A stretch of DNA of 64,000 nucleotides from Labilibacter sediminis. GTDB lineage: Bacteria; Bacteroidota; Bacteroidia; Bacteroidales; Marinilabiliaceae. Shown here piece by piece: positions 1 to 64,000 of the stretch. The notes beneath the pieces were generated by a model. The model searched no databases. It was given only the letters and a program-made list of their open reading frames with translations, and was not told where the DNA came from. The translations under genes and the position numbers were made by a program. The stretch's first letter is position 1. The number at the start of each line of letters is the position of its first letter. The stretch spans positions 62,001 through 126,000 of the forward strand of contig NZ_VCHY01000003.1 of NCBI RefSeq assembly GCF_005877885.1. Reading direction: 5' to 3'.

Positions 1-1065
1 CTGCTCTTCATCTAACAAAGGATACATAGGAATACTTAATATCTCCAGGTGTATTTTTTCTGTTATTGGCAATTCGTATTTATTATATTCGCAATATGCC
101 TCCTGCTTATGTGGGGGAACCGGATAATGGCACATTGTTCCTATTCCTTTATGATTTAAATATTCTATTAATTGCTCCCTATGCTCACATCTAATCACAA
201 ATAAATGCCATACATTCGCTTGTGTATGTTCATAAGAAGGTAAGATGATATGTTTATTTTTTATTTCACTACAATACCTTTCCGCAATTCTCTGACGACT
301 TAAATTCTCTTCATCGAGCTTTTTAAGCTTAATGCTTAAAAACCCAGCCTGTAGTTCATCTAATCGGGAATTTACACCTTTGTATTTATTGTAATATTTT
401 TGCTCAGAACCATAATTTGCTATTGTTCTTATGACATCTGCAAGTTGCTTATCATTAGTGGTCACTGCTCCGCCATCACCTAATGCTCCTAAATTTTTAC
501 CCGGGTAAAAACTAAATCCGGCAGCATCACCCATCGCTCCGGTCTTAGTACCTTTATGGCTTGCTCCAATCGCCTGTGCATTATCTTCAATAAGCAATAA
601 CTTATGCTTTTTACATGTAGCTTGTAGGTCTTCTATCCGGGAAACCAATCCGTACAAATGAACATTTAATACCGCCTTAGTTTTGGGCGTTATTGATTCT
701 TCTACTGTTTTAGGATTCAGATTATAAGTATTGATATCCGGTTCTACAAACACGGGTACCAAACCATTTTCAGTGATGGACAAAACAGTAGCAATATAAG
801 TATTGGCTGGTACTATTACCTCATCACCTTTATTTAGCCTGCCCATTTCAATATAAGCCCTGAATATTAAGGTTAAGGCATCTAAACCATTTCCTACACC
901 TATGGCATATTTAACTCCAATATAAGCTGCAAGCTCGTTTTCAAAGCTTCTGACTTGCTCTCCTAAAATATACCATCCCGAATCTAAAAAAGATTCAAAC
1001 GACTTCTCAAATTCCTCCTTATACTGAAGATTTTGACTACGTAAATCTAAAAATGGTATATGCAT
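1..1065 (-). CDS. DegT/DnrJ/EryC1/StrS aminotransferase, FdtB/QdtB-like (3' end cut by window)
   Basis: The minus-strand frame is open from an ATG at 1065 ([12 protein letters not shown]...) to position 1, so about 355 residues are visible and the C-terminus lies outside the window. It reads as a PLP-dependent sugar aminotransferase: VGNGLDAL and [10 protein letters not shown] segments, the [10 protein letters not shown] motif, and the lysine motif [14 protein letters not shown], which is typical of the enzymes that aminate dTDP-3-keto-6-deoxyhexoses (FdtB, QdtB, DesV). FdtA-like 3,4-ketoisomerases, which make that substrate, lie divergently 80 bp away, so a role in dTDP-Fuc3N or dTDP-Qui3N synthesis is likely (inference). 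Family call is firm; the exact sugar is not determined. Confidence 0.9.
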
Positions 1066-1086
1066 CGAATCACTCTTTGTTACTAA

Positions 1087-1120
1087 TTGATCTGAGAAAA
1101 TTTAATAATGCCTATATTTG
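1087..1120 (+). promoter_or_regulatory. Candidate promoter for the FdtA-MT-FdtA operon
   Basis: TATATTTG at 1113-1120 matches the Bacteroidota -7 consensus TAnnTTTG. A TTG lies 23 bp upstream (1087-1089), slightly farther than the usual ~19-21 bp. The box is 24 bp before the ATG of the first ketoisomerase and lies in the divergent gap with the aminotransferase. Confidence 0.4.
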
Positions 1121-1144
1121 AGCGTTTGCAAAGATAGAAAATCC

Positions 1145-1558
1145 ATGACTTATAACGAGGTTACACCTATAGAACTTCCTAAAATAAAAGATTTAAGAGG
1201 CAATTTAAGCTTCCTTGAAGAACATAATCATGTTCCTTTTAAAATAAATCGCACCTATTGGATTTATGATGTTCCGGGTGGAGAAGAACGTGGTGGGCAT
1301 GCTTTTAAAAATACCACTGAATTTATTGTTCCTTTATCAGGAGGATTTTCCGTTGAAGTTATAAATGGAGAAGAAAAACAAACCTTTGAGCTCAACAAAA
1401 CCAATTGTGGGATACTGATTCCCAAACTTACCTGGCGCAAAATAACCAATTTCTTATCGAATAGTGTTTGCTTAATTGTTGCCGACACAAAATTTGAAGA
1501 TTGCCAATATATTCGTGATTATAACGATTATATTAAAACATATAATGAATTAAAATAA
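1145..1558 (+). CDS. FdtA/QdtA-family cupin (sugar 3,4-ketoisomerase-like), divergent copy
   Basis: Small single-domain cupin of 137 aa. The ATG at 1145 (MTYNEV) is preferred over a TTG nine codons upstream, because that TTG is part of the -7 box. Fold markers of the family are visible: early DLRGNLSF, then YWIYDVPGGEERGGHAFK and a C-terminal DCQYIRDYNDY. FdtA enzymes convert dTDP-4-keto-6-deoxyglucose to the 3-keto sugar and normally carry HAHK followed by a Gln; this copy has HAF (His52, Phe54) and Glu where the Gln is expected. The second copy at 2311-2712 keeps HAHK and Q. This copy may be inactive or have changed specificity (inference). Family membership is confident. Confidence 0.85.
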   Translation: MTYNEVTPIELPKIKDLRGNLSFLEEHNHVPFKINRTYWIYDVPGGEERGGHAFKNTTEFIVPLSGGFSVEVINGEEKQTFELNKTNCGILIPKLTWRKITNFLSNSVCLIVADTKFEDCQYIRDYNDYIKTYNELK

Positions 1559-1560
1559 GA

Positions 1561-2304
1561 ATGTACGCAAGCTTAAAATCACTTTTACACAAAATATTAC
1601 CTCAAAAATCATTATTCAAACACGAACTATTTTTGAGATCATTTTATGCCATGTTTTTTATTGGTAACAACTACCAGTGCAATATTTGCCTTAAAAAACT
1701 ACGGTCATTCAAAAAAGTTGGAGAGGATAAACTTTGTCCTTCATGTGGCAGCTTACCAAGAAATAGACGACTCTGGGATATTTTAAATAAATCTTATTTA
1801 AAGGATAGTATGACCGTTTTAGATTTTTCTCCTTCCAGAAATCTGTATAGAGTTCTAAAAAAGAAAAACATAATCTACACGGCTTCTGATTTATCTGGTC
1901 ATTTTATTTCTGATGTTAAATACGACATTACCAATATTTCATCTGCTGACAATTGTTACGATTTAATCATTTGCTATCATATACTCGAACATGTTATTAA
2001 CGACATTAAAGCAATGGATGAATTATTGCGGGTGCTTAAACCTAATGGGACATGCATCATACAAACTCCGTTTAAGGATGGAGGTATTTATGAAGATTAT
2101 TCCATTACAAACGATGATCAAAGGAAAATACATTTTGGTCAGGAAGACCATGTTCGATGGTACTCTGTTCAAGGTTTAAAAGACAGGCTTGAGAAAACAG
2201 GATTTGAAGTGAATACTTTAGTTTTTTCTGAGGCACAAACTAACTTTAATGGATTCGATGAAGAAGAAACCATACTAGTATGCAACAAACCTTCTAATGC
2301 ATAG
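1561..2304 (+). CDS. Class I SAM-dependent methyltransferase with N-terminal Cys motifs
   Basis: A 247-residue protein starting 2 bp after the previous stop. Residues ~40-70 carry CNIC and CPSCG pairs, a probable zinc-binding knuckle, followed by LPRNR. The rest resembles a Methyltransf_11 fold: TVLDFSPSRNLYRVL for the SAM-binding strand (a degenerate glycine motif), YDLIICYHILEHV for motif II, then LLRVLKPNGTCIIQTPF. Its place between two ketoisomerase genes suggests sugar or glycan methylation, but the substrate cannot be read from sequence. Domain call is good; target is unknown. Confidence 0.8.
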   Translation: MYASLKSLLHKILPQKSLFKHELFLRSFYAMFFIGNNYQCNICLKKLRSFKKVGEDKLCPSCGSLPRNRRLWDILNKSYLKDSMTVLDFSPSRNLYRVLKKKNIIYTASDLSGHFISDVKYDITNISSADNCYDLIICYHILEHVINDIKAMDELLRVLKPNGTCIIQTPFKDGGIYEDYSITNDDQRKIHFGQEDHVRWYSVQGLKDRLEKTGFEVNTLVFSEAQTNFNGFDEEETILVCNKPSNA

Positions 2305-2310
2305 ATTACA

Positions 2311-2712
2311 ATGGCAAAGATTGAAGATTGCAAGATTATAGATATTCAAAAGGTAAGTTCAGACAGAGGCTCCCTTTCTGTTATAGAATCAGACTTGTCA
2401 GCACCATTTGATATTAAGCGTGTATATTTCACCTATGATATACCATCAGGAGCAGAAAGAGGCGGGCATGCACATAAAAATTTATTTCAACTCATTATCT
2501 CTGTAAGTGGAAGCTTTAACGTCATCATTGATGATGGAAATAATCGAAAATCTGTCTTTCTAAACAATCCTAGTCAAGGACTTTTAATTACTCCTGGCAT
2601 ATGGCGAGAATTAGATAGTTTTAGTTCAGGAAGTGTAGTTTTGGTTGCCGCCTCTGAAACATATGATGAAGATGATTACATCAGAGATTATAATGAATTT
2701 AAGAATAGCTGA
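2311..2712 (+). CDS. fdtA: dTDP-4-keto-6-deoxyglucose 3,4-ketoisomerase (FdtA-like)
   Basis: A 133-residue cupin starting 6 bp after the methyltransferase. It has YFTYDIPSGAERGGHAHKNLFQ, with the HxH pair at residues 53 and 55 and the Gln that family enzymes carry, and ends with the conserved DDYIRDYNEF. FdtA/QdtA enzymes isomerise the 4-keto to the 3-keto sugar before amination by FdtB/QdtB; a matching aminotransferase sits at the left edge. Its TGA overlaps the next ATG (TGATG at 2710-2714), so translation is probably coupled. FdtA versus QdtA (Fuc3N versus Qui3N) cannot be told apart by eye. Confidence 0.85.
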   Translation: MAKIEDCKIIDIQKVSSDRGSLSVIESDLSAPFDIKRVYFTYDIPSGAERGGHAHKNLFQLIISVSGSFNVIIDDGNNRKSVFLNNPSQGLLITPGIWRELDSFSSGSVVLVAASETYDEDDYIRDYNEFKNS

Positions 2713-3656
2713 TGATTGAGGTAATACGATATACATCTGATAAAAAAGCAGAGTGGGATGAGTTTGTGGGGAAAGCCAAAAATGGAACTTTCTTGTTCTA
2801 TCGGATTTATATGGAATATCATGCAGACAGATTTGAAGATTATTCATTGCTGCTATATGACAAGGGAAAGTTAAAATCCATTTTTCCTGCTAACAGAGTT
2901 GATTCCACCATTCATAGTCATCAAGGCCTTACCTTTGGGGGTATATTAACCTTATACGAAACAGACAGCTTAAAATACATTGATTATTTTAATCACTATA
3001 ACAAATTCTTACACGATTCTGGCATTCACAATGTAATATATAAAACAGTACCTCAAATATACAAAGGACATTTTGGAGATGAAGAGCTGTATGCGATGTA
3101 TAGAATTCAGGCAATAAACATTGCAACAAACCTGTCATCCTGTATTGATTTACATAAAGATATGCCCATATCGCGCCTCAGAAAAAGAAGCTATAAAAAA
3201 TCAATAAACGCAGGTATTACAACCCAAAGCTCAGATAACTTGGAAAAATTCTGGGGTATCATGGTTAAGAATATGCATTTAAAACACAACACTAAACCAG
3301 TTCATTCCTGCGAAGAAATGCGTTTATTAAAAAGCCGTTTCCCAAAAAACATTAAACTTCTCGAAGCATCTTATAATAACAAAATGGTGGCTGGGGCTAT
3401 ACTTTATCATTTTAATGATGTATTAAAAATTCAATATGCCCATGCCTCCCCTGAAGGTAAAAAGAATGGTGCTATTGATAATATCTACAACTTTATTATC
3501 AACAACTACACTGGCAGGTTTATTGACTTTGGAACTTCAAATCTTGATGATGGTAACTATATAAATGAAGGTCTATTAAGACAAAAAGAAGGATTTGGAG
3601 CAAGGGCTGTAGTTTTTAAGACATACCAGTACAAAACAGAGAAATCTATCAAGTAG
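2712..3656 (+). CDS. FemAB/GNAT-like acyltransferase of the polysaccharide locus
   Basis: A 314-residue soluble protein translationally coupled to the upstream ketoisomerase. It resembles the BioF2-like/FemAB-type GNAT families: an N-terminal half with WDEFVGKAKNGTFLF, and a C-terminal half with LLEASYNNKMVAGAILYHF and FIDFGTSN...INEGLLRQKEGFGAR. In dTDP-3-aminosugar clusters the last step is N-acylation of the 3-amino group; no hexapeptide FdtC-type acetyltransferase is visible here, so this gene is a candidate for that job (inference). Substrate assignment is tentative. Confidence 0.7.
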   Translation: MIEVIRYTSDKKAEWDEFVGKAKNGTFLFYRIYMEYHADRFEDYSLLLYDKGKLKSIFPANRVDSTIHSHQGLTFGGILTLYETDSLKYIDYFNHYNKFLHDSGIHNVIYKTVPQIYKGHFGDEELYAMYRIQAINIATNLSSCIDLHKDMPISRLRKRSYKKSINAGITTQSSDNLEKFWGIMVKNMHLKHNTKPVHSCEEMRLLKSRFPKNIKLLEASYNNKMVAGAILYHFNDVLKIQYAHASPEGKKNGAIDNIYNFIINNYTGRFIDFGTSNLDDGNYINEGLLRQKEGFGARAVVFKTYQYKTEKSIK

Positions 3657-3681
3657 AAATAAACTTTAATCTAACTGAAAA

Positions 3682-5421
3682 TTGAAAAGCGAAAATAAAT
3701 TAACCATCCTCACCTTTACAGGTATTGTCATATATTATCTGGCTATTATGTTTCAAGGGTTTGATGTTTGCGACGAAGGTTTTGCTCTATCATCATACCA
3801 ACAAATTTTTAATGCCCCTGAATCAATTGAATACAATATGCTGTTCTGGCTGACCACAACCATTGGTGGCATCTGGTATAACATATTTCCTAACGGAGGA
3901 ATTATTAGCTTTCGGATATTAGGTGCGATAACCGTGATTTTAACCATGCTGCTAACGCAAAATATCCTAAAAGACTATCTATCTAAGAAATATATTCTTA
4001 TAGGGATTTTAATGATAATGGTAAGCAAAGGGTTTGGAGTAGTAAATTTCAGTTACAATACACTATCAGGCTTTATGTCTGTATTAATCATGTTTTTTCT
4101 CTTTAAGGGATTAATCAATGAAAAATTACTTTTGATTCTTTTTGCCGGAGTATTTACAGCTATGATCACTTTTGCCAGCCTGCCCGCATTTTCTATATCT
4201 GCCTTAATACTTGTCATTCCATTTTATGAATTTATAAATAACACGAAAGAATGGAGGCCTACACTCTGGAGAGTATTTACTTACATTCTTGGTATCATAT
4301 TAGGAATTGCTATAATATTCTTTTTAATGAAATTTTTAGGCCATCTAAAAATTTATAAGGATGCCATTTCAATGATAACAAAACATTCTATTGCATCAGA
4401 TAGCAATCATAATTTATTTGTATTACTAAAAAAGTACATAATTGATTATATAGGTGTAATTAAAATCGGAGCAATACTATTATTAGGTTCCTTACTTCTA
4501 ATTTTTATACAACAAAAAATTAAAAGAAAAGGTTTGATGGTTATATGGTTTGTTATTTCACTGTTTTTTTATGCCGCCATCAATAGCCAAAGTCATATTT
4601 TCCCTGTTTACTTTATATCAATCTCTAGTTGTTTGTTTTATATATTTGACAAAAATCAAAACCCGCAAATTAGGCTTATTGCATTTGGAGCACTAGTAAC
4701 TGCTATTTTCCTACCGCTTGGAACCGATCCGGGAATCCACAGTATTGGTCATGCTTCGTTATGGATTAGCCTACCTTTCTTTTTTAGCATTTTATCCAAC
4801 ATTAAAACTATAGGTTTTCAAGTCAACATTACGCAAAGGGAGTATAAATATACTGCAACACAAAAAACTCTTAAAACCCTTCTAACACTCTATATATCTG
4901 CTTTCTTTTTTGTTAAGCTTTTTTCAATTATCAATGGTGCATATTTCGATCCAGGAAGCAGATTACACAAAACTGCATCTATAAATTGCCGACTAGCAAA
5001 AGGCATACATACAACCCCTAAAAGAGCAGAAATTATTAATGAAGCCATTAACAAACTGACAGAACTAACAGTACCCAACGACTACCTACTAGTTTATGAT
5101 AAAATGCCGATGCTACATTACTTTACTCACACTAAACCCTATACATATAACCCTTGGACATGGGCTTATGACAGTTACAATTTTGACCAACAATTAAGGC
5201 GTGCTGAAAAAGAAATTGAAGTGCTTCCAATAATATTTGTACAAAAATTTGAAACCATTTTTGAATTCTCTGAACCTATTGAAAACTATTTAGATGAATC
5301 CGCAGAAGACACATATTTAAATAGGGTTCATAGTCATAAGTCTCTAAAATCCTTTTTGTCCAGAAATCAATATGAAGTTTATTGGGAAAATGAGTATTAC
5401 TGTATATATAAAACGAGATAA
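3682..5421 (+). CDS. Polytopic membrane protein, possibly GT-C-type glycosyltransferase
   Basis: 579 residues, with a TTG start at 3682 because no ATG lies before the first membrane helix. About ten hydrophobic segments fill residues ~8-420, followed by a soluble C-terminal part of ~160 residues. The first loop has FDVCDEGFALSSYQ; an acidic D/E pair just after the first helix is typical of GT-C enzymes, which use lipid-phosphate-linked sugars. No O-antigen ligase or Wzy signature could be confirmed by eye. It could be a GT-C transferase or a polymerase; its role in surface-glycan assembly is inferred from the neighbours. Confidence 0.6.
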   Translation: MKSENKLTILTFTGIVIYYLAIMFQGFDVCDEGFALSSYQQIFNAPESIEYNMLFWLTTTIGGIWYNIFPNGGIISFRILGAITVILTMLLTQNILKDYLSKKYILIGILMIMVSKGFGVVNFSYNTLSGFMSVLIMFFLFKGLINEKLLLILFAGVFTAMITFASLPAFSISALILVIPFYEFINNTKEWRPTLWRVFTYILGIILGIAIIFFLMKFLGHLKIYKDAISMITKHSIASDSNHNLFVLLKKYIIDYIGVIKIGAILLLGSLLLIFIQQKIKRKGLMVIWFVISLFFYAAINSQSHIFPVYFISISSCLFYIFDKNQNPQIRLIAFGALVTAIFLPLGTDPGIHSIGHASLWISLPFFFSILSNIKTIGFQVNITQREYKYTATQKTLKTLLTLYISAFFFVKLFSIINGAYFDPGSRLHKTASINCRLAKGIHTTPKRAEIINEAINKLTELTVPNDYLLVYDKMPMLHYFTHTKPYTYNPWTWAYDSYNFDQQLRRAEKEIEVLPIIFVQKFETIFEFSEPIENYLDESAEDTYLNRVHSHKSLKSFLSRNQYEVYWENEYYCIYKTR

Positions 5422-5543
5422 CCTATGACTGATTAAGACAAAATAGAAATAAAACGGTGTCATCTTCACTGCTCGTTCTCTTCTCAATTAAAGAATACAC
5501 TATAAAATGCCAATATAGATGATACTTATTTCTTATATATCTT

Positions 5544-6740
5544 CTATTCGATTTCTACGTTAAAATAATTAAATGGGTTCTCAATTATATCCTTCACAAC
5601 TTCATTATTAATTGCCTGAATTATATATACTGAAATAATATTACTTGGGCCATTATCTAAGGTTATCTGTTCTCCAGATTTCTTAACAGGGAAGCTTTTT
5701 AATATTTTAAACCTATCTTTTCTTAAAATATGGACTTGATCAAAAACACCTTCTACATCTGATCTTAAAGAAAATTGGAAAATATGTTTCATATTTATTA
5801 ATGGTGGTAGGTCAACTTTTTTTCCAACTGCAATATCAAAAGCACACTTTACAATATCGATTCCACGTGCAATTCCTATAGTTGTTGGAATAAAATTGCC
5901 CCCAAATCTAGGAGCCACCTCTACAAAAAATGGTTTCCCTTGTTTATCAACCCTTACCTCAATATTTAATCCTCCGTTGAAATATCCAATTTCTGTAATA
6001 ATTCTTTTCAAATTATTCTCTATATCAACGAGGAACTCTTGAGGTGCATTTGACGGAATGACTGTAGCTACAGGAGAGAATCTGGAAACTCCTCTCCCAA
6101 AGTATTGGTCTCCCAGGCAACAAAATATCAACTCTCCATTTTGAACAATCGCATCTCCATGTATATGCTGAATATCCGTCTCAATATAATCCTCAATAAT
6201 TACCCTTTTCTCAAAAGAATAGCTCAATGACTTTTCAATCTTATGTTTTAATTCATCGATGTTATTAACCTTGTAAACACCTTTACTTCCAGCTCTATCT
6301 ACGGGCTTAATTATTGATGGGTAATTTATCTTTGATTGTGAGATTTCTTCAAAAGAAGCAGCTATTTGAAATGTTGGACAGTTAAAACCCTTCTGTTTTA
6401 AAAAACACCTAAATCGGTACTTATTCACCAATATACTAACCGTTTCTAAAGAATTACCAGGAAGATTTAATTGATCTGTAATATAAGCTGCTGCTAAAGA
6501 ACCTATATCTGTACTAAATGCTGATACTGCATCAATATCATTCTTTCGAGCAAATTGCACCAGTTTATCTATATCCAACAAGCTAATATCCGCACTCTCG
6601 TCAGCATATTTATGCCCCGGATTTTCAGGAACATTATCGCAAGTAATAACCTTGTAATTCTGCTTCTTCGCCTCGTTAATTATATCGATATGATCGAACA
6701 ACGCAGGAAGAATTAGAATTTTTTTATCCTTATTATTCAC
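5544..6740 (-). CDS. ATP-grasp ligase in polysaccharide locus
   Basis: 398 residues, GTG start at 6740. N-terminal Rossmann-like part (KILILPALFDHIDIINEAKKQNYKVI), then an ATP-grasp domain: YPSIIKPVDRAGSKGVYKV for the ATP-binding lysine and glycine-rich loop, VIIEDYIE, and the metal-binding FFVEVAPRFGGNF. This resembles carbamoyl-phosphate-synthase-like and amino-acid ligase ATP-grasp proteins. Such enzymes join a carboxylate to an amine, so decorating an amino sugar or its precursor is possible, but no substrate can be named. It is antisense to its neighbours and separately transcribed. Confidence 0.75.
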   Translation of the reverse strand: MNNKDKKILILPALFDHIDIINEAKKQNYKVITCDNVPENPGHKYADESADISLLDIDKLVQFARKNDIDAVSAFSTDIGSLAAAYITDQLNLPGNSLETVSILVNKYRFRCFLKQKGFNCPTFQIAASFEEISQSKINYPSIIKPVDRAGSKGVYKVNNIDELKHKIEKSLSYSFEKRVIIEDYIETDIQHIHGDAIVQNGELIFCCLGDQYFGRGVSRFSPVATVIPSNAPQEFLVDIENNLKRIITEIGYFNGGLNIEVRVDKQGKPFFVEVAPRFGGNFIPTTIGIARGIDIVKCAFDIAVGKKVDLPPLINMKHIFQFSLRSDVEGVFDQVHILRKDRFKILKSFPVKKSGEQITLDNGPSNIISVYIIQAINNEVVKDIIENPFNYFNVEIE

Positions 6741-6897
6741 TTTATATTAATTTATAAATCAAAATTAGCTTATACAAATTACTTTACTTGATTAGTTTTC
6801 TAAAAAAACAAATATAACATCATAATTATATATTTTAGGGGCTTAATTAGGCAATATAAATTGCACATTAACTAATGCCTAAATTAATATCAAATGT

Positions 6898-7986
6898 ATG
6901 AAAGTACTATTATTAGGTGAATACAGTAGCCTTCATTACAATTTAGCTCACGGCTTAAAAAAGTTAGGCGTAAATGTTACCGTAGCGTCCAATGGTGATT
7001 TTTGGAAAAATATCCCGCGCGATATTGATTTAAAGCAACCAAAAAAACTAAAAAAAATAAGGTTTATTCATAAGCTAATAAAAAATTATCCAAATTTAAT
7101 AGGTTACGATGTTGTTCAATTAATTGCGCCTAATTTCTTAATGTCATCTCCTATACTTTCTAATCTTTATTTTGAATTTTTAAAAAAAGGGAACAGCAAA
7201 TTCTTTATGGGTGCATGTGGTATGGAATATATTTACATTAAATATGCTCTTACCGGCAAACTTAAACATTCTGTTTTTTATATCCCCGAAATACAAAACG
7301 AACCATTTATTAAATACTTAAAAGGGTTAGTAAACAATAAAAGTTTAAAGAATCTAGAATTAAACATTAGTAAATATTGCGATGGTATTATTGCAACTTC
7401 TAACGGTTATTATGATGCTTATAGAGATACTTACCCTGAAAAAACATGTTTTATTCCATTACCTATTGATACAAATAAGTATATATATAAGAATACCATA
7501 AGCTCAAACCCAGAAAAGGTAAGATTTTTTTTAGGTTTAATGAATAAACGCATCGCTCTTAAGGGAACAGATAAAATTCATAATGCATTAAAAGAAATAA
7601 AAAACAAATACCCTAACGATATTGACCTAACTATAGTTAATTCGATCCCTTTTAATGAATATACAAGACTTGTTGATAATTCTCATGTACTATGCGACCA
7701 GCTTTATGCAAGTGGAATTGGCATGAATGGATTAATTGCCCTATCAAAAGGATTAATTGTTGGTGGGTGTGGCGATGATGATCTATACAGTTCATTAGGC
7801 GAAAAAATTAATAAACCCATACTTAATCTGACGCCTTCACATAATGACATGGTTAAAAGCTTTGAGCGACTGCTAGAAGAGAAACATAAACTTAAAGAAC
7901 GCTCATTAAAAAGTAGGGAATTTGTAGTAAAACATCATGATTCTGTAAAAATTGCGCAACAGTATCTTGATTTCTGGAAAATGTAA
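6898..7986 (+). CDS. Glycosyltransferase, GT4-like (GT-B fold)
   Basis: 362 residues. The N-terminus MKVLLLGEYSSLHYNLAHGLKKLGVNVTVAS is the nucleotide-fold start of a GT-B enzyme; ADP/UDP-sugar donor features lie in the C-terminal half (IALKGTDKIHNALKEI, then a DQLYASGIGMNGLIALSKG segment matching the E-x7-E region of GT4 with the first Glu replaced). It ends 6 bp before the flippase gene, so the two are probably co-transcribed. Transfer of one sugar of the repeat unit is likely; donor and acceptor are unknown. Confidence 0.75.
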   Translation: MKVLLLGEYSSLHYNLAHGLKKLGVNVTVASNGDFWKNIPRDIDLKQPKKLKKIRFIHKLIKNYPNLIGYDVVQLIAPNFLMSSPILSNLYFEFLKKGNSKFFMGACGMEYIYIKYALTGKLKHSVFYIPEIQNEPFIKYLKGLVNNKSLKNLELNISKYCDGIIATSNGYYDAYRDTYPEKTCFIPLPIDTNKYIYKNTISSNPEKVRFFLGLMNKRIALKGTDKIHNALKEIKNKYPNDIDLTIVNSIPFNEYTRLVDNSHVLCDQLYASGIGMNGLIALSKGLIVGGCGDDDLYSSLGEKINKPILNLTPSHNDMVKSFERLLEEKHKLKERSLKSREFVVKHHDSVKIAQQYLDFWKM

Positions 7987-7992
7987 TTTATC

Positions 7993-9273
7993 TTGAAAAA
8001 AAATATCTCAAAAACATATAATGTTATAAAGAACAGTGAGTTCTTAATTCTATCGCTCAAGAATTCTGGTCAAGTAGCACTCCGTTTCATCATTGGTATA
8101 ATTAACATTAAGGTAATTTCTATTTGGATAGGAGCAAGCGGACTGGCACTAACAGGTCAGTTTACAAATTTCCTGCAAATTGCAGGAACTTTCTCTGGAA
8201 TAGGTTTCAATCATGGAATTACCAAACTGATTTCTCAGTATAGCAATTCTACAATTCGCAAAAAACTGATTATTAGTAATGGTTTAGCTTTATCTTTGGG
8301 TTTAAGCATAGTTACATCTATACTATTATATTTATTCTCGGACATATTATCCATAAGCATCCTAAAAGATATCAGATTTAAATTGTTCTTTAAACTAGCT
8401 GGCATCGTTGTTTTCTCACTATCATTTAGCAATTTAATTCTAAGCATACTTAATGGAGCAAAAAAATATAAAAGTTTTATTCAACTAAATATTGGAATGA
8501 TCATTAGTTCTTTTATATTTCTAGTTCCTATGACATACCTATACGGTTTGAATGGAGCTATATTATCCCAATATTTCTCAGGCATTATACACATAATACT
8601 AGCTTTATATTTTGCCAAGGATATTAATTACAAATCACTAAATCATTTTAGAATATCATTTTACATTAGTAAACGTTTAATACACTTTGGATTAATGCTA
8701 GTCTTAGCTTCCTCAATCCCCCCTTTAGTCTCGATAGTAATCCGTAATTTAATTATCTCAGAATATGGATTAGAGGTTGCCGGATGGTGGGAAGGAGTTT
8801 CCCGAATTTCCAAAACGTATCTTGGACTATGCATATCCACAATAAGTCTTTACTACCTCCCTCAAATCTCAAAACATCAATCTAGCTCTCAATTGAATAA
8901 ATTGATTCACAGCACTATCAAACAGGCAATGCCAATTGTTACATTTGGTCTCATTCTAATTTTTATTTCGAAAGATATCATTGTCAAAGTACTTTTTACA
9001 AAAGATTTTTATGAAATGAAAAAACTATTTCTTTTCCAAAATATAGGTGATACTTGCAGAATGTTTAATTGGTTTTTTGCCATCACAATTATTATAAAGG
9101 AAAAAATTACAATCTACATTTATTCAGAAATAATAATGGCAGTTACTTATCTTACATTAGTATATCTAATTATACCTTATTTGGGAATTAATTATTCAAC
9201 TTTACCGTATATGATTAATACATTTATATATCTTGGGGTAAGTCAATATATATATCGCAAACATATATTATGA
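7993..9273 (+). CDS. Wzx/O-antigen flippase (MATE/PST superfamily)
   Basis: 426 residues with about 12 hydrophobic segments and a TTG start at 7993, 6 bp after the glycosyltransferase stop. The first third, ISIWIGASGLALTGQFTNFLQI followed by GIGFNHGITKLISQY, is characteristic of O-antigen translocases related to WzxE. These flip undecaprenyl-diphosphate-linked repeat units across the inner membrane. Its presence implies a Wzx/Wzy-type surface polysaccharide made by the neighbouring enzymes. Confident as a polysaccharide flippase; the exact glycan is unknown. Confidence 0.85.
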   Translation: MKKNISKTYNVIKNSEFLILSLKNSGQVALRFIIGIINIKVISIWIGASGLALTGQFTNFLQIAGTFSGIGFNHGITKLISQYSNSTIRKKLIISNGLALSLGLSIVTSILLYLFSDILSISILKDIRFKLFFKLAGIVVFSLSFSNLILSILNGAKKYKSFIQLNIGMIISSFIFLVPMTYLYGLNGAILSQYFSGIIHIILALYFAKDINYKSLNHFRISFYISKRLIHFGLMLVLASSIPPLVSIVIRNLIISEYGLEVAGWWEGVSRISKTYLGLCISTISLYYLPQISKHQSSSQLNKLIHSTIKQAMPIVTFGLILIFISKDIIVKVLFTKDFYEMKKLFLFQNIGDTCRMFNWFFAITIIIKEKITIYIYSEIIMAVTYLTLVYLIIPYLGINYSTLPYMINTFIYLGVSQYIYRKHIL

Positions 9274-9283
9274 TTAATCTAAA

Positions 9284-10237
9284 TTACTTACCCTCTTTAT
9301 TAGTTAAGTGAAAATCTATACCTAATCTCATTAATGCACTTTTGAATTTAAATCCTATAACCATTAACCACCTTGGCATCATAATGACTACCCTTTGCTT
9401 ATATGTTAAATTATTTCGGTTTATGCCAGATAATGCCAAATCGGCTTTAATAGTATCAAATGACAATACATACTTACTGAAACACGTATACCTAAAAAAA
9501 TCCAGAAACTTTTTTAAGTCAATATTCTTCGCTTCATATTCGCTATACTTGTCCCAATTAAATGTACTTTTCCCTTTAAAACTTGAATCTGAAATACGAT
9601 TAGAACCTGCAGCATTATACCTTAAAGTAACTTTGTTGGCATATACTAACGGCACTTTAAGAGCTAAACGTACATAAAAATCAATGTCTTCTTCATAATC
9701 GAGTTTTTCGTCGAAACAACCTATCTGATTAAAAATAGTTTTAGTAACACAGATTGAACAGATATGGACCAACCACTGGGTTCTGTTTATACAAAAAAAG
9801 TTGTTAATTAATCCATGCCAATTTGGTTCCCATTTTTCATATAGTATACTATTAAATTCTCTACCTAATTTTGAAAGAACTTTATATGATGATCCAAACC
9901 AATTTTCATTTGGATAAAGTTGTATCAATTCATTTAATGTACTTAGGTGATTATTACACCATAAATCATCTGCATCAAGAAAAGCGACATACTCACTTTT
10001 AGCATATTTCACCCCAAGATTCCTAGCTGCCGGTAATCCTCTATTTTTTATATGGTATAATTGTATCCTTTTATCACTAAATTCTTTAACAATTGAAGCA
10101 CTTGAATCTGTGCTTCCATCGTCGATTACAATTGCTTCAAAATTCATATGATCCTGATTCAACAAAGATTCTAATGTCTTCGCTATATCTTTTTCTTTAT
10201 TGTAAAGCGGAATTATAACTGAAAAAAAAAGCTCCAT
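9284..10237 (-). CDS. Glycosyltransferase family 2
   Basis: 317 residues, ATG at 10237. Typical GT-A/GT2 features: FSVIIPLYNKEKDIAKTLESLLNQ at the N-terminus, VIDDGSTDSS, ARNLGVKYAKSEYVAFLDADD with the DxD metal site, and DYEEDIDFYVRL as the C-terminal catalytic acidic motif. It ends 10 bp from the convergent flippase stop. It should add a sugar to the lipid-linked repeat unit; donor and acceptor are not readable. Confidence 0.85.
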   Translation of the reverse strand: MELFFSVIIPLYNKEKDIAKTLESLLNQDHMNFEAIVIDDGSTDSSASIVKEFSDKRIQLYHIKNRGLPAARNLGVKYAKSEYVAFLDADDLWCNNHLSTLNELIQLYPNENWFGSSYKVLSKLGREFNSILYEKWEPNWHGLINNFFCINRTQWLVHICSICVTKTIFNQIGCFDEKLDYEEDIDFYVRLALKVPLVYANKVTLRYNAAGSNRISDSSFKGKSTFNWDKYSEYEAKNIDLKKFLDFFRYTCFSKYVLSFDTIKADLALSGINRNNLTYKQRVVIMMPRWLMVIGFKFKSALMRLGIDFHLTNKEGK

Positions 10238-10412
10238 AATACCAATTCAAAAAATGTCCTCAAATATAGCAAATTTAACCCAGCTATACCTTCTGGCAAA
10301 AACAGAGCAAGTAGCTCTTGGGGTAGCAATTCTTTCAATTTATTTACTATTTCTATTTAACAGCAAAATAAACCATATTTTTTGGTAGACCCAACTTTTA
10401 CCACTGATCCAG

Positions 10413-11111
10413 CTAAACCTCCCCCTCATCTGCAAAACTATAATAACCGGCATCGGTAACAATGATATGATCCAAAACAGGAATATCCATAATACTACCT
10501 GCCTTTTTTAGTTTTTGGGTGATGGTTTTATCCTGGTTACTGGGCATTTTATTACCTGATGGATGATTATGACATAGAATTATTGATGATGCAAGTTGGT
10601 CGATAGCCAATTTCATAATCATTCGTGAATCAATCACTGTTCCCGCAATACCTCCCTGACTAATTCTTTGATGACCTATTACTTTATTGGCTCTGTTAAG
10701 CAGTATAATCCAAAATTCTTCATGCGGAAGATCCGCTAAAATAGGATGCATCATTTCATACACATCTCTACTTCCTGAGATTTTAGGTTTTTCAATTACT
10801 TCACTAATCTTTCTCCTTCTTCCGAGCTCCATTGCTGCTACAATAGTTATCGCTTTTGCTTCACCAATGCCCCTATAAGAGCGCATTAACTTTTCAATGG
10901 TAACCTTACCCAGCTCATTTAAGTTATTACTTGCATCACTTAAAATGCGCTTTGAAACATCTACAGCTGATTCATCGCGATTTCCCGATCCTATTAATAT
11001 GGCAATTAGTTCGGCATTAGAAAGACTGGAAATGCCTTTGGAAAGTAACTTCTCTCTTGGTCTGTCTTCAACAGCCCATTTCTTAATACTCAGTTTTTGG
11101 TAGGTCGTCAT
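10413..11111 (-). CDS. radC: RadC family protein (JAB/MPN domain)
   Basis: 232 residues, ATG at 11111. The N-terminal part has helix-hairpin-helix-like segments (SNAELIAILIGSG..., SYRGIGEAKA); the C-terminal JAB domain carries the metal motif HNHPSGNKMPSNQD, with upstream Glu in HEEFWIILL. Length matches the family. RadC was once linked to DNA repair, but its role is unsettled. It stands alone downstream of the rpsT/tRNA unit, separated by a terminator. Identification is firm, function is not. Confidence 0.93.
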   Translation of the reverse strand: MTTYQKLSIKKWAVEDRPREKLLSKGISSLSNAELIAILIGSGNRDESAVDVSKRILSDASNNLNELGKVTIEKLMRSYRGIGEAKAITIVAAMELGRRRKISEVIEKPKISGSRDVYEMMHPILADLPHEEFWIILLNRANKVIGHQRISQGGIAGTVIDSRMIMKLAIDQLASSIILCHNHPSGNKMPSNQDKTITQKLKKAGSIMDIPVLDHIIVTDAGYYSFADEGEV

Positions 11112-11171
11112 ACTTATCTAATTTCTGATTAAGATAAGAATTATCCTGTTTTCAACCTCACATATATGCAC

Positions 11172-11202
11172 AAAAAAACCTTCATGAAAAGTCATGAAAG
11201 TT
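11172..11202 (-). terminator. Intrinsic terminator of the tRNA-Glu/rpsT/tRNA-Glu unit
   Basis: An 11-bp stem (11077-type arms at 11192-11202 and 11177-11187, one G-U pair) with a 4-nt loop, followed on the minus strand by a run of T's (11172-11178 read in reverse). It lies just after the 3' end of tRNA-Glu at 11212. Confidence 0.8.
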
Positions 11203-11211
11203 CCTTTAAAG

Positions 11212-11283
11212 TACTCCGTAGGGGAATCGAACCCCTGTTACCAGGATGAAAACCTGGCGTCCTAACCCCTAGACGAACGGAGC
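11212..11283 (-). tRNA. tRNA-Glu(UUC), copy 1
   Basis: 72 nt without encoded CCA. Cloverleaf can be drawn: acceptor GCTCCGT/ACGGAGT (first pair G-U), D-arm with TAGGGGTTAGGAC, anticodon loop GTTTTCATC with UUC, and T-arm with GGTTCGATTCC. It lies 16 bp downstream of rpsT and is identical to the copy at 11591-11662. Confidence 0.95.
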
Positions 11284-11299
11284 ATCTTGAAACTATAAA

Positions 11300-11551
11300 T
11301 TATAGCTTATTGATGTGCTTAGCTAACTTAGATTTTAAGTTAGAAGCTTTATTTTTATGAATAATATTTCTTTTGGCTAATTTATCAAGCATAGCGGCTA
11401 CTTTAGGAAGCATTTCAACAGCTGCTTCTTTTTCACTAGCATTACGTAACTTTTTTACTGCATTACGAGCAGTTTTTGCGTAATACTTGTTGTGTACCCT
11501 TTTCTTTTCTGCTTGACGAATTCTTTTTAACGCCGACTTATGATTTGCCAT
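11300..11551 (-). CDS. rpsT: 30S ribosomal protein S20
   Basis: 83 residues, ATG at 11551. [22 protein letters not shown] is the classic S20 start, and the basic, helical composition ending in [17 protein letters not shown] fits. S20 binds 16S rRNA early in small-subunit assembly. The gene sits between two identical tRNA-Glu genes on the same strand, with a terminator after the second, suggesting one transcription unit. Confidence 0.98.
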
Positions 11552-11590
11552 CTTTCTACCGTAAAATTATTTCACTCTATATCTTTAATG

Positions 11591-11662
11591 TACTCCGTAG
11601 GGGAATCGAACCCCTGTTACCAGGATGAAAACCTGGCGTCCTAACCCCTAGACGAACGGAGC
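11591..11662 (-). tRNA. tRNA-Glu(UUC), copy 2
   Basis: Identical over all 72 nt to the copy at 11212-11283, but with different flanking sequence beyond a few bases. It precedes rpsT by 39 bp on the same strand. Confidence 0.95.
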
Positions 11663-11858
11663 ATTTAAGCACTTGCTGAACACGTTCCTTCTCAAATGCG
11701 GATGCAAAGATATATCAAAAATGATACACACCAAATATTTTTTCAAAAAAAATTAAAATAAAATTCTACACCCCTAAAAACCATAGTTTTACAATTTAAA
11801 ATAAATTTGGTGCCCTCTTTGTCCTTTGAACAATTTCTGAAAATAGTGGTCTTTATAA

Positions 11859-11889
11859 TTGACCATGAAGGTAAACTTTTTTAATTTTG
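11859..11889 (+). promoter_or_regulatory. metK promoter (Bacteroidota type)
   Basis: TTG at 11859-11861, a 20-bp spacer, then TAATTTTG at 11882-11889. This is a near-exact match to the -33/-7 consensus (TTG, ~20, TAnnTTTG). Transcription should start near 11895, just ahead of the riboswitch. Confidence 0.75.
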
Positions 11890-11902
11890 CCGTTCATTTT
11901 AA

Positions 11903-11983
11903 AGGATAGTGGATGGATTTGACTGATTGCAACCACTCTAAAAAAGTGCTAAAACGCAAAACTACTTTTCTTTTAGCTATCCT
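11903..11983 (+). promoter_or_regulatory. SAM-II riboswitch in the metK leader
   Basis: P1 forms between AGTGG (11908-11912) and CCACT (11933-11937). The enclosed GGATTTGACTGATTGCAA and the 3' part AAAAAAGTGCTAAAA (11940-11954) match the conserved SAM-II core (GATTT...ATTGCAA...GCTAAAA). SAM-II is known from Alphaproteobacteria and Bacteroidota upstream of methionine/SAM genes. An outer pairing AGGATAG (11903-11909) with CTATCCT (11977-11983) encloses the aptamer and shares two bases with P1, so it could compete with ligand-bound folding. The metK ATG is at 12027, ~70 nt after the core. Confidence 0.82.
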
Positions 11984-12026
11984 CTTGTTTTAAAATAATA
12001 CGATATTAATTTAATATTTAATTGTA

Positions 12027-13277
12027 ATGGGATATTTATTTACATCCGAATCTGTCTCAGAAGGACATCCGGATAAAGTGGCAGACCAAATTTCAGATGC
12101 ATTATTAGACGAATTTCTACGCCAGGATCAGGAATCAAAAGTTGCTGCTGAAACATTAGTAACAACCGGATTGGTTGTATTAAGTGGTGAGGTAAAAACC
12201 AATGGCTATGTTCCGGTTCAGAAAATTGCCCGTAAAGTGATTGACAGAATTGGTTATACCAAATCAGAATACATGTTCGATTCTGGTTCTTGTGGTGTAA
12301 TCTCTGCTATTCACGAACAAAGTGAAGATATCAACCGTGGTGTTGAAAGAGCCGATGAAGAAAACCAGGGTGCTGGTGACCAGGGAATGATGTTTGGTTA
12401 TGCTTGTACTGAAACGGAAGACTACATGCCTTCCCCATTACATCTATCTCACGTATTACTTATTGAGCTTGCTGCTATCCGTCGGGAAAATAAAGAGATG
12501 ACTTACTTACGTCCTGATTCTAAGTCACAGGTAACAATGGAATACGACGACAACAACAAGCCTGTTCGTGTACACACCATTGTTATATCTACTCAGCACG
12601 ATGAGTTTGATGAAGAAACAGCCATGCTTGAGAAGATTAAAAAAGATGTTCAGGAAATTTTAATTCCAAGAGTTAAAAGCAAATTAGGAGAAGCTGAAGC
12701 ACCACTGATTGATGATAATTATATATTACACGTAAATCCAACCGGAAAATTTGTAATTGGAGGTCCTCATGGCGATACAGGATTAACTGGTCGTAAAATT
12801 ATTGTTGATACATATGGTGGTAAAGGAGCACATGGTGGAGGTGCTTTTTCTGGTAAAGACAGCTCTAAAGTAGACCGTTCTGCTGCCTATGCAGCAAGAC
12901 ATATTGCTAAAAACATGGTTGCTGCTGGTGTTGCTGAGGAAGTATTAGTGCAGGTAGCATATGCAATTGGTGTTGCAGAGCCCGTTGGTTTGTTTATTAA
13001 CACCTACGGATCAGCAAACACTAAATTATCTGACGGAGAAATAGCTGAAAAAATCTCAGCCATATTTGACCTTCGACCTGCTGCTATTGTTAAGCGTTTT
13101 GGTCTTAAAAACCCAATTTTTGAACCAACAGCCGCATATGGGCATGTAGGTAGAAAACCTTACAGCCAAAAAGTAATCATTAAGCAAAACGGACAAGAAG
13201 TTGAAAAAGAAGTAGAGTTTTTTACATGGGAAAAACTTGACTATGTTGATCAGATTAAATCTGCATTTGAACTTTAA
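12027..13277 (+). CDS. metK: S-adenosylmethionine synthetase
   Basis: 416 residues; ATG at 12027. Makes SAM from methionine and ATP in the cytosol. Visible signatures: N-terminal [21 protein letters not shown] (ATP/methionine binding), [12 protein letters not shown], and the glycine-rich [22 protein letters not shown]. Length is normal for the Bacteroidota form. It is preceded by a SAM-II riboswitch, which gives product feedback, and followed by an intrinsic terminator, so it is monocistronic. Confidence 0.98.
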
Positions 13278-13299
13278 GATCTAATTATAGAATAAATAC

Positions 13300-13337
13300 A
13301 AAGGCCATTCAAAATAAATTTGGGTGGCCTTTCTTAT
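13300..13337 (+). terminator. metK terminator
   Basis: AAAGGCCA (13300-13307) pairs with TGGCCTTT (13325-13332), followed by T-rich sequence. It starts 23 bp after the metK stop. Confidence 0.75.
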
Positions 13338-13351
13338 TTATACAAGACCCC

Positions 13352-13392
13352 TAAAAAAAGAAAAGCTACGATTCGTTAATCCATAGCTTTTC
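13352..13392 (-). terminator. Orphan minus-strand terminator
   Basis: GAAAAGCTA (13360-13368) pairs with TAGCTTTTC (13384-13392); read on the minus strand it is followed by a T run (complement of 13353-13359). No minus-strand gene lies upstream of it until tRNA-Asn, which has its own terminator, so an unrecognised minus-strand transcript may end here. Confidence 0.5.
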
Positions 13393-13748
13393 GGGTTAAT
13401 TTGGAAAACAACTAATTATAATGGAAAATTAGTGTCATACTATAACGCTTATTTAAGTATATAATTATTAAACTTCACATTAAATCACGAAACTAACCAA
13501 TATTAGTTCTCTCTATTTCCCAGTCAATTATATACATTAATAAAAGCAACCTGAATATACAACGTAATAATTCAATTGTCAATATAGAAATTATTAAAAA
13601 CGAATCATTTTCCACTAAAGGTTATTGGGTTTATAAAAAGCGTCAATTCGTATTATATATGACACTATAATGATGGTATCTAAGAGTAAGAATACAGACA
13701 ATTAACACGCTTTAACTTTTTTTCATATCAGTTCACTAAAGAATGTCA

Positions 13749-13846
13749 TACATTTGCAATGTAGATTTTTTTTCATAGATTTAGATTTGGTTAACAAAGC
13801 TGATTTTAAGGGTAAAGGATAGATGTTTCCATCTATCCTTTTTTTT
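13749..13846 (+). ncRNA. Candidate small RNA with promoter box and strong terminator
   Basis: TACATTTG at 13749-13756 matches the -7 consensus, although no clear -33 TTG is at the right distance. About 60 bp later a perfect 12-bp stem (AAAGGATAGATG 13814-13825 with CATCTATCCTTT 13830-13841, loop TTTC) is followed by T's to ~13846. No ORF lies between, so an ~85-nt transcript is predicted. No known RNA family is recognised. Confidence 0.4.
13814..13846 (+). terminator. Strong intrinsic terminator in gene-free region
   Basis: Perfect 12-bp stem with a 4-nt TTTC loop and an 8-9 T tail. It is ~540 bp after metK, which already has a terminator, so it belongs to something else. Confidence 0.85.
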
Positions 13847-14063
13847 ATGCTCTTTTTTCTCCTCGAAAAAAATCACCTAAACAAACAAGGAAACGAAATT
13901 TCATTATTCAAAATCCCTTTCCTGTTCATTAAAAAATCACCACAATAACATATCTGAACAAATTACTACCTAATCATAAATGTGCATTATCTATCTACCA
14001 ACAATAAAGAACAACTATTTTAAAACGCTTTTACAATATTAACGTAGAAGACAACAGGTAAAG

Positions 14064-14101
14064 ATTAGAGTTCAACCAGGAAATTAGAGTTCAACTAGGA
14101 A
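14064..14101. repeat. Two-copy 19-bp tandem repeat
   Basis: ATTAGAGTTCAACCAGGAA (14064-14082) is followed directly by the same 19 bp with one C-to-T change (14083-14101). It lies in non-coding sequence upstream of tRNA-Asn's terminator. Function unknown. Confidence 0.7.
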
Positions 14102-14228
14102 AGTAATATTACAGCTGTAGACAAGGTATAAGTGATGAGTCAGATTATAGGCCTGTTCTATCTCAGGATACAGATTGAACAGAATGTTTTAATATTAAAA
14201 TTAATATCAAAACGGAACAATAAGGCAC

Positions 14229-14263
14229 AAAAAAAGAGACTCAAAATAAATTGAATCTCTTTT
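14229..14263 (-). terminator. tRNA-Asn terminator
   Basis: GAATCTCTTTT arm (14253-14263) pairs with AAAAGAGACTC (14232-14242) with one G-U; minus-strand reading ends in seven T's. It begins 9 bp past the tRNA-Asn 3' end. Confidence 0.8.
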
Positions 14264-14271
14264 CTTATCTG

Positions 14272-14345
14272 CTCCCCCTCTAGGACTTGAACCTAGGACC
14301 CCCTGATTAACAGTCAGGTGCTCTAACCAGCTGAGCTAAGGAGGA
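14272..14345 (-). tRNA. tRNA-Asn(GUU)
   Basis: 74 nt without CCA. Acceptor TCCTCCT/AGGGGGA (one U-G pair), D-stem GCTC/GAGC, anticodon stem CCTGA/TCAGG with loop CTGTTAA (GUU), T-stem CTAGG/CCTAG with loop TTCAAGT, discriminator G. Confidence 0.95.
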
Positions 14346-14436
14346 GTATTAATGTCATTTGATCAATTACTGCCGTTTCAGTAACTGTTTTTCTCAAATG
14401 CGGAGCAAAAGTAAGAGGATTATTGAAAATATGCAA

Positions 14437-14444
14437 TATCTTTG
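14437..14444 (+). promoter_or_regulatory. Candidate -7 box for the PfkB kinase
   Basis: TATCTTTG matches TAnnTTTG and lies 47 bp before the ATG at 14492. No -33 TTG is at the expected spacing. Confidence 0.4.
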
Positions 14445-14491
14445 CAAAAAAAATAACAAAAAAATTTACTTGATTTTATAAGCCATTGATT

Positions 14492-15472
14492 ATGAGCAAA
14501 GTTTTAGGAATGGGAAATGCACTTGTTGATATACTAACAAGGATGGATGATGATAAATTATTGGAAAAACTCAATTTTCCGAAAGGAAGTATGCAATTAG
14601 TAGATGCCAAAACATCAGCCAAAGTTTTAGATGAAATTTTGCATTTAGAAAAAGAACAGGCTTCAGGTGGTTCTGCTGCCAACACAATTCATGGTTTAAG
14701 TTGCCTTGGTGTACCAACCGGATTTTTTGGTAAAGTTGGAAAAGATAATTTGGGTAACTTTTTCAAGAAAGACATGAGCGAGAATAATATTGAGCCAAAA
14801 TTATTGGAAAGCAGCAACGATTCCGGTAAAGCAATTTCATTAATCAGCCCCGATTCTGAAAGAACTTTTGCTACATACCTGGGAGCTGCAGTTGAGCTTT
14901 CTCCGGATGATATCATGGAAGATTTATTTCATGGATATACGCACTTTCATATTGAAGGATACCTGGTGTACAACCAACCTTTAATAGAAAAGGCTTTAAA
15001 ATGCGCAAAAGAGGCCAAATTAATCGTTTCTCTGGACCTGGCTAGCTTTAATGTAGTAGAAGACAACCATGCCTTTTTAAAAGATATGGTGGCCAAATAC
15101 GTGGATATTTTATTCGCTAATGAGGAAGAAGCCAAAGCATTTACCAACAAAGAGCACAAAGATGCACTTAATGCTATGGCAGAGGATTGTAATATAGCTG
15201 TTTTAAAACTAGGTAAAGAAGGTTCATTAATCAAACACTTTGAAACTACTTTTGAAGTAGGTGTGATACCTGCTAACAGCATTGATACTACAGGTGCCGG
15301 AGATTTATATGCTGCAGGCTTTTTGTACGGATTGGTAAACTTTATGTCGCTTGACAAGTGTGGAGAAATTGGAGCACTACTTTCCGGCAACGTAATTGAA
15401 GTTGTTGGTCCGAAAATGAATGCAGACAGATGGAAAAATATACATACTAAGCTTGAAGAGCTTAAAAACTAA
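14492..15472 (+). CDS. PfkB-family carbohydrate kinase, probable adenosine kinase
   Basis: 326 residues from ATG at 14492 (MSKVLGMGNALVDIL); a TTG two codons upstream is less likely. PfkB signatures: GGSAANTIHGLSCLG near residue 55 and, at the C-terminal end, DTTGAGDLYAAGFLYG with the catalytic Asp. Members of this subgroup in Bacteroidota are usually called adenosine kinase (adenosine + ATP to AMP), but ribokinase-like specificity is not excluded. It stands alone between tRNA-Asn and a convergent NDH-2 gene, with a shared bidirectional terminator. Confidence 0.85.
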   Translation: MSKVLGMGNALVDILTRMDDDKLLEKLNFPKGSMQLVDAKTSAKVLDEILHLEKEQASGGSAANTIHGLSCLGVPTGFFGKVGKDNLGNFFKKDMSENNIEPKLLESSNDSGKAISLISPDSERTFATYLGAAVELSPDDIMEDLFHGYTHFHIEGYLVYNQPLIEKALKCAKEAKLIVSLDLASFNVVEDNHAFLKDMVAKYVDILFANEEEAKAFTNKEHKDALNAMAEDCNIAVLKLGKEGSLIKHFETTFEVGVIPANSIDTTGAGDLYAAGFLYGLVNFMSLDKCGEIGALLSGNVIEVVGPKMNADRWKNIHTKLEELKN

Positions 15473-15481
15473 TTAAACAGA

Positions 15482-15523
15482 ATCATCCAGTATCAACATA
15501 TAGGTGATACTGGATGATGTTTA
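15482..15523. terminator. Bidirectional terminator between kinase and ndh
   Basis: A perfect 14-bp stem, ATCATCCAGTATCA (15482-15495) with TGATACTGGATGAT (15505-15518), then GTTTATTTATTT. It lies between two convergent genes. Confidence 0.8.
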
Positions 15524-15524
15524 T

Positions 15525-16793
15525 TTATTTCTTAAATGGCCTGATTAAAACACGCAAAGAGTGATCGCGTGAGAAATAGCCTTGAGCCCAGTTAATAAAG
15601 ATAAAAAGCCTGTTTTTAACTCCTACAATGGCCATAAGGTGAACCACCAACCATAAGAACCAGGCAATCACACCTGAGAATTTTAATTTAGGTAAATCAA
15701 CCACAGCCATATTTCGACCTATGGTTGCCATGGAACCTTTATCGTGATACTCATATGGTTTTGTAGTGTTCTGAATAAAATTTTTAGCTAACAAAACGGC
15801 TTGCTGAATAGCTACCTGAGCTACCTGCGGATGACCATTAGGCCACTTTTCTGTATTCATTGAACAGATGTCTCCAATGGCATAAACATCTTTTAATCCT
15901 TCGATCTGGTTATTTCTATCTACAACTAACCTGTTACCTCGTGTATAAAATTCTTTATCAATTCCATTAATTTGCTTACCTCCTACTCCTGCTGTCCATA
16001 CAAAGTTTTGCACTTTAAACACAGTACCATCTTCTAAGGTCATGTTTTCTCCGTCATAATCCTTAATCATGGTATTTAAATGCACCTCAACCCCCAGCTT
16101 TGTTAAAAACTTATAGGCATCATCACTGGCCTTATGGCTCATTACATGTAATAAGCGCGGTGCAGCTTCATACAGGCGAATTTTCATACGGCTAAAATCC
16201 AACTCCGGATAATCCTTGGGTAATACATAGTTTTTAAGCTCGGCAATAGCACCCGAAAGCTCCACTCCTGTAGGTCCTCCTCCTACTACAACAACTGAAA
16301 GCTGCTTAGCCTGCTCCTTTTTATCATCAGTTAAAATGGCATTTTCAAAGCTTTCTAAAATTCTGTTTCTAAGATTAATCGCCTCAGCCGTCGATTTCAT
16401 GGAAATACTATGTTCTTCAATATTTTTATTGCCAAAGTAATTGGTATTAACTCCTGTAGCAATAACCAATTTATCATAGCTAAGCTCTCCTGCCTTAGTG
16501 ACCACAATTTTCTCTTTGGCTTTAACCTCGAGCAACTCTGTATTTCTAAAATGAAGATTTGAATGCTCATGAAACACCTTTCTTATTGGGAAAGAAATAT
16601 TACTTGGCTCTAGTCCTGATGTAGCTACCTGGTAAAACAATGGTTGAAACTGATGAAAATTTCGTTTATCAATCATCACAACCTGAAACGGCGACTTGGC
16701 AAGTTTTCGTGCAAGTTTTAATCCTGCAAAGCCGGCTCCGATTATTACAATTCTCTTTTTACCATTATCGGGTAAATTAAAGCTGTTTTCCAT
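15525..16793 (-). CDS. ndh: Type II NADH:quinone oxidoreductase (NDH-2)
   Basis: 422 residues from ATG at 16793 (MENSFNLPDNG); a TTG ten codons upstream is the alternative. Two Rossmann motifs are visible: RIVIIGAGFAGLKLA (FAD) and VVVVGGGPTGVELSGAIAEL (NADH), plus DVYAIGDICS for FAD and AQVAIQQA near the quinone site. A hydrophobic C-terminal segment (VIAWFLWLVVHLMAIVGV) fits membrane attachment. NDH-2 passes electrons from NADH to quinone without pumping protons. It suggests an active respiratory chain. Confidence is high. Confidence 0.92.
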   Translation of the reverse strand: MENSFNLPDNGKKRIVIIGAGFAGLKLARKLAKSPFQVVMIDKRNFHQFQPLFYQVATSGLEPSNISFPIRKVFHEHSNLHFRNTELLEVKAKEKIVVTKAGELSYDKLVIATGVNTNYFGNKNIEEHSISMKSTAEAINLRNRILESFENAILTDDKKEQAKQLSVVVVGGGPTGVELSGAIAELKNYVLPKDYPELDFSRMKIRLYEAAPRLLHVMSHKASDDAYKFLTKLGVEVHLNTMIKDYDGENMTLEDGTVFKVQNFVWTAGVGGKQINGIDKEFYTRGNRLVVDRNNQIEGLKDVYAIGDICSMNTEKWPNGHPQVAQVAIQQAVLLAKNFIQNTTKPYEYHDKGSMATIGRNMAVVDLPKLKFSGVIAWFLWLVVHLMAIVGVKNRLFIFINWAQGYFSRDHSLRVLIRPFKK

Positions 16794-16933
16794 TTTGTCG
16801 AGTAATTTTTGTCGTTTGTTCAATGTCTAAAACCAATTAACCCGGCATTAAAGAAATTGTTCGTTAATTAAAGTTAACGTGTAAAAATTTATAAAACTCC
16901 AGCTCTAAAGCACCACCTTAAAACCTTTAAGAC

Positions 16934-19900
16934 TTAGAAGTTATACGACATTCGGAAGCTCACAAAATCACCTTCGGGAGTATAAGAAAAGTACGGTTGA
17001 AGAACTACTAATTCTAAAACATCCATCCAAATACCGAAAGTTTGGCTATGATGCCAGGTATTAGAATCTTCTCCTTCTAACCAAACCCGACCAACATCAA
17101 ATCCTCCCAATACGCCAATATCCATTGGTACATATTTATTGTTCCAGGCCAATAATTTCATGCGGAGGTCAGTGTTATTGTATGCCAATGACTCTCCTCT
17201 AAACCGGTTGTTTCTGAAGCCACGCAAATTGGTATTGTTGCCTAAACTTGGGAATTGATAAAACTGGGGCTGGCCTTGTACGTACTGAAACCCAATGTTA
17301 TTGGCAAAGACCAACTTAGGCTTATTGGACAAGGTTAAGTAAAACTGAGAATTGGTATCGAAACTTAAAATATCATCCTGGTTAGAAGTGTTGTTTTGAT
17401 AGGACAAAGCCACATTAAACTTAAAACCATTTGATGGATTACTTTCCCTGTCTACAACCTTTACACTATATAGCACACTGCCTCCTACAAAATGATTTCT
17501 ATCAAAGGCTTCTTCGGGTAATCCAATTTCAGGGTCTTCTGTTACTCTTCCTTTGGTGTCTTCAATACGTACTGATTCGTAGGTTGGACCAAAAACCAGT
17601 TGACTGCGCTCATTTTTTGAATGAATCCCAATCAGCGGAGAAATTTTAATGGCACGTTTTCGTACCCAGTGATATTCTTTATCTAAATAGGGGTTTTCCG
17701 TTTCATTACCTATACCAAAATAGTTCTCGATACTTGGGTAATCAATATGCAACGACGGATAAAAATCAAGTTTACCTAATAATTTTGGGAAGTGCGCATC
17801 ATAACCAATGATAAAAGCATCCTGACTACCCGGGGCAACTGCAAAGTACGCTTTTTGCTCTGATTTGTATGGGACTTTGCGCCATCCATAGGTAGTCCAC
17901 CCATAAGTACCTCCAAACCATAAACCATCATCTTTGGTATAACCAAAACGCAACATAGGCAAACCACTATTGTATTTAAAGGCCTTTCTATCGTACTCAT
18001 TTACATCTATTTTATTTGATGTTTTATCAGCAATACCTTTTCCTTCAATGGCAATTCCTTCTTTATTATCGTAAGCTTCAATATTACCTCCCAAAGATTT
18101 ATTGACAACTTTATCATCATCCTCTCCCCCAATAATTCGGATGCGAATTTTTGCTGCTCCTGAACCGGTAATACAAAACTTATCCTCTTCTCTTAATCCA
18201 TATATCCTAAGCTCATTTGTTTCGTGAGGATAAAAAGTGCGTTCAAATTTTAGAAGATCATCTTTTTTACCGCGCTCGATAATATGCCTAACACTTACTG
18301 AACCATCTGTATTTCGGTTTATCTGAAAAGTATCATCGTTATCTGTTCCGACAATTTCAACTTCTTGCGAGATATAATCATAAAGTTTTTTGCCAATCTC
18401 CATCATATTATCGCGCCTAAGCTTAAGCAAAAAAACCAATTCCTTATTTTGTTCCCGCACCTCTTCCGAGAGACTATAAAGAGCATTTTCAATAATCTCA
18501 TCGCTTAAGTTATACTTAAGCTCCTGAATTGATTTTTCCCAAACAGACCATTCCAACTGATTTAAAAAATACCTGTCGAAATAACGCGCGTTGAATGACA
18601 AATTCTTTACATCGCGCACATTCTCTTTCATGGTTTTAAACTTCTTAATTAAAAAGGTAGAAGCATACCATGGAATAAGCCCTTCAAACTTATAAAACAC
18701 CTGGTCTCTATCTCTTGGTATAGGCCTGTACATTACCTGATCATCCTGTTCAAAGCTTGCCCACCGCCATTGGTCATCATGTCGATCCCAATCATGCACC
18801 CATAAATCAAATAACCTTGATTTAAGTACCCATTCCTGATCTATAAAATGGCTCTTTTTTTCGCGAAGGTTAGTTAACAAATCGGTGTAACCAATAATCT
18901 TTGCTGAGTTTCCAAAATACGAGGCATCACTCCAATCGCCTCTTGGCCGCTGCTCTAACAAGTACAATTCCTCAGGAAATAGAGCATTGTAATTTCCCAA
19001 TTGCTTTTGGTGTTGAAGAAATACCAGCTCCGGTTTGGTATAATAAACATTGGCCGCCTCTGAAAGCGGAGGTAACATAAGTGCTCCATACGGGTGACTT
19101 GCACTATTCTGATCCTTCATTAAATCCATGGCTTTTAAACGGCTATATTTTTCATCTACCAGCTTAGTATAGTCCTTATTGATAGACCGAAGTATATATT
19201 GTTTACCATCCTGCGCTTGCATTCGCAACGAATTAGAAGACATTCCTCCCCCTTTTTTTATGGGTTCCAATCCCCCGTATTTAGTTTCCAGGTTAATAAC
19301 CGGTACTTTTACAGGAGTTGTCCATATATCGCGATATTGAGCACCTAAAAAAAACTGACTCCCTTTCCCAAGAGCAAAAGATGAATTGGCCGCTAAAGTT
19401 GTATCGGACAATTGTATGTGTGGATAAATTTTTTCCTCAACAACAGTACCGGCTCTTGGTTCTCTTAACTGCCTTTTAAACTCCAATTTTGGTCTTGCAT
19501 TAAAACCTGATACCGTATAAAACTCAACCCATGATTCATTGTCTTCGTAAAACAACACTTTGGCATATCCCCGATCCTCTCTGGCATATTCGGCCTCACC
19601 CCCGGCCATTGTATAGGTTTGCTTACTGCCAGATCCACTAATGATGTATTTTCGTTCATCATCATCAAAATATTGTAAGCAATGCTCATGACCTGCAGCA
19701 AAAATCACATTAACATCCAATGCCTCTGCCATTTCGTTAATGCCCTGCATTAATTCTTTGTTCTTACTATTGCTGATATCTTGCACCGAACCAGTTACCT
19801 GACGGTATACAGGATAAACAGAACCTACAACTGGTAGCGGAATCCAAAGCCAATCGTTTAACTCATGCAATGGAAACACATGATGTTTAAATGCAAAATT

Positions 19901-20638
19901 TCCACCGTGTGTTCCATTACTTTTAATGGGGTGATGCATAAGCATCACTATTTCATCATTTTTATATTCAAGAAATATCTCTTCAATACGATCGAGTAAA
20001 TCGCCCCTGGTTTTTATTTCGCATCCTTTATTAATCTTTTTCTCATTGTCCCAATTTTGCAACCACCATTGGGTATCCAAAAAAACAAAAACCAGATCCT
20101 TATGAATCTTAACCACTTTAGGATCGCCACAACCCTGTCCCGGATAAAGTTTTACTTTTTTCGGGAATTCATCGCCATAAAAAGATTCAATATATTTTTC
20201 TTGTCGAAGAATAGCCTTCAATCCCTTTTCTTTACCTTTCTTCCAATCATGATTACCCGGAATAAAATAGGTGTTGCCATTACACCACTGTGCAAGGTTT
20301 ATTTGAGCATCCAGTTTTTTTTCCATCAGCCTACGCTGACTATTTGATTTTGAGGGTAAGCCTAACGGATATAAGTTATCTCCTAAAAAAACCAGCGATG
20401 AATTTACATTGGTGTTGGCTAAATCGTACTGAACAGCATCCAACACATAATTGGTATAGTTAACCGTATCATCTAACTCTCCCGCATCGCCCACTAAAAA
20501 AAGAGAGTGCACCAATTGTTTCGCACTCGTTTTTTTTCCTGTCTCCCATTCCAGCTGAGTTTCGGAATAATAGGGATAATGAAGCGTACCACACGAAAAC
20601 AAAAACAATACGAAAGAAATCCCTATCAAATACTTCAT
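16934..20638 (-). CDS. Outer-membrane lipoprotein: calcineurin-like phosphoesterase fused to Omp85-like barrel
   Basis: 1234 residues, ATG at 20638. The N-terminus is a lipoprotein signal (VLFLFSCGT). Residues ~40-330 carry all metallophosphoesterase motifs: LVGDAGE, FLGDNLYP, PGNHDW, MLMHHPI and AAGHEH. A middle region (~400-850) has no family I recognise, with RDRDQVF and a YDNKEG stretch before GEDDDK. The last ~330 residues are strand-rich, contain NLRGFRNNRFRGES (the family-wide R-G-F/Y motif of surface-antigen/BamA-type barrels) and end in an aromatic (SYNF). A cell-surface or periplasmic phosphatase anchored by its own barrel is the likely reading; substrate unknown. Confidence 0.8.
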   Translation of the reverse strand: MKYLIGISFVLFLFSCGTLHYPYYSETQLEWETGKKTSAKQLVHSLFLVGDAGELDDTVNYTNYVLDAVQYDLANTNVNSSLVFLGDNLYPLGLPSKSNSQRRLMEKKLDAQINLAQWCNGNTYFIPGNHDWKKGKEKGLKAILRQEKYIESFYGDEFPKKVKLYPGQGCGDPKVVKIHKDLVFVFLDTQWWLQNWDNEKKINKGCEIKTRGDLLDRIEEIFLEYKNDEIVMLMHHPIKSNGTHGGNFAFKHHVFPLHELNDWLWIPLPVVGSVYPVYRQVTGSVQDISNSKNKELMQGINEMAEALDVNVIFAAGHEHCLQYFDDDERKYIISGSGSKQTYTMAGGEAEYAREDRGYAKVLFYEDNESWVEFYTVSGFNARPKLEFKRQLREPRAGTVVEEKIYPHIQLSDTTLAANSSFALGKGSQFFLGAQYRDIWTTPVKVPVINLETKYGGLEPIKKGGGMSSNSLRMQAQDGKQYILRSINKDYTKLVDEKYSRLKAMDLMKDQNSASHPYGALMLPPLSEAANVYYTKPELVFLQHQKQLGNYNALFPEELYLLEQRPRGDWSDASYFGNSAKIIGYTDLLTNLREKKSHFIDQEWVLKSRLFDLWVHDWDRHDDQWRWASFEQDDQVMYRPIPRDRDQVFYKFEGLIPWYASTFLIKKFKTMKENVRDVKNLSFNARYFDRYFLNQLEWSVWEKSIQELKYNLSDEIIENALYSLSEEVREQNKELVFLLKLRRDNMMEIGKKLYDYISQEVEIVGTDNDDTFQINRNTDGSVSVRHIIERGKKDDLLKFERTFYPHETNELRIYGLREEDKFCITGSGAAKIRIRIIGGEDDDKVVNKSLGGNIEAYDNKEGIAIEGKGIADKTSNKIDVNEYDRKAFKYNSGLPMLRFGYTKDDGLWFGGTYGWTTYGWRKVPYKSEQKAYFAVAPGSQDAFIIGYDAHFPKLLGKLDFYPSLHIDYPSIENYFGIGNETENPYLDKEYHWVRKRAIKISPLIGIHSKNERSQLVFGPTYESVRIEDTKGRVTEDPEIGLPEEAFDRNHFVGGSVLYSVKVVDRESNPSNGFKFNVALSYQNNTSNQDDILSFDTNSQFYLTLSNKPKLVFANNIGFQYVQGQPQFYQFPSLGNNTNLRGFRNNRFRGESLAYNNTDLRMKLLAWNNKYVPMDIGVLGGFDVGRVWLEGEDSNTWHHSQTFGIWMDVLELVVLQPYFSYTPEGDFVSFRMSYNF

Positions 20639-20658
20639 AACCTTAATTCACATGGATT

Positions 20659-20683
20659 AAAAAAACCTTTTAATTAAAAGGTT
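20659..20683 (-). terminator. Terminator of the SdiA-regulated-like gene
   Basis: Perfect palindrome AACCTTTTAATTAAAAGGTT (20664-20683), followed on the minus strand by T's. It sits 10 bp past the stop at 20693. Confidence 0.75.
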
Positions 20684-20692
20684 CTCAGTTTT

Positions 20693-21631
20693 TCAACTTA
20701 TCTTAAAAACAAACAATTTACCTGCTTTAGATTTACCTTCTGATCCGATAAATAAATTACCTTCCTGATCAAAGCATATTCCTTCGGGTTGGGGAACAAT
20801 GCTTTTGTCAAAGAAAACCAACTGACTAATTTGTTTATTCTTATTCAGGATCAACAACATATTTCCGCGAGCCGATAATAAATAAATATCTCCATTTAAA
20901 GGATGAATAGCAATTCCGGACGGTGAAAAATAACGTACCCTTTGCTTGTATTCTTTCAGGGACTCTTTTTTTAAATCGCCTCCTCTTTCATCCAGGTAAT
21001 CCAGAATCTTTTCTCTACGCAAGAGAATAAAAGGGCTCTCAGAAAATTTAGACTTTTTAAGATTGAACTTATAAACAGCTCTTTGTCCTCGCGAAGCCCC
21101 ACCTTCCAGAACCTTACCCTTACAAGCAATTAAAAGCCTGTGTTTGCCTGAATCATAATACAATCCTTCTACATTATTAACAGAAGAAAGTGGTGTTAAT
21201 ATTGTCTCACTTTTGTTTGTTAAAGTATTAAACCGATGTATATCGCCATTACTTTCAGTCACATAAATATATTTCCCCTCTCTGGCAATGCCTTCATAAT
21301 CTCCATCTAATCCGAAACGTGTCTCATTTAATATTTTTCCCTTGTCAGGATCTATTTCAAAGATAAGTCCCTGCTCATCATTAATTGTAAGCAGGGTTTG
21401 AGCATTGCTATTGTACGTGAGGCCAGATATTTCTTTTAGTTTTTTCGATAACTTTAAGGTTTTATCCGGTTTATTAAACTGATAATAAATTATCTCTTCA
21501 TCATCTGACAAAAACAAATAGTCGCCCTTTTGAATAAATACATACGACAGCCTGTTTCCTTCACCATTTAAAAACGAACAGGAAGCAAGTAGCACGATGC
21601 AACCAACCAAAAGGAAACGAAAAAACACCAT
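20693..21631 (-). CDS. SdiA-regulated-domain lipoprotein (beta-propeller-like)
   Basis: 312 residues, ATG at 21631. Lipoprotein signal peptide ending LLASCSF. Repeated short blades (LKEISGLTYNSNAQTLLTINDEQGLIFEID, EGIAREGKYIYVTESNGDIH, VEGLYYDSGKHRLLIACKG, SPSGIAIHPLNGDIYLLSA, QPEGICFDQEGNLFIGSEG) match the SdiA-regulated/esterase-like-phytase-type propeller family. Ligand or activity unknown. It lies just upstream of the phosphoesterase-barrel gene on the same strand, but a terminator separates them. Confidence 0.75.
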   Translation of the reverse strand: MVFFRFLLVGCIVLLASCSFLNGEGNRLSYVFIQKGDYLFLSDDEEIIYYQFNKPDKTLKLSKKLKEISGLTYNSNAQTLLTINDEQGLIFEIDPDKGKILNETRFGLDGDYEGIAREGKYIYVTESNGDIHRFNTLTNKSETILTPLSSVNNVEGLYYDSGKHRLLIACKGKVLEGGASRGQRAVYKFNLKKSKFSESPFILLRREKILDYLDERGGDLKKESLKEYKQRVRYFSPSGIAIHPLNGDIYLLSARGNMLLILNKNKQISQLVFFDKSIVPQPEGICFDQEGNLFIGSEGKSKAGKLFVFKIS

Positions 21632-21643
21632 ATTATTAATAAG

Positions 21644-21925
21644 TTAAAAAAATATCAAACCTATAACAAACAATAATATTACAGATGCAAAGGACACTAG
21701 AAAAATGCTGTATGACAAAGATAGCAACTTATACTTGTGCCCATTATATAAATTTATCATATAACCTGTTCGAAACTGATTCCCTATATGCAGCTCCTGG
21801 CCATTCACCACTTCATTCATGGCTTCTTCATACTCATCGAGCGAATGATAACTAAACATCATAAAGTTATTGTACTTTAATTCGGAATACTTTGGTTTAA
21901 TTTCCTTATCCCAAACCTTCTTCAT
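21644..21925 (-). CDS. Small membrane protein, hypothetical
   Basis: 93 residues from ATG at 21925 (MKKVWDKEIK); a TTG at 21961 directly after an in-frame stop would give 105. A polar N-terminal part (...DEYEEAMNEVVNGQELHIGNQF) is followed by one hydrophobic C-terminal segment (SYSIFLVSFASVILLFVIGLIFF). It ends 12 bp before the SdiA-regulated-like gene and may be co-transcribed with it. No family recognised. Confidence 0.5.
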   Translation of the reverse strand: MKKVWDKEIKPKYSELKYNNFMMFSYHSLDEYEEAMNEVVNGQELHIGNQFRTGYMINLYNGHKYKLLSLSYSIFLVSFASVILLFVIGLIFF

Positions 21926-22007
21926 TAAGTGCGAAATAGAGTTCGCCTGATCTTTACTCAACTACAAATCACTGTTTATCCAAAAGAAAACAGCACATAC
22001 CAATGGT

Positions 22008-22970
22008 CTACTTTAATAAAAACATTAACCAAAGCGGGATGGTAAAGAGAGATATAATGTGAGTTACTAAAACAGTTCCACTCATTATCTTTTGATCGGC
22101 ATTGTACAATTCGCCCACTACTAAACTTGCAATAGAATTTGGCATAACTGCCACAATTAACATCACATTTACAAATGGATGATTGGGAAATAAAGCTTTT
22201 AGGGCAAGCACTGCAATAAAAGGTATAATGATCAATCGAAATAAGGTCACAATCCAGATATCTGCAATCTTGAGATCATTAATTTGAATTTTACCCATTC
22301 TGCCTCCTACCATTATCATTGAAAGAGGAATGGTAGCCTGACCGAGCTGATAAATTGTTTTTTGTGTATAACTTAAAAATATATGCTTTTCCACCATACT
22401 TTGAAGTGGCACATTTATAAAATGAAAAAACAACAATACGATCAGCGAAAAATAAATACTCACCAGTGGTGGGGAAAGCAAATGTTTTAAGTTAGATTTT
22501 TTAAAACCTTTCTTTTCGCTGTTCAGAATCGACATCCCTACCGTCCACACCACCACCTCTGCACCTAGTGTTGATAAAATTAAAGCAGCCACATATTGAT
22601 CATTATATAATTTGGCAATAATGGCCAAGGGTAAAAATGAGAAATTATTGATAGTAAACTGATAAAGAACACTCTTGCGATGCTGAATATCCTTACCACT
22701 AAAAAAACCATTGTAGGCTAATCCTATAAAATATCCAATTACAAAAATAAGAAGTACAGAAACCGGCAATTGCCATGAATTGATAACACTGGCAATGGTA
22801 AAGTTTTTTGTAATAGAACTGAAAATTAAACAGGGGTATAAAATTTTTATAATTACCTGACTGAAATCTTTTAATGCTGATGCTTCAATTACCTTTTTCT
22901 TAATGATAAGATATCCGGGTATCATCATTAAAAACACCGTAAATACATTTATAAATAGAGTACCAAACAT
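22008..22970 (-). CDS. AEC family transporter
   Basis: 320 residues, ATG at 22970, ten hydrophobic segments. MFGTLFINVFTVFLMMIPGYLIIKKKVI at the start, a central gap with soluble loop, and PLSMIMVGGRMGKIQI in the second half are typical of the auxin efflux carrier family. Bacterial members export or import organic acids such as malate or malonate; the substrate here is unknown. Confidence 0.85.
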   Translation of the reverse strand: MFGTLFINVFTVFLMMIPGYLIIKKKVIEASALKDFSQVIIKILYPCLIFSSITKNFTIASVINSWQLPVSVLLIFVIGYFIGLAYNGFFSGKDIQHRKSVLYQFTINNFSFLPLAIIAKLYNDQYVAALILSTLGAEVVVWTVGMSILNSEKKGFKKSNLKHLLSPPLVSIYFSLIVLLFFHFINVPLQSMVEKHIFLSYTQKTIYQLGQATIPLSMIMVGGRMGKIQINDLKIADIWIVTLFRLIIIPFIAVLALKALFPNHPFVNVMLIVAVMPNSIASLVVGELYNADQKIMSGTVLVTHIISLFTIPLWLMFLLK

Positions 22971-22987
22971 GCTTTAATTTTAAAGCG

Positions 22988-23016
22988 CAAAGGTAAACAG
23001 AAAAAGTTTCTTCAAA
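22988..23016 (-). promoter_or_regulatory. Candidate promoter of the AEC transporter
   Basis: On the minus strand, TTTG (23016-23013), a 17-bp spacer and TACCTTTG (22995-22988) fit the Bacteroidota consensus, with a slightly short spacer. The ATG is 18 bp downstream of the box. Confidence 0.4.
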
Positions 23017-23039
23017 GCATCCCCTTGAGTTTTCCATTT

Positions 23040-23066
23040 AAAAAAAGGCACTGCCATCGCAGTACC
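23040..23066 (-). terminator. Terminator of the cupin gene
   Basis: GGTACTGC (23066-23059) pairs with GCAGTGCC (23054-23047) with one U-G, loop GATG, followed by seven T's on the minus strand. Confidence 0.8.
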
Positions 23067-23089
23067 CTCCAATTACTATCTTACAGTTG

Positions 23090-23428
23090 TTATTTTAGCA
23101 AATTATATACCCGCTGTACATTGTCTTTTTTTGATAACGAAAGCCTTACTATACTTTTTACTTTACTCTTTAAATCGTGTGGAACATTTCCATCCAAAGC
23201 AATCAAGTCACCTTTAACAAGGTTTTTAACAACTCCTTCAACGCCAAAATCTATTTCTCCTTCAAATATTTCTACCACAATAGGAAAAGCTGTCTTATGC
23301 TCCTTCATCACTTGATTTTCGTCAAACACAATTCTAATCTCTTTAGTAGAATCCGTTTCAAACAGAACTTGAATAGCCGGTTTATTTTCTCCGTAAGCGA
23401 TATCCTTTTTTAAAGACGCGGTTTTCAT
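23090..23428 (-). CDS. Small cupin-domain protein
   Basis: 112 residues, ATG at 23428. A single cupin barrel: [25 protein letters not shown]... then [20 protein letters not shown]. The metal motif is thin: one His in the first box and one (NVPHDL) in the second. Sequence ends [12 protein letters not shown]. Its function cannot be stated; it is monocistronic with its own terminator. Confidence 0.7.
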
Positions 23429-23580
23429 ACTATTGCATTTTTTTTAAATTTAAGGTAAACTATAATGATTAACAGAAAACTATCATTTTCGTTTAAAATG
23501 AATTGCGTATGTGAGAAATAAAAGCAGAAACCTTAATAATTTTAAGACACCATAAATTTCAAGAAATTATATGTTTTTGC

Positions 23581-24255
23581 TCATTGGTCATCATCTATGA
23601 AATCCTCATTGGTAACATTAGAAACTTCGCTGCTATAATAGTAGATAATTACCTGAGCGGTATCTCTCAAAAAATTAACCTTCCCTATCTCGGCCCGATG
23701 AATTGGCAACCCCGTTCTTTCACATAAATCTTCCAATAACTCCTTGTATTTCTCCGGTCTAATGAATTCTATTTTCTCATAAACCACAAGTTTACTTGAC
23801 TCATGCTTAAGCAACCATACACGTTCTAAACCATAAGTAACCGCTATTACCAAAACATTTGTCAGAAACACCACAGCCAAACTCACATCTGTGCTACTTA
23901 AAGCATTAATTACAGATATTCCTATAGTTATAAAAAGATAGGTCATTTCTTTAATCGGAATTTGCGTAGTACGATATCTGATTATCCCAAAAATGGCAAA
24001 AAGACCTAATGCAAAACCCAATTGTAACTGTACGCTTCCCAAAAGAAAACAAAGTAAAAATACAATGGTACTGATGAGTAAAAATGTGAATAAATAATCT
24101 TTTCGTTTGGCCGCCTGATAATATAAAATCCTTACCAGTATCAGTGATACCCCAAGATTAAAGGTAAATCGCATTAAAAGTTGAAAGAAATCATCCCATT
24201 CAACTACGCTGACTTCAAATATTTTTACCCCCATTAAGAAAGAATCTAATTCCAT
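23581..24255 (-). CDS. DUF4956 membrane protein
   Basis: 224 residues, ATG at 24255, with about four hydrophobic segments (residues ~20-150) and a soluble C-terminal ~75 residues. The core LGSVQLQLGFALGLFAIFGIIRYRTTQIPIKEMTYLFITIGISVINAL is characteristic of DUF4956. This family is commonly found next to VTC-like polyphosphate polymerase domain proteins, and here it starts 7 bp after one. It is the last gene of the CotH operon. Biochemical role unknown. Confidence 0.88.
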   Translation of the reverse strand: MELDSFLMGVKIFEVSVVEWDDFFQLLMRFTFNLGVSLILVRILYYQAAKRKDYLFTFLLISTIVFLLCFLLGSVQLQLGFALGLFAIFGIIRYRTTQIPIKEMTYLFITIGISVINALSSTDVSLAVVFLTNVLVIAVTYGLERVWLLKHESSKLVVYEKIEFIRPEKYKELLEDLCERTGLPIHRAEIGKVNFLRDTAQVIIYYYSSEVSNVTNEDFIDDDQ

Positions 24256-24262
24256 GATTTGT

Positions 24263-25018
24263 TTAGTTTTCTATTTCTGATTTTATTTTTTTTATCAGAT
24301 TAAATTTTTGTTTCAATCTGTTGGCTTTGATGTCTTTATTAAGGGAAGCCGCTCCCAAACAATATTTACTAAAAGACTCCGGACGCATCTTATATTTCTT
24401 TAAAACCTTTTGAGCTACAGAATTTAAAGTGTATTTTTTTTGTTTCAATTCAATAATTACTATTTCAGGAAATTCTATCACCATCCCTGTTTCATTGGTA
24501 TAAGACAAATCATGATCAATTGTTAACCTTTCTGACTCTCCAACCAGTGTAATTCGATTAAAACTATTGAATAATTTTGGTTCCAGATCCTCCCCCTTAA
24601 AAGGAGAATTGTCTTTTAAAAACCGTTGTTCGCAAGAATTAAAATTCTCCATCGTGCTATCAATTGTAATTCTCTTTTTTATGGTTCTACCCTTATTATT
24701 TTTAAATTTAATCTCCAGGAAATGCTGTCCTGATATTAAGTATTCTCTTTTTCGTACCTTAAAACGATTTAACTTCCCATTTTGATGTGCCTCATACATA
24801 TGAAACCCTTTGGTATCAAAATATTCCGTTTTATATGGGAATAATCTACAATCGTCAATCTCTAATATTTTATAATCCTCAACTAACTGATGTAAAATCT
24901 CGGTCAGCAAGCCGGAAGGCCCAATAAATTTGGTATCTACCCTATCCATTAAACTAACATGATCCATTTGTTGCAATGAGATGGGAACAAACCGTAACAA
25001 CAGCTCTTTTACGTTCAT
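24263..25018 (-). CDS. Polyphosphate polymerase (VTC) domain protein
   Basis: 251 residues, ATG at 25018. The VTC fold is readable: MDRVDTKFIGPSG near residue 25, YKTEYFDTKGFHMYEAHQNGKLNRFKVRKREY for the substrate-binding basic strands, HFLEIKFKNNKGRTIKKRI, and VIIELKQKKY with the acidic metal ligand. In yeast Vtc4 such a domain makes polyphosphate from ATP; here no SPX or membrane part is present. It precedes DUF4956 by 7 bp. Activity is inferred from family only. Confidence 0.88.
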   Translation of the reverse strand: MNVKELLLRFVPISLQQMDHVSLMDRVDTKFIGPSGLLTEILHQLVEDYKILEIDDCRLFPYKTEYFDTKGFHMYEAHQNGKLNRFKVRKREYLISGQHFLEIKFKNNKGRTIKKRITIDSTMENFNSCEQRFLKDNSPFKGEDLEPKLFNSFNRITLVGESERLTIDHDLSYTNETGMVIEFPEIVIIELKQKKYTLNSVAQKVLKKYKMRPESFSKYCLGAASLNKDIKANRLKQKFNLIKKIKSEIEN

Positions 25019-25028
25019 ATTATATACT

Positions 25029-25733
25029 TTACTGAATCTTTTTCTTTCTTATTTTTAAAAACTTAGGACTATACTCTATACCCATGTAAAAAATGTTTAT
25101 CACATCAGGATTGGCTATATTAAATTCGTTTTGATATTTATATGACAATTTACCACTTAAGCGTTTATTAATCTCCTTTTCCATAGAAATGAAAAACCGA
25201 TTTTTCCACTCCCCATCATCCACTGCCGGCGACAGACTGAAATAATACTCGAAACCAAAAGATGGATACACAAACCATTTTTTATTCTTATACTTTAAAC
25301 TCAATTTATGCCTGTGCCCAATATGATGTATCGATCCATTTTTAGATGTTCTGTAGTTTGCTTGCTCGTTTTGTATTTGGGCGCGATAATTCCATCTTAA
25401 CTTACCTGATTTATACTTGATTTTGGTATACAATGCCCATCGATGAACCCGCTTATTTTTTTCGGGATTGTCATATTCAACCTGGTATCGGTATATTCCG
25501 CCAATATCAATTTTCTTAACTATTGGTACAGATATATTAAGTTCTGATTGCCAACTCCTCAGCTGACTGGAGTTTTCAAAAAGGCGTATTTCAGGCTCAA
25601 TAGAAAAATCTACTTTTTTAAAAATATTGCCATTTACAGTTAGGTTATACCAGGTATGGAAATCTTCCTGTTGTGCTAACAAGGTTTGTAAACTGAACAG
25701 AATTAATGGTATTGCTAAAAATAGTTTTCGCAT
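25029..25733 (-). CDS. DUF2490 outer-membrane-like protein
   Basis: 234 residues, ATG at 25733. Signal peptide MRKLFLAIPLILFSLQTLLAQQ, then alternating strand-rich sequence (FHTWYNLTVNGNIFKKVDFSIEPEIRLFENSS, RWNYRAQIQNEQANYR, KWFVYPSFGFEYYFSL) typical of DUF2490, which probably forms a small outer-membrane barrel. Co-operonic with CotH and VTC genes (gaps 9 and 10 bp). No enzymatic motif seen. Confidence 0.82.
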   Translation of the reverse strand: MRKLFLAIPLILFSLQTLLAQQEDFHTWYNLTVNGNIFKKVDFSIEPEIRLFENSSQLRSWQSELNISVPIVKKIDIGGIYRYQVEYDNPEKNKRVHRWALYTKIKYKSGKLRWNYRAQIQNEQANYRTSKNGSIHHIGHRHKLSLKYKNKKWFVYPSFGFEYYFSLSPAVDDGEWKNRFFISMEKEINKRLSGKLSYKYQNEFNIANPDVINIFYMGIEYSPKFLKIRKKKIQ

Positions 25734-25742
25734 CTACAATCT

Positions 25743-26147
25743 CTATTTAGCCACAACAATATCTTCAACAGTTACCTTCTGTTTCTTTGCTGTTATTGAA
25801 ACATCTCGAATAATGGCTATTTTTTTTGAAGTCATATTATAATCCAGTTCCTTATCCTTTGAGTAAGCAAATATTCTATAGTCTCCTTCACGCAAATAAT
25901 TAAATTCGAAATATCCATCGTAACTAGTTTCTACTTTATCGTTGTAAAACTGATCGTTACCATAAATAATATAAACATCATATTCCTGTGCGGGATAAGT
26001 ACTTCTTAATATGGTAAAATCAAAATTGTAATCTTCGATAATAACCTTGCCGGCAATTGTTGCCATCCCTCCTTCTCCAGGTCCTTTTTCGCATGCAGAA
26101 AAAATGAATGTCTGCATGCAAATGGTAAATAAAATTATATATCTCAT
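25743..26147 (-). CDS. Small lipoprotein with Ig/CNA-B-like fold, hypothetical
   Basis: 134 residues, ATG at 26147. Lipoprotein-type signal (MRYIILFTICMQTFIFSACEKG, Cys at ~19). The body (ATIAGKVIIEDYNF...SYDGYFEFNYLREGDYRIFAYS) resembles a carboxypeptidase-regulatory/Ig-like beta-sandwich. It lies 12 bp after the CotH gene and 9 bp before the DUF2490 gene. No function is recognisable. Confidence 0.65.
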   Translation of the reverse strand: MRYIILFTICMQTFIFSACEKGPGEGGMATIAGKVIIEDYNFDFTILRSTYPAQEYDVYIIYGNDQFYNDKVETSYDGYFEFNYLREGDYRIFAYSKDKELDYNMTSKKIAIIRDVSITAKKQKVTVEDIVVAK

Positions 26148-26159
26148 CTGTTTATACTT

Positions 26160-29100
26160 TTAATTCACTATCATTTTAGTAGATTGTAAACCTTTTTCTC
26201 CAATCAAACGAACAACATATACTCCGTTAGTGATGCTACTATTATCAAAATCGCGCCAAGAAATCCTTTGCTCACCTTCCGTAAAAAATCGATCCTTTAT
26301 AATTTTCACAACCTTCCCTTCCAGATCGAGTAACTCCAGTTTATACACCCCAACATCTTTTATAACAAAGGATATATTTACATAGTCATTCACCGGATTT
26401 GGGTAAACTTTAAGTTTAGCGTCCAGGTTATTCTTTATCTCAAAAATCCCCGTATCTATAAATGAAGTATTCTGTTCTCCGGGAGTACCTCCATTGGCAG
26501 ATGGCTCCCAATTTGCACCTAACTCATTTGGCTTTATAGGATTGATTAATTCCAATGAAGAACCTTGTCCATTTGCTTCTTCAGGCCAGGTACCGTTTGG
26601 ATAATAATCCACCGCATCCATTAAGTTATCCTTATTATCGTAAAGTCGAAGGTTATCTCCCATACTACTTAAACCAAAATCTATTTCTCCTAATACATTT
26701 TGCACCAATGGGTACATGGTTTTAAATTTTTCTACATCCTTACATATAACCAAATAATCTCCCGGCGCGAATAAGTATTGCGATGAAATTATAAAAGCAG
26801 AATCTTTTTGACTATCACTAAAAACCCACTCATATAAATTAACGGTTGTACTTCCTGCATTGTACAGTTCTACCCAGTCGCCAGGTTTAACGTTATCCGA
26901 TGACTTATAAAATATTTCATTAATAATTACCTGCGTATCTCCTTCCGAAGCTTCTTCAAAAACAGCTTTATGATAATAGCTTGTATTTATATTGTATTGT
27001 AATTCTGCTTTACTCGAAGGCATGTCTCCCTGCCATTTCAAAAACTTATATCCAGGATTAGGAACTGCTTTAATTTCAATATTATTGTTTTTAAAGTAGT
27101 TTCCAGTAAATGGATACTCATTTGGAGAAATTGAATTTAGCCTAACCTTTCCTTCTTCTTCTGAGGATAAATCAACAGAAACATTATAACTGCCATAGAA
27201 GCCCATCATCGCAGACAGATGATCAGAATAAAATGAGGATCTATAATTGGAAAATGTTTTTAATCGACTTACTTCATTACTCCAATTGTTATAATCTAAA
27301 TCCCATCGGATGCAATGAGCAACCATTTCACCCTTATACAAATTCTTTAGTGAATCAATTTGAACATTAATAACTTCACTCTTCCAAATGGTATTTAAAT
27401 AATCTTTCCCTCGCCTGGCAAACTCTTCTTTAAATTTTTGATTGTCTTTTAATTTTCTGAACAACAGGGTTGACCAAGGAGGGTTTGGCCAGACAGGACC
27501 ATTAGTTGCCAATGCATCCAAAATTGAGTTATGACTATAATTATGATTTCCAAATAGACCATAGCCAAAATCAGTATCGTATAGTATCCATCTGTATTTA
27601 CTTCTGCTACTTGTGGTATTCCAATATTTAATATTATTTCCTGGCCAATCTCTATTATCAATATACGTTTGAGCTAAAAAATAATCTATAAAATTATCTA
27701 TATCTATAATTTCACATACTTTATCATAGTTTTCACCCGATACCAAAGAGTTACCATCTATAAATTGAAGCAACTGTTCGTATCTGGAACCTTCACCAAA
27801 TACTAATGAAGCATTATTCTCCAGGATATTGACACTATCCGGTTTTACTTGTGTATTATCGGAAATAAAATGCTCATTTATCTTCTCCCGCATATTAAGC
27901 ATTCCCCAATATTGGCCATTTATATAAACCACAGCGGGTTGAAAGCCCTGATATTCTAAACCTATTGGTTTCATTATTCTGGTCATAAATGCATCTCTAA
28001 AAAATGTATAATAGAAATCGGTACCAGCATTACGCAACACTATTGATTCAAACTTATCATTTACTTTTTGATCAAAGAACTTATAATTAAATGATCCATC
28101 TCCATATTCCTTTCGGGCGAATAAAGCCAATGATTTTTGCGGATTGGCTCTTGACCAGGCTCCAAATATTTTTACTCCAGCCCCATGATCTATTTGCTTA
28201 ACCCCTTGCTTGTCGTAATATTCAAAATGAACAGGTTTTTCCCAGTCTTCCCAGAAATTGGCTCCAAAGTGAGGGATATTGTTTTCTGCATTGGGTCCCA
28301 TCTCATATATTCCTGTATGATAATCAAATAAATTATCCGGGTCTGTAGACAAGCACACCACAGGAAGCGAATGGGTTAACTGAAGAATATAAGTATTGGT
28401 TATCACCGGACCCGACAATTTACCTGAAACCATAGCCTTTGCTCTGACCACAGCATCCGTACTAATTGGTATTGGTAGGTTATATAGTAAACTTTCTTCA
28501 TCAGGTACTGAGCCGTCTAAAGTATAATATATATCTCCGATTACATTTCCCTTAATATAGAGCTCTAAACTCAGAGAATTGCTATACTTACCTCCCGTAT
28601 AAGAAAAAGCAACCGAGTCTGAAGATACAGTACTTACACCTTGCATGCTGTTAGTTGCAAAAGGAGTGGGATTTTCAAAGTAAAGCCAATTATTACCTCC
28701 ATCCGGTTGTCGACCGAACGAAATATCTGAAGGCAATTTAGTTGCTCCAACAGAATCAACAAGCACTTTATTATTAAACAAATACAACGCTTCACCACCT
28801 GCATTTATTTTAAAGTTGGCATGAAGATATGATGTTGGCAAACCTACAAAGTCCGACACCGGATACTCACCTATGGTATTTAATCCAACAGATAGAAATG
28901 GAATACAAGAAAGATCGGAGGATGAAATGGAATGATTATGCACCTGAATAGATAGCACATTGACTCCTTGTTTTAATATATTACTCCAGTCATGCACTTC
29001 AAACTCGTTTGGCTCCATGCCCTGATAAAGCCGGGCCTCATGATCGTAATTATCAGCGGTTGCATTATATGCCACAACCCCTCCAGGTGTTCCCAGATTA

Positions 29101-29708
29101 TCTCTGGCTATTTCAATGCCATTAATATAAGCCACAAATCCATCGTCATAATCCATATGTAAAACCAGTTGCTCAATGCTATTTAAGTTTTCAATGGTAA
29201 ATTCTTTACGGACAAAAACACTAATTACAGCATTTGTTATGGTTACATCATCATCATCCCCATAACCGATCCCTGTAGCTCCTTCCTGCCAGCTTTGGTC
29301 ATCAAACCCAGTATTTTTCCAAGCTTCATCAACATTACCTGAGGGAATAAGATATCTTACAACATCCCCTTTATCAATTATGGTTTGCCACGAATTTACG
29401 GTCTGTTTTCTATTTTTACCAGATGCAAATACCAACTGAAAACTACCTGGAGGCATATCTATCGGGGGAAAATTCCATTTTGTAGTATCGGATAAATCAT
29501 CTGTAAAGGAATAATCTCCCAAATCGATGCTATGATCGGATGAATTATAAAACTCGACCCAGTCCGGGTATTCGCCATCTTCATCTGTCAGTTGAGAAAT
29601 GTTTGAAGAAACAAACTCATTAATTTTAACTTGTGAGTGAATTGTTGAGTGAATAAATGCAAACGTCAAAACGGCACAAAAACATACAATTGAAGAAATT
29701 GACTTCAT
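26160..29708 (-). CDS. Secreted CotH-kinase family protein with lamin-tail and T9SS sorting domains
   Basis: 1182 residues, ATG at 29708. Order: signal peptide (1-25); lamin-tail domain (~26-100, KINEFVSSN...DWVEFYN); galactose-binding-like region (~110-280); chitobiase-C-like segment (~385-440, DIYYTLDGSVPDEES); CotH domain (~450-830) with VYINGQYWGMLNMREKI, a DNRDWPGNNIKYW motif at ~685 and LYDTDFG at ~710; a bacterial-repeat strand region; second lamin-tail domain (~930-1060); and a C-terminal type A sorting domain (LKVYPNPVNDYV...GVYVVRLI). CotH proteins are protein kinases related to Fam20; the two acidic motifs are kept. It heads the five-gene operon. A secreted or surface kinase is likely; its target is unknown. 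Confidence 0.9.
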   Translation of the reverse strand: MKSISSIVCFCAVLTFAFIHSTIHSQVKINEFVSSNISQLTDEDGEYPDWVEFYNSSDHSIDLGDYSFTDDLSDTTKWNFPPIDMPPGSFQLVFASGKNRKQTVNSWQTIIDKGDVVRYLIPSGNVDEAWKNTGFDDQSWQEGATGIGYGDDDDVTITNAVISVFVRKEFTIENLNSIEQLVLHMDYDDGFVAYINGIEIARDNLGTPGGVVAYNATADNYDHEARLYQGMEPNEFEVHDWSNILKQGVNVLSIQVHNHSISSSDLSCIPFLSVGLNTIGEYPVSDFVGLPTSYLHANFKINAGGEALYLFNNKVLVDSVGATKLPSDISFGRQPDGGNNWLYFENPTPFATNSMQGVSTVSSDSVAFSYTGGKYSNSLSLELYIKGNVIGDIYYTLDGSVPDEESLLYNLPIPISTDAVVRAKAMVSGKLSGPVITNTYILQLTHSLPVVCLSTDPDNLFDYHTGIYEMGPNAENNIPHFGANFWEDWEKPVHFEYYDKQGVKQIDHGAGVKIFGAWSRANPQKSLALFARKEYGDGSFNYKFFDQKVNDKFESIVLRNAGTDFYYTFFRDAFMTRIMKPIGLEYQGFQPAVVYINGQYWGMLNMREKINEHFISDNTQVKPDSVNILENNASLVFGEGSRYEQLLQFIDGNSLVSGENYDKVCEIIDIDNFIDYFLAQTYIDNRDWPGNNIKYWNTTSSRSKYRWILYDTDFGYGLFGNHNYSHNSILDALATNGPVWPNPPWSTLLFRKLKDNQKFKEEFARRGKDYLNTIWKSEVINVQIDSLKNLYKGEMVAHCIRWDLDYNNWSNEVSRLKTFSNYRSSFYSDHLSAMMGFYGSYNVSVDLSSEEEGKVRLNSISPNEYPFTGNYFKNNNIEIKAVPNPGYKFLKWQGDMPSSKAELQYNINTSYYHKAVFEEASEGDTQVIINEIFYKSSDNVKPGDWVELYNAGSTTVNLYEWVFSDSQKDSAFIISSQYLFAPGDYLVICKDVEKFKTMYPLVQNVLGEIDFGLSSMGDNLRLYDNKDNLMDAVDYYPNGTWPEEANGQGSSLELINPIKPNELGANWEPSANGGTPGEQNTSFIDTGIFEIKNNLDAKLKVYPNPVNDYVNISFVIKDVGVYKLELLDLEGKVVKIIKDRFFTEGEQRISWRDFDNSSITNGVYVVRLIGEKGLQSTKMIVN

Positions 29709-29910
29709 GTGAATTTATAGTTATATTTCACTTCTCGATTTACAAAGTTTTCCTTTCTTATCAAAGTATTTCAAACTCATAAAAACCTCATTTCTACCAA
29801 TATCAAATCAATTCACCTGTTAACACAAAGCTCTAATTATCAATCAAAACCTTTTATCTGTATATAAAATATAATTGTAACAAATAAAAATAACATCCCT
29901 CAAAATGAAT

Positions 29911-29940
29911 AAAGGCCATTCTAAAATCAGAATGACCTAT
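29911..29940 (-). terminator. Terminator of the DUF2807 gene
   Basis: Minus-strand AGGTCATTCT arm (29938-29929) pairs with AGAATGGCCT (29922-29913) with one mismatch, followed by TTTATTC. It is 60 bp past the stop at 29999. Confidence 0.55.
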
Positions 29941-29998
29941 TAACCTGAAATCGATATAAAAATTTGGACTCTGGTTACTATTTTTAATTTAAGATTAC

Positions 29999-30700
29999 CT
30001 AAAATCCAGAAACATCACCACCTCCGCTTTCGCTAATATCCTTTTCTTTAGGCGATCCGGTATAATGAACATCTCCGCCACCGCTGGCATTCGCTACAAT
30101 TTTTTCCGATGCAAACACATGTGCATCACCACCTCCACTGGCCGAAACATCCACATATTTAGCCATCAGCTTATCTGCTTTTATATCCGATCCTCCCGAA
30201 GCTACTGCTCTTAATTGCTCGGTAGTACCATTAACAGAAATATCCGCTCCTCCACTGCAATTAAGTTTTAAAGTAGTAGTCTCCACAGATAAATAAATAT
30301 CTGCGCCTCCTGATGAATTTAAACTTAAAATTTCAGCCTTTACACTGCTAACTCCTCTAACATCTGCTCCACCGCCAGCGCTAATACTTTTAAATTCAGG
30401 TGCTGTAATATATACCTTTTTAATGTCCTTAGAATTCCATTTAAAACTTCCTTTGACATATATATGCAACGTTTCCCCTTTTACTTCTGTAATAATTCTA
30501 TGTATTGAGTTTTTTGACGCCTCTACCTCTACACTTTGTTCACTCCCCTGAGTAATAAATACATCAATACCTGAGTTAGCTGAAACAGAATTAAAACTTT
30601 TCACCTTACGGACTTCCCGTTCGGCTTGCCCACTACCTGCAAAAATATTAGGAACAATAAGAACAGCTAACAATGCGATTATGGATATCTTTTTCTTCAT
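29999..30700 (-). CDS. DUF2807 (GIN domain) secreted protein
   Basis: 233 residues from ATG at 30700 (MKKKISIIALL); a GTG seven codons upstream is less likely. Signal peptide to about residue 22 (IVPNIFAG). A repeated pattern of short strands ending in GGGAD/GGAD/GGSD/GGGD (e.g. SISAGGGADVRG, SSGGADIYL, ASGGSDIKA, SASGGGDAHV) gives a right-handed beta-helix-like fold typical of the head-GIN domain. Role unknown; probably periplasmic or surface-associated. Confidence 0.85.
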   Translation of the reverse strand: MKKKISIIALLAVLIVPNIFAGSGQAEREVRKVKSFNSVSANSGIDVFITQGSEQSVEVEASKNSIHRIITEVKGETLHIYVKGSFKWNSKDIKKVYITAPEFKSISAGGGADVRGVSSVKAEILSLNSSGGADIYLSVETTTLKLNCSGGADISVNGTTEQLRAVASGGSDIKADKLMAKYVDVSASGGGDAHVFASEKIVANASGGGDVHYTGSPKEKDISESGGGDVSGF

Positions 30701-30791
30701 GATGAGTATAGTTTTATTCACATTAATATAAACTTGTATTTAATGTGACGCTCTTTACTCCCATTAAGTTACAGTAAGATATTACAAAAAC

Positions 30792-30821
30792 AAAAAAGAG
30801 CTGTTCCTGAGAACAACTCTT
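30792..30821 (-). terminator. Terminator of korAB
   Basis: AAGAGTTGTTC (30821-30811) pairs with GAACAGCTCTT (30806-30796), one U-G, loop TCAG, then T's on the minus strand. It is 35 bp past korB. Confidence 0.8.
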
Positions 30822-30856
30822 CTCTAAAAATATTTAATAATTATCAAGATCAGTTA

Positions 30857-31873
30857 TTACTCAACTTCCCACACATCACCATCATTCACCAACTCTTCAA
30901 AAGTGGTAATATTGGTTTTTGACTGTACATCTGTTAACTGCTGTTCTATCTCTTCATCGTAATAACTTTGATCAACAGAACGTATCACCCCAAGTGCGAC
31001 AGGTAACTCAGGATAATCCATATTGGCGAGCTTGCGATGCATAGATACATGATGACTCTTAGCATCATGAATAAGAATATCTTTTTCGGTTATACCACCC
31101 TCACCTATGGTAACAGCTTTTAAATCCAGCCCCACCATAATTAAGCCTTTATCGTGATTAGCTCCAAAAATCATACGTTCACCATGCTTTAATACAATGG
31201 TTCTATCCAGCTTATGTTGCTTATCGGTAATTGCTTCATGGGTTTTATCATTATAAATCACACAGTTTTGAAGCACTTCTACAATAGATGTTCCATGATG
31301 ATTGGCGGCTTCCTCCATCACAGCAGTAGATAGTTTTAATTCTTTATCGATGGTACGTGCAAAAAACTGGCTACGTGCCCCCAAAGCCAACTCTCCCGGA
31401 CGAAACGGATCTTCTATGGTTCCAAAAGGTGAAGATTTTGAAATAAATCCTCTTTTGGATGTTGGAGAATATTGTCCCTTGGTTAAACCATAAATCTGGT
31501 TATTAAAAAGAATAACATTGATATCAATATTTCTTCTAATCAGATGAATAAAATGGTTACCTCCAATGGCTAAAGCATCTCCATCGCCGGTGATTTGCCA
31601 TACATGTAATTTTGGGTTGGCTACTTTAACCCCCGAAGCAATAGCAGAAGCTCGACCGTGAATGGTATGGAATCCGTAAGTATTCATATAATAAGGAAAC
31701 CTTGATGAACACCCAATACCTGAGATTACAGCTACATTATGGGGCTCTACTTTAAGATTCGCCATCGCTTTCTGAACCGAATTAAGAATCGCATGGTCAC
31801 CACATCCTGGACACCAACGTACACTTAACTTGCTTTTAAAGTCGGTATATTTAAGTTCGCATTGTTCACTCAT
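30857..31873 (-). CDS. korB: 2-oxoacid:ferredoxin oxidoreductase, beta subunit
   Basis: 338 residues, ATG at 31873. TPP-binding features: RWCPGCGDHAILN, GIGCSSRFPYYMNTYGFHTIHGRA, and WQITGDGDALAIGGNHFIHLIRRNIDINVILFNNQIYGLTKGQYSPTS. The N-terminal CPGCGDH and lack of ferredoxin Cys motifs fit KorB/OorB. With KorA it makes acyl-CoA from 2-oxoglutarate (or another 2-oxoacid) and reduces ferredoxin. It starts 4 bp after korA, so the two are co-translated. Confidence 0.9.
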   Translation of the reverse strand: MSEQCELKYTDFKSKLSVRWCPGCGDHAILNSVQKAMANLKVEPHNVAVISGIGCSSRFPYYMNTYGFHTIHGRASAIASGVKVANPKLHVWQITGDGDALAIGGNHFIHLIRRNIDINVILFNNQIYGLTKGQYSPTSKRGFISKSSPFGTIEDPFRPGELALGARSQFFARTIDKELKLSTAVMEEAANHHGTSIVEVLQNCVIYNDKTHEAITDKQHKLDRTIVLKHGERMIFGANHDKGLIMVGLDLKAVTIGEGGITEKDILIHDAKSHHVSMHRKLANMDYPELPVALGVIRSVDQSYYDEEIEQQLTDVQSKTNITTFEELVNDGDVWEVE

Positions 31874-31877
31874 CTTA

Positions 31878-33728
31878 CTAGTCCTCCAATAATGTTTTAA
31901 ACTTATCTTTTAACTCTACTACTGTAAACGGAAGTCCCTGTACTTTATTAAATTGCTGATATTGAATGTCAGGAAAGTTCATACGCAGATAATTTGCAAA
32001 CTGACCAAGATTTAACTCACACACCAATATTTTCTTATAAGATTTTAGGAGTTCATGGGTATTCTTTGGTAGTGGATTTACATAATTAAAATGTGCCAAT
32101 GCTACCTTAACACCTTCTTCACTGTACAGTTCCTCTACTGCAGTAAACAAATGACCAAAAGTACCACCCCATCCAATCACCAGCACATCACTATCAGGAC
32201 TACCTAACACATCCTGTTCGGGTATATGATCTTCAATCTTCTTAATTTTCTCCGCTCTGGTTTCAATCATTTTCTGATGATTCTCGGCATCATACGATAC
32301 TCCTCCAGTTTTCTCATCTTTTTCCAAACCACCTATCTGGTGCATGTACTTAGGTGTACCTGGCTTAGCCCATGAACGAACCAAAGTTTCCGGGTCACGC
32401 ATATAAGGCAACCAATCTTCACCAGAAACTTTAGGTTTGTTAGGTTTTATCTCAGGATAATCAGCTAAATCAGGAATACGCCACGGCTGAGTACCATTAG
32501 CCAAAAATCCATCTGTCAGTAAAATAACCGGTGTCATATGTTCCACAGCAATCTTTGCAGCATAAAAGGCATATTCGAAGCAATTGATAGGAGATGAAGC
32601 TGCTATAACTACGCAAGGGCTTTCTCCATTGCGTCCATAAAGAGCCTGCATTAAATCCGACTGCTCTGTTTTTGTAGGCAAACCTGTTGACGGGCCTCCT
32701 CGTTGCACATTAACAATAACCAGAGGAAGTTCTGCAATAACAGCTAAACCAATGGCCTCTCCTTTCAGGGCCAATCCTGGTCCTGATGTGGATGTCACTG
32801 CCATATCTCCGGCAAAACTGGCACCTATGGCTGTGCAAATTCCGGCTATTTCATCTTCTGCTTGAAAAACTTTAACGCCTAAATCTTTACGAGCAGACAA
32901 CTCCTGCAGTATTTCCGTTGCCGGTGTAATAGGATACGAACCTAAAAACAGTTCAAGATTTGCCTTTTGTGCTGCAGCAATTAATCCCCAGGCAACTGCA
33001 GTATTTCCGTTTAAATTTCTATACCTCCCTTTTTTTATGGATGCAGGGTTTATATGATAAGATGGTGTAACCGCCTGAATAATTACACCATAGTTATATC
33101 CTTCTTTTAAAACCTTAAGATTTGCCTCAACAATCAAAGGGTTTTTAGCAAATTTCTTTTTAATAAAATCCGAAGTATGTACCAATGGGCGATCGAACAG
33201 CCAGTATACAAGACCCAAAGCATACATATTTTTACTTCGTAAGATACTCTTATTATCCAAGCCCATATCTTTAAGGCTTTCCTTGGTAAGCATGGTAATG
33301 GGTGCTTTAATGATATTAAAATCCCCAAGTTTATCTTCTGTAATAGGATCGTTGGTTAAGTATCCGGCTTTACCTAGATTTCTTTCATCAAAACTATCCA
33401 CATCCATGATAATAGTTCCACCGGGTTTTACCCATTTGGCATTAGCCTTTAAGGCTGCAGGATTCATGGCTACCAAAACATCGGCATAATCACCAGGTGT
33501 ATAAACTTCGGTATGACCAAAATGCACTTGAAACCCGGAAACACCACCAATGGTTCCTTGCGGAGCTCTAATCTCGGCAGGATAATCAGGAAATGTAGAA
33601 ATATCATTTCCAAAAACAGCTGATGTATTCGAAAATAAGGTTCCGGTAAGCTGCATTCCGTCACCTGAGTCGCCCGAGAAACGAACGACAACCTCGTCTC
33701 GTTCGATCACTTTTGAACTTCTACCCAT
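31878..33728 (-). CDS. korA: 2-oxoacid:ferredoxin oxidoreductase, fused gamma-alpha subunit
   Basis: 616 residues, ATG at 33728. The first ~190 residues are the gamma domain (VVRFSGDSGDGMQLTGTLFSN..., TFPDYPAEIRAPQGTIGGVSGFQVHFG). The alpha domain follows: GNTAVAWGLIAAAQ, GSYPITPATEILQELS, TSTSGPGLALKGEAIGLAVIAELPLVIVNVQRGGPSTGLPTKTEQSDLMQALYG. The fused gamma-alpha layout is usual for KorA in Bacteroidota. It likely acts in the reductive or oxidative TCA branch under low oxygen. 2-oxoglutarate specificity is the best guess. Confidence 0.9.
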   Translation of the reverse strand: MGRSSKVIERDEVVVRFSGDSGDGMQLTGTLFSNTSAVFGNDISTFPDYPAEIRAPQGTIGGVSGFQVHFGHTEVYTPGDYADVLVAMNPAALKANAKWVKPGGTIIMDVDSFDERNLGKAGYLTNDPITEDKLGDFNIIKAPITMLTKESLKDMGLDNKSILRSKNMYALGLVYWLFDRPLVHTSDFIKKKFAKNPLIVEANLKVLKEGYNYGVIIQAVTPSYHINPASIKKGRYRNLNGNTAVAWGLIAAAQKANLELFLGSYPITPATEILQELSARKDLGVKVFQAEDEIAGICTAIGASFAGDMAVTSTSGPGLALKGEAIGLAVIAELPLVIVNVQRGGPSTGLPTKTEQSDLMQALYGRNGESPCVVIAASSPINCFEYAFYAAKIAVEHMTPVILLTDGFLANGTQPWRIPDLADYPEIKPNKPKVSGEDWLPYMRDPETLVRSWAKPGTPKYMHQIGGLEKDEKTGGVSYDAENHQKMIETRAEKIKKIEDHIPEQDVLGSPDSDVLVIGWGGTFGHLFTAVEELYSEEGVKVALAHFNYVNPLPKNTHELLKSYKKILVCELNLGQFANYLRMNFPDIQYQQFNKVQGLPFTVVELKDKFKTLLED

Positions 33729-34208
33729 AATAATTACTCCACTTTAAATTCCAGGATTTATTTATTTCAAAAAACTATATCCAAAAACTAAAAATTAACA
33801 TTTAGATGTTTTTTACCTCACATATGTTTGTCTGTAAATGTAACAAGCAAATTACATTTTTCATAAGTTAGGTAAAATTTAAACCCTACCCATAGGATCC
33901 TTGAATGAATACATCTTTAAATTGTTACAATCTCATTTATAGAGATGTCGATTGCTGTAATAGGAGAGTAAAGTTAATCGGTCTACACCAACAAAAGCTT
34001 GACTAACGTCAGCATTTAGCAGTGAAAACCAATATTTTATAAAGATTTTACACCTGTCAAATACCAATCCAAAACACCTTACTCCATGATTATGAATTAA
34101 ATGATTAATCAATTCATCACATTCTGTTTTCCAGTTAAAAGTCAAAAAAAATAATATGATGCTATATATCCTCAAAAAGAGTAATTTTGTGCTTTAAAAA
34201 ATAAAAAT
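33729..34208. other. 480-bp gap between korA and gamma-carbonic anhydrase
   Basis: A minus-strand frame at 33933-34175 (80 codons, TTG start only) has no homologue I recognise and no clear ribosome site; it may be a decayed gene fragment or chance. The right end holds the carbonic anhydrase -7 box. Nothing else is evident. Confidence 0.4.
34182..34189 (+). promoter_or_regulatory. Candidate -7 box for gamma-carbonic anhydrase
   Basis: TAATTTTG fits TAnnTTTG and sits 19 bp before the ATG, implying a short leader. No clear -33 TTG. Confidence 0.35.
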
Positions 34209-34721
34209 ATGGCTTTAATAAAAGAGGTAAGAGGATTTACGCCTAAAATTGGGAAAAATGTATTTTTGGCTGAAAACGCAACTATAATAGGTGATGTTGA
34301 AATGGGTGATGATTGCAGTATTTGGTTTAATGCTGTTTTACGCGGCGATGTAAATTCAATTCGCATTGGCAACAAAGTAAATATTCAGGACGGTTCTGTT
34401 TTGCATACCTTATACCAGAAGTCGACCATTGAAATAGGCGATAATGTATCTATAGGGCACAATGTAACCATTCATGGTGCAAAAATTGAAAACGATGTTT
34501 TAGTAGGCATTGGTGCCACCGTATTGGATAATGCTGTAATTGGCAGAAACTCCATTATTGCAGCCAATTCATTGGTATTAAGTAATACTGTGGTTGAACC
34601 CAATAGTGTTTATGCAGGTGTTCCGGCCAAAAAGGTTAAAGAAATTGAACCGGCACAAACCAAAGAAATGATTGAAAAAATTGCCAATAATTATTTGATG
34701 TATTCAGATTGGTACAAATAA
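34209..34721 (+). CDS. Gamma-carbonic anhydrase family protein
   Basis: 170 residues, ATG at 34209. Left-handed beta-helix hexapeptide repeats (FLAENATIIGDVEMGDDCSIWFNAVLRGDVNSIRIGNKVNIQDGSVLHT) with the three metal His: LHTLY, then GHNVTIHG. This is the YrdA/PaaY-type family; many members lack proven carbonic anhydrase activity. It ends exactly at the start of an inverted repeat. Confidence 0.9.
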   Translation: MALIKEVRGFTPKIGKNVFLAENATIIGDVEMGDDCSIWFNAVLRGDVNSIRIGNKVNIQDGSVLHTLYQKSTIEIGDNVSIGHNVTIHGAKIENDVLVGIGATVLDNAVIGRNSIIAANSLVLSNTVVEPNSVYAGVPAKKVKEIEPAQTKEMIEKIANNYLMYSDWYK

Positions 34722-34807
34722 TATTCAGTTATCAGTGAACAGTTATCAGTGAACAGTTATCGTTACGCCAACTGTTCACTGATCACTACTAACTGATAAC
34801 TGAATAT
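34721..34807. repeat. Imperfect inverted repeat with internal direct repeats
   Basis: Outer arms of 15 bp, ATATTCAGTTATCAG (34721-34735) and its complement (34793-34807), enclose two direct copies of AGTTATCAGTGAAC on the left and a related inverted ATCAGTGAACAGTT on the right. It forms a large hairpin between two convergent genes. The right arm overlaps the last codons of murI. Confidence 0.8.
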
Positions 34808-35621
34808 GTTTTACTTCTATATCTTCCTTTAAAAAATAGCCTGCCGTTTGTTTAAACTTCTCAGTATTTTCTGTTGTATAAAAGCTTACTGAGGCATTTT
34901 TACTGCATTTTTGGTCCATTTCAGGATGTCTTTTTAAATAATCAACCAAACTATCCGAAACAATATCTCCCTGTGATAATACCGTACATTTTTTAGGCAT
35001 ATACTTATTAATTTTATCTATTAATAAAGGATAATGTGTACAACCTAATATTATGGTATCAATACCTTTCTCCTGACTCAACAGTTGGCTAATGTTTTTC
35101 TGAATAAAGTAATCAGCTCCTTCTGAATGTGCTTCACCATTTTCTACCAATGGCACCCACATAGGACAGGCTTCCTGATAAGTTTGGATACTATCGGACT
35201 GCTTCGTTAACTCCATGGGGTAAGAAAAAGATTGTACTGTTCCAACCGTTCCTAATACACCCACTTTATTAGTTTGTGTATACTCAGAAACAGCTTCTGC
35301 ACTAGGGCGAATAACACCAAGTACTCTTTTGCTGTTATCAATATTAGGCAGGTCTTTTTGCTGAATAGTTCTTAATGCCTTAGCTGAAGCAGTATTACAA
35401 GCAAGAACAATTAAATGAACACCCATTGAAAAAAGCTTTTTGACCGCTTCAAGGGTATATTCGTAAACCACATCAAAAGATCGAGTTCCGTATGGAGTAC
35501 GAGCATTATCTCCCAGATAAATAAAATCATACTCCGGCAGTTTCTCTCTAAGCTTTTCAAGCACCGTTAAGCCGCCATATCCCGAATCAAATACAGCTAT
35601 TGGACCAATTTTACTATTCAT
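34776..35621 (-). CDS. murI: Glutamate racemase
   Basis: 281 residues, ATG at 35621. Interconverts L- and D-glutamate for peptidoglycan. Motifs: FDSGYGGLTVLEKL, GDNARTPYG, the first catalytic Cys in LACNTASA, the second in LGCTHYPLL. The last ~9 residues (IQLSVSSDQ) are encoded inside the inverted repeat, so the natural end was probably replaced or extended. It follows three ompH genes, but a terminator lies between. Confidence 0.95.
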   Translation of the reverse strand: MNSKIGPIAVFDSGYGGLTVLEKLREKLPEYDFIYLGDNARTPYGTRSFDVVYEYTLEAVKKLFSMGVHLIVLACNTASAKALRTIQQKDLPNIDNSKRVLGVIRPSAEAVSEYTQTNKVGVLGTVGTVQSFSYPMELTKQSDSIQTYQEACPMWVPLVENGEAHSEGADYFIQKNISQLLSQEKGIDTIILGCTHYPLLIDKINKYMPKKCTVLSQGDIVSDSLVDYLKRHPEMDQKCSKNASVSFYTTENTEKFKQTAGYFLKEDIEVKHIQLSVSSDQ

Positions 35622-35631
35622 ATAAATGCAT

Positions 35632-35662
35632 AAAAAAAGGATGATTTAAATAAACCATCCTT
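35632..35662 (-). terminator. Terminator between the ompH genes and murI
   Basis: Minus-strand AAGGATG (35662-35656) pairs with CATCCTT (35643-35637) around a ~12-nt AT loop, then seven T's. It would stop the BAM/OmpH transcript before murI, which then needs its own promoter or read-through. Confidence 0.75.
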
Positions 35663-35695
35663 CAAATATATAATAATTATAATTTCTAAAATTTA

Positions 35696-36217
35696 CTAGT
35701 TAGCCGGAGTAGCTGCTAATTTAGTTTTAACCAGATTTTCAACATCAACACTCTGATCTGAATGATATACCACTACACGAGAGCTAACATCAAAAATATA
35801 AATGAAACCATTTTCAGCACCTACTTCATCAATTGCTTTCTGTACTTTTTCAATAATTGGTTGTAAAAGTTGCTGCTCTTGTTGTTGAAGATTTTGTTGC
35901 GCTAACATTTGAAAGTTTTGTAAACGCTGACTAATTTCCTGAATCTCCTTTTCTTTTGTTGCACGAATCAACTCTGGTAAAGTATCTCGCTTTTCCATGT
36001 AATCCGTATATTTAGTATCAAGCTCTTCGTTCATCACCTTAAGGTTTTGCTCTAATTTTTGAGCTTCAGCCTGCAACTTTTGGTCGGCAGCTACTTTTTC
36101 AGGTAACTCAGCAACTAACTTTTGAATATTAACGTGACCAAATTTTAATTCTTGTGCAAATGTGCCAGAGCTAATCATAACTGCAGCAACAACTAGTAGT
36201 AATTTTATCGCTTTCAT
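35696..36217 (-). CDS. OmpH/Skp family periplasmic chaperone, copy 3
   Basis: 173 residues from ATG at 36217 (MKAIKLLLVVAAVMI); a TTG three codons upstream is possible. Signal peptide to ~FAQE, then LKFGHVNIQKLVAELPE, and a long coiled coil (~45-125: AEAQKLEQNLKVMNEELDTKYTDYMEKR...QQNLQQQEQQLL), and a C-terminal FIYIFDVSSRVVVYHS strand. OmpH proteins guide outer-membrane proteins to the BAM complex. Third of three ompH genes. Confidence 0.88.
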   Translation of the reverse strand: MKAIKLLLVVAAVMISSGTFAQELKFGHVNIQKLVAELPEKVAADQKLQAEAQKLEQNLKVMNEELDTKYTDYMEKRDTLPELIRATKEKEIQEISQRLQNFQMLAQQNLQQQEQQLLQPIIEKVQKAIDEVGAENGFIYIFDVSSRVVVYHSDQSVDVENLVKTKLAATPAN

Positions 36218-36301
36218 ATTTTTCAAATTAATTTCAGGATGTAGTCAGGTTTTTCTATTCAAAACCCCTCGCTTTAATCCCGTATGTTTTTATTTCGATT
36301 A

Positions 36302-36823
36302 TTATTGTATTCCTAATTTAGTTTTAACCAGGTCGGAAACATCAACACTTTGAGCCGATTTATATACGGCAAGACCACCAACTTCTTCAAATATATATAA
36401 GAAACCATTTTCAGCGCCTACTTCCTGAATAGCATTACTCACTTTTTCAAATAAAGGCTGCTTTAATTGCTGTTCTTTTGTTTGAATGGTTTGCTGAGAC
36501 TGTTGGTAAAAAGTTTGAACCTTTTGGTTACCTTCCTGAATCTGAGTTTCCATAGAAGTTCTTTTTTCAGGAGTTAAGGTGTTCGACTGCATCCCGGTGA
36601 TATACTCCTGTTGTAAGGTTTTTAACGCTTCCTGCATATCAGTAAGCTGTTTTTCTAAAGTTGTATACTCAGCTTGTAACTGCTCATCGATAGCTTTAAG
36701 TTCGGGCAACAAGGCAAATATAGCTTGTGTATTAACATGTCCGAATTTTAGGTTGGATTGCGCAGAGATAGACGTAGTTGCTATCATTGCTATACCAATA
36801 AAAAGTTGTTTTATTAATCTCAT
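36302..36823 (-). CDS. OmpH/Skp family periplasmic chaperone, copy 2
   Basis: 173 residues from ATG at 36823 (MRLIKQLFIGIAMI, good signal peptide start); ATG at 36847 gives an 8-residue extension. After the signal, LKFGHVNTQAIFALLPEL mirrors copy 3, followed by a coiled coil rich in Q/E/K (EEQLQAEYTTLEKQLTDM... QQSQQTIQTKEQQL) and FLYIFEEVGGLAVYKSAQSVD. It is clearly paralogous to copies 1 and 3 but well diverged, so this is not an assembly repeat. Confidence 0.88.
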   Translation of the reverse strand: MRLIKQLFIGIAMIATTSISAQSNLKFGHVNTQAIFALLPELKAIDEQLQAEYTTLEKQLTDMQEALKTLQQEYITGMQSNTLTPEKRTSMETQIQEGNQKVQTFYQQSQQTIQTKEQQLKQPLFEKVSNAIQEVGAENGFLYIFEEVGGLAVYKSAQSVDVSDLVKTKLGIQ

Positions 36824-36891
36824 AATTCTTTGAATAATTAATTTCATTCGAGCACCAAGATATAAAACCTCGATGATTATCGCTTACTTAT

Positions 36892-37410
36892 CTAGTTTTT
36901 ATATCCTAGTTTCTCTAATATATCGTCGCTTTTATCATATTTAGGGTCGGAGAATAAAATAACTCCCCCTGATGATTTATCAAAAATGGCCGCATAACCT
37001 TCTTCCTCTACCATTTCCCGAATGGCATTATAAATATCATCCTGAATAGGTTTAACGAGGGCTTCTCGTTTTTTGCTTAATTCACCCTCTGGACCAAAAT
37101 ATCTTGTTTGAAGCTGACGCGCCTCCTTCTCTTTGTTTACTATCTCTTCCTCCTTTTTAACTTTCATCTCATTAGATAAAAATACACTCTCGGTTTGATA
37201 GTTTTGGTACATGGTTTCAACTTCGGCATAAATGGCCTCAATTTCTTTTTGCCACTTGTTAGAAGATTGATTCAATTGCTCATTAGCGGCTTCAAAAGCC
37301 GGAATATTTCTTAAAATATATTCAGTATCAACAAAGGCGTATTTCTGTGCACTTAATCCAAATCCAAACGCCAAAAACATTACAACAAATAATATCTTTC
37401 TCATTTTCAT
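36892..37410 (-). CDS. OmpH/Skp family periplasmic chaperone, copy 1
   Basis: 172 residues from ATG at 37410 (MKMRKILFVVMFL); an upstream in-frame ATG at 37479 would overlap bamA and add a non-signal N-terminus, so it is rejected. Signal peptide to ~GLSAQ, then YAFVDTEYILRNIPAFEAA and a coiled coil (...IEAIYAEVETMYQNYQTESV...EEEIVNKEKEARQLQTR), ending AAIFDKSSGGVILFSDPKYD. Lies 52 bp after bamA. Confidence 0.88.
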   Translation of the reverse strand: MKMRKILFVVMFLAFGFGLSAQKYAFVDTEYILRNIPAFEAANEQLNQSSNKWQKEIEAIYAEVETMYQNYQTESVFLSNEMKVKKEEEIVNKEKEARQLQTRYFGPEGELSKKREALVKPIQDDIYNAIREMVEEEGYAAIFDKSSGGVILFSDPKYDKSDDILEKLGYKN

Positions 37411-37462
37411 AAACTTTTGGTTATACATAGCATTTAATACCCTTTGCAAAAAACAGGCCATA

Positions 37463-40081
37463 TTAAAATTGCTGTCCAATCACAAAGTGGAACTGGCTTC
37501 CATTCACTCCTGGTCTGCTGTATACTTCATCAAATCCGTAACCCCAGTCAATTCCCATTAAACCAAAGATTGGTAAGAAAATTCGAACACCAACTCCGGC
37601 AGAACGTTTTAAATCAAACGGACTGTAATCTCTAAACTCACTCCAAGCATTACCTGCCTCTAAAAATGCCAAGGCATAAACCTGAGCAGAAGGTTGTAAT
37701 GTTAAAGGATAACGCATTTCAAAAGTTAACTTGTTATATATATTACCATCCTGACGTCCGTTAGTATACGGTGTTAATGATGAGTTTTCATATCCTCTTA
37801 GTCCAACAGTTTGACTTCCATACATACTATAACCAGACATTCCATCTCCACCAAGAATAAACTTCTCATAAGGAGAACGAACAAATTCATTATAATACCC
37901 TAAGAAACCCATCTCATACTTGGCCATCAATACCAGCTTTTCACTTTTATCAAGCGGGGTAAAAATAGAACCTTGTGCTGTCCACTTATGATATTCAATT
38001 AAGCGATATAATTCTTCCTGAGCTGCTTCTCTTTCCTCTGTTGTTCCATACAAGGATTGTTGATACAAACCTTCATAATCTCTTTCAATAAATGCAGAAT
38101 ATGGAGGAGTAAACTCAACACCAAAAGAAAAGTTAGATCCTCTACGTGTATACAGTGGATTATCTATTGAGTTACGAGAAAGAATAAACTTAAAATGTAA
38201 ATTTTGTGATACCCCATTTTGCATAATAAAGTAATTCCAGTCTCTTAAGTCATAATGTTGATAACTTACTTCACTATAAAATGAGAACCAGTCATCCGGC
38301 CATGTTAACCTTTTTCCGAAACCAACAGAAATACCTGTAATTTTCATATGCTGATCAATCTCCGAGTCATCATACTGACCATAACCATAGCCGCCGCCGT
38401 AACCACCGTAACCGCTACCGTAACCACTTCCATAACCACCATATGGATTATAGCCTGCACTACTTGATACTCCGGTTTGAATAGAACGATAAAGTGAGAA
38501 AGTAAAAGAGTTTGGCTTTTTACCTCCTAACCAAGGCTCAGTAAATGACATACTATACGATTGATAGAATTTACCATTTGTTTGTGCTCTTAATGATAAG
38601 GTTTGTCCATCTCCTGTAGGAAGAGGTCTCCAAGCTTCTTTATTAAATATATTACGTACAGAGAAATTGGTAAATTTTAATCCCAAGGAACCTACAAACA
38701 TACCTGCTCCCCAACCTCCGGAAAGCTCAATTTGGTCATTGGCTTTTTCTTCAAGGTTGTAAACTAAATCCACTGTACCATCTTCGGGATTTGGATTTAC
38801 TTCCGGGTTAATATTTTCAGGGTTAAAGTGACCTAATTGCGAAAGCTCACGAATGGTACGTATCAACTCTGCTTTACTAAACAACTGTCCAGGTTTGGTC
38901 CTAACCTCACGACGAACAACATGCTCATGCGTTTTGGTATTACCGTTGATTACAATATTATTAATGGTTGCCTGCTTTCCTTCATAAACACGCATCTCCA
39001 AATCAATGGTATCTCCATAAACATTAATCTCAACAGGCTGAATATTAGAAAACAGATATCCATTATTCATATACGCATTATGCACCGCATCATCGTCCTG
39101 AAACAAGCGCTCATCTAACAACTTTTGATTAAATACATCACCTTTTTGAAGACGTAAAACACTACTCAGATACTCGCCCGGATAAATACTATTTCCAATC
39201 CAGGAAATATCTCCTAAGTAATATTTATTTCCTTCGTCTACTTTAATTTTAACATCTACAGTATTGTCATCATTTCTGGATATTGAATCATACTCGATGA
39301 CCATATCCCTATAACCTTCTTCGTTATATTTATCTATAACAGCAATAAGGTCTTCTTTATATACTTCGTCGATGAATTTTTTAGTACGGAAGAAGTTTTT
39401 AATATTCCCTTTCTCATTGGTTTTTTTCATGGTTCGGTTTAACTGACCATCAGTTAAAACTTCATTACCCTCAAAATCAAGAGAATTTACCTTTACCTTT
39501 TCTTTTTTATCGATGGTTATATCTAAATACACGTGATTTACCTTGGTGGTATCATCTTTTTGAACCACACGAACTTCGGTATTATAAAATCCTTTGCCCA
39601 CAAAGTAATCGGTAATATATTTTTCAGATCTGGTAATAAGATATGGTGTCACCTGGTTACCTTTCATCATGGCCACCTTTTCAGAAACAGTTTCGACCTC
39701 TGATTTTTTAAGACCGTAATAATTAATCTCTGATAAACGTGGTCTTTCCGTAAGCTCAATATCAAGCCATATTTTCCGACCTTCTATTTTTGCTGCTTTA
39801 ATTTTTACATCCGAAAACAAACCATGTTCCCAATATTTTCTAATGGCTTCTGAAATCTCTTCGCCAGGTACATTAAGCTTTTGTCCAACTCTTAATCCTG
39901 ATAGATTAACCAAGATTTTAGGGTCGTAGTTTTGAATTCCTTTTACGTTTATTTCGGCTATTTCATAATTTCGTGGTGAACCGGAATAAGTAATAACAGG
40001 AACACTCTCTTGACTTTGAGCATTAACAATAGAGGGGAGTATTGTGAGAATGATAAAGAAAAGTGTAAAGTTTTTCAGCAT
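37463..40081 (-). CDS. bamA: Outer-membrane assembly factor BamA
   Basis: 872 residues, ATG at 40081. Signal peptide to ~SIVNAQ; five POTRA-like repeats over ~40-445; a C-terminal barrel with FVRSPYEKFILGGDGMSGYSMYGSQTVGLRGYE (the R-G motif of Omp85 proteins) and the end FHFVIGQQF. Inserts outer-membrane proteins. An unusual Gly/Tyr-rich stretch lies at residues ~542-575, inside the first half of the barrel. It is in the conserved order DUF6089-uppS-bamA-ompH. Confidence 0.95.
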   Translation of the reverse strand: MLKNFTLFFIILTILPSIVNAQSQESVPVITYSGSPRNYEIAEINVKGIQNYDPKILVNLSGLRVGQKLNVPGEEISEAIRKYWEHGLFSDVKIKAAKIEGRKIWLDIELTERPRLSEINYYGLKKSEVETVSEKVAMMKGNQVTPYLITRSEKYITDYFVGKGFYNTEVRVVQKDDTTKVNHVYLDITIDKKEKVKVNSLDFEGNEVLTDGQLNRTMKKTNEKGNIKNFFRTKKFIDEVYKEDLIAVIDKYNEEGYRDMVIEYDSISRNDDNTVDVKIKVDEGNKYYLGDISWIGNSIYPGEYLSSVLRLQKGDVFNQKLLDERLFQDDDAVHNAYMNNGYLFSNIQPVEINVYGDTIDLEMRVYEGKQATINNIVINGNTKTHEHVVRREVRTKPGQLFSKAELIRTIRELSQLGHFNPENINPEVNPNPEDGTVDLVYNLEEKANDQIELSGGWGAGMFVGSLGLKFTNFSVRNIFNKEAWRPLPTGDGQTLSLRAQTNGKFYQSYSMSFTEPWLGGKKPNSFTFSLYRSIQTGVSSSAGYNPYGGYGSGYGSGYGGYGGGYGYGQYDDSEIDQHMKITGISVGFGKRLTWPDDWFSFYSEVSYQHYDLRDWNYFIMQNGVSQNLHFKFILSRNSIDNPLYTRRGSNFSFGVEFTPPYSAFIERDYEGLYQQSLYGTTEEREAAQEELYRLIEYHKWTAQGSIFTPLDKSEKLVLMAKYEMGFLGYYNEFVRSPYEKFILGGDGMSGYSMYGSQTVGLRGYENSSLTPYTNGRQDGNIYNKLTFEMRYPLTLQPSAQVYALAFLEAGNAWSEFRDYSPFDLKRSAGVGVRIFLPIFGLMGIDWGYGFDEVYSRPGVNGSQFHFVIGQQF

Positions 40082-40102
40082 TATGATTGAATCTAAAAAG
40101 TT

Positions 40103-40846
40103 CTATTTTTTTAATTGTTCACTTGTCTTCCCAAAACGTCTTTCACGACTTTGAAAATCCATTAGGGCTTCGTAAAAATCCTGCTTTTGAAAATCAGGCC
40201 AAAGCGTATCGCAAAAGTAAAGTTCGGCATAAGCCAATTGCCACATCAAAAAATTACTAATACGCAATTCGCCACTTGTACGAATCATCAATTCAGGATC
40301 AGGAATACCTTGAGTTGTTAAATTATTCGATATCACATCAGCATCAATATCTTCAACATTAAGCTCATCATTTTTTACTGCTGTTGCGATATTTTTTACT
40401 GCCTCCGTGATTTCCCATCTTGAGCTATAACTCAATGCAAGGCATAAGGTTAATCCTGTATTTTGCGAAGTTGCGTCAATACATTCCATTAACTTAACAC
40501 GTACATCTTTAGGAAGAGTATCAATACAGCCGATAACAGCCAATCGAACATTATTTTTATTGAGTGTTTTAGTTTCCGCACTAATGGTTTTAACCAAAAG
40601 CGACATGAGGGCATCTACTTCCATCTTAGGACGACGCCAATTTTCAGTAGAAAAAGCATATAGTGTCACATAATCTATTTCAAGTTCAGCGGCAGCCTCC
40701 GTTACTGCACGCACAGCCTTCACACCATTTTTATGGCCGAACACTCTTGAATTGCCTCTCTTCTTAGCCCATCTTCCGTTTCCATCCATGATAATGGCAA
40801 CGTGTTTGGGCAACCTTTCTTTTATCAGTTGATCCTTTACTGACAT
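40103..40846 (-). CDS. uppS: Isoprenyl transferase (undecaprenyl diphosphate synthase)
   Basis: 247 residues, ATG at 40846. Motifs: HVAIIMDGNGRWAKKRG (Mg/phosphate-binding DGNGRWA), HKNGVKAVRAV, YAFSTENWRRP, and at the C-terminus PDPELMIRTSGELRISNFLMWQLAYAELYF. Makes the polyprenyl diphosphate carrier for peptidoglycan and surface glycans. It is 21 bp upstream of bamA, in the usual Bacteroidota arrangement. Confidence 0.95.
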   Translation of the reverse strand: MSVKDQLIKERLPKHVAIIMDGNGRWAKKRGNSRVFGHKNGVKAVRAVTEAAAELEIDYVTLYAFSTENWRRPKMEVDALMSLLVKTISAETKTLNKNNVRLAVIGCIDTLPKDVRVKLMECIDATSQNTGLTLCLALSYSSRWEITEAVKNIATAVKNDELNVEDIDADVISNNLTTQGIPDPELMIRTSGELRISNFLMWQLAYAELYFCDTLWPDFQKQDFYEALMDFQSRERRFGKTSEQLKK

Positions 40847-40868
40847 ATACTTTTACTTTGCCTTTATT

Positions 40869-41615
40869 TTAAAAACCTGCATTACATGCTGATTTCTTTT
40901 TAAACAAGCTAAATGTAATCATCGCGCTTGCCACAGAATACCAGTCATTGTTATGAATCTTGCTTCCAGTACCAAATCCATATGGATCCTCAGGGTTGAT
41001 AGGTAAATTATGCCCCACCTTATCTAAATCATCCGCAAAAGTTTTTCTAAAACTCCACTCTGCTCCAACCCTTATCCAATTGTTAATTTTGTACTTTATT
41101 CCGACTCCGATTGGCAAAGATAATATAAAAACCGTTTGTTCAGAGTTATTTTCACCTTCTGTCGAAAATCTTTTATAAATAGTTGTGCCTAAACCAAATG
41201 AGACATATGGCGTAAAATTGGAGTTTTTAACAAAACGATGATCATAAGACATAAAATTAAACTCTGTTTGTACACTTGCATCGATCACTTGCCTGTTAAA
41301 ATCATAATTTACTTCTCCTTCAGGAAACAAAACACCATTATCAGGATAACTACCTTTTAACCTGGCTAATCCTAGGCTACCTTTAATTGCAAATCTATCC
41401 GTTAAAACATATCGGCCAACTCCGCCGAATGATAAGCCCGGCTGATAAAATTGTTTTTGAGGATTTAAATCACCTAAATAGTAAGATGTACCTATATATC
41501 CTCCAATCTCAACCTTATCCTGAGCCATGCTAAAAGTAAGAGTAACAAACAAACCCGCAAAAACAGCAATGGTTTTTAACCTAAGTTTAACTTTATATTT
41601 TGATTTTGTACACAT
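40869..41615 (-). CDS. DUF6089-like outer-membrane protein
   Basis: 248 residues from ATG at 41615 (MCTKSKYKVKL); a farther upstream ATG at 41726 gives an odd 37-residue extension, rejected in favour of the start 47 nt after the candidate promoter. Signal region ending TFSMAQ, then beta-rich sequence (VEIGGYIGTSYYLGDLNPQKQFYQPGLSFGGVGRYVLTDRFAIKGSLG..., SFGLGTTIYKRFS, GVGIKYKINNWIRVGAEWSFRKTF) as in DUF6089. First gene of the uppS-bamA operon. Function unknown, envelope location likely. Confidence 0.82.
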   Translation of the reverse strand: MCTKSKYKVKLRLKTIAVFAGLFVTLTFSMAQDKVEIGGYIGTSYYLGDLNPQKQFYQPGLSFGGVGRYVLTDRFAIKGSLGLARLKGSYPDNGVLFPEGEVNYDFNRQVIDASVQTEFNFMSYDHRFVKNSNFTPYVSFGLGTTIYKRFSTEGENNSEQTVFILSLPIGVGIKYKINNWIRVGAEWSFRKTFADDLDKVGHNLPINPEDPYGFGTGSKIHNNDWYSVASAMITFSLFKKKSACNAGF

Positions 41616-41668
41616 GTTTATAACACGCTTAATTTTTAACAGCTCATAAAATAAAACATCAACGATGG

Positions 41669-41697
41669 CAAATGTAGTATTAAATTGTATCTGACAA
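41669..41697 (-). promoter_or_regulatory. Candidate promoter of the DUF6089-uppS-bamA-ompH operon
   Basis: On the minus strand, TTG (41697-41695), an 18-bp spacer and TACATTTG (41676-41669). It leaves a leader of ~47 nt to ATG 41615. Confidence 0.5.
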
Positions 41698-41925
41698 TTA
41701 ATATTTACACAAAAAGCATAATACATGCATCAAATAACTGCTCTATTTTTCCTCTGTTTATTTATTTATATTAAATAACCAGTATGCAATACCTAAACCA
41801 ATTATTAAAATTGGTAAATTATTGGCTACCTTGCTTTTTATATAACATTAAATAGGTGCTTTTATTGCCGTGTTCAAACAATAAAAATCCTTTCGGAAGT
41901 CATTTTTTAAACAATTATAGCTTAC

Positions 41926-41933
41926 TATTTTTG
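41926..41933 (+). promoter_or_regulatory. Candidate -7 box for kbl
   Basis: TATTTTTG fits TAnnTTTG, 22 bp before the ATG. No -33 TTG at the expected spacing. Confidence 0.35.
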
Positions 41934-41955
41934 TGTAAATTTTAAATCATTTATC

Positions 41956-43143
41956 ATGTACGGAGATTTTAAAAATCACCTCATTCAGGAGATTGATCAG
42001 ATCAAAGAATCAGGTTTATATAAAAATGAACGCATTATAACTACTGCGCAGGGTGCAGATATTGAAGTAAGTACCGGAGATAAGGTACTAAACTTTTGTG
42101 CCAATAATTATTTGGGGCTTTCTTCGCACCCGAGAGTTGTAAAAGCTGCGCAAGAAGTGATGAACACACACGGCTACGGCATGTCGTCCGTGCGTTTTAT
42201 TTGCGGAACCCAGGATATCCATAAAAATCTGGAGAAAAAAATAGCCGATTTTTTAGGCACCGAAGACACTATATTATATGCTGCCTGTTTTGATGCCAAC
42301 GGTGGAGTTTTTGAACCTCTGTTAACAGCCGAGGATGCCATAATCTCGGACGAACTAAATCATGCTTCTATTATTGATGGTGTTCGCTTGTGTAAGGCTG
42401 CCCGCTACCGATACAAACATGCAGACATGACAGATTTAGAAGAGCAATTAAAAAAATCTCAAGACCAGCGTTTCAGAATCATAGTTACGGATGGTGTATT
42501 TTCGATGGATGGAGATATTGCCAAACTAAACGAGATTTGCGATTTGGCCGAAAAGTATAACAGCCTGGTGATGGTAGATGACAGCCATGCGTCCGGCTTT
42601 ATTGGTAAAACGGGTAGAGGAACTCATGAGTACCACAATGTGATGAGTCGCGTTGATATTATCACCAGTACTCTTGGTAAAGCCTTAGGAGGAGCTTTAG
42701 GTGGCTTTACCAGTGGTAAAAAAGAAATTATAGACATGCTGCGCCAGCGTTCACGTCCGTATTTGTTTTCTAACTCTCTTGCTCCTGCCATTGTTGGAGC
42801 AGCTTCTGAAGTGTTTGACATGCTCACTGAATCTACAGAGTACAGAGATAAGGTAATTGACAATGCTACTTATTTTAAAGAAAAAATACAGGCTGCCGGA
42901 TTTGATATTAAACCAACTGATTCGGCTATTATTGCATTAATGCTATACGATGCAAAACTATCTCAGGAGTTTGCTGAGAAATTATTGGCAGAGGGTATAT
43001 ATGTTATCGGATTCTATTATCCTGTAGTTCCGAAAGGTCAGGCCCGAATCAGAATTCAGATTTCTGCTGCTCATGAAAAAGAGCATCTTGACAAAGCTAT
43101 TGAGGCATTTATTAAAATTGGTAAGGAATTAAAAGTGATTTAG
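41956..43143 (+). CDS. kbl: Glycine C-acetyltransferase (2-amino-3-ketobutyrate CoA ligase)
   Basis: 395 residues, ATG at 41956. PLP alpha-oxoamine synthase: [58 protein letters not shown], and the lysine loop [16 protein letters not shown]. Cleaves 2-amino-3-ketobutyrate to glycine and acetyl-CoA in threonine breakdown. No tdh is adjacent in the window. Distinct from KAS/BioF by the overall match to Kbl, which is strong. Confidence 0.93.
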
Positions 43144-43185
43144 CTATTAATAGCTGTTGGCTTTTAGCTTTGGCAAATAAAATAC

Positions 43186-43223
43186 AAAAGCCCCAATTTA
43201 CTTTTGCAAATTGGGGCTTTTTT
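43186..43223. terminator. kbl terminator, probably bidirectional with dnaJ
   Basis: Perfect 14-bp stem AAAAGCCCCAATTT (43186-43199) with AAATTGGGGCTTTT (43208-43221), loop of 8 nt, T's at the end. Lies between convergent kbl and dnaJ. Confidence 0.88.
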
Positions 43224-43270
43224 GTTAAGAAACTGTATGTCTTATTATAGTATAATAGCTAAAAACTTAC

Positions 43271-44431
43271 TTAAAACATATCTTTCATCCTGCTAAAAAA
43301 TCCCTTCTCATGGGAAGTTGGCTTTGGCGCAAAACTATCTGATTCAGCCATCTTTTCCATGGCTTTCTTTTCTTCCTTAGAAAGATCCTTAGGTATCCAA
43401 ACATTTATCTTCACCAACAGGTCTCCGCGTCCGTAAGCGTTAACTTCAGGCAATCCTTTTCCTCTTAATCTCAAAACCTTACCCGGTTGCGTTCCGGCCT
43501 CAATTTTAACTTTCACACGACCTTCCAGTGTTGGAATCTCAACAGGTGCACCTAAAATGGCTTCAGGAATACTTACAAATAAGTTGTAAAGTAAATCCCT
43601 TCCATCTCTCACCAGTTCTTCGTGCTCCTCTTCATGAATAAGCACAAGTAAATCACCATTCACACCTCCTCTTCGTGCAGCATTTCCTCTTCCTGAAACA
43701 GAAAGTTGCATACCTTCTTCAACTCCGGCAGGAATATTAATTGAGATTACTTCTTCATCTTTTTCAATACCCTCTCCGGCACAATGCTTACACTTATTGG
43801 TGATAATCTTACCTTCACCACCACATGTAGGACATGTAGATGCTGTCTGCATTTGACCTAAAATAGTATTTGAAATACGCGTTACCTGACCAGAACCCTG
43901 ACAGGTAGAACAAGTACTATGTGATGCTCCTCCATCAGCTCCTGTCCCGCTACAGTGTTTACACGCAACATATTTTTTTACTTTTATCTTTTTCTCAACA
44001 CCATTTAATATTTCATTTAAGGTTAGAGAAACTTTAACGCGCAAATTTGAACCTTTGTTAACTCGCTGGCGACTTCTGCCTCCGCCAAAACCGCCAAAGC
44101 CACTGAAACCGCCAAAGCCGCCTCCGCCACCAAAGATGTCTCCAAAGTGCGAGAATATATCATCCATTGACATACCTCCGCCGCCAAAGCCACCACCAGC
44201 AGCTCCGCCAACACCGGCATGACCAAATTGATCGTAACGTGACTTTTTATTTTCATCACTAAGCACCTCGTATGCCTCAGCTGCTTCTTTAAATTTTTCC
44301 TCAGCAACTTTATCATCAGGATTTTTATCCGGGTGATATTTAAGGGCTTTTTTACGGTAAGCTTTTTTAATTTCTTCCGCTGTGGCATTTTTTGATACCT
44401 CTAATACCTCGTAGTAATCTCTTTTCGACAT
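43271..44431 (-). CDS. dnaJ: Chaperone protein DnaJ
   Basis: 386 residues, ATG at 44431. J-domain at the N-terminus ([33 protein letters not shown] with HPD), a Gly/Phe-rich linker (~75-130), four CxxCxGxG zinc motifs ([32 protein letters not shown]), and the C-terminal substrate domain. Works with DnaK and GrpE. It follows grpE by 23 bp on the same strand. Confidence 0.97.
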
Positions 44432-44454
44432 AATTTATATCTCAGGTGCTTATA

Positions 44455-45078
44455 TTATTCTCCTACAACAACTTTTGAAAAACGCATCACTTTATCATTC
44501 AGCATATAGCCTTTTTCAATACAATCAATTACTTTGCCTTTCATACTATCGTCAGGAGCAGGAATCTTTGTAATCGCCTCGTGTAAATCAGTATCAAACT
44601 CCTTTTCTTTGGCTTCTATCTCAACCACGCCATTTTGCTTAAGGAACTCCTGAAATTTATTGTATATCAGATCTATTCCCTCTTTAACTGCGTCTAAATC
44701 CGATGCCTCTCCTAAATGAGAAATCGCTCTGTCGAAATCATCAACTACAGGAAGCAAGCCTTTTAAAAGTCCCTCTCCGGCACTTTTGGTTAACTCCATG
44801 CGCTCTTTTAGCGTACGTTTTCTATAGTTGTCGTACTCCGCACTTAAGCGCAAATATCTGTCGTTAATTTCTGAAACTTTACCTGTTAACTCCTCAATTT
44901 GCTTTTCTTCACTAGTTAATTCAACTGTTTCTTCTGCAGCTTCCTCTTCTTTTTCTTTAGTTTCAGCCTGCTCTGTAGTTTCCTCAGTTTTCGCCTCCGC
45001 AGCTACTTCTTCCTTAGCCGTCACCTGCTCTTCAACCACTTCCTCCTTCTTCGTTTTTTTTGATCCTTTAGTTGCCAT
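44455..45078 (-). CDS. grpE: Nucleotide exchange factor GrpE
   Basis: 207 residues, ATG at 45078. A long acidic, low-complexity N-terminus (~1-70, E/A/T/K-rich), then a coiled coil and the GrpE core: RLSAEYDNYRKRTLKERMEL, LLPVVDDFDRAI, GIDLIYNKFQEFLKQNGVVEI, DTDLHEAITKIPAPD. Stimulates ADP release from DnaK. First gene of grpE-dnaJ. Confidence 0.97.
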   Translation of the reverse strand: MATKGSKKTKKEEVVEEQVTAKEEVAAEAKTEETTEQAETKEKEEEAAEETVELTSEEKQIEELTGKVSEINDRYLRLSAEYDNYRKRTLKERMELTKSAGEGLLKGLLPVVDDFDRAISHLGEASDLDAVKEGIDLIYNKFQEFLKQNGVVEIEAKEKEFDTDLHEAITKIPAPDDSMKGKVIDCIEKGYMLNDKVMRFSKVVVGE

Positions 45079-45206
45079 TATATTGTTATATTTTTTATTT
45101 CTTTTTTACTGCTTTGCTTTAACAATTATTTTGCCAAGGCTCAAAACCGGGACAAATTGACAGCTTTTCATCTAATTACAGTCAGATATGACACGATTAT
45201 AAACAA

Positions 45207-45239
45207 ACAATGGCAGCACATCATATGTACTGCCATTTA
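45207..45239 (-). terminator. Terminator of the TlpA-like gene
   Basis: AATGGCAG (45237-45230) pairs with CTGCCATT (45216-45209), plus ACAT/ATGT further in, followed by TGTTTGTTTAT on the minus strand. 22 bp past the stop at 45259. Confidence 0.65.
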
Positions 45240-45258
45240 ATGTCTTAATCTGAAAAGG

Positions 45259-45786
45259 TTATTTAGTCAGCTTTTTCAGGACCAGCTCTAAATTAGCACC
45301 TCTTAATCCTTTACCAACTATTATTCCGTCACCATCAATTAAAAAGTTATCCGGAATACCTCTGACACCATAAATAGCTGCGGCTTTTGATCTCCACCCC
45401 AAAAGGTCACTTACATGATACGGCCATTCCAACGCATCCTGCTCAATAGCTTTCACCCATCTATCTTTGGTTTTATCCAGAGAAACACTATAAATAGTGA
45501 AGCCATTCCCATTCTTAAACTTTTCATCTTTAAATTCGTGAAAAGCTTTCACCACGTGGGGATTTTCTCTTCGACAAGGTCCACACCATGATGCCCAGAA
45601 ATCAACCAACACCATTTTTCCTTTTAAGGAAGAAAGCGAAATTACCTCACCATTTGGAGACAAAAACTTAAGTTCCGGAGCTTTATTTCCAATTTCAAGA
45701 CCTGTTTTAACCTTTTTCTTAGCCTCCGCTTGATATGAAAACAGTAAGAACACACTCAGAAGTACTGCTATTGCTTTAAATTTCAT
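45259..45786 (-). CDS. TlpA-family thioredoxin-like protein, redox-active
   Basis: 175 residues, ATG at 45786. Signal peptide to ~YQAEAK, then a thioredoxin fold: LVDFWASWCGPCRRENP with the CxxC pair, WPYHVSDLLGWRSKAAAIYGVRGIPDNFLIDGDG with the cis-Pro. Such periplasmic proteins reduce or carry disulfides. A divergent paralogue without the cysteines lies 228 bp upstream. Confidence 0.88.
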   Translation of the reverse strand: MKFKAIAVLLSVFLLFSYQAEAKKKVKTGLEIGNKAPELKFLSPNGEVISLSSLKGKMVLVDFWASWCGPCRRENPHVVKAFHEFKDEKFKNGNGFTIYSVSLDKTKDRWVKAIEQDALEWPYHVSDLLGWRSKAAAIYGVRGIPDNFLIDGDGIIVGKGLRGANLELVLKKLTK

Positions 45787-46014
45787 ATTATTTTTTTTAA
45801 ATTTTTCAGATATTAAGCTGCAAATTAATCAACAATAAACATACCCAACCCTAATTGTTTGATTTTACAAATCGTCGAAACAACAACTAAAAACTGACAA
45901 CAAATAACGCTTAGTTCGAATCAGCTATTATAAAAACAATCAACAAACATACTAAATTGCAAATACACCGAAGTATTTAGTTCATAGTTTTATCCAAAAA
46001 ATAATAAGTGAAAT

Positions 46015-46545
46015 TTAATTTCTGCGAAGGTACTCAAGTGACTCTGTCACTTTGTTAATACTTTTGCTGCGGGCTACTAATCTGCCGTCGCCATCAACAA
46101 GGTAATTTACAGGCTTAGTTACATTAAAAGTTTTAGCGATAGACGAATCTGTTCCTTTATAGTCACAGATGTGCAGGGCATTTGTTAGTCCATCTTCTTT
46201 TATAGCTTTAGCCAAAGGTGATTTAAATCTATCGAGAGATATTGACACAACAACAAATCCCTCTCCTTTATAGAACTTGCTGTTTGCAAATTCTTTTTGT
46301 AGTCTCATCTTTTGATGATTATCTACACGTGATTCTCCATCAAATGAAGCCCAAAAATCAATCAGAACCATTTGTCCTTCCAGTGATTCTAGATTAAAAT
46401 CGGATCCATTCAGTAACGTAGTTCTTAACTCTGGTATTTTATCTCCTATCTCTAACCCAACCTTAGGTTCAGTAACGCCATTAATAAATGATAAAAAACC
46501 AAGCCCTGCTAAAACAAATAACCATGTAAGTTTTAGCTTTCTCAT
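46015..46545 (-). CDS. TlpA-like thioredoxin-fold protein lacking the CxxC motif
   Basis: 176 residues from ATG at 46545 (MRKLKLTWLFVLAG); a TTG three codons upstream is less likely. Signal peptide to ~SFINGV. The fold matches its neighbour (VLIDFWASFDGESRVDN..., KTFNVTKPVNYLVDGDGRLVARS), but where CGPC is expected there is D-G-E-S (residues ~69-72). It therefore cannot do thiol chemistry at that site. A redox-inactive scaffold or binding protein is a reasonable guess (inference). Confidence 0.85.
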   Translation of the reverse strand: MRKLKLTWLFVLAGLGFLSFINGVTEPKVGLEIGDKIPELRTTLLNGSDFNLESLEGQMVLIDFWASFDGESRVDNHQKMRLQKEFANSKFYKGEGFVVVSISLDRFKSPLAKAIKEDGLTNALHICDYKGTDSSIAKTFNVTKPVNYLVDGDGRLVARSKSINKVTESLEYLRRN

Positions 46546-46660
46546 ACACAACAATTTTGGTTAATACTCACGTCGCAAAGTTTACACTTTTTACGACACG
46601 TTGAATCTGATATTAGATCAACACATTCGTTTTGATGACAAATGTTAGCAAAACGGCTGG

Positions 46661-46691
46661 CAAAAGTATGTTCAAAAACATTAGAAAACAA
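46661..46691 (-). promoter_or_regulatory. Promoter of the CxxC-less TlpA-like gene
   Basis: On the minus strand, TTG (46691-46689), exactly 20 bp, then TACTTTTG (46668-46661), a full consensus match. Leader of ~110 nt to ATG 46545. Confidence 0.6.
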
Positions 46692-46807
46692 GCGACAAAA
46701 TTTTGAATTGACAAAAATGATAGCTATTTTTATCGATCCTCATCTTTTTTAACATTTCACGCCTGATTAACGAAGTAATCTAAGCTTTCTCATTTACAGA
46801 TACATAC

Positions 46808-46849
46808 AAAAAAAGCTTCTGCCTGAACTAAATCAAACAAAAGCTTTTT
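46808..46849 (-). terminator. murA terminator
   Basis: AAAAAGCTT (46849-46841 on minus) pairs with AAGCTTTTT (46818-46810), loop ~22 nt, then T's. 90 bp past the murA stop. Confidence 0.6.
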
Positions 46850-46939
46850 GTTAATATTTCTTAATTAAGTAACAGTGCAGTTTTTCTCCTAACACCGCCA
46901 TAATAATACAAATTGAATTACAAAACTTGCGACTTGCCT

Positions 46940-48244
46940 TTATACACGTCTGATACGAGCACCTAGGTTCTGCAATCGCTCATCAATGTTTTGATATCCA
47001 CGATCTATTTGAGTTATGTTTTGAATGGTACTTTTTCCCTTTGCAGACAATGCAGCAATCAACAAAGCAACTCCAGCTCTAATATCCGGAGATGTAAGAA
47101 TAGTTCCTCTTAACATTGTTTCTTTGTTTAATCCAATTACGGTGGCTCTGTGTGGATCACAAAGAATAATGCGGGCTCCCATGTCAATTAACTTATCCAC
47201 AAAAAACAGTCGACTCTCAAACATTTTTTGGTGAATAAGCACACTTCCTTTTGCCTGTGTTGCCATAACCAGAAAAACACTTAGTAAATCAGGAGTTAAA
47301 CCAGGCCAGGGCGCATCAGCAATTGTCATAATTGAACCATCAATAAATGTTTCAATTTCATATTCTCCTTGCTCTGGAATATAAATATCATCACCTCTGC
47401 GTTCCAATTTAACACCCATACGACGAAAAGCTTCCGGAATTATTCCCAACTCGTCATAAGCAGTATCTTTAATGGTAATTTCAGAGCTGGTCATTGCCGC
47501 CATTCCAATAAAACTACCTATCTCAATCATATCCGGCAATATTCTGTGATTACAACCACCAAGCGTTTCAACACCTTCTATCACCAATAAATTTGAACCA
47601 ATACCAGATATCTTCGCTCCCATACTTACAAGCATTTTACACAATTGCTGTAAATAAGGTTCACAAGCGGCATTATATATCGTAGTTTTTCCAGGTATTA
47701 AAACTGCAGCCATCACAATATTGGCCGTACCTGTTACCGATGCCTCATCAAGAAGCATATAAGCTCCTTTTAACTCATCAGCCTCAAGACTATAAAAAAT
47801 TTGACTTGGATTATATTGAAAACGAGCACCTAACTTCTCAAAACCAATAAAATGAGTATCTAATCTTCGTCTGCCTATTTTATCGCCTCCCGGCTTTGGG
47901 AAATAAGCCTTACCATAACGTGCCAAAAGTGGCCCCATAATCATTATTGATCCACGTAAAGATGATGCCTTTTGACGGAATTCTTTGGATTGCAGATATT
48001 CCAGATTAATATTTTCGGCCTTAAAGGAGCATTTATGACGGCTAATTCTATCAATTTCAACTCCAATATCGCCTAATAAATCAATTAAGTTATTGACATC
48101 TACGATGTCCGGAATATTATCAATAACTATTTCTTTCGCAGAAAGTAATGTGGCACAGATAACCTGTAATGCCTCATTTTTCGCACCCTGAGGAGTTATT
48201 TCGCCGGAAAGCTTATGCCCTCCTTCAATTTCGAAACAATGCAT
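46940..48244 (-). CDS. murA: UDP-N-acetylglucosamine 1-carboxyvinyltransferase, Cys-to-Asp form
   Basis: 434 residues, ATG at 48244. EPSP-synthase fold: GAKNEAL with the Lys near 22, RGSIMIMGPLLARYGKA, and DIRAGVALLIAAL with the late Arg. At residue 121 (codon 47882-47884) the motif is PGGD, where E. coli MurA has PGGC with Cys115, the residue fosfomycin alkylates. Asp at this site is known in Mycobacterium and Chlamydia MurA and gives natural fosfomycin resistance. It follows DUF4290 by 40 bp, a conserved Bacteroidota pair. Confidence 0.95.
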   Translation of the reverse strand: MHCFEIEGGHKLSGEITPQGAKNEALQVICATLLSAKEIVIDNIPDIVDVNNLIDLLGDIGVEIDRISRHKCSFKAENINLEYLQSKEFRQKASSLRGSIMIMGPLLARYGKAYFPKPGGDKIGRRRLDTHFIGFEKLGARFQYNPSQIFYSLEADELKGAYMLLDEASVTGTANIVMAAVLIPGKTTIYNAACEPYLQQLCKMLVSMGAKISGIGSNLLVIEGVETLGGCNHRILPDMIEIGSFIGMAAMTSSEITIKDTAYDELGIIPEAFRRMGVKLERRGDDIYIPEQGEYEIETFIDGSIMTIADAPWPGLTPDLLSVFLVMATQAKGSVLIHQKMFESRLFFVDKLIDMGARIILCDPHRATVIGLNKETMLRGTILTSPDIRAGVALLIAALSAKGKSTIQNITQIDRGYQNIDERLQNLGARIRRV

Positions 48245-48284
48245 TCTATGTAGATTAAAAGATATACAATAAAGTGTCTATACT

Positions 48285-48902
48285 CTATTTACGATCGTCG
48301 TGACGCTTAAATTGACGCTTTTTACGGTTGCGGTTCTGATTTTGATGTCCGCCCTGATGTTCACGGTGCTCAGGAATTTTCATATCATCACTTATCACCA
48401 AACGATCCTTCGACATTTTTCTAATATCTGCAAAAACACGAGCATCTCCCGGAAAATCCTTATTCCACATCAGGAGTGATTTTTTCATGTTATTAGCAAT
48501 AAGCAAGATTAAATGCTGCTTATGCTCACCTTCTTCCATTTCACATGCCTTATCTATCATTTTTTCGATAGTGCGACCGTAATGACGATACCTGATGCGC
48601 TCGTTATTATATGGCATTTTTTTAGGACGCTTGTATAAAGTATCCTTTTCAGGCAAATCAAACGGAGTTTCTATACCCAATTTAAAATCCGACATAATGG
48701 CCAAATGATCCCAAAGCTTATGCTTAAAATCATTGACATCGCGAAGGTGCGGAAACATGTTTCCCATGTTACCAATAATGGCATGAGCACATTTTGTTCT
48801 TTCCTGTATATCTTCAATGGTAACACAGTGGTTTACCATCTTCTGAATATGACGACCATACTCAGGCAGAAGTAATTTCTTCCTATTTGAATTATAATCC
48901 AT
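48285..48902 (-). CDS. DUF4290 domain protein
   Basis: 205 residues from ATG at 48902 (MDYNSNRKKL); a TTG two codons upstream is less likely. Helical, MVNHCVTIEDIQERTKCAHAIIGNMGNMFPHLRDVNDFKHKLWDHLAIMS is typical of DUF4290. The C-terminal 25 residues are strongly basic and His/Gln/Asn-rich (HQNQNRNRKKRQFKRHDDRK), suggesting nucleic-acid or envelope contact. Paired with murA. Function unknown. Confidence 0.88.
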   Translation of the reverse strand: MDYNSNRKKLLLPEYGRHIQKMVNHCVTIEDIQERTKCAHAIIGNMGNMFPHLRDVNDFKHKLWDHLAIMSDFKLGIETPFDLPEKDTLYKRPKKMPYNNERIRYRHYGRTIEKMIDKACEMEEGEHKQHLILLIANNMKKSLLMWNKDFPGDARVFADIRKMSKDRLVISDDMKIPEHREHQGGHQNQNRNRKKRQFKRHDDRK

Positions 48903-49078
48903 AACCAATAAAAAAAAGCTCTTATCTAGTAACCCTTTTTGAGATAATTATAAAACCTGCTAAAATTAAAATACCACCTGTTTTATAAAAATCTACGAAA
49001 AGTTCTGATTTGGGGAACTTATTAATCTTTTAAAGCGCAGTAACCATGTGTAGATCATGCAGTACTATCGCCACAAAT

Positions 49079-51370
49079 CTAACCCAAAATTTTAAGTTTG
49101 GCAAATTTTAACAATAATTGTTTAACACCCGTATTTTCGAAATCAACGGTGGCTTTTGCATTAGGTAATTGCCCGTCAATGCTAACAATTTTGCCCTTTC
49201 CAAATCGAATATGCTCAACAGCTACTCCAGGTTGCAGATTTCCAACACTATTACCTTTAAATGGTCGTTGCGGTTCAGAAGTTGCATTATTGGATACTTT
49301 TTTAAAGTTATAGCCCGGCTTAGAAGCTACCTGACCCTGAGAGAAATTCCTTTTAACGGTTTCTTTAGATGTAAAACGACCACCCGTATCCTTTATCTTA
49401 ATCTGATCACCTGAAAACTCTATAAACTGTGGATCTATTTCTCCAATAAAACGACTTGGTCGGCAAAAGGAAGATTCGCCATACTTATAACGGGTACGCG
49501 CAAAAGAAATAGTTGCATTATCCTCTGCACGTGTTACTGCAACATAAAACAAGCGACGCTCTTCTTCAACACCCTCTTCGCTATCCTTAGTCATATTAGA
49601 CGGAAACAAACCTTCTTCAACACCAACTACATAAACATTCTTAAACTCAAGTCCCTTACTGGAGTGAATTGTCATTAGCGTTACTTTATTGATATCATCT
49701 TCTGTATCACTATCCTGATCTGTTAACAATGACACCTCTTCCAGAAAATTAACCAATCCTGTTTCTCCACCTTCCTCCTGCCTATTGGTAGTAAACTCTT
49801 TTATACCATTCATCAATTCCTGAACATTCTCCTGACGGGCTACACTTTCCGGAGTTCTATCATGATACAGCTCCTTTATCATGCCACTTTGATTGGCAAT
49901 TTCCATCACCACATCGTAAGCTGACAGTTGAGATACACTGGCCCTAAAGCCCGAAATTAACCCTACAAAAGAATTCAATTTTCGTTGTGTTCCGGCATTA
50001 AAAAGTTGGGCTGCAGTTTCAAGCGAAGTAATAACATCCCACATACTTTTCCCTGAAGCAGCTGCCGCTCCTTCAATTTTATCCATTGTTGTTTTACCAA
50101 TTCCACGAGCCGGATAGTTGACGATTCGCTTTAAAGCTTCCTGATCTGCCGGATTTACCGTAAGCCTGCAATAAGCTAAAAGATCCTTAATTTCTTTACG
50201 CTGATAAAAGCTTAAACCTCCATATATTTTATAAGAGATGGTATTTTTACGTAAGGCCTCCTCAAAAATACGCGACTGCGCATTGGTACGATACAAAATG
50301 GCAAAATCCTGAAACTGATATCCCTCTTTTGTAATCTTATCTTTAATATCATTTATAACAATATACCCTTCCTCAATATCCGAGTATGCATTATGTACCT
50401 TAATCTTGCTACCGTCATCATTTTCTGAAAATACGGCCTTTTTAATTTGCTTAGAATTTTTTGCAATGATACTGTTAGCCGCCTTTACAATATTTTGGGT
50501 AGAGCGATAGTTTTGCTCCAATTTATACAGCTTGTAGTCGGGATAATCGTTTCTAAAGTTTAAAATATTTTCGATTTTGGCTCCCCTAAAACTATAAATA
50601 CTTTGCGCATCATCACCAACAACGCAAATATTATTGTGCTTTTCGGCTAGTTTTTTAACAATGATATATTGCGAATAATTGGTATCCTGATACTCATCAA
50701 CTAAAATGTAATTGAATAAATTTTGATATTTTTCAATCACTTCAGGATGATCCCGGAAAAGTATATTGGTATTCAGTAAAAGATCATCAAAATCCATCAC
50801 TCCGGATTTATAACACTGTCTCATATACCTGGTATATATTTCATATACCATTCCAATTTTAGCCGCCTGATCTTCCATCATTAAATGTTGATTTCGAGCA
50901 TAAGCAGCAGGTGTTATTAGATCATTTTTAGCAGCAGATATTCTTCCTAAAATACGATTTGGCTTATAATCTTTATCATTAAGTTTCATTTCCTTAATAA
51001 TAGATTTTATCAAGCTCTTGGAGTCAGAAGTATCATAAATAGTGAATGATGACGGATAGCCTAGCTTGTCGGCATCGTTTCGCAGAATACGTGCAAAGAT
51101 GGAGTGAAAAGTACCCATCCATAAATTTTTAGCCGTATCATCTCCTACAATGGTAGCAATACGCTCTTTCATTTCGCGCGCTGCCTTATTGGTAAAAGTA
51201 AGTGCCAAAATACGATAAGGATGTACACCCTTGGTAAGAAGGTGTGCAATACGGTAAGTTAAAACCCTGGTTTTACCGGATCCTGCTCCCGCAATTACTA
51301 ATGACGCTCCCTCTGTATTTAATACCGCATCTTTTTGCGATGCGTTTAATTGTTCAAGATAATTTTGCAC
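49079..51370 (-). CDS. UvrD/PcrA-family ATP-dependent helicase
   Basis: 763 residues from GTG at 51370, whose protein (QNYLEQLNASQKDAV) matches the usual PcrA N-terminus; a TTG at 51397 adds nine residues but lies in a TATCTTTG box. Superfamily 1A motifs: GAGSGKTRVLTYRIA (Walker A), LVDEYQDTNYSQY (DEYQD), VVGDDAQSIYSFRGA, LYRTNAQSR, TIHSSKGLEFKNVYVVGVEEGLFP, VAVTRAED. C-terminal AxxLRG-like tail with VEHIRFGKGKIVSIDG, typical of PcrA. 3'-5' helicase in repair and replication. Confidence 0.93.
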   Translation of the reverse strand: MQNYLEQLNASQKDAVLNTEGASLVIAGAGSGKTRVLTYRIAHLLTKGVHPYRILALTFTNKAAREMKERIATIVGDDTAKNLWMGTFHSIFARILRNDADKLGYPSSFTIYDTSDSKSLIKSIIKEMKLNDKDYKPNRILGRISAAKNDLITPAAYARNQHLMMEDQAAKIGMVYEIYTRYMRQCYKSGVMDFDDLLLNTNILFRDHPEVIEKYQNLFNYILVDEYQDTNYSQYIIVKKLAEKHNNICVVGDDAQSIYSFRGAKIENILNFRNDYPDYKLYKLEQNYRSTQNIVKAANSIIAKNSKQIKKAVFSENDDGSKIKVHNAYSDIEEGYIVINDIKDKITKEGYQFQDFAILYRTNAQSRIFEEALRKNTISYKIYGGLSFYQRKEIKDLLAYCRLTVNPADQEALKRIVNYPARGIGKTTMDKIEGAAAASGKSMWDVITSLETAAQLFNAGTQRKLNSFVGLISGFRASVSQLSAYDVVMEIANQSGMIKELYHDRTPESVARQENVQELMNGIKEFTTNRQEEGGETGLVNFLEEVSLLTDQDSDTEDDINKVTLMTIHSSKGLEFKNVYVVGVEEGLFPSNMTKDSEEGVEEERRLFYVAVTRAEDNATISFARTRYKYGESSFCRPSRFIGEIDPQFIEFSGDQIKIKDTGGRFTSKETVKRNFSQGQVASKPGYNFKKVSNNATSEPQRPFKGNSVGNLQPGVAVEHIRFGKGKIVSIDGQLPNAKATVDFENTGVKQLLLKFAKLKILG

Positions 51371-51744
51371 TACTTCTGCTTTTTTAATGAATGACAAAGA
51401 TATATAAAAATGATCCTTATGAGTCTGCTACATTTTGAAAATTCGAGAGATTAATTTAATACAATCATGCCATAAATTTGATGATATATTGTAAAATAGA
51501 ACCTTCTCGCTTGTTAATGAATGTTAATTTTATGTCGGGCCAAAAATGATATAATATTCAGATACTGATGATTGCAATTACACTACTCAATATTAAGTAT
51601 AGACTATTTTAAGATCTGAATATACTTTTATACCCTATTTAGTTTAAACTGATAAGCAAAACCATTCTGGCGACGCATTCATTGTGTTACCCGCGCTTTA
51701 AATTTTACTTTTTTAAAGTTGTAACAAGATTTAAATTAAATATT
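51371..51744. other. Divergent gap between the helicase and a TonB-C-like gene
   Basis: About 350 bp, AT-rich. A TAAATTTG box (51473-51480) is on the plus strand, ~265 bp before the next ATG. The helicase side has TATCTTTG (51401-51394). No other ORF or RNA recognised. Confidence 0.35.
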
Positions 51745-52470
51745 ATGAAAAAACTTGGATTTATTTCAGGACTAATATTTTTAACATTAGCTTGCTTTGC
51801 CCAATATGAGGTAGAATTAACAGAAACAGTTGTACAACCCCCAAACTTTAACTACGAAGGCACTTTAGATAGCGATGAATTTAAATCTCCAATTTGTCAA
51901 TATCTACACGAGAACTTAAGTAATCAAAATTTTTATGATAATGGCGTGGTCATAGTCCTTTTTACCGTAAAATCTGATGGTACATTAACTGATTTTCAAT
52001 TAGAAAACTCAGTTTCAAATAGTACCGACAATGCTGTTATTAGAAGTATTGAATCAACATCCGGCATGTGGAATCCCGGCATTGTGAATGGCTCAGCTGT
52101 TGATATGCAAAAAGCACTAATGGTTAAATTTATAGATCCTGAAAACGGAACACTTGAGGATCTTGCACAAAATAATTTAGAGATAGCCATTCGTAAATAT
52201 CATAAATGTATTGCTATCCAAAACAGCCTATTTTTAACAGCTGAAAAAGCTGACAGAAAAATACAAAGAAAACTAGCTTCTGCACTAAGGGTTTTAGATA
52301 ATGCAAACCAATATCAGCCTAATGAACCTGCTATTGTATTTTGGCAAGCCAGGGTATATGAACAAGCCGGTCAGGAGATGATGAAAAATCAGAAGTTAGA
52401 TGAATTTAAAAATCTCGTTAACTTCAACTACTCTGCTTTAAATGAAACTATTGAAATTGTATTAAAATAA
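51745..52470 (+). CDS. Secreted TonB-C-like domain protein, copy A
   Basis: 241 residues from ATG at 51745 (MKKLGFISGLIFLTLACFAQ), which places the signal peptide at the start; the longer frame upstream is rejected. Residues ~50-140 resemble a TonB C-terminal domain: GVVIVLFTVKSDGTLTDFQLENS...TDNAVIRSIESTSGMWNPGIVNGSAVDMQKALMVKF. There is no N-terminal TonB-type membrane anchor or proline linker, only a signal peptide. The last ~100 residues are helical (IAIRKYHKCIAIQNSLF...ALRVLDNANQYQPNEPAIVFWQARVYEQ), TPR-like. Close paralogue at 53547-54269. Confidence 0.7.
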   Translation: MKKLGFISGLIFLTLACFAQYEVELTETVVQPPNFNYEGTLDSDEFKSPICQYLHENLSNQNFYDNGVVIVLFTVKSDGTLTDFQLENSVSNSTDNAVIRSIESTSGMWNPGIVNGSAVDMQKALMVKFIDPENGTLEDLAQNNLEIAIRKYHKCIAIQNSLFLTAEKADRKIQRKLASALRVLDNANQYQPNEPAIVFWQARVYEQAGQEMMKNQKLDEFKNLVNFNYSALNETIEIVLK

Positions 52471-52540
52471 AATTAATCACAAATAACTGAAAAACACAAA
52501 AACCTATATCTAGCCCTATAATTACTTAATTATTAACACC

Positions 52541-53257
52541 ATGTTATTTCCTCAAGAAGTAATAGCACAAAGCAATTCTCGTTTTTTGAAAAACAAGAAT
52601 ATCATACAAAATAAGCACCCTGATTTCAATAAAATTATCTGCTTAAGCAATCAGTTTTACCTGATTATAGAATTCCCAAGTCTTACAATTTCCTATTCAT
52701 CGATAAATATTAAAGATGTTTTAGGTTTTGAGCAAAACGAACTATCATTTATTGACTTCATTAATTTGATTCACCCTGACGACTATAACAATGTATTCTT
52801 TAATATAAAGAGGTCGCTTCAGATTGCCCGTAATAACCGACACTCTCTTTATCCTTTTAAATGTTTTATGATATTAAACTATAGAATTCGAAATAAACAA
52901 AACTCAACTATAAGAATTCTGAATCAACTTTGCTATTTAGATTCCCGTTTTTCTCTTGAAAAATTCAACATCCTTTGTTTAATTACTGATCTTTCTATAT
53001 GTAAAAAAACTAAGTTATCTTCTCTAAAAAATCTGTTATTCAATCCTGAAGAACATAAGCTATCATCACTATCACAACGAGAGCAAGAAGTATTATCGCT
53101 ACTTACAAAAGGGAAAAACAGTGTAGAAATAGGTAAGATACTAAACATTAGCAAGCACACCGTTGATACACACAGAAGAAACATGCTCATTAAATCAGAA
53201 TTCAACAATACAGCAGAGCTGATTGCTTACTCCTTTGCACAACAACTAAAACTTTAA
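52541..53257 (+). CDS. PAS-LuxR transcriptional regulator
   Basis: 238 residues, ATG at 52541. N-terminal PAS_3-type domain (SSINIKDVLGFEQNELSFIDFINLIHPDDYNNVFF, residues ~50-160), C-terminal LuxR helix-turn-helix (LSSLSQREQEVLSLLTKGKNSVEIGKILNISKHTVDTHRRNM). Short LuxR-type regulator without a receiver domain. It is between two TonB-C-like secreted proteins and 70 bp after the first. Possible regulator of that pair or of the receptor downstream (inference). Confidence 0.85.
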   Translation: MLFPQEVIAQSNSRFLKNKNIIQNKHPDFNKIICLSNQFYLIIEFPSLTISYSSINIKDVLGFEQNELSFIDFINLIHPDDYNNVFFNIKRSLQIARNNRHSLYPFKCFMILNYRIRNKQNSTIRILNQLCYLDSRFSLEKFNILCLITDLSICKKTKLSSLKNLLFNPEEHKLSSLSQREQEVLSLLTKGKNSVEIGKILNISKHTVDTHRRNMLIKSEFNNTAELIAYSFAQQLKL

Positions 53258-53546
53258 ACCAATAAATGTACTGCAAATCAAAAATGTTAAAGTTTGTTAA
53301 AGAAAATTGAAACCGTACACTTTTTATATCTGACCCACAACCACTTAAGTATTTTTGTTCGATAACGTATATGGACAAAATATATTTCTCTTCCTACTTT
53401 TATAATGTCTTTAAGTAACTCCCTCTGTTAAATACTGTCTTCTAATTTATTCCTGTAAAACAACATTGTTTTCACTAAGCTATAGTGCATTTGTGTAAAT
53501 ACAAACTGACTTAAGTTATCTATTTACAAACAAAAACTATACTACT

Positions 53547-54269
53547 ATGAAAAGATTTGGATTATTAACAGGTATGTTATTGATGGTTGTGCTTGGTTTT
53601 GCGCAAGTAAAACAATTAGCCGAAACATTGGTTGAGGCACCTAAGTTTAATTGTGAAACTGCCATCTCCGGCGAAACTGGTAAAGCCCCGATTTGTAACT
53701 ATTTAAGCGAAACTTTAAGTGATGGCCAGTATTATGACGAAGGTTTAGTTATTGTTCTTTTTACCATTGAAACCGATGGTACGCTTTCTGAATTTTCAGT
53801 TGAAAACTCAGTTTCAAAATCGACTGACAATGCGGTTATTTCTTGTCTGCAATCTACAAACGGAATGTGGAGTCCGGGATTGGTTAATGGAAATCCTGTA
53901 GACATGCAGAAAAAGATTTACGTTCGTTTTTTAAACCCTGAACATGAATCTCTTGAACAGCTCGCGCAGGATAAAATTAACATGGCAATCAGAAAATACC
54001 ATGCTGCAGTTCAGATACAAAACAGTTTTAACCTACACGCGGAAACAGCAAGTAAAAGATCAGAAAGAAAATTTAACACTGCTCTTAACCTTCTTGAAAA
54101 CGCCAACAAGTATCAACCAGGTGAACCAGCCGTTGCTTTTTGGCAAGCATGTGCTTATGAAAAATTAGGTAATGAAATGATGAAAGATCAAAAAATTAAC
54201 GAATTCATCGATTTAGTTGACAACAATTATCAAGCACAAATTGATGGCGTTGAAATTGTTTTAAAATAA
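53547..54269 (+). CDS. Secreted TonB-C-like domain protein, copy B
   Basis: 240 residues, ATG at 53547; signal peptide to ~GFAQV. Alignable end to end with the copy at 51745-52470 (VIVLFTIETDGTLSEFSVENSVSKSTDNAVISCLQSTNGMWSPGLVNGNPVDMQKKIYVRF; KINMAIRKYHAAVQIQNSF; EKLGNEMMKDQKINEFIDLV). No membrane helix beyond the signal, so not a classical TonB. It may have arisen by duplication. A shared terminator with the convergent receptor gene follows. Confidence 0.7.
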   Translation: MKRFGLLTGMLLMVVLGFAQVKQLAETLVEAPKFNCETAISGETGKAPICNYLSETLSDGQYYDEGLVIVLFTIETDGTLSEFSVENSVSKSTDNAVISCLQSTNGMWSPGLVNGNPVDMQKKIYVRFLNPEHESLEQLAQDKINMAIRKYHAAVQIQNSFNLHAETASKRSERKFNTALNLLENANKYQPGEPAVAFWQACAYEKLGNEMMKDQKINEFIDLVDNNYQAQIDGVEIVLK

Positions 54270-54292
54270 AACATCTATCCCTTTTAAACTGT

Positions 54293-54335
54293 ACAAAGCG
54301 CTCCTTATTTGTAGTATAAGTAGCGCTTTGTTTTA
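54293..54335. terminator. Terminator between TonB-C-like gene and TonB-dependent receptor
   Basis: ACAAAGCGCT (54293-54302) pairs with AGCGCTTTGT (54322-54331), then TTTTATAT. Convergent genes on both sides. Confidence 0.8.
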
Positions 54336-54345
54336 TATACACAAT

Positions 54346-56688
54346 TTAAAATTCTATTCGATAGGTAAAGAAAGGATAAACCATAGTTAAGCCATGCTCC
54401 ACTACCTTTTGGTGTTCAAAATCATAAGCCCAGCCAAACATTTCACTCTCCATTAAAGCATTTTTTGCTTGTAAAGAAAATACATGTGCTATATTTTTTT
54501 GGTTTACACGATAACTTAAAGCTATATCCAGAAACACTTTTGATTCCTCTTGCCATTCATATGCACGAGTTTCATCTAAAACAACTGTTTCATTAACTTT
54601 TGAAGCTTCCTGATCCGGGGGTGTAAAACGATTTCCTCCCATAAACGACAGCTTACCATTTATACCTAACACATTGTTCTCCCTAACCTTCCACTCCTTA
54701 CCTCCTAATAAGTTAAGTACATAATTACGGTTAAAGGAAGTATTACGTTCTATTCCATCACCACCTACATACTTTGAATCAAAGATAGAACCGGTAAACA
54801 TGTAATATAATCCGTTTTTCATATAGCGCTCTAAAGTTACATCAATACCAATATTGGTTCCTGTACCTGTGTTAATAAGACCATCATTAAAATACATATC
54901 CCACTCATAATTTATAAGAGAGATAGAACTTCCTTCCACAACTGGCACATCATATAAATATTGATAATAAGGTTCAATTTTCAACTTCATATTATCATTG
55001 ATGCGATAATCGTAAGAAAACACTATATGATGGGCTTTTGTTACTTCCAAATCTGGATTTAGAGGCTGGTGATTTTCATCAACCGACTCATAAAACCGAA
55101 TGGGTTCTAACCTACTATGTTTGCCATAGGCCAAGCTTACCGAATGTTTAGGAACAAAACGCCAGGTGGTACCAAACCGAGGTTCAAAAAAGGTTTCGTT
55201 GTTAACCCCGAAATACGATACATTAACACCTGCATTAACATCAAAAACAGGACTCACTCTCCATTTCGATTGCGAATAGGCCTGAACATATCCTGTATTT
55301 CCCGACTGATCGGCAACCCGAATTAACTCTTCCTGTTCTCCCGGTTCAGGATTACCCATCACATCCAAATTGTAATGCCATCTTGTATACGTTATACCCG
55401 TTCTGTTAGTATGTCTATTACCAAATTTATGATTTATGTAACTACTGGCAATCATCCGGGTATTATCCTCATTATGACGAGCCAAAGGAATTATACTTTC
55501 ATCACGCTGAAGCTGATCGCTCTCCATCGAAAATTTATCGTAGGTAACTGCCAAAGAAGAATTCAGGTAACTCTTTTTACCTACACTTTTTTTATGATTT
55601 ATACCAGATGCGACAATATCTGAGTGCGTATCATATTTGTTGTTGTCGAAAGTATTGCTCCACTCATTGGGATCCTCATCCGGATCAAAGGCTACATTAC
55701 TTAATCCGGCTATTCCCCAAACCGAAAAATCACCGGCATGTTTAGTAGGCAGGTTCACCTTAAAACTTAAATCCTGATAATTAGGCAAGCCAAAATTTCC
55801 ATCAAGCATCGATCCTACCAATCCCATTGTGGAGTATCGATAATTAAACAAGTACGATTCTTCACCTCCGTTTTTAAAAGGACCTTCGGAACTAATATCT
55901 ATACCTTGAGAACCAATCTGAAAGGTAGACTCCCTTTTGTCATTATTCCCATTCCTAAACTTCATATCGAAGGCGCCGGACATGGCATTACCATACTCTG
56001 CAGGAAAAGCTCCGGTAAAAAAATCGGAATTGGCCAACATATTAACGCTAAATACCGTCTCTATTCCTCCACCATTATTTACACCATTAAGGTGGTTTGG
56101 AGCTGGAATTTCTACACCTTCGAGGCGCCATACAATGCCTTTTGGTGCATTACCTCTAATCACAATGGCATTATCGTTTACCCCTTCTGCCATGGAAACT
56201 CCGGCAAAAGAACCGGCTAATCTCGATGGATCATTCCAGCCTCCGGCGTAACGCATCGCCTCTTCTACCGAAAAAGATCGTGCTGATAAAGTAGCCATAA
56301 TATTCTGAGGCTTATCTTTCCTGTCTTTTGGTTTTACGACTACCTCTTCAAGTTGTTTAAAACTCTCTTTTAGTTTTACATTCAACTCCACCTCTTTACC
56401 CGAACCCACATTAATTTCATTGAACATGGCTGCTTCGTAGCCCATAAAACTAAACTGAATATTATATCGACCAACAGGCACATCTTCAAGAATGAAATTA
56501 CCATCAAAATCGGTAATTGTACCAATAGGCGGAATGGTTCCTACAATATAAACATTCACACCCGGTAAAGTTTGGTGCGTATCTGTATCCACAACATTTC
56601 CTTTCACATTTTGAGTTGGCTGCTTTGTTTGAGCAGATAAAGTCAAGGCACAAAAAATAAATGCAATAATAATTTGCTTCCTCATCAT
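54346..56688 (-). CDS. TonB-dependent receptor with carboxypeptidase-regulatory domain
   Basis: 780 residues, ATG at 56688. Signal peptide to ~LSAQ; N-terminal CarbopepD_reg-like domain (NVKGNVVDTDTHQTLPGVNVYIVGT...TDFDGNFILEDVPVGRYNIQFSFMGYE); plug domain (RLAGSFAGVSMAEGVNDNAIVIRGNAPKGIVWRLEGVEIPAPNHL); beta-barrel to the C-terminus ending RIEF. No SusD partner is adjacent. Substrate unknown. Confidence 0.88.
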   Translation of the reverse strand: MMRKQIIIAFIFCALTLSAQTKQPTQNVKGNVVDTDTHQTLPGVNVYIVGTIPPIGTITDFDGNFILEDVPVGRYNIQFSFMGYEAAMFNEINVGSGKEVELNVKLKESFKQLEEVVVKPKDRKDKPQNIMATLSARSFSVEEAMRYAGGWNDPSRLAGSFAGVSMAEGVNDNAIVIRGNAPKGIVWRLEGVEIPAPNHLNGVNNGGGIETVFSVNMLANSDFFTGAFPAEYGNAMSGAFDMKFRNGNNDKRESTFQIGSQGIDISSEGPFKNGGEESYLFNYRYSTMGLVGSMLDGNFGLPNYQDLSFKVNLPTKHAGDFSVWGIAGLSNVAFDPDEDPNEWSNTFDNNKYDTHSDIVASGINHKKSVGKKSYLNSSLAVTYDKFSMESDQLQRDESIIPLARHNEDNTRMIASSYINHKFGNRHTNRTGITYTRWHYNLDVMGNPEPGEQEELIRVADQSGNTGYVQAYSQSKWRVSPVFDVNAGVNVSYFGVNNETFFEPRFGTTWRFVPKHSVSLAYGKHSRLEPIRFYESVDENHQPLNPDLEVTKAHHIVFSYDYRINDNMKLKIEPYYQYLYDVPVVEGSSISLINYEWDMYFNDGLINTGTGTNIGIDVTLERYMKNGLYYMFTGSIFDSKYVGGDGIERNTSFNRNYVLNLLGGKEWKVRENNVLGINGKLSFMGGNRFTPPDQEASKVNETVVLDETRAYEWQEESKVFLDIALSYRVNQKNIAHVFSLQAKNALMESEMFGWAYDFEHQKVVEHGLTMVYPFFTYRIEF

Positions 56689-56806
56689 AAATTAATTTCA
56701 GATTTTATTTGCAACAAAATTACACCTGTTGAAAGAAAAAAATGTTCCATTTTATCAATCCGAACCTGGTTTTACAAGTTCGAACACCAAAATATAACAC
56801 ACTAAG

Positions 56807-57913
56807 CTACTGGATGTTTCGTTTAAAATCCGACGGCGTTTGTTCGGTTATCTTTTTAAATGTAGTATTAAATGAAGTTTTGGAGTTAAATCCGGAATCA
56901 AAAGCAACGGCTAACATGGTTCTGTTTTCATTATCACACAAAAGTATTTTGGCTTCTTCAACCCGGTATTTATTAACATGTTGAAAAAAGTTTTCGCCAT
57001 ATCCTTCATTAATAACATAGGATAATTGGTGAGGAGTCAACAAAATCATTTCAGCAAGTTTAACCAAATTCAGCTCACTATCTAAAAATGGTTTTTCATT
57101 TTTCATTAATTCATTAAGCTTTTGCTTTTGTTGCTCAAGCTCTTTGTCCGAAATAATTTTCTTCCTTTCTTTTTCTTGTTCTTCTTTATCATTATTAATG
57201 AATGCAAGTTCTTCTTTCCTACTTTCCGTTACCGGGAATATTTCGCGCTGCTTTAATGAATTATATGCGATCAGATAAACGGTAATCAGGTTAATTACAT
57301 TGATGAGAATATTTGGAGCACTGGAAATATTAAGGATATTATAAATGGCAACCACAATAATTACCCCGACAAATTGCATCACTATATACTCCAACCAGTT
57401 TAAATTGACTCCCTTTGTATCTGAAGAAAAAAGCAAGATTTGCCTTTGATGCTTTCGAATTTTAACGAATGATAAAGCCAGGTAAAATACTGAAACACTT
57501 AAAATAACAACAATCAGTGCCCAATTAAGCCTTAACTGCTCATTACTTGTATTTAAACCTTTAACTACGCGAAGGATAATATAAAAAATTGGAACTATTA
57601 AATGAATTAGGTGTGACTTTTTAAGCTTAAACTTAGGTTTCGCATAAAACATCACACTAAAATAAAACAGTACTGATGTAAATATTTGTACAGAATGTAT
57701 AACAAAAACCAATAGAGAATTTATCCCGGGAAGCTTAATGTATTCTATTATTTCTTCCATCCAAAAAGATGAATAAAAGAGCAGGAACAAGCCAAACCAT
57801 AAATTACCTTTCTTATTTGTCTTTAAAGGATTAAAAAAAGTAATAAAAGACAGTAAGGTTAGTGATCCGAAAATATGGATAACTATAAAATCATTTAATG
57901 GCGTTAAATTCAT
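56807..57913 (-). CDS. AraC-family regulator with N-terminal seven-helix membrane domain
   Basis: 368 residues, ATG at 57913. About seven hydrophobic segments in residues ~10-235, a charged linker (EEQEKERKKIISDKELEQQKQKL), then an AraC-type HTH domain (~265-368: LLTPHQLSYVINEGYGENFFQHVNKYRVEEAKILLCDNENRTMLAVAFDSGFNSKTSFNTTFKKITEQTPSDFKR). Likely a membrane-bound one-component regulator. CAAAGATA-like -7 box (57918-57925 on minus) lies 5 bp upstream, suggesting a very short or absent leader. Confidence 0.85.
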   Translation of the reverse strand: MNLTPLNDFIVIHIFGSLTLLSFITFFNPLKTNKKGNLWFGLFLLFYSSFWMEEIIEYIKLPGINSLLVFVIHSVQIFTSVLFYFSVMFYAKPKFKLKKSHLIHLIVPIFYIILRVVKGLNTSNEQLRLNWALIVVILSVSVFYLALSFVKIRKHQRQILLFSSDTKGVNLNWLEYIVMQFVGVIIVVAIYNILNISSAPNILINVINLITVYLIAYNSLKQREIFPVTESRKEELAFINNDKEEQEKERKKIISDKELEQQKQKLNELMKNEKPFLDSELNLVKLAEMILLTPHQLSYVINEGYGENFFQHVNKYRVEEAKILLCDNENRTMLAVAFDSGFNSKTSFNTTFKKITEQTPSDFKRNIQ

Positions 57914-57962
57914 ATGTCAAAGATAACAAATGAAGTTTTTACACCCTCCAAATAATTATACC

Positions 57963-58637
57963 TTAAAAAGATACTGCAGGACTTAATGAACTAAGATATT
58001 CTTCGATACAAGACGGAGTTAAATAAATTTCCTGTTTCAGCTTTTTATACTTAGCATTTACTTTTTCATCATTTAAAACAAGATCTGCCCACTGATGCAA
58101 CTGCCAGCCCAATCCTCTGTCAATGGTTAGCTGATCAATCTCCTTTTCAAATTTCTCTTTCCCTTTTTTATTGGTATATGATAACAGGCGCTTAAAAACA
58201 CCCCATATTCCTTTTTGTGAATAATCGATAAAATGAGCAAATTCATGACCAAGCACACCAACCTGAGCATTGTAAGGCACATCAGAAAAATTTATTACAC
58301 TATCGGCCTTTGTTTTATTGATACGAATTACATAACGACGGTTTTCCTTTTTGCGAAAAAACAAAGAACCAATTGTTGGTCGTGCATTTAAGGTGGTGCC
58401 GATCTTCTTATATTTAAATTTAATATGCGTTTGTTTTAATTCGGGATAATACGACAAAGCATGATACACCGGTTTTGAAAATTCAAGTGGAACCTCTTTG
58501 TTGATACCCATCTGATTCTCAAAATCATTTAACTCCAAAACTGTGAGTGCTAATAAATCCTGTTCCTGAAAAGATAATTGCGCCTCTAAAACTCCCATAT
58601 TCAACCCTACCATAATCAACAAAAGACGAAATGTCAT
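57963..58637 (-). CDS. Secreted zincin-like protein (HExxH)
   Basis: 224 residues, ATG at 58637. Signal peptide MTFRLLLIMVGLNMGVLEAQ. HEFAH at ~130-134 (VGVLGHEFAHFIDYSQKG) fits a zinc metalloprotease helix; a candidate third ligand is in FEKEIDQLTIDRGLGWQLHQWAD. The family is not recognised further. It lies 49 bp upstream of the 7TM-AraC gene on the same strand. Confidence 0.65.
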   Translation of the reverse strand: MTFRLLLIMVGLNMGVLEAQLSFQEQDLLALTVLELNDFENQMGINKEVPLEFSKPVYHALSYYPELKQTHIKFKYKKIGTTLNARPTIGSLFFRKKENRRYVIRINKTKADSVINFSDVPYNAQVGVLGHEFAHFIDYSQKGIWGVFKRLLSYTNKKGKEKFEKEIDQLTIDRGLGWQLHQWADLVLNDEKVNAKYKKLKQEIYLTPSCIEEYLSSLSPAVSF

Positions 58638-58840
58638 AAATAATTCGTTAAACCAACTTGTGTATATTAACTCATAACTACCTGTTAATGTTTCATTTTT
58701 AATGTTTTTTAATATTTAAATTCCACGATTATGTGCCAATTTTCCCCATAAAACATTGACAATCCTTTTATTTTCTCTATTTAGAACATTTCAAATATTT
58801 AACGATAACAATTAATTTTCCTGAATACCGTTTAAATAAA

Positions 58841-58848
58841 TATCTTTG
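58841..58848 (+). promoter_or_regulatory. Candidate -7 box for the CHU_C protein gene
   Basis: TATCTTTG fits TAnnTTTG and lies 33 bp before the ATG at 58882. The TTG inside it is an apparent but unlikely start codon. Confidence 0.35.
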
Positions 58849-58881
58849 AAATCCTGTAAAATACGATTAAGACAAATTTTG

Positions 58882-60144
58882 ATGAAGATATTAACACCAT
58901 ATATATTTCTGCTGCTGGTTGCTTTATCAACTCAGGCATTAAACGCTCAAATTATTTCACCGGAGCGCACAACAAGTATCCCAACCCAGTACCCTGAGCA
59001 TTCTGAAATTGACTCGATATATTTTTATACTGATATTTCGTCAGGAACATTATCAGCCATGCCCATAGCCGGAACAAATGTTAAGTATACCTGGTATGAA
59101 TTTAACAACTCTAATTGGGAAGAAAAATATAGTGGTAACGACCCTGAATTTCCTTCTGACATAGAACACCAAAAAGCTTATCGCGTAAGCATAACTGACA
59201 ATGACATCCCTGCTGGCACCTACACCTGCTGGACTTTTCAACCTAAAATAGAATCTGCCGAAATTGATACCATTGTAAACAATTGTACGTCTTTACAATT
59301 ATCTGTAGAAACAACCCAGAAAGAATTGTTCTATTACGATCTTACATCGCTTGTTCAAATACCTTTAGCATACCAATACACATACGAATGGTCATCCGTA
59401 CCAATTGGCGATATTGAAGGAAACACAGAAGCCAAACCTATTATTGCTGCCCCTGTAGATACCACAACGTATTCGGTAGAAGTTACGGCTTTTAAAGCCA
59501 GCAATGCTGAGGATGATATTAAAATTGATAATCCCAAAGCTGTAAAAGCTGATTTTACTTTTGATGTTATAGATAGAGGGCATGAAAATGAATACCCTAA
59601 AAACAATGAATATAAAGACATTACAACGTACAATGGATCATCCCCTGTAGTTGTATCTATTAACAATAAATCAAAGGGATCAATTCAGATATATCAATGG
59701 GAAATATACAAGAATGATGAATTTGAAAAACCAGACGAAGGGGCAAACCCTGCTGCCTTTACATTTGATGAAGTAGGAGAATACAGAATACAGTTAGAAG
59801 TTGAAAATACAACCAGCAAATGTACCGACACTCAATCATCGGGAACCATAACAACCATTGAAATGGAAGTTGAAGTTCCAAATGCTTTTACCCCTAATGG
59901 AGATGGCATTAACGACAAATTTATGGTAGCCTATGAATCTGTTAGAGACTTTAAAATGGTGATTTTAAATCGATGGGGACGCAAAGTATTTCAAACTACT
60001 GATCCCGGAGACTCGTGGGATGGCAAGATAGGAAGCAGAAAAGCGGCTGAAGGTGTTTATTTTTATTATATAGATGCCAAAGGTTTTAACGAAGGAGAAC
60101 AGATAAAACTGGAGGGGCCTTTACACTTAATAAGAGGTAAGTAA
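58882..60144 (+). CDS. Secreted protein with CHU_C (T9SS type B sorting) domain
   Basis: 420 residues from ATG at 58882 (MKILTPYIFLLLVALSTQALNAQ). After the signal peptide, PKD/Ig-like beta domains (~100-340, e.g. YNGSSPVVVSINNKSKGSIQIYQWEIY), then the gliding-motility-associated C-terminal domain: VEVPNAFTPNGDGINDKFMV...FKMVILNRWGRKVFQTTDPGDSWDGKIGSRKAAEGVYFYYIDAKG. Exported by T9SS and held at the surface. Function unknown; a structural or adhesive role is possible. Confidence 0.88.
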   Translation: MKILTPYIFLLLVALSTQALNAQIISPERTTSIPTQYPEHSEIDSIYFYTDISSGTLSAMPIAGTNVKYTWYEFNNSNWEEKYSGNDPEFPSDIEHQKAYRVSITDNDIPAGTYTCWTFQPKIESAEIDTIVNNCTSLQLSVETTQKELFYYDLTSLVQIPLAYQYTYEWSSVPIGDIEGNTEAKPIIAAPVDTTTYSVEVTAFKASNAEDDIKIDNPKAVKADFTFDVIDRGHENEYPKNNEYKDITTYNGSSPVVVSINNKSKGSIQIYQWEIYKNDEFEKPDEGANPAAFTFDEVGEYRIQLEVENTTSKCTDTQSSGTITTIEMEVEVPNAFTPNGDGINDKFMVAYESVRDFKMVILNRWGRKVFQTTDPGDSWDGKIGSRKAAEGVYFYYIDAKGFNEGEQIKLEGPLHLIRGK

Positions 60145-60165
60145 AACAAAACATCATAAAAGTAA

Positions 60166-60204
60166 AACATCCGATACCGTAAAAACAGTATCGGATGTTG
60201 TATT
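60166..60204. terminator. Bidirectional terminator
   Basis: Perfect 12-bp stem AACATCCGATAC (60166-60177) with GTATCGGATGTT (60188-60199), loop 10 nt, then GTATTTT. Between convergent CHU_C and EF-G paralogue genes. Confidence 0.88.
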
Positions 60205-60222
60205 TTAAGACCATACGAGAAA

Positions 60223-62379
60223 CTAAGCTTCTGCTAATTCTTTTTCGTAATCTTTTAGTAACTGACCTTGTACATCGTGAGGCACAATATCGTATTTGGC
60301 AAACTTAAGAGAAAAATGAGCTCTACCTCCTGTAATCGAACTTAATGAAGTAGAATATTTATCCATCTCTTTTAAAGGCACCTTAGCCTTAATCACCTCA
60401 AAACCTTTTTCACTACTCATACCTTCAATCAGTGCTCTGCGACCTTGTAAGTCACTCATCACATCACCCATTCTGTCTGAAGGTACCTTTACCTCCACAT
60501 CATAAACAGGCTCAAGAATCTTAGGTGCAGCATTTTTAAAGGCAGCACTAAAGGCATTTCTACCAGCTAGTTTAAACGATATTTCATTGGAATCAACCGC
60601 GTGCATTTTACCGTCATACACACAAACTCTAATGTCGCGGGCATAAGATCCTGTTAACGGACCTTCTTCCATTTTTTCCATTATCCCTTTAAGAATCGCT
60701 GGTAAAAAACGGGTATCAATAGCTCCTCCAACAATACAGTTATGAAAAATTAATTTACCTCCCCAAGGAAGTTTCACCTCTTCTGTTCCCCGGATATTCA
60801 TTTTAAATTCCTGACCATCGAAACGGTAGCTTGCCGGAGGCTCACTTCCTTCTTCATAAGGCTCTATAACCATATGTACTTCTCCAAACTGACCGGAACC
60901 TCCCGATTGCTTTTTATGTCTATAATCAGCCCTTGATGCTTTAGTTATAGTTTCGCGATAAGGGATTTTAGGTCTCTCAAACTCAACATCTATTTTATCG
61001 TTGTGTTCAATGCGCCACTTCATGGTATTCAGGTGAAACTCACCCTGACCATAAACAATGATTTGTTTCAACTCTTTAGAGTATTCAACCACAAGGGTGG
61101 GGTCTTCCTCATGCATACGTTGCAATGCCTCTCCAAGCTTCTCATCATCATGTTCTTCAACAGGTACAATAGCGGTTCTAAACTTATGATCCGGGTAATG
61201 AATAGGCTCAAAAATATAATTACATCCCTTATCATTTAGGGTGTCATTTGTTTTTGTTTCTTTAAGTTTAACTGTCGCGCCAATATCTCCTGCTACCAAT
61301 TCTGTAATTTTTGTACGGGTATTCCCTGCTACGCAATAAAGTTGCGAAAGACGTTCTTTTGAATCTTTGGTCATGTTAACCAGATCCATTCCCTCTTTTA
61401 CTGAGCCCGACATTACTTTAAAGAAAGAAACTTCTCCCAAGTGAGGCTCAATACTTGTTTTAAAAACAAAGATAGATGGAGCTCCGTCTGCAGAACAGGT
61501 CACCTCTTCTGCATCTTTGGTAATTGGCTTAGGCATCTCCGATACGAAAGGAACAATATTTCCTAAAAATTCCATCATACGACGAACGCCCATATCTTTT
61601 AAAGCTGACACACAAAAGACAGGATAAAGGTCACGAGCTATTAAACCTTTCTTAATTCCTGTACGCATTTGATCTTCATCTAATGTACCCTTGTCAAAGA
61701 AGAGCTCCATTAGATCTTCATCATTTTCTGCAGCTGCTTCTACCAATAAATTGTGTAACTCATCTGCTTTTTCTTTTTCTTCTGCCGGGATATCTAATAT
61801 TTCTGGTTTTCCTCCATCAGGTCCCCATTGATACATCTTCATTTTAAGAACATCTACCAATGCGTTAAATCCTGCTCCTACGTTGACCGGATATTGAACA
61901 ATCACCACCTTACTTCCAAAGCTATCTTTGGCCTGATCGATGGTTTGATCAAAGTTTGCTTTTTCGTGGTCGAGATGATTGGCCACAAAAATAACCGGCT
62001 TATTATATTGTTCGGTATATCTAAATAAATTTTGAGTTCCTACCTCAACTCCCTGGGTAGTGTTAAGAAGCATCAATGCTGTATCGGTAACATTTAATGA
62101 AGTAATGGCTCCTGTAATAAAGTCATCTGAACCCGGACAATCGATAAAATTGAGCTTTTTATCGAGCCATTCAGTATACATTACTGATGAAAAAACCGAG
62201 TACCCATATTCATGTTCTACCCGGTGATAATCTGAAACTGTACTTTTACTTTCGATATCGCCCCTGCGGCCGATAACACCACCCTCAAATAACATAGCCT
62301 CGGCGAGGGTGGTTTTACCCGAGCCTGAACTTCCGAGAAGGGCTATGTTCTTAATTTGATTTGCTTGATATACCTTCAT
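60223..62379 (-). CDS. Elongation factor G paralogue (EF-G2 type) with altered GTPase motifs
   Basis: 718 residues from ATG at 62379 (MKVYQANQIKNIALLG); ATG at 62400 adds seven. EF-G architecture with GTPase, domains III-V (EPYEEGSEPP, EVKVPSDRMGDVMSDLQGRRALIEGM, KFAKYDIVPHDVQGQLL). G1 is GSSGSGKTT; G3 is DCPGSDDF (residues 80-87), with Ser84 where canonical EF-G has the catalytic His of DTPGH; G4 is NHLD, not NKxD; the RGITI switch I motif is absent. A Bacteroides EF-G2 paralogue reported to act without GTPase activity is a likely relative (established in that organism; orthology is inferred). Confidence 0.88.
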   Translation of the reverse strand: MKVYQANQIKNIALLGSSGSGKTTLAEAMLFEGGVIGRRGDIESKSTVSDYHRVEHEYGYSVFSSVMYTEWLDKKLNFIDCPGSDDFITGAITSLNVTDTALMLLNTTQGVEVGTQNLFRYTEQYNKPVIFVANHLDHEKANFDQTIDQAKDSFGSKVVIVQYPVNVGAGFNALVDVLKMKMYQWGPDGGKPEILDIPAEEKEKADELHNLLVEAAAENDEDLMELFFDKGTLDEDQMRTGIKKGLIARDLYPVFCVSALKDMGVRRMMEFLGNIVPFVSEMPKPITKDAEEVTCSADGAPSIFVFKTSIEPHLGEVSFFKVMSGSVKEGMDLVNMTKDSKERLSQLYCVAGNTRTKITELVAGDIGATVKLKETKTNDTLNDKGCNYIFEPIHYPDHKFRTAIVPVEEHDDEKLGEALQRMHEEDPTLVVEYSKELKQIIVYGQGEFHLNTMKWRIEHNDKIDVEFERPKIPYRETITKASRADYRHKKQSGGSGQFGEVHMVIEPYEEGSEPPASYRFDGQEFKMNIRGTEEVKLPWGGKLIFHNCIVGGAIDTRFLPAILKGIMEKMEEGPLTGSYARDIRVCVYDGKMHAVDSNEISFKLAGRNAFSAAFKNAAPKILEPVYDVEVKVPSDRMGDVMSDLQGRRALIEGMSSEKGFEVIKAKVPLKEMDKYSTSLSSITGGRAHFSLKFAKYDIVPHDVQGQLLKDYEKELAEA

Positions 62380-62853
62380 AAAACATTCGTTTGCGGTCAT
62401 TCAAAATCAAATTATACATAGGGAAAGGATAGCCAGTACTCAGGCTAATTTATCACTGTAAATGCATGAATATTTGAAATTGTAATATGACCATGTTAAT
62501 AATTAAGGAATTTTGCGAAACCGAAAAAATTTTACGCCTCACATCGATCAGCATCAAAATTTTCGCTGTTTCTAAGGATTGCTTTCAAAATTAGTAATAT
62601 TTAGATAACAATCAAGTAAATGGCTGTTAAAGTTGAGGTTATAATTTTAGTTTTTTTGCTTTTAAAGGATGTTGATCGAGCAATAACAGTTCATCTTTAA
62701 ACCGGAAGTAAGAAACATTTTTTGCTCAGGCATTGAAAGTGTCCTTATTTAGTCGTAATTTGATTACAATCTTTAATCATTCATAACAAACCTTGTTATT
62801 GTTTTGTATTAAAGATTAAACCATAAACAAGGGAAAACTAAAATTATCAAATT
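62380..62853. other. 474-bp divergent intergenic region
   Basis: Between the EF-G paralogue and the DUF190 gene. A 26-codon plus-strand ORF (62620-62700, hydrophobic, MAVKVEVIILVFLLL) is visible but has no supporting signal. No promoter with full consensus was seen. Confidence 0.4.
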
Positions 62854-63222
62854 ATGATATTAGACGGACAAGCCAAGAAGCTCAAGATAATTATCCCCGA
62901 ATCAGAAAAAGTATATCAACGATCATTATATGAAGCCATAGTTTTTGCTGCAAAAAAATATGCTTTAGCCGGCACTACGGTTACAAAAGGTTTGATGGGA
63001 TATGGTGCCAACGGACTCACCAATTCATCCAAAACATATGATATCTCTTACGAGCCTCCTATCATTATAGAAATTGTTGACAAAGCAGGAAGAATTGATG
63101 ATTTTGCAAAAGTTGTTGCAGGACTCCTTGACAAAGCCAATGGAGCGGGGATTATTTACCTACAGGATGTAGATATTATTTCGTACCGAAAACACGAGGA
63201 AGTAAAACCTTACGCAAAATAA
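62854..63222 (+). CDS. DUF190 domain protein (PII-like)
   Basis: 122 residues, ATG at 62854. KLKIIIPESEKVYQRSLYEAIVFAAKKYALAGTTVTKGLMGYGANG and PPIIIEIVDKAGRIDDFAKVVAGLLDK are typical of DUF190, a small ferredoxin-like fold related to PII signalling proteins. Its ligand is unknown. It is the only gene between the EF-G paralogue and a phosphatase-like gene. Confidence 0.85.
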   Translation: MILDGQAKKLKIIIPESEKVYQRSLYEAIVFAAKKYALAGTTVTKGLMGYGANGLTNSSKTYDISYEPPIIIEIVDKAGRIDDFAKVVAGLLDKANGAGIIYLQDVDIISYRKHEEVKPYAK

Positions 63223-63366
63223 AACACCGGATTTCTGTATAAGGACCGATATTTCTCACACAAACTCATGATGAACTTATTCAATAATTTAAGCCTGCAT
63301 GCTTAATATTTGGAGATTTAAATTATACCTAGTTATTTTACGCCTGAAATCAACAATTAGGCCAAA

Positions 63367-64000
63367 ATGAAATTACTGCTTACAGCTATTTTTTGCACCA
63401 TTATATTACACCCTGTTTATTCCCAATCATCTACAAAACCTCCACGGTTGGTTGTTTTTATTCAGGTTGATGAATTGCACACCGAACAACTTTTGGCTTT
63501 TAGAAATAAGCTTGGTAAATATGGTTTTAATCAGCTGGTAAACAAGGGAACCTTCTACCACAAGGGTAAATATGAGTCTAACACATCATTTACCGGAACA
63601 AAAACTGCAAATATGCTTTGTGGATGCTATCCCGAAACACATGGAATTATTGGAAAGGAATGGCTTTCAAAAGACAAATCACAAACTGTTCAGGCCTTTT
63701 CCTTTAAATCAGACAATACTCTTCATCCAGATTCGGGAGACATCATTATCTCCAACAGGCTAACCTCATCCATTGCTGACGAACTCAATCTTCATAACAG
63801 AGGGTTTTCCAAGATTGCCTCAATCGGATTATCGCCAGAAAAAGTTGCATTTTTTGCCAATCCCAATAAAATAGACACCTACTGGTTCGATCGCACTACC
63901 GGTAACATGATATCCGAAGCTGATTCAAGCCAACTTAAAGAGTGGGTATTAGATTTTAACGACAAACGCTTTGCTGATTTATATATAGAAAGGCAATGGG
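63367..64000 (+). CDS. Alkaline-phosphatase-superfamily protein, N-terminal part (window edge)
   Basis: ATG at 63367; 211 codons to the window edge. Signal peptide MKLLLTAIFCTIILHPVYSQ. RLVVFIQVDELHTEQLLAF supplies the first metal Asp, and NTSFTGTKTANMLCGCYPETHGIIG resembles the nucleophile region of PafA/NPP-type enzymes, though the expected Thr-Gly-Pro-Gly-His is replaced. Periplasmic or surface phosphatase/phosphodiesterase is likely; substrate unknown. Confidence 0.7.
   Translation, partial: MKLLLTAIFCTIILHPVYSQSSTKPPRLVVFIQVDELHTEQLLAFRNKLGKYGFNQLVNKGTFYHKGKYESNTSFTGTKTANMLCGCYPETHGIIGKEWLSKDKSQTVQAFSFKSDNTLHPDSGDIIISNRLTSSIADELNLHNRGFSKIASIGLSPEKVAFFANPNKIDTYWFDRTTGNMISEADSSQLKEWVLDFNDKRFADLYIERQW

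Follow-up and report, generated by a model that had tools for sequence, protein, structure and literature searches.

A CotH, VTC and DUF4956 gene run in Labilibacter sediminis as a possible polyphosphate export locus

The window analysed here, a 64,000-nucleotide stretch of Labilibacter sediminis DNA, carries a run of five open reading frames (ORFs) on the minus strand at 23581-29708, which encode a CotH protein, a lipoprotein, a DUF2490 protein, a VTC protein and a DUF4956 protein. The VTC-DUF4956 pair is the core of the locus, proteins for passage through the outer envelope are more regular partners of this pair than CotH is, and different CotH types have joined VTC-DUF4956 loci repeatedly. 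The operon may encode a polyphosphate (polyP) synthase and translocase to which further parts have been added for export across both membranes, and CotH may serve as a surface phosphotransferase; to this reading we give slightly less than an even chance. The families of the parts are known and the export reading is new. The features of the region are:

26160..29708, minus strand: CotH protein, 1182 aa, with two LTD stretches, chitobiase-C/Fn3-assoc, CotH domain and T9SS tail
27231..28175, minus strand: CotH kinase domain, residues 512-826 of the CotH protein
26166..26408, minus strand: Por_Secre_tail, T9SS type A sorting domain, residues 1101-1181 of the CotH protein
25743..26147, minus strand: small lipoprotein, 134 aa, weakly fn3/transthyretin-like
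25029..25733, minus strand: DUF2490 putative outer-membrane beta-barrel, 234 aa, with signal sequence
24263..25018, minus strand: VTC (Vtc4-type) polyphosphate polymerase domain protein, 251 aa
23581..24255, minus strand: DUF4956 inner-membrane protein, 224 aa, with five long helices and then a beta-alpha-beta-beta domain predicted
29913..29938, minus strand: terminator-like hairpin of 11 pairs, a consensus match, in the gap upstream of the CotH gene

The gaps along the run are 12, 9, 10 and 7 bp. The sequence-only reading had described a five-gene run with gaps of 7-12 bp, and its ORFs and Pfam families were all confirmed. Above the curated cut-offs were DUF4956 (178 bits), VTC (90.6 bits, cut-off 23) and DUF2490 (67 bits), and on the CotH protein CotH (PF08757, 149.6 bits, cut-off 23.8), LTD (101 bits), CHB_HEX_C_1 (46 bits), Fn3_assoc (45 bits) and Por_Secre_tail (38 bits, cut-off 27). 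The best LTD stretch is residues 925-1035, and the second probably lies N-terminally. The same reading took CotH to be secreted by the type IX system, in agreement with the C-terminal sorting domain matched by both Por_Secre_tail and TIGR04183 (35 bits, cut-off 23); the CotH domain that it placed at about residues 450-830 is present, with a narrower extent in Pfam. The 134-aa lipoprotein gave no Pfam match over cut-off, the weak matches being fn3/transthyretin-like; its start carries a lipobox-like FSAC, as judged by eye, and homologues adjoin VTC in three other loci (L070, L072 and L075). The hairpin lies in a 290-bp gap, and terminator-like sites in the region are no commoner than chance (3 found, 3.2 expected from shuffles). 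CotH, DUF4956 and VTC each occur in one copy in the genome, and their meeting in one run is therefore not owed to large families. An identical five-gene order with identical CotH domain architecture was found in Marinilabiliaceae bacterium N1Y90 (L126). The downstream genes in locus L197 (LpxK, a phosphorylase-superfamily protein, GatB and a redoxin) were rejected as pathway members since they are housekeeping genes.

The VTC domain (PF09359) is the sole family matched in the 251-aa protein, with neither an SPX domain nor a fused VTC1-type transmembrane domain found by Pfam. A profile built from 21 bacterial VTC proteins matched yeast Vtc4 structures among the PDB sequences (E 2e-11), the best matches being Vtc4, Vtc2 and Vtc3. 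The profile keeps ten of the 13 Vtc4 positions checked (K200, R264, R266, K281, K294, R361, R373, E426, K428 and K458), has H for R253 and leaves K300 and K455 unaligned; all 13 are taken as active-site positions of Vtc4. The mutant complex behind the yeast VTC structure is R264A/R266A/E426N in the portion of PMC9911596 available. Placed by offset and motif, the counterparts of these three in the window protein would be R89, R91 and E190. PMC9911596 also describes the membrane path of yeast VTC as lined with basic residues; R93 and R95, both invariant arginines of DUF4956, stand where a predicted membrane helix ends. The window thus shares with the Vtc1/Vtc3/Vtc4 complex a Vtc4-type tunnel domain with active-site residues kept in the profile, and differs from it by the absence of SPX and of a fused transmembrane domain, by DUF4956 as membrane partner and by the addition of outer-membrane partners and CotH. 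This genome has PPK1, as do 41 of the 43 VTC genomes; VTC as a substitute for PPK1 was rejected on these grounds, and VTC is therefore not required as a polyP source.

Among 247 genomes of the phylum, DUF4956 lies within 3 kb of 47 of the 48 VTC matches, the sole exception being a 54-position fragment, and it was found in all 43 VTC genomes. In the other direction, 25 of 68 DUF4956 genomes are without VTC, as are the surroundings of 8 of 79 DUF4956 loci, some of which are cut off by contig ends. The 48 places comprise the window's own and 45 others viewed with flanks, together with one on a 3.5-kb contig (G119) and the fragment G022:C160, both left out of the viewing. The DUF4956 profile had no match among PDB sequences, and the fold search gave no significant match with a weak model (pLDDT 69); the candidates of a Vtc1 relative or a known channel were dropped, as nothing of either kind was found by PDB sequence or by fold with this model. 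Non-significant matches of the fold search were of ACT type (aspartate kinase, AcuB, TyrA). A streptococcal protein of the family is described by the mBio authors, in the text available of PMC12345266, as MgtC-like with an ACT domain.

The pair is accompanied by DUF2490 barrels, by HlyD-type adaptors, by HlyD with a TolC-type protein, or by an OprO/P-type porin. DUF2490 lies within 3 kb in 14/20 and 42/79 loci of two sets and adjoins the pair in 11 of the 16 loci of relatives. The model of the DUF2490 protein (pLDDT 89.7, helix 2-20, 11 strands listed) is an outer-membrane barrel whose interior carries conserved basic residues. Foldseek matches were outer-membrane barrels and VDAC/TOM barrels, with E-values from 1.5e-4 to about 2e-3, and the TM-scores were 0.53/0.59 to NanC and 0.54/0.44 to the PgaA secretin. 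R50, R82 and R141 are basic in 33 of 33 sequences, and R98, R117, K143 and R179 in at least 88%. All were assigned to the lumen side by hydrophobicity, a rule that alone already puts charged residues inward. Conserved acids are also present inside, with a mean of 13.4 acidic against 18.3 basic residues. NanC and OprO/P prefer anions. The model resembles these porins in being a small barrel with basic residues conserved on its inner face, at TM-scores that are only moderate. The basic interior is suggestive of a putative open, anion-conducting pore.

An HlyD-type adaptor lies at most three genes away in 24 of 27 VTC loci (L083-L109), as counted with profiles built from 21 of the same loci. Nine adaptors from these loci were put through Pfam, with five over the HlyD cut-off, one weak and three without a match. 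The order in L105 is CotH-DUF4956-HlyD-OEP-VTC-LTD, and the order DUF4956-HlyD-OEP also occurs without VTC. No VTC-HlyD link was found in the open-licence literature. Porin_O_P adjoins DUF4956 in Pseudoalteromonas (162 bits), where an intact VTC is absent, and in L110 (31 bits). ASST-like proteins were observed in the gene runs of L072 and L082; like the Cthe_2159 proteins of other loci, they have no part in the model proposed here.

CotH lies within 5 kb of 7/19, 15/79, 10/27 and 6/16 loci in four sets, a minority in each. The expected numbers for the first three sets are 0.18, 0.76 and 0.34, from a comparison that takes related loci as independent and in which the sets overlap (at least two apparent duplicates, L124/L283 and L151/L286). 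Chance adjacency was rejected by these counts. The sequence-only reading had named merely occasional adjacency of CotH as evidence against it, and the survey bears this out in part, CotH being near a minority of loci in each set, yet far above expectation. The expected numbers rest on CotH densities obtained from match totals and rounded genome sizes. Four CotH-like ORFs did not enter the counts compared with them, a pair of 341 aa (L080, L081) and a pair of 337-367 aa (L165, L185); an un-iterated CotH model misses three of these four, and the L185 ORF has no Pfam match. L110, not being a VTC locus, is excluded from the 10/27, L101 was kept in the 27 though without a DUF4956 label, and L171, also without that label, is outside the 79 loci. 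The ORF caller takes the longest ORF greedily and may mislabel antisense ORFs (e.g. L087, L106).

At the level of genomes, CotH was found in 42 of 43 with VTC as against 54 of 204 others. The CotH tree forces at least seven changes of the linked label. The 57 sequences gave 46 usable domains, from which four and one duplicate were dropped and to which 40 were added, giving 81 rows; the added rows were taken as unlinked from coordinates, and L126 and L163 are outside the tree. The CotH type of the window is mostly unlinked elsewhere (10 of the 11 rows in the smallest starred clade that contains it). In three genomes of the same genus (G247, G250 and G251) the CotH of the operon is of a short type (Pfam on the two G247 copies), and in the congener G249 a CotH-lipoprotein-DUF2490 group is separate from VTC-DUF4956-DUF2490.

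In the CotH domain, D687 and D711 are conserved in 96% and 100% of the 46 aligned domains, and the window protein reads Q-K-S where many relatives read K-K-S. The search against PDB sequences gave no match for CotH. The likeness to the Bacillus spore-coat kinase is the CotH domain, in which D687/D711, 24 apart, were matched by spacing only to the catalytic D228/D251, 23 apart in the part of PMC7821199 available; the window protein differs in being T9SS cargo with LTD domains.

The sequence-only reading knew of no described pathway with such a set of genes. This does not stand: in the available parts of PMC7112168 and PMC12345266, Gram-positive Pel loci have CotH, a polyphosphate polymerase and DUF4956 as accessory genes. 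PMC7112168 places the trio in one contiguous run with pel genes of streptococci, clostridia and bifidobacteria, and the streptococcal genes are SIR_1592-1594 in PMC12345266. The same families stand side by side in the window, which differs by a diderm host, by the added DUF2490 barrel and lipoprotein, by a CotH that is T9SS cargo and by the lack of a PelG match. PelG had no match in this genome. Of the 247 phylum genomes, 4 exceed the PelG cut-off and none of these has VTC; weak matches below cut-off occur in the VTC genomes G055 and G135. The window as a Pel accessory locus, contiguous with pelDEADAFG, was rejected for want of a PelG match. According to the available text of the 2025 paper (PMC12345266), the analyses made there did not recover the trio arrangement beyond the Pel locus, a printed statement corrected by its occurrence in the present genome, where PelG has no match.

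From the conserved active site, VTC would polymerise the gamma-phosphate of ATP into polyP at the cytosolic face. DUF4956 would work with it in the inner membrane and would probably provide the route of translocation, in place of the fused transmembrane bundle of yeast VTC. That the pair makes and translocates polyP is probable. The nascent polyanion would leave the periplasm through the modelled DUF2490 barrel, and passage of the chain across the outer membrane is possible, though on balance doubtful. The small lipoprotein would be accessory. CotH, exported by the type IX system to the cell surface, would act as an extracytoplasmic phosphotransferase on surface proteins or glycans, and might, more speculatively, use or anchor exported polyP; that it acts on or with exported polyP seems unlikely. 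The polymer- or phosphate-related surface modification of the sequence-only reading fits the VTC active site, the VTC-DUF4956 pairing and the outer-envelope partners, and its link to CotH holds for a minority of loci.

Other explanations would assign the genes differently. The trio could modify or regulate the assembly of an extracellular polysaccharide, as in Pel loci, with CotH phosphorylating the glycan or its proteins and VTC-DUF4956 supplying phosphate. The contiguity with pel genes in Gram-positives argues for this, as do the changes in Pel level and aggregation reported for membrane-protein and CotH gene mutants of S. intermedius in the available text of PMC12345266, the carbohydrate-binding Cthe_2159 proteins that adjoin VTC-DUF4956-DUF2490 in L063 and L275, and the O-antigen-ligase-type Wzy_C protein and methyltransferase that adjoin VTC and CotH in L109. 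We nevertheless consider it rather unlikely, given the PelG results and that Pfam showed no Pel-type family, glycosyltransferase or polysaccharide synthase in those proteins of the window that were scanned. VTC-DUF4956 could also serve an inward-facing phosphate or ATP homeostasis by draining phosphate into periplasmic or cytosolic polyP, with the envelope and CotH genes merely co-regulated. In Nitratireductor the neighbours of the pair include an inorganic phosphate transporter and a phytase-like gene, a phytase-like gene adjoins it on two Aminobacter plasmids, and a phosphonate transporter and an acid phosphatase are near it in Deinococcus sp. QL22, but this account, which we judge unlikely, leaves unexplained why a barrel, an HlyD adaptor or a porin was added in different lineages.

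Other tunnel enzymes use other triphosphate substrates or make other products, and the VTC domain could do so with no polyP involved. The open-licence literature gave no bacterial VTC domain with demonstrated polyP synthesis, and no effect is reported for deletion of the S. intermedius polymerase gene in the available text of PMC12345266; the active-site residues kept and the best PDB matches make this alternative quite improbable. The CotH adjacency in the window could also be a local accident of gene order, CotH having a separate role. The window CotH type, mostly unlinked elsewhere, and the separate groups in G249 are consistent with this, whereas the counts above expectation (relatedness not corrected for), the linked-label changes on the tree and the short CotH type in the operon of three same-genus genomes render it distinctly unlikely.

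To our knowledge, both the export of a long polyanion such as polyP by bacteria and the phosphate source of kinases secreted outside the cell are open questions. A dedicated bacterial polyP exporter composed of VTC, DUF4956 and lineage-specific outer parts, in which polyP is a donor or scaffold for secreted CotH kinases otherwise without ATP, is an unlikely but concrete answer. If VTC-DUF4956 is the counterpart of the yeast polyP synthase and translocase, with passage through the outer membrane added, both questions would become testable, and DUF4956 and DUF2490, families of unknown function, gain a concrete hypothesis.

The five open reading frames proposed by the sequence-only reading for positions 23581-29708 of the minus strand, which encode CotH, a 134-aa lipoprotein, DUF2490, VTC and DUF4956, proved real, and their coordinates show one direction and tight packing. 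Pfam confirmed the families of four of the five; the lipoprotein gave no match over a cut-off. CotH, DUF4956 and VTC are each single-copy in the 6.36-Mb genome according to the genome search. Marinilabiliaceae bacterium N1Y90 (L126) has the identical five genes, order and CotH architecture. The Carboxylicivirga-type loci L123, L125, L127 and L128 have DUF4956 with no VTC beside it in view. In G249, a genome of the window genus, one locus (L289) has CotH-lipoprotein-DUF2490 and a separate one (L275) has VTC-DUF4956-DUF2490 with an adjoining Cthe_2159 protein; the window operon therefore looks like two joined modules. A same-strand ORF of 100-200 aa lies directly upstream of VTC in 3/18, 33/67 and 0/23 cases across the three locus sets, and only some of these small ORFs (L070, L072, L075) are tied by sequence to the window lipoprotein. 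The iterated lipoprotein profile drifted toward larger proteins and its later labels were therefore excluded as evidence. A further window protein, of 1234 aa (16934-20638), has a calcineurin-like phosphoesterase at its N-terminus and a match to a ShlB-like barrel at its C-terminus. Another, of 105 aa (21644-21961), matches the Pycsar effector PycTM weakly, under the cut-off.

The VTC profile combines 21 proteins belonging to Bacteroidota, Deinococcota, Actinomycetota and Alphaproteobacteria, and it found Vtc4 in the PDB (E 2e-11); the window VTC protein alone, searched against the PDB, found no Vtc structure. Of 13 Vtc4 positions compared, the profile has the same residue at 10. No variation occurs in the alignment of 21 rows at R26, Y66, D68, R85, K87, R89, R91, Y93, E102, K104, K114, R116, R155, T166, D168, E190, K192 and K218. 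Because the profile matches Vtc4 and the active-site residues are kept, the window VTC is probably, judged by its sequence, an active polyphosphate (polyP) polymerase, and polyP would be its product. Yeast Vtc4 has an SPX and a membrane domain, whereas Pfam finds neither in the window protein. The available text of PMC10657179 and PMC7332688 deals with eukaryotic VTC.

Among 247 sampled genomes of the phylum, DUF4956 was found in 68, VTC in 43 and CotH in 96. All 43 VTC genomes have DUF4956, which lies within 3 kb of 47 of the 48 VTC matches in the 247 genomes (hand count). The reverse pairing fails, with 25 DUF4956 genomes lacking VTC. The DUF4956 model (14 sequences) is weak (pLDDT 69, pTM 0.48) and consists of five long helices with a beta-alpha-beta-beta domain at the C-terminus; it gave no significant fold match, and the sequence found no PDB relative. 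The 14 sequences all share R93, R95 and T96, which lie around the point where the third helix ends. The yeast polyP channel is lined by basic residues of membrane helices, as stated in the portion available of PMC9911596, and the DUF4956 arginines may be compared with these by analogy only. DUF4956 is a candidate translocator of polyP. An independent hint comes from L116-L122, loci in genomes without a VTC match where the order DUF4956, adaptor (HlyD-type) and OEP-like (TolC-type) gene recurs, which suggests that DUF4956 can serve as the inner-membrane part of an exporter. Pfam was run on two of these loci: in L120 OEP scores 25.9 bits, over its cut-off; in L117 OEP (18.5 bits) falls short, and HlyD_D23 narrowly misses its own (28.2 of 30). 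These loci possibly encode a DUF4956-based exporter. In L185 (9410-12047), L080, L081 and L165 a protein of ~340 aa follows DUF4956; that of L185, the only one of the four put through Pfam, had no match, and the next gene there encodes an ankyrin-metallophosphatase protein. L145, a VTC-DUF4956 locus on a contig titled Euryarchaeota archaeon and 64% identical to the window DUF4956, is probably on a misbinned Bacteroidota contig.

Plasmid records included 17 with DUF4956 matches and 16 with VTC matches, of which eight were examined. The Deinococcus taeanensis plasmid has CotH-VTC-DUF4956, with no pel gene annotated within the 12.7 kb viewed, and Deinococcus sp. QL22 has the VTC-DUF4956 pair without CotH. 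Two actinobacterial records, unannotated at that place, have adjoining VTC and DUF4956 ORFs. A phytase-like gene follows DUF4956-VTC on two Aminobacter plasmids and in Nitratireductor, where a phosphate transporter gene follows as well. In the window, ~2 kb beyond the operon, an SdiA-regulated protein (20693-21631) shows a phytase-like match that stays below the cut-off.

CotH is enriched near the pair. It lies within 5 kb in 7/19 loci (the window and 18 sampled VTC loci; 0.18 expected), in 15/79 public loci (0.76 expected) and in 10/27 loci of the third set, L083-L109 (0.34 expected). The expected numbers derive from how densely CotH occurs in the sampled VTC genomes, the binomial tails ignore kinship of loci and overlap of sets, and flanks of 5 kb on both sides are available for just 51 of the 79 public loci. 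CotH is also within 5 kb of the pair in 6 of the 16 relatives' loci. Ignoring phylogeny, 42/43 VTC genomes have CotH versus 54/204 others, and 11/12 versus 15/49 when only own, order and class rows are taken (61 rows, hand count).

When the VTC-linked label is mapped on a tree built from 81 CotH domains, it requires 12 changes versus ~23 in shuffles, and at least seven of the 12 are forced by starred branches, so the linked CotHs stem from several subfamilies. One group (support 88) is mostly linked (15/20 rows); the window CotH is placed among mostly unlinked relatives. VTC occurs in five of eight other genomes of the window genus. In three of these genomes, G247 (two copies), G250 and G251, the CotH inside the operon is short, at 463-476 aa; the two put through Pfam had no LTD and no T9SS tail, which makes them a type other than the window CotH. 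Same-genus G254 has no CotH labelled beside the pair. D687 and D711 of the window CotH are conserved, and its lysine motif is P-Q-K-S, likewise in VTC-linked L088 (A-Q-K-S in L092). A link between CotH and polyP is speculative. Cthe_2159 carbohydrate-binding proteins adjoin VTC-DUF4956-DUF2490 in L063 (11759-13252) and L275 (6222-8015), at the place of CotH in other loci. T9SS-tailed arylsulfotransferase-like proteins form one run with CotH and VTC-DUF4956 in L072 (13300-16224) and L082 (11763-13463). The context may be a polysaccharide one in L109 (6945-9656), where an O-antigen-ligase-type Wzy_C protein and a methyltransferase adjoin VTC and a protein with CotH.

The sequence-only reading knew of no described pathway with this set, which is only half right, because CotH, VTC and DUF4956 appear together in print while the exporter context was not found in the literature searched. 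In the accessible text of PMC7112168, pelDEADAFG is adjoined by CotH, a poly-phosphate polymerase, DUF4956 and DUF4832. The excerpts of PMC12345266 describe deletions of SIR_1592 (membrane protein with an ACT domain), SIR_1593 (polyP polymerase) and SIR_1594 (CotH). Loss of SIR_1592 or SIR_1594 reduced aggregation in sputum medium by more than half and shifted Pel levels in opposite directions; the same excerpts report no effect for SIR_1593, and the authors' analyses found no such arrangement outside a Pel locus. From the shared locus, SIR_1592 would be DUF4956. No match to PelG was found in the genome to which the window belongs. Partial texts also list a locus of Clostridium perfringens with genes for VTC and CotH (PMC2879425) and DUF4956 and DUF2490 genes as neighbours in Bacteroides thetaiotaomicron (PMC10434189). 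The suggested phosphate-related surface modification was partly right.

The outer-envelope partners of the pair are the main new result. DUF2490 is carried by the Bacteroidia-type loci; it lies within 3 kb of the pair in 14/20 sampled, 42/79 public and 0/27 third-set loci and adjoins it in 11 of the 16 relatives' loci. The window DUF2490 model (33 sequences, pLDDT 89.7) shows with high confidence a signal sequence and a beta-barrel, and Foldseek matched outer-membrane barrels, with PorB at E 1.5e-4, NanC at E 6.8e-4 (TM 0.53/0.59) and the PgaA secretin at E 2.2e-3 (TM 0.54/0.44). With hydrophobic alternation as the guide to which strand residues face inward and which face lipid, all seven conserved residues checked fall inside; at least 88% of the 33 sequences have a basic residue at each of seven inside positions and an acidic one at each of three. 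The method itself favours charges inside, and conservation of the basic positions is therefore a stronger point than their side. The barrel may be a conduit for polyP.

In 24 of the 27 VTC loci L083-L109, which come mostly from other classes in the phylum sample, an HlyD-type adaptor lies within three genes. This count measures regularity of gene order, since both adaptor profiles derive from 21 proteins of the loci themselves, chosen by size and place. Their HlyD-type identity rests on Pfam and on a profile comparison in which the two classes match (98.4%, E 9e-15). Five of nine adaptors put through Pfam were over an HlyD cut-off (L105, L108, L092, L088, L085), L099 had a weak match and L090, L093 and L104 had none. 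L105 has the order CotH-DUF4956-HlyD-OEP-VTC-LTD. On a Pseudoalteromonas plasmid a full-length Porin_O_P gene (162 bits) adjoins a full-length DUF4956. VTC looks degraded there, with no more than a VTC-like C-terminal piece open (L206, 5661-5975), which is flanked by an LTD lipoprotein on one side and DUF4956-Porin_O_P on the other. L110, which has CotH, also has Porin_O_P beside DUF4956 (31 bits over 105 residues). With DUF2490, HlyD adaptor, OEP or Porin_O_P according to lineage, the outer-membrane step seems to have been solved by unrelated parts around a constant VTC-DUF4956 pair.
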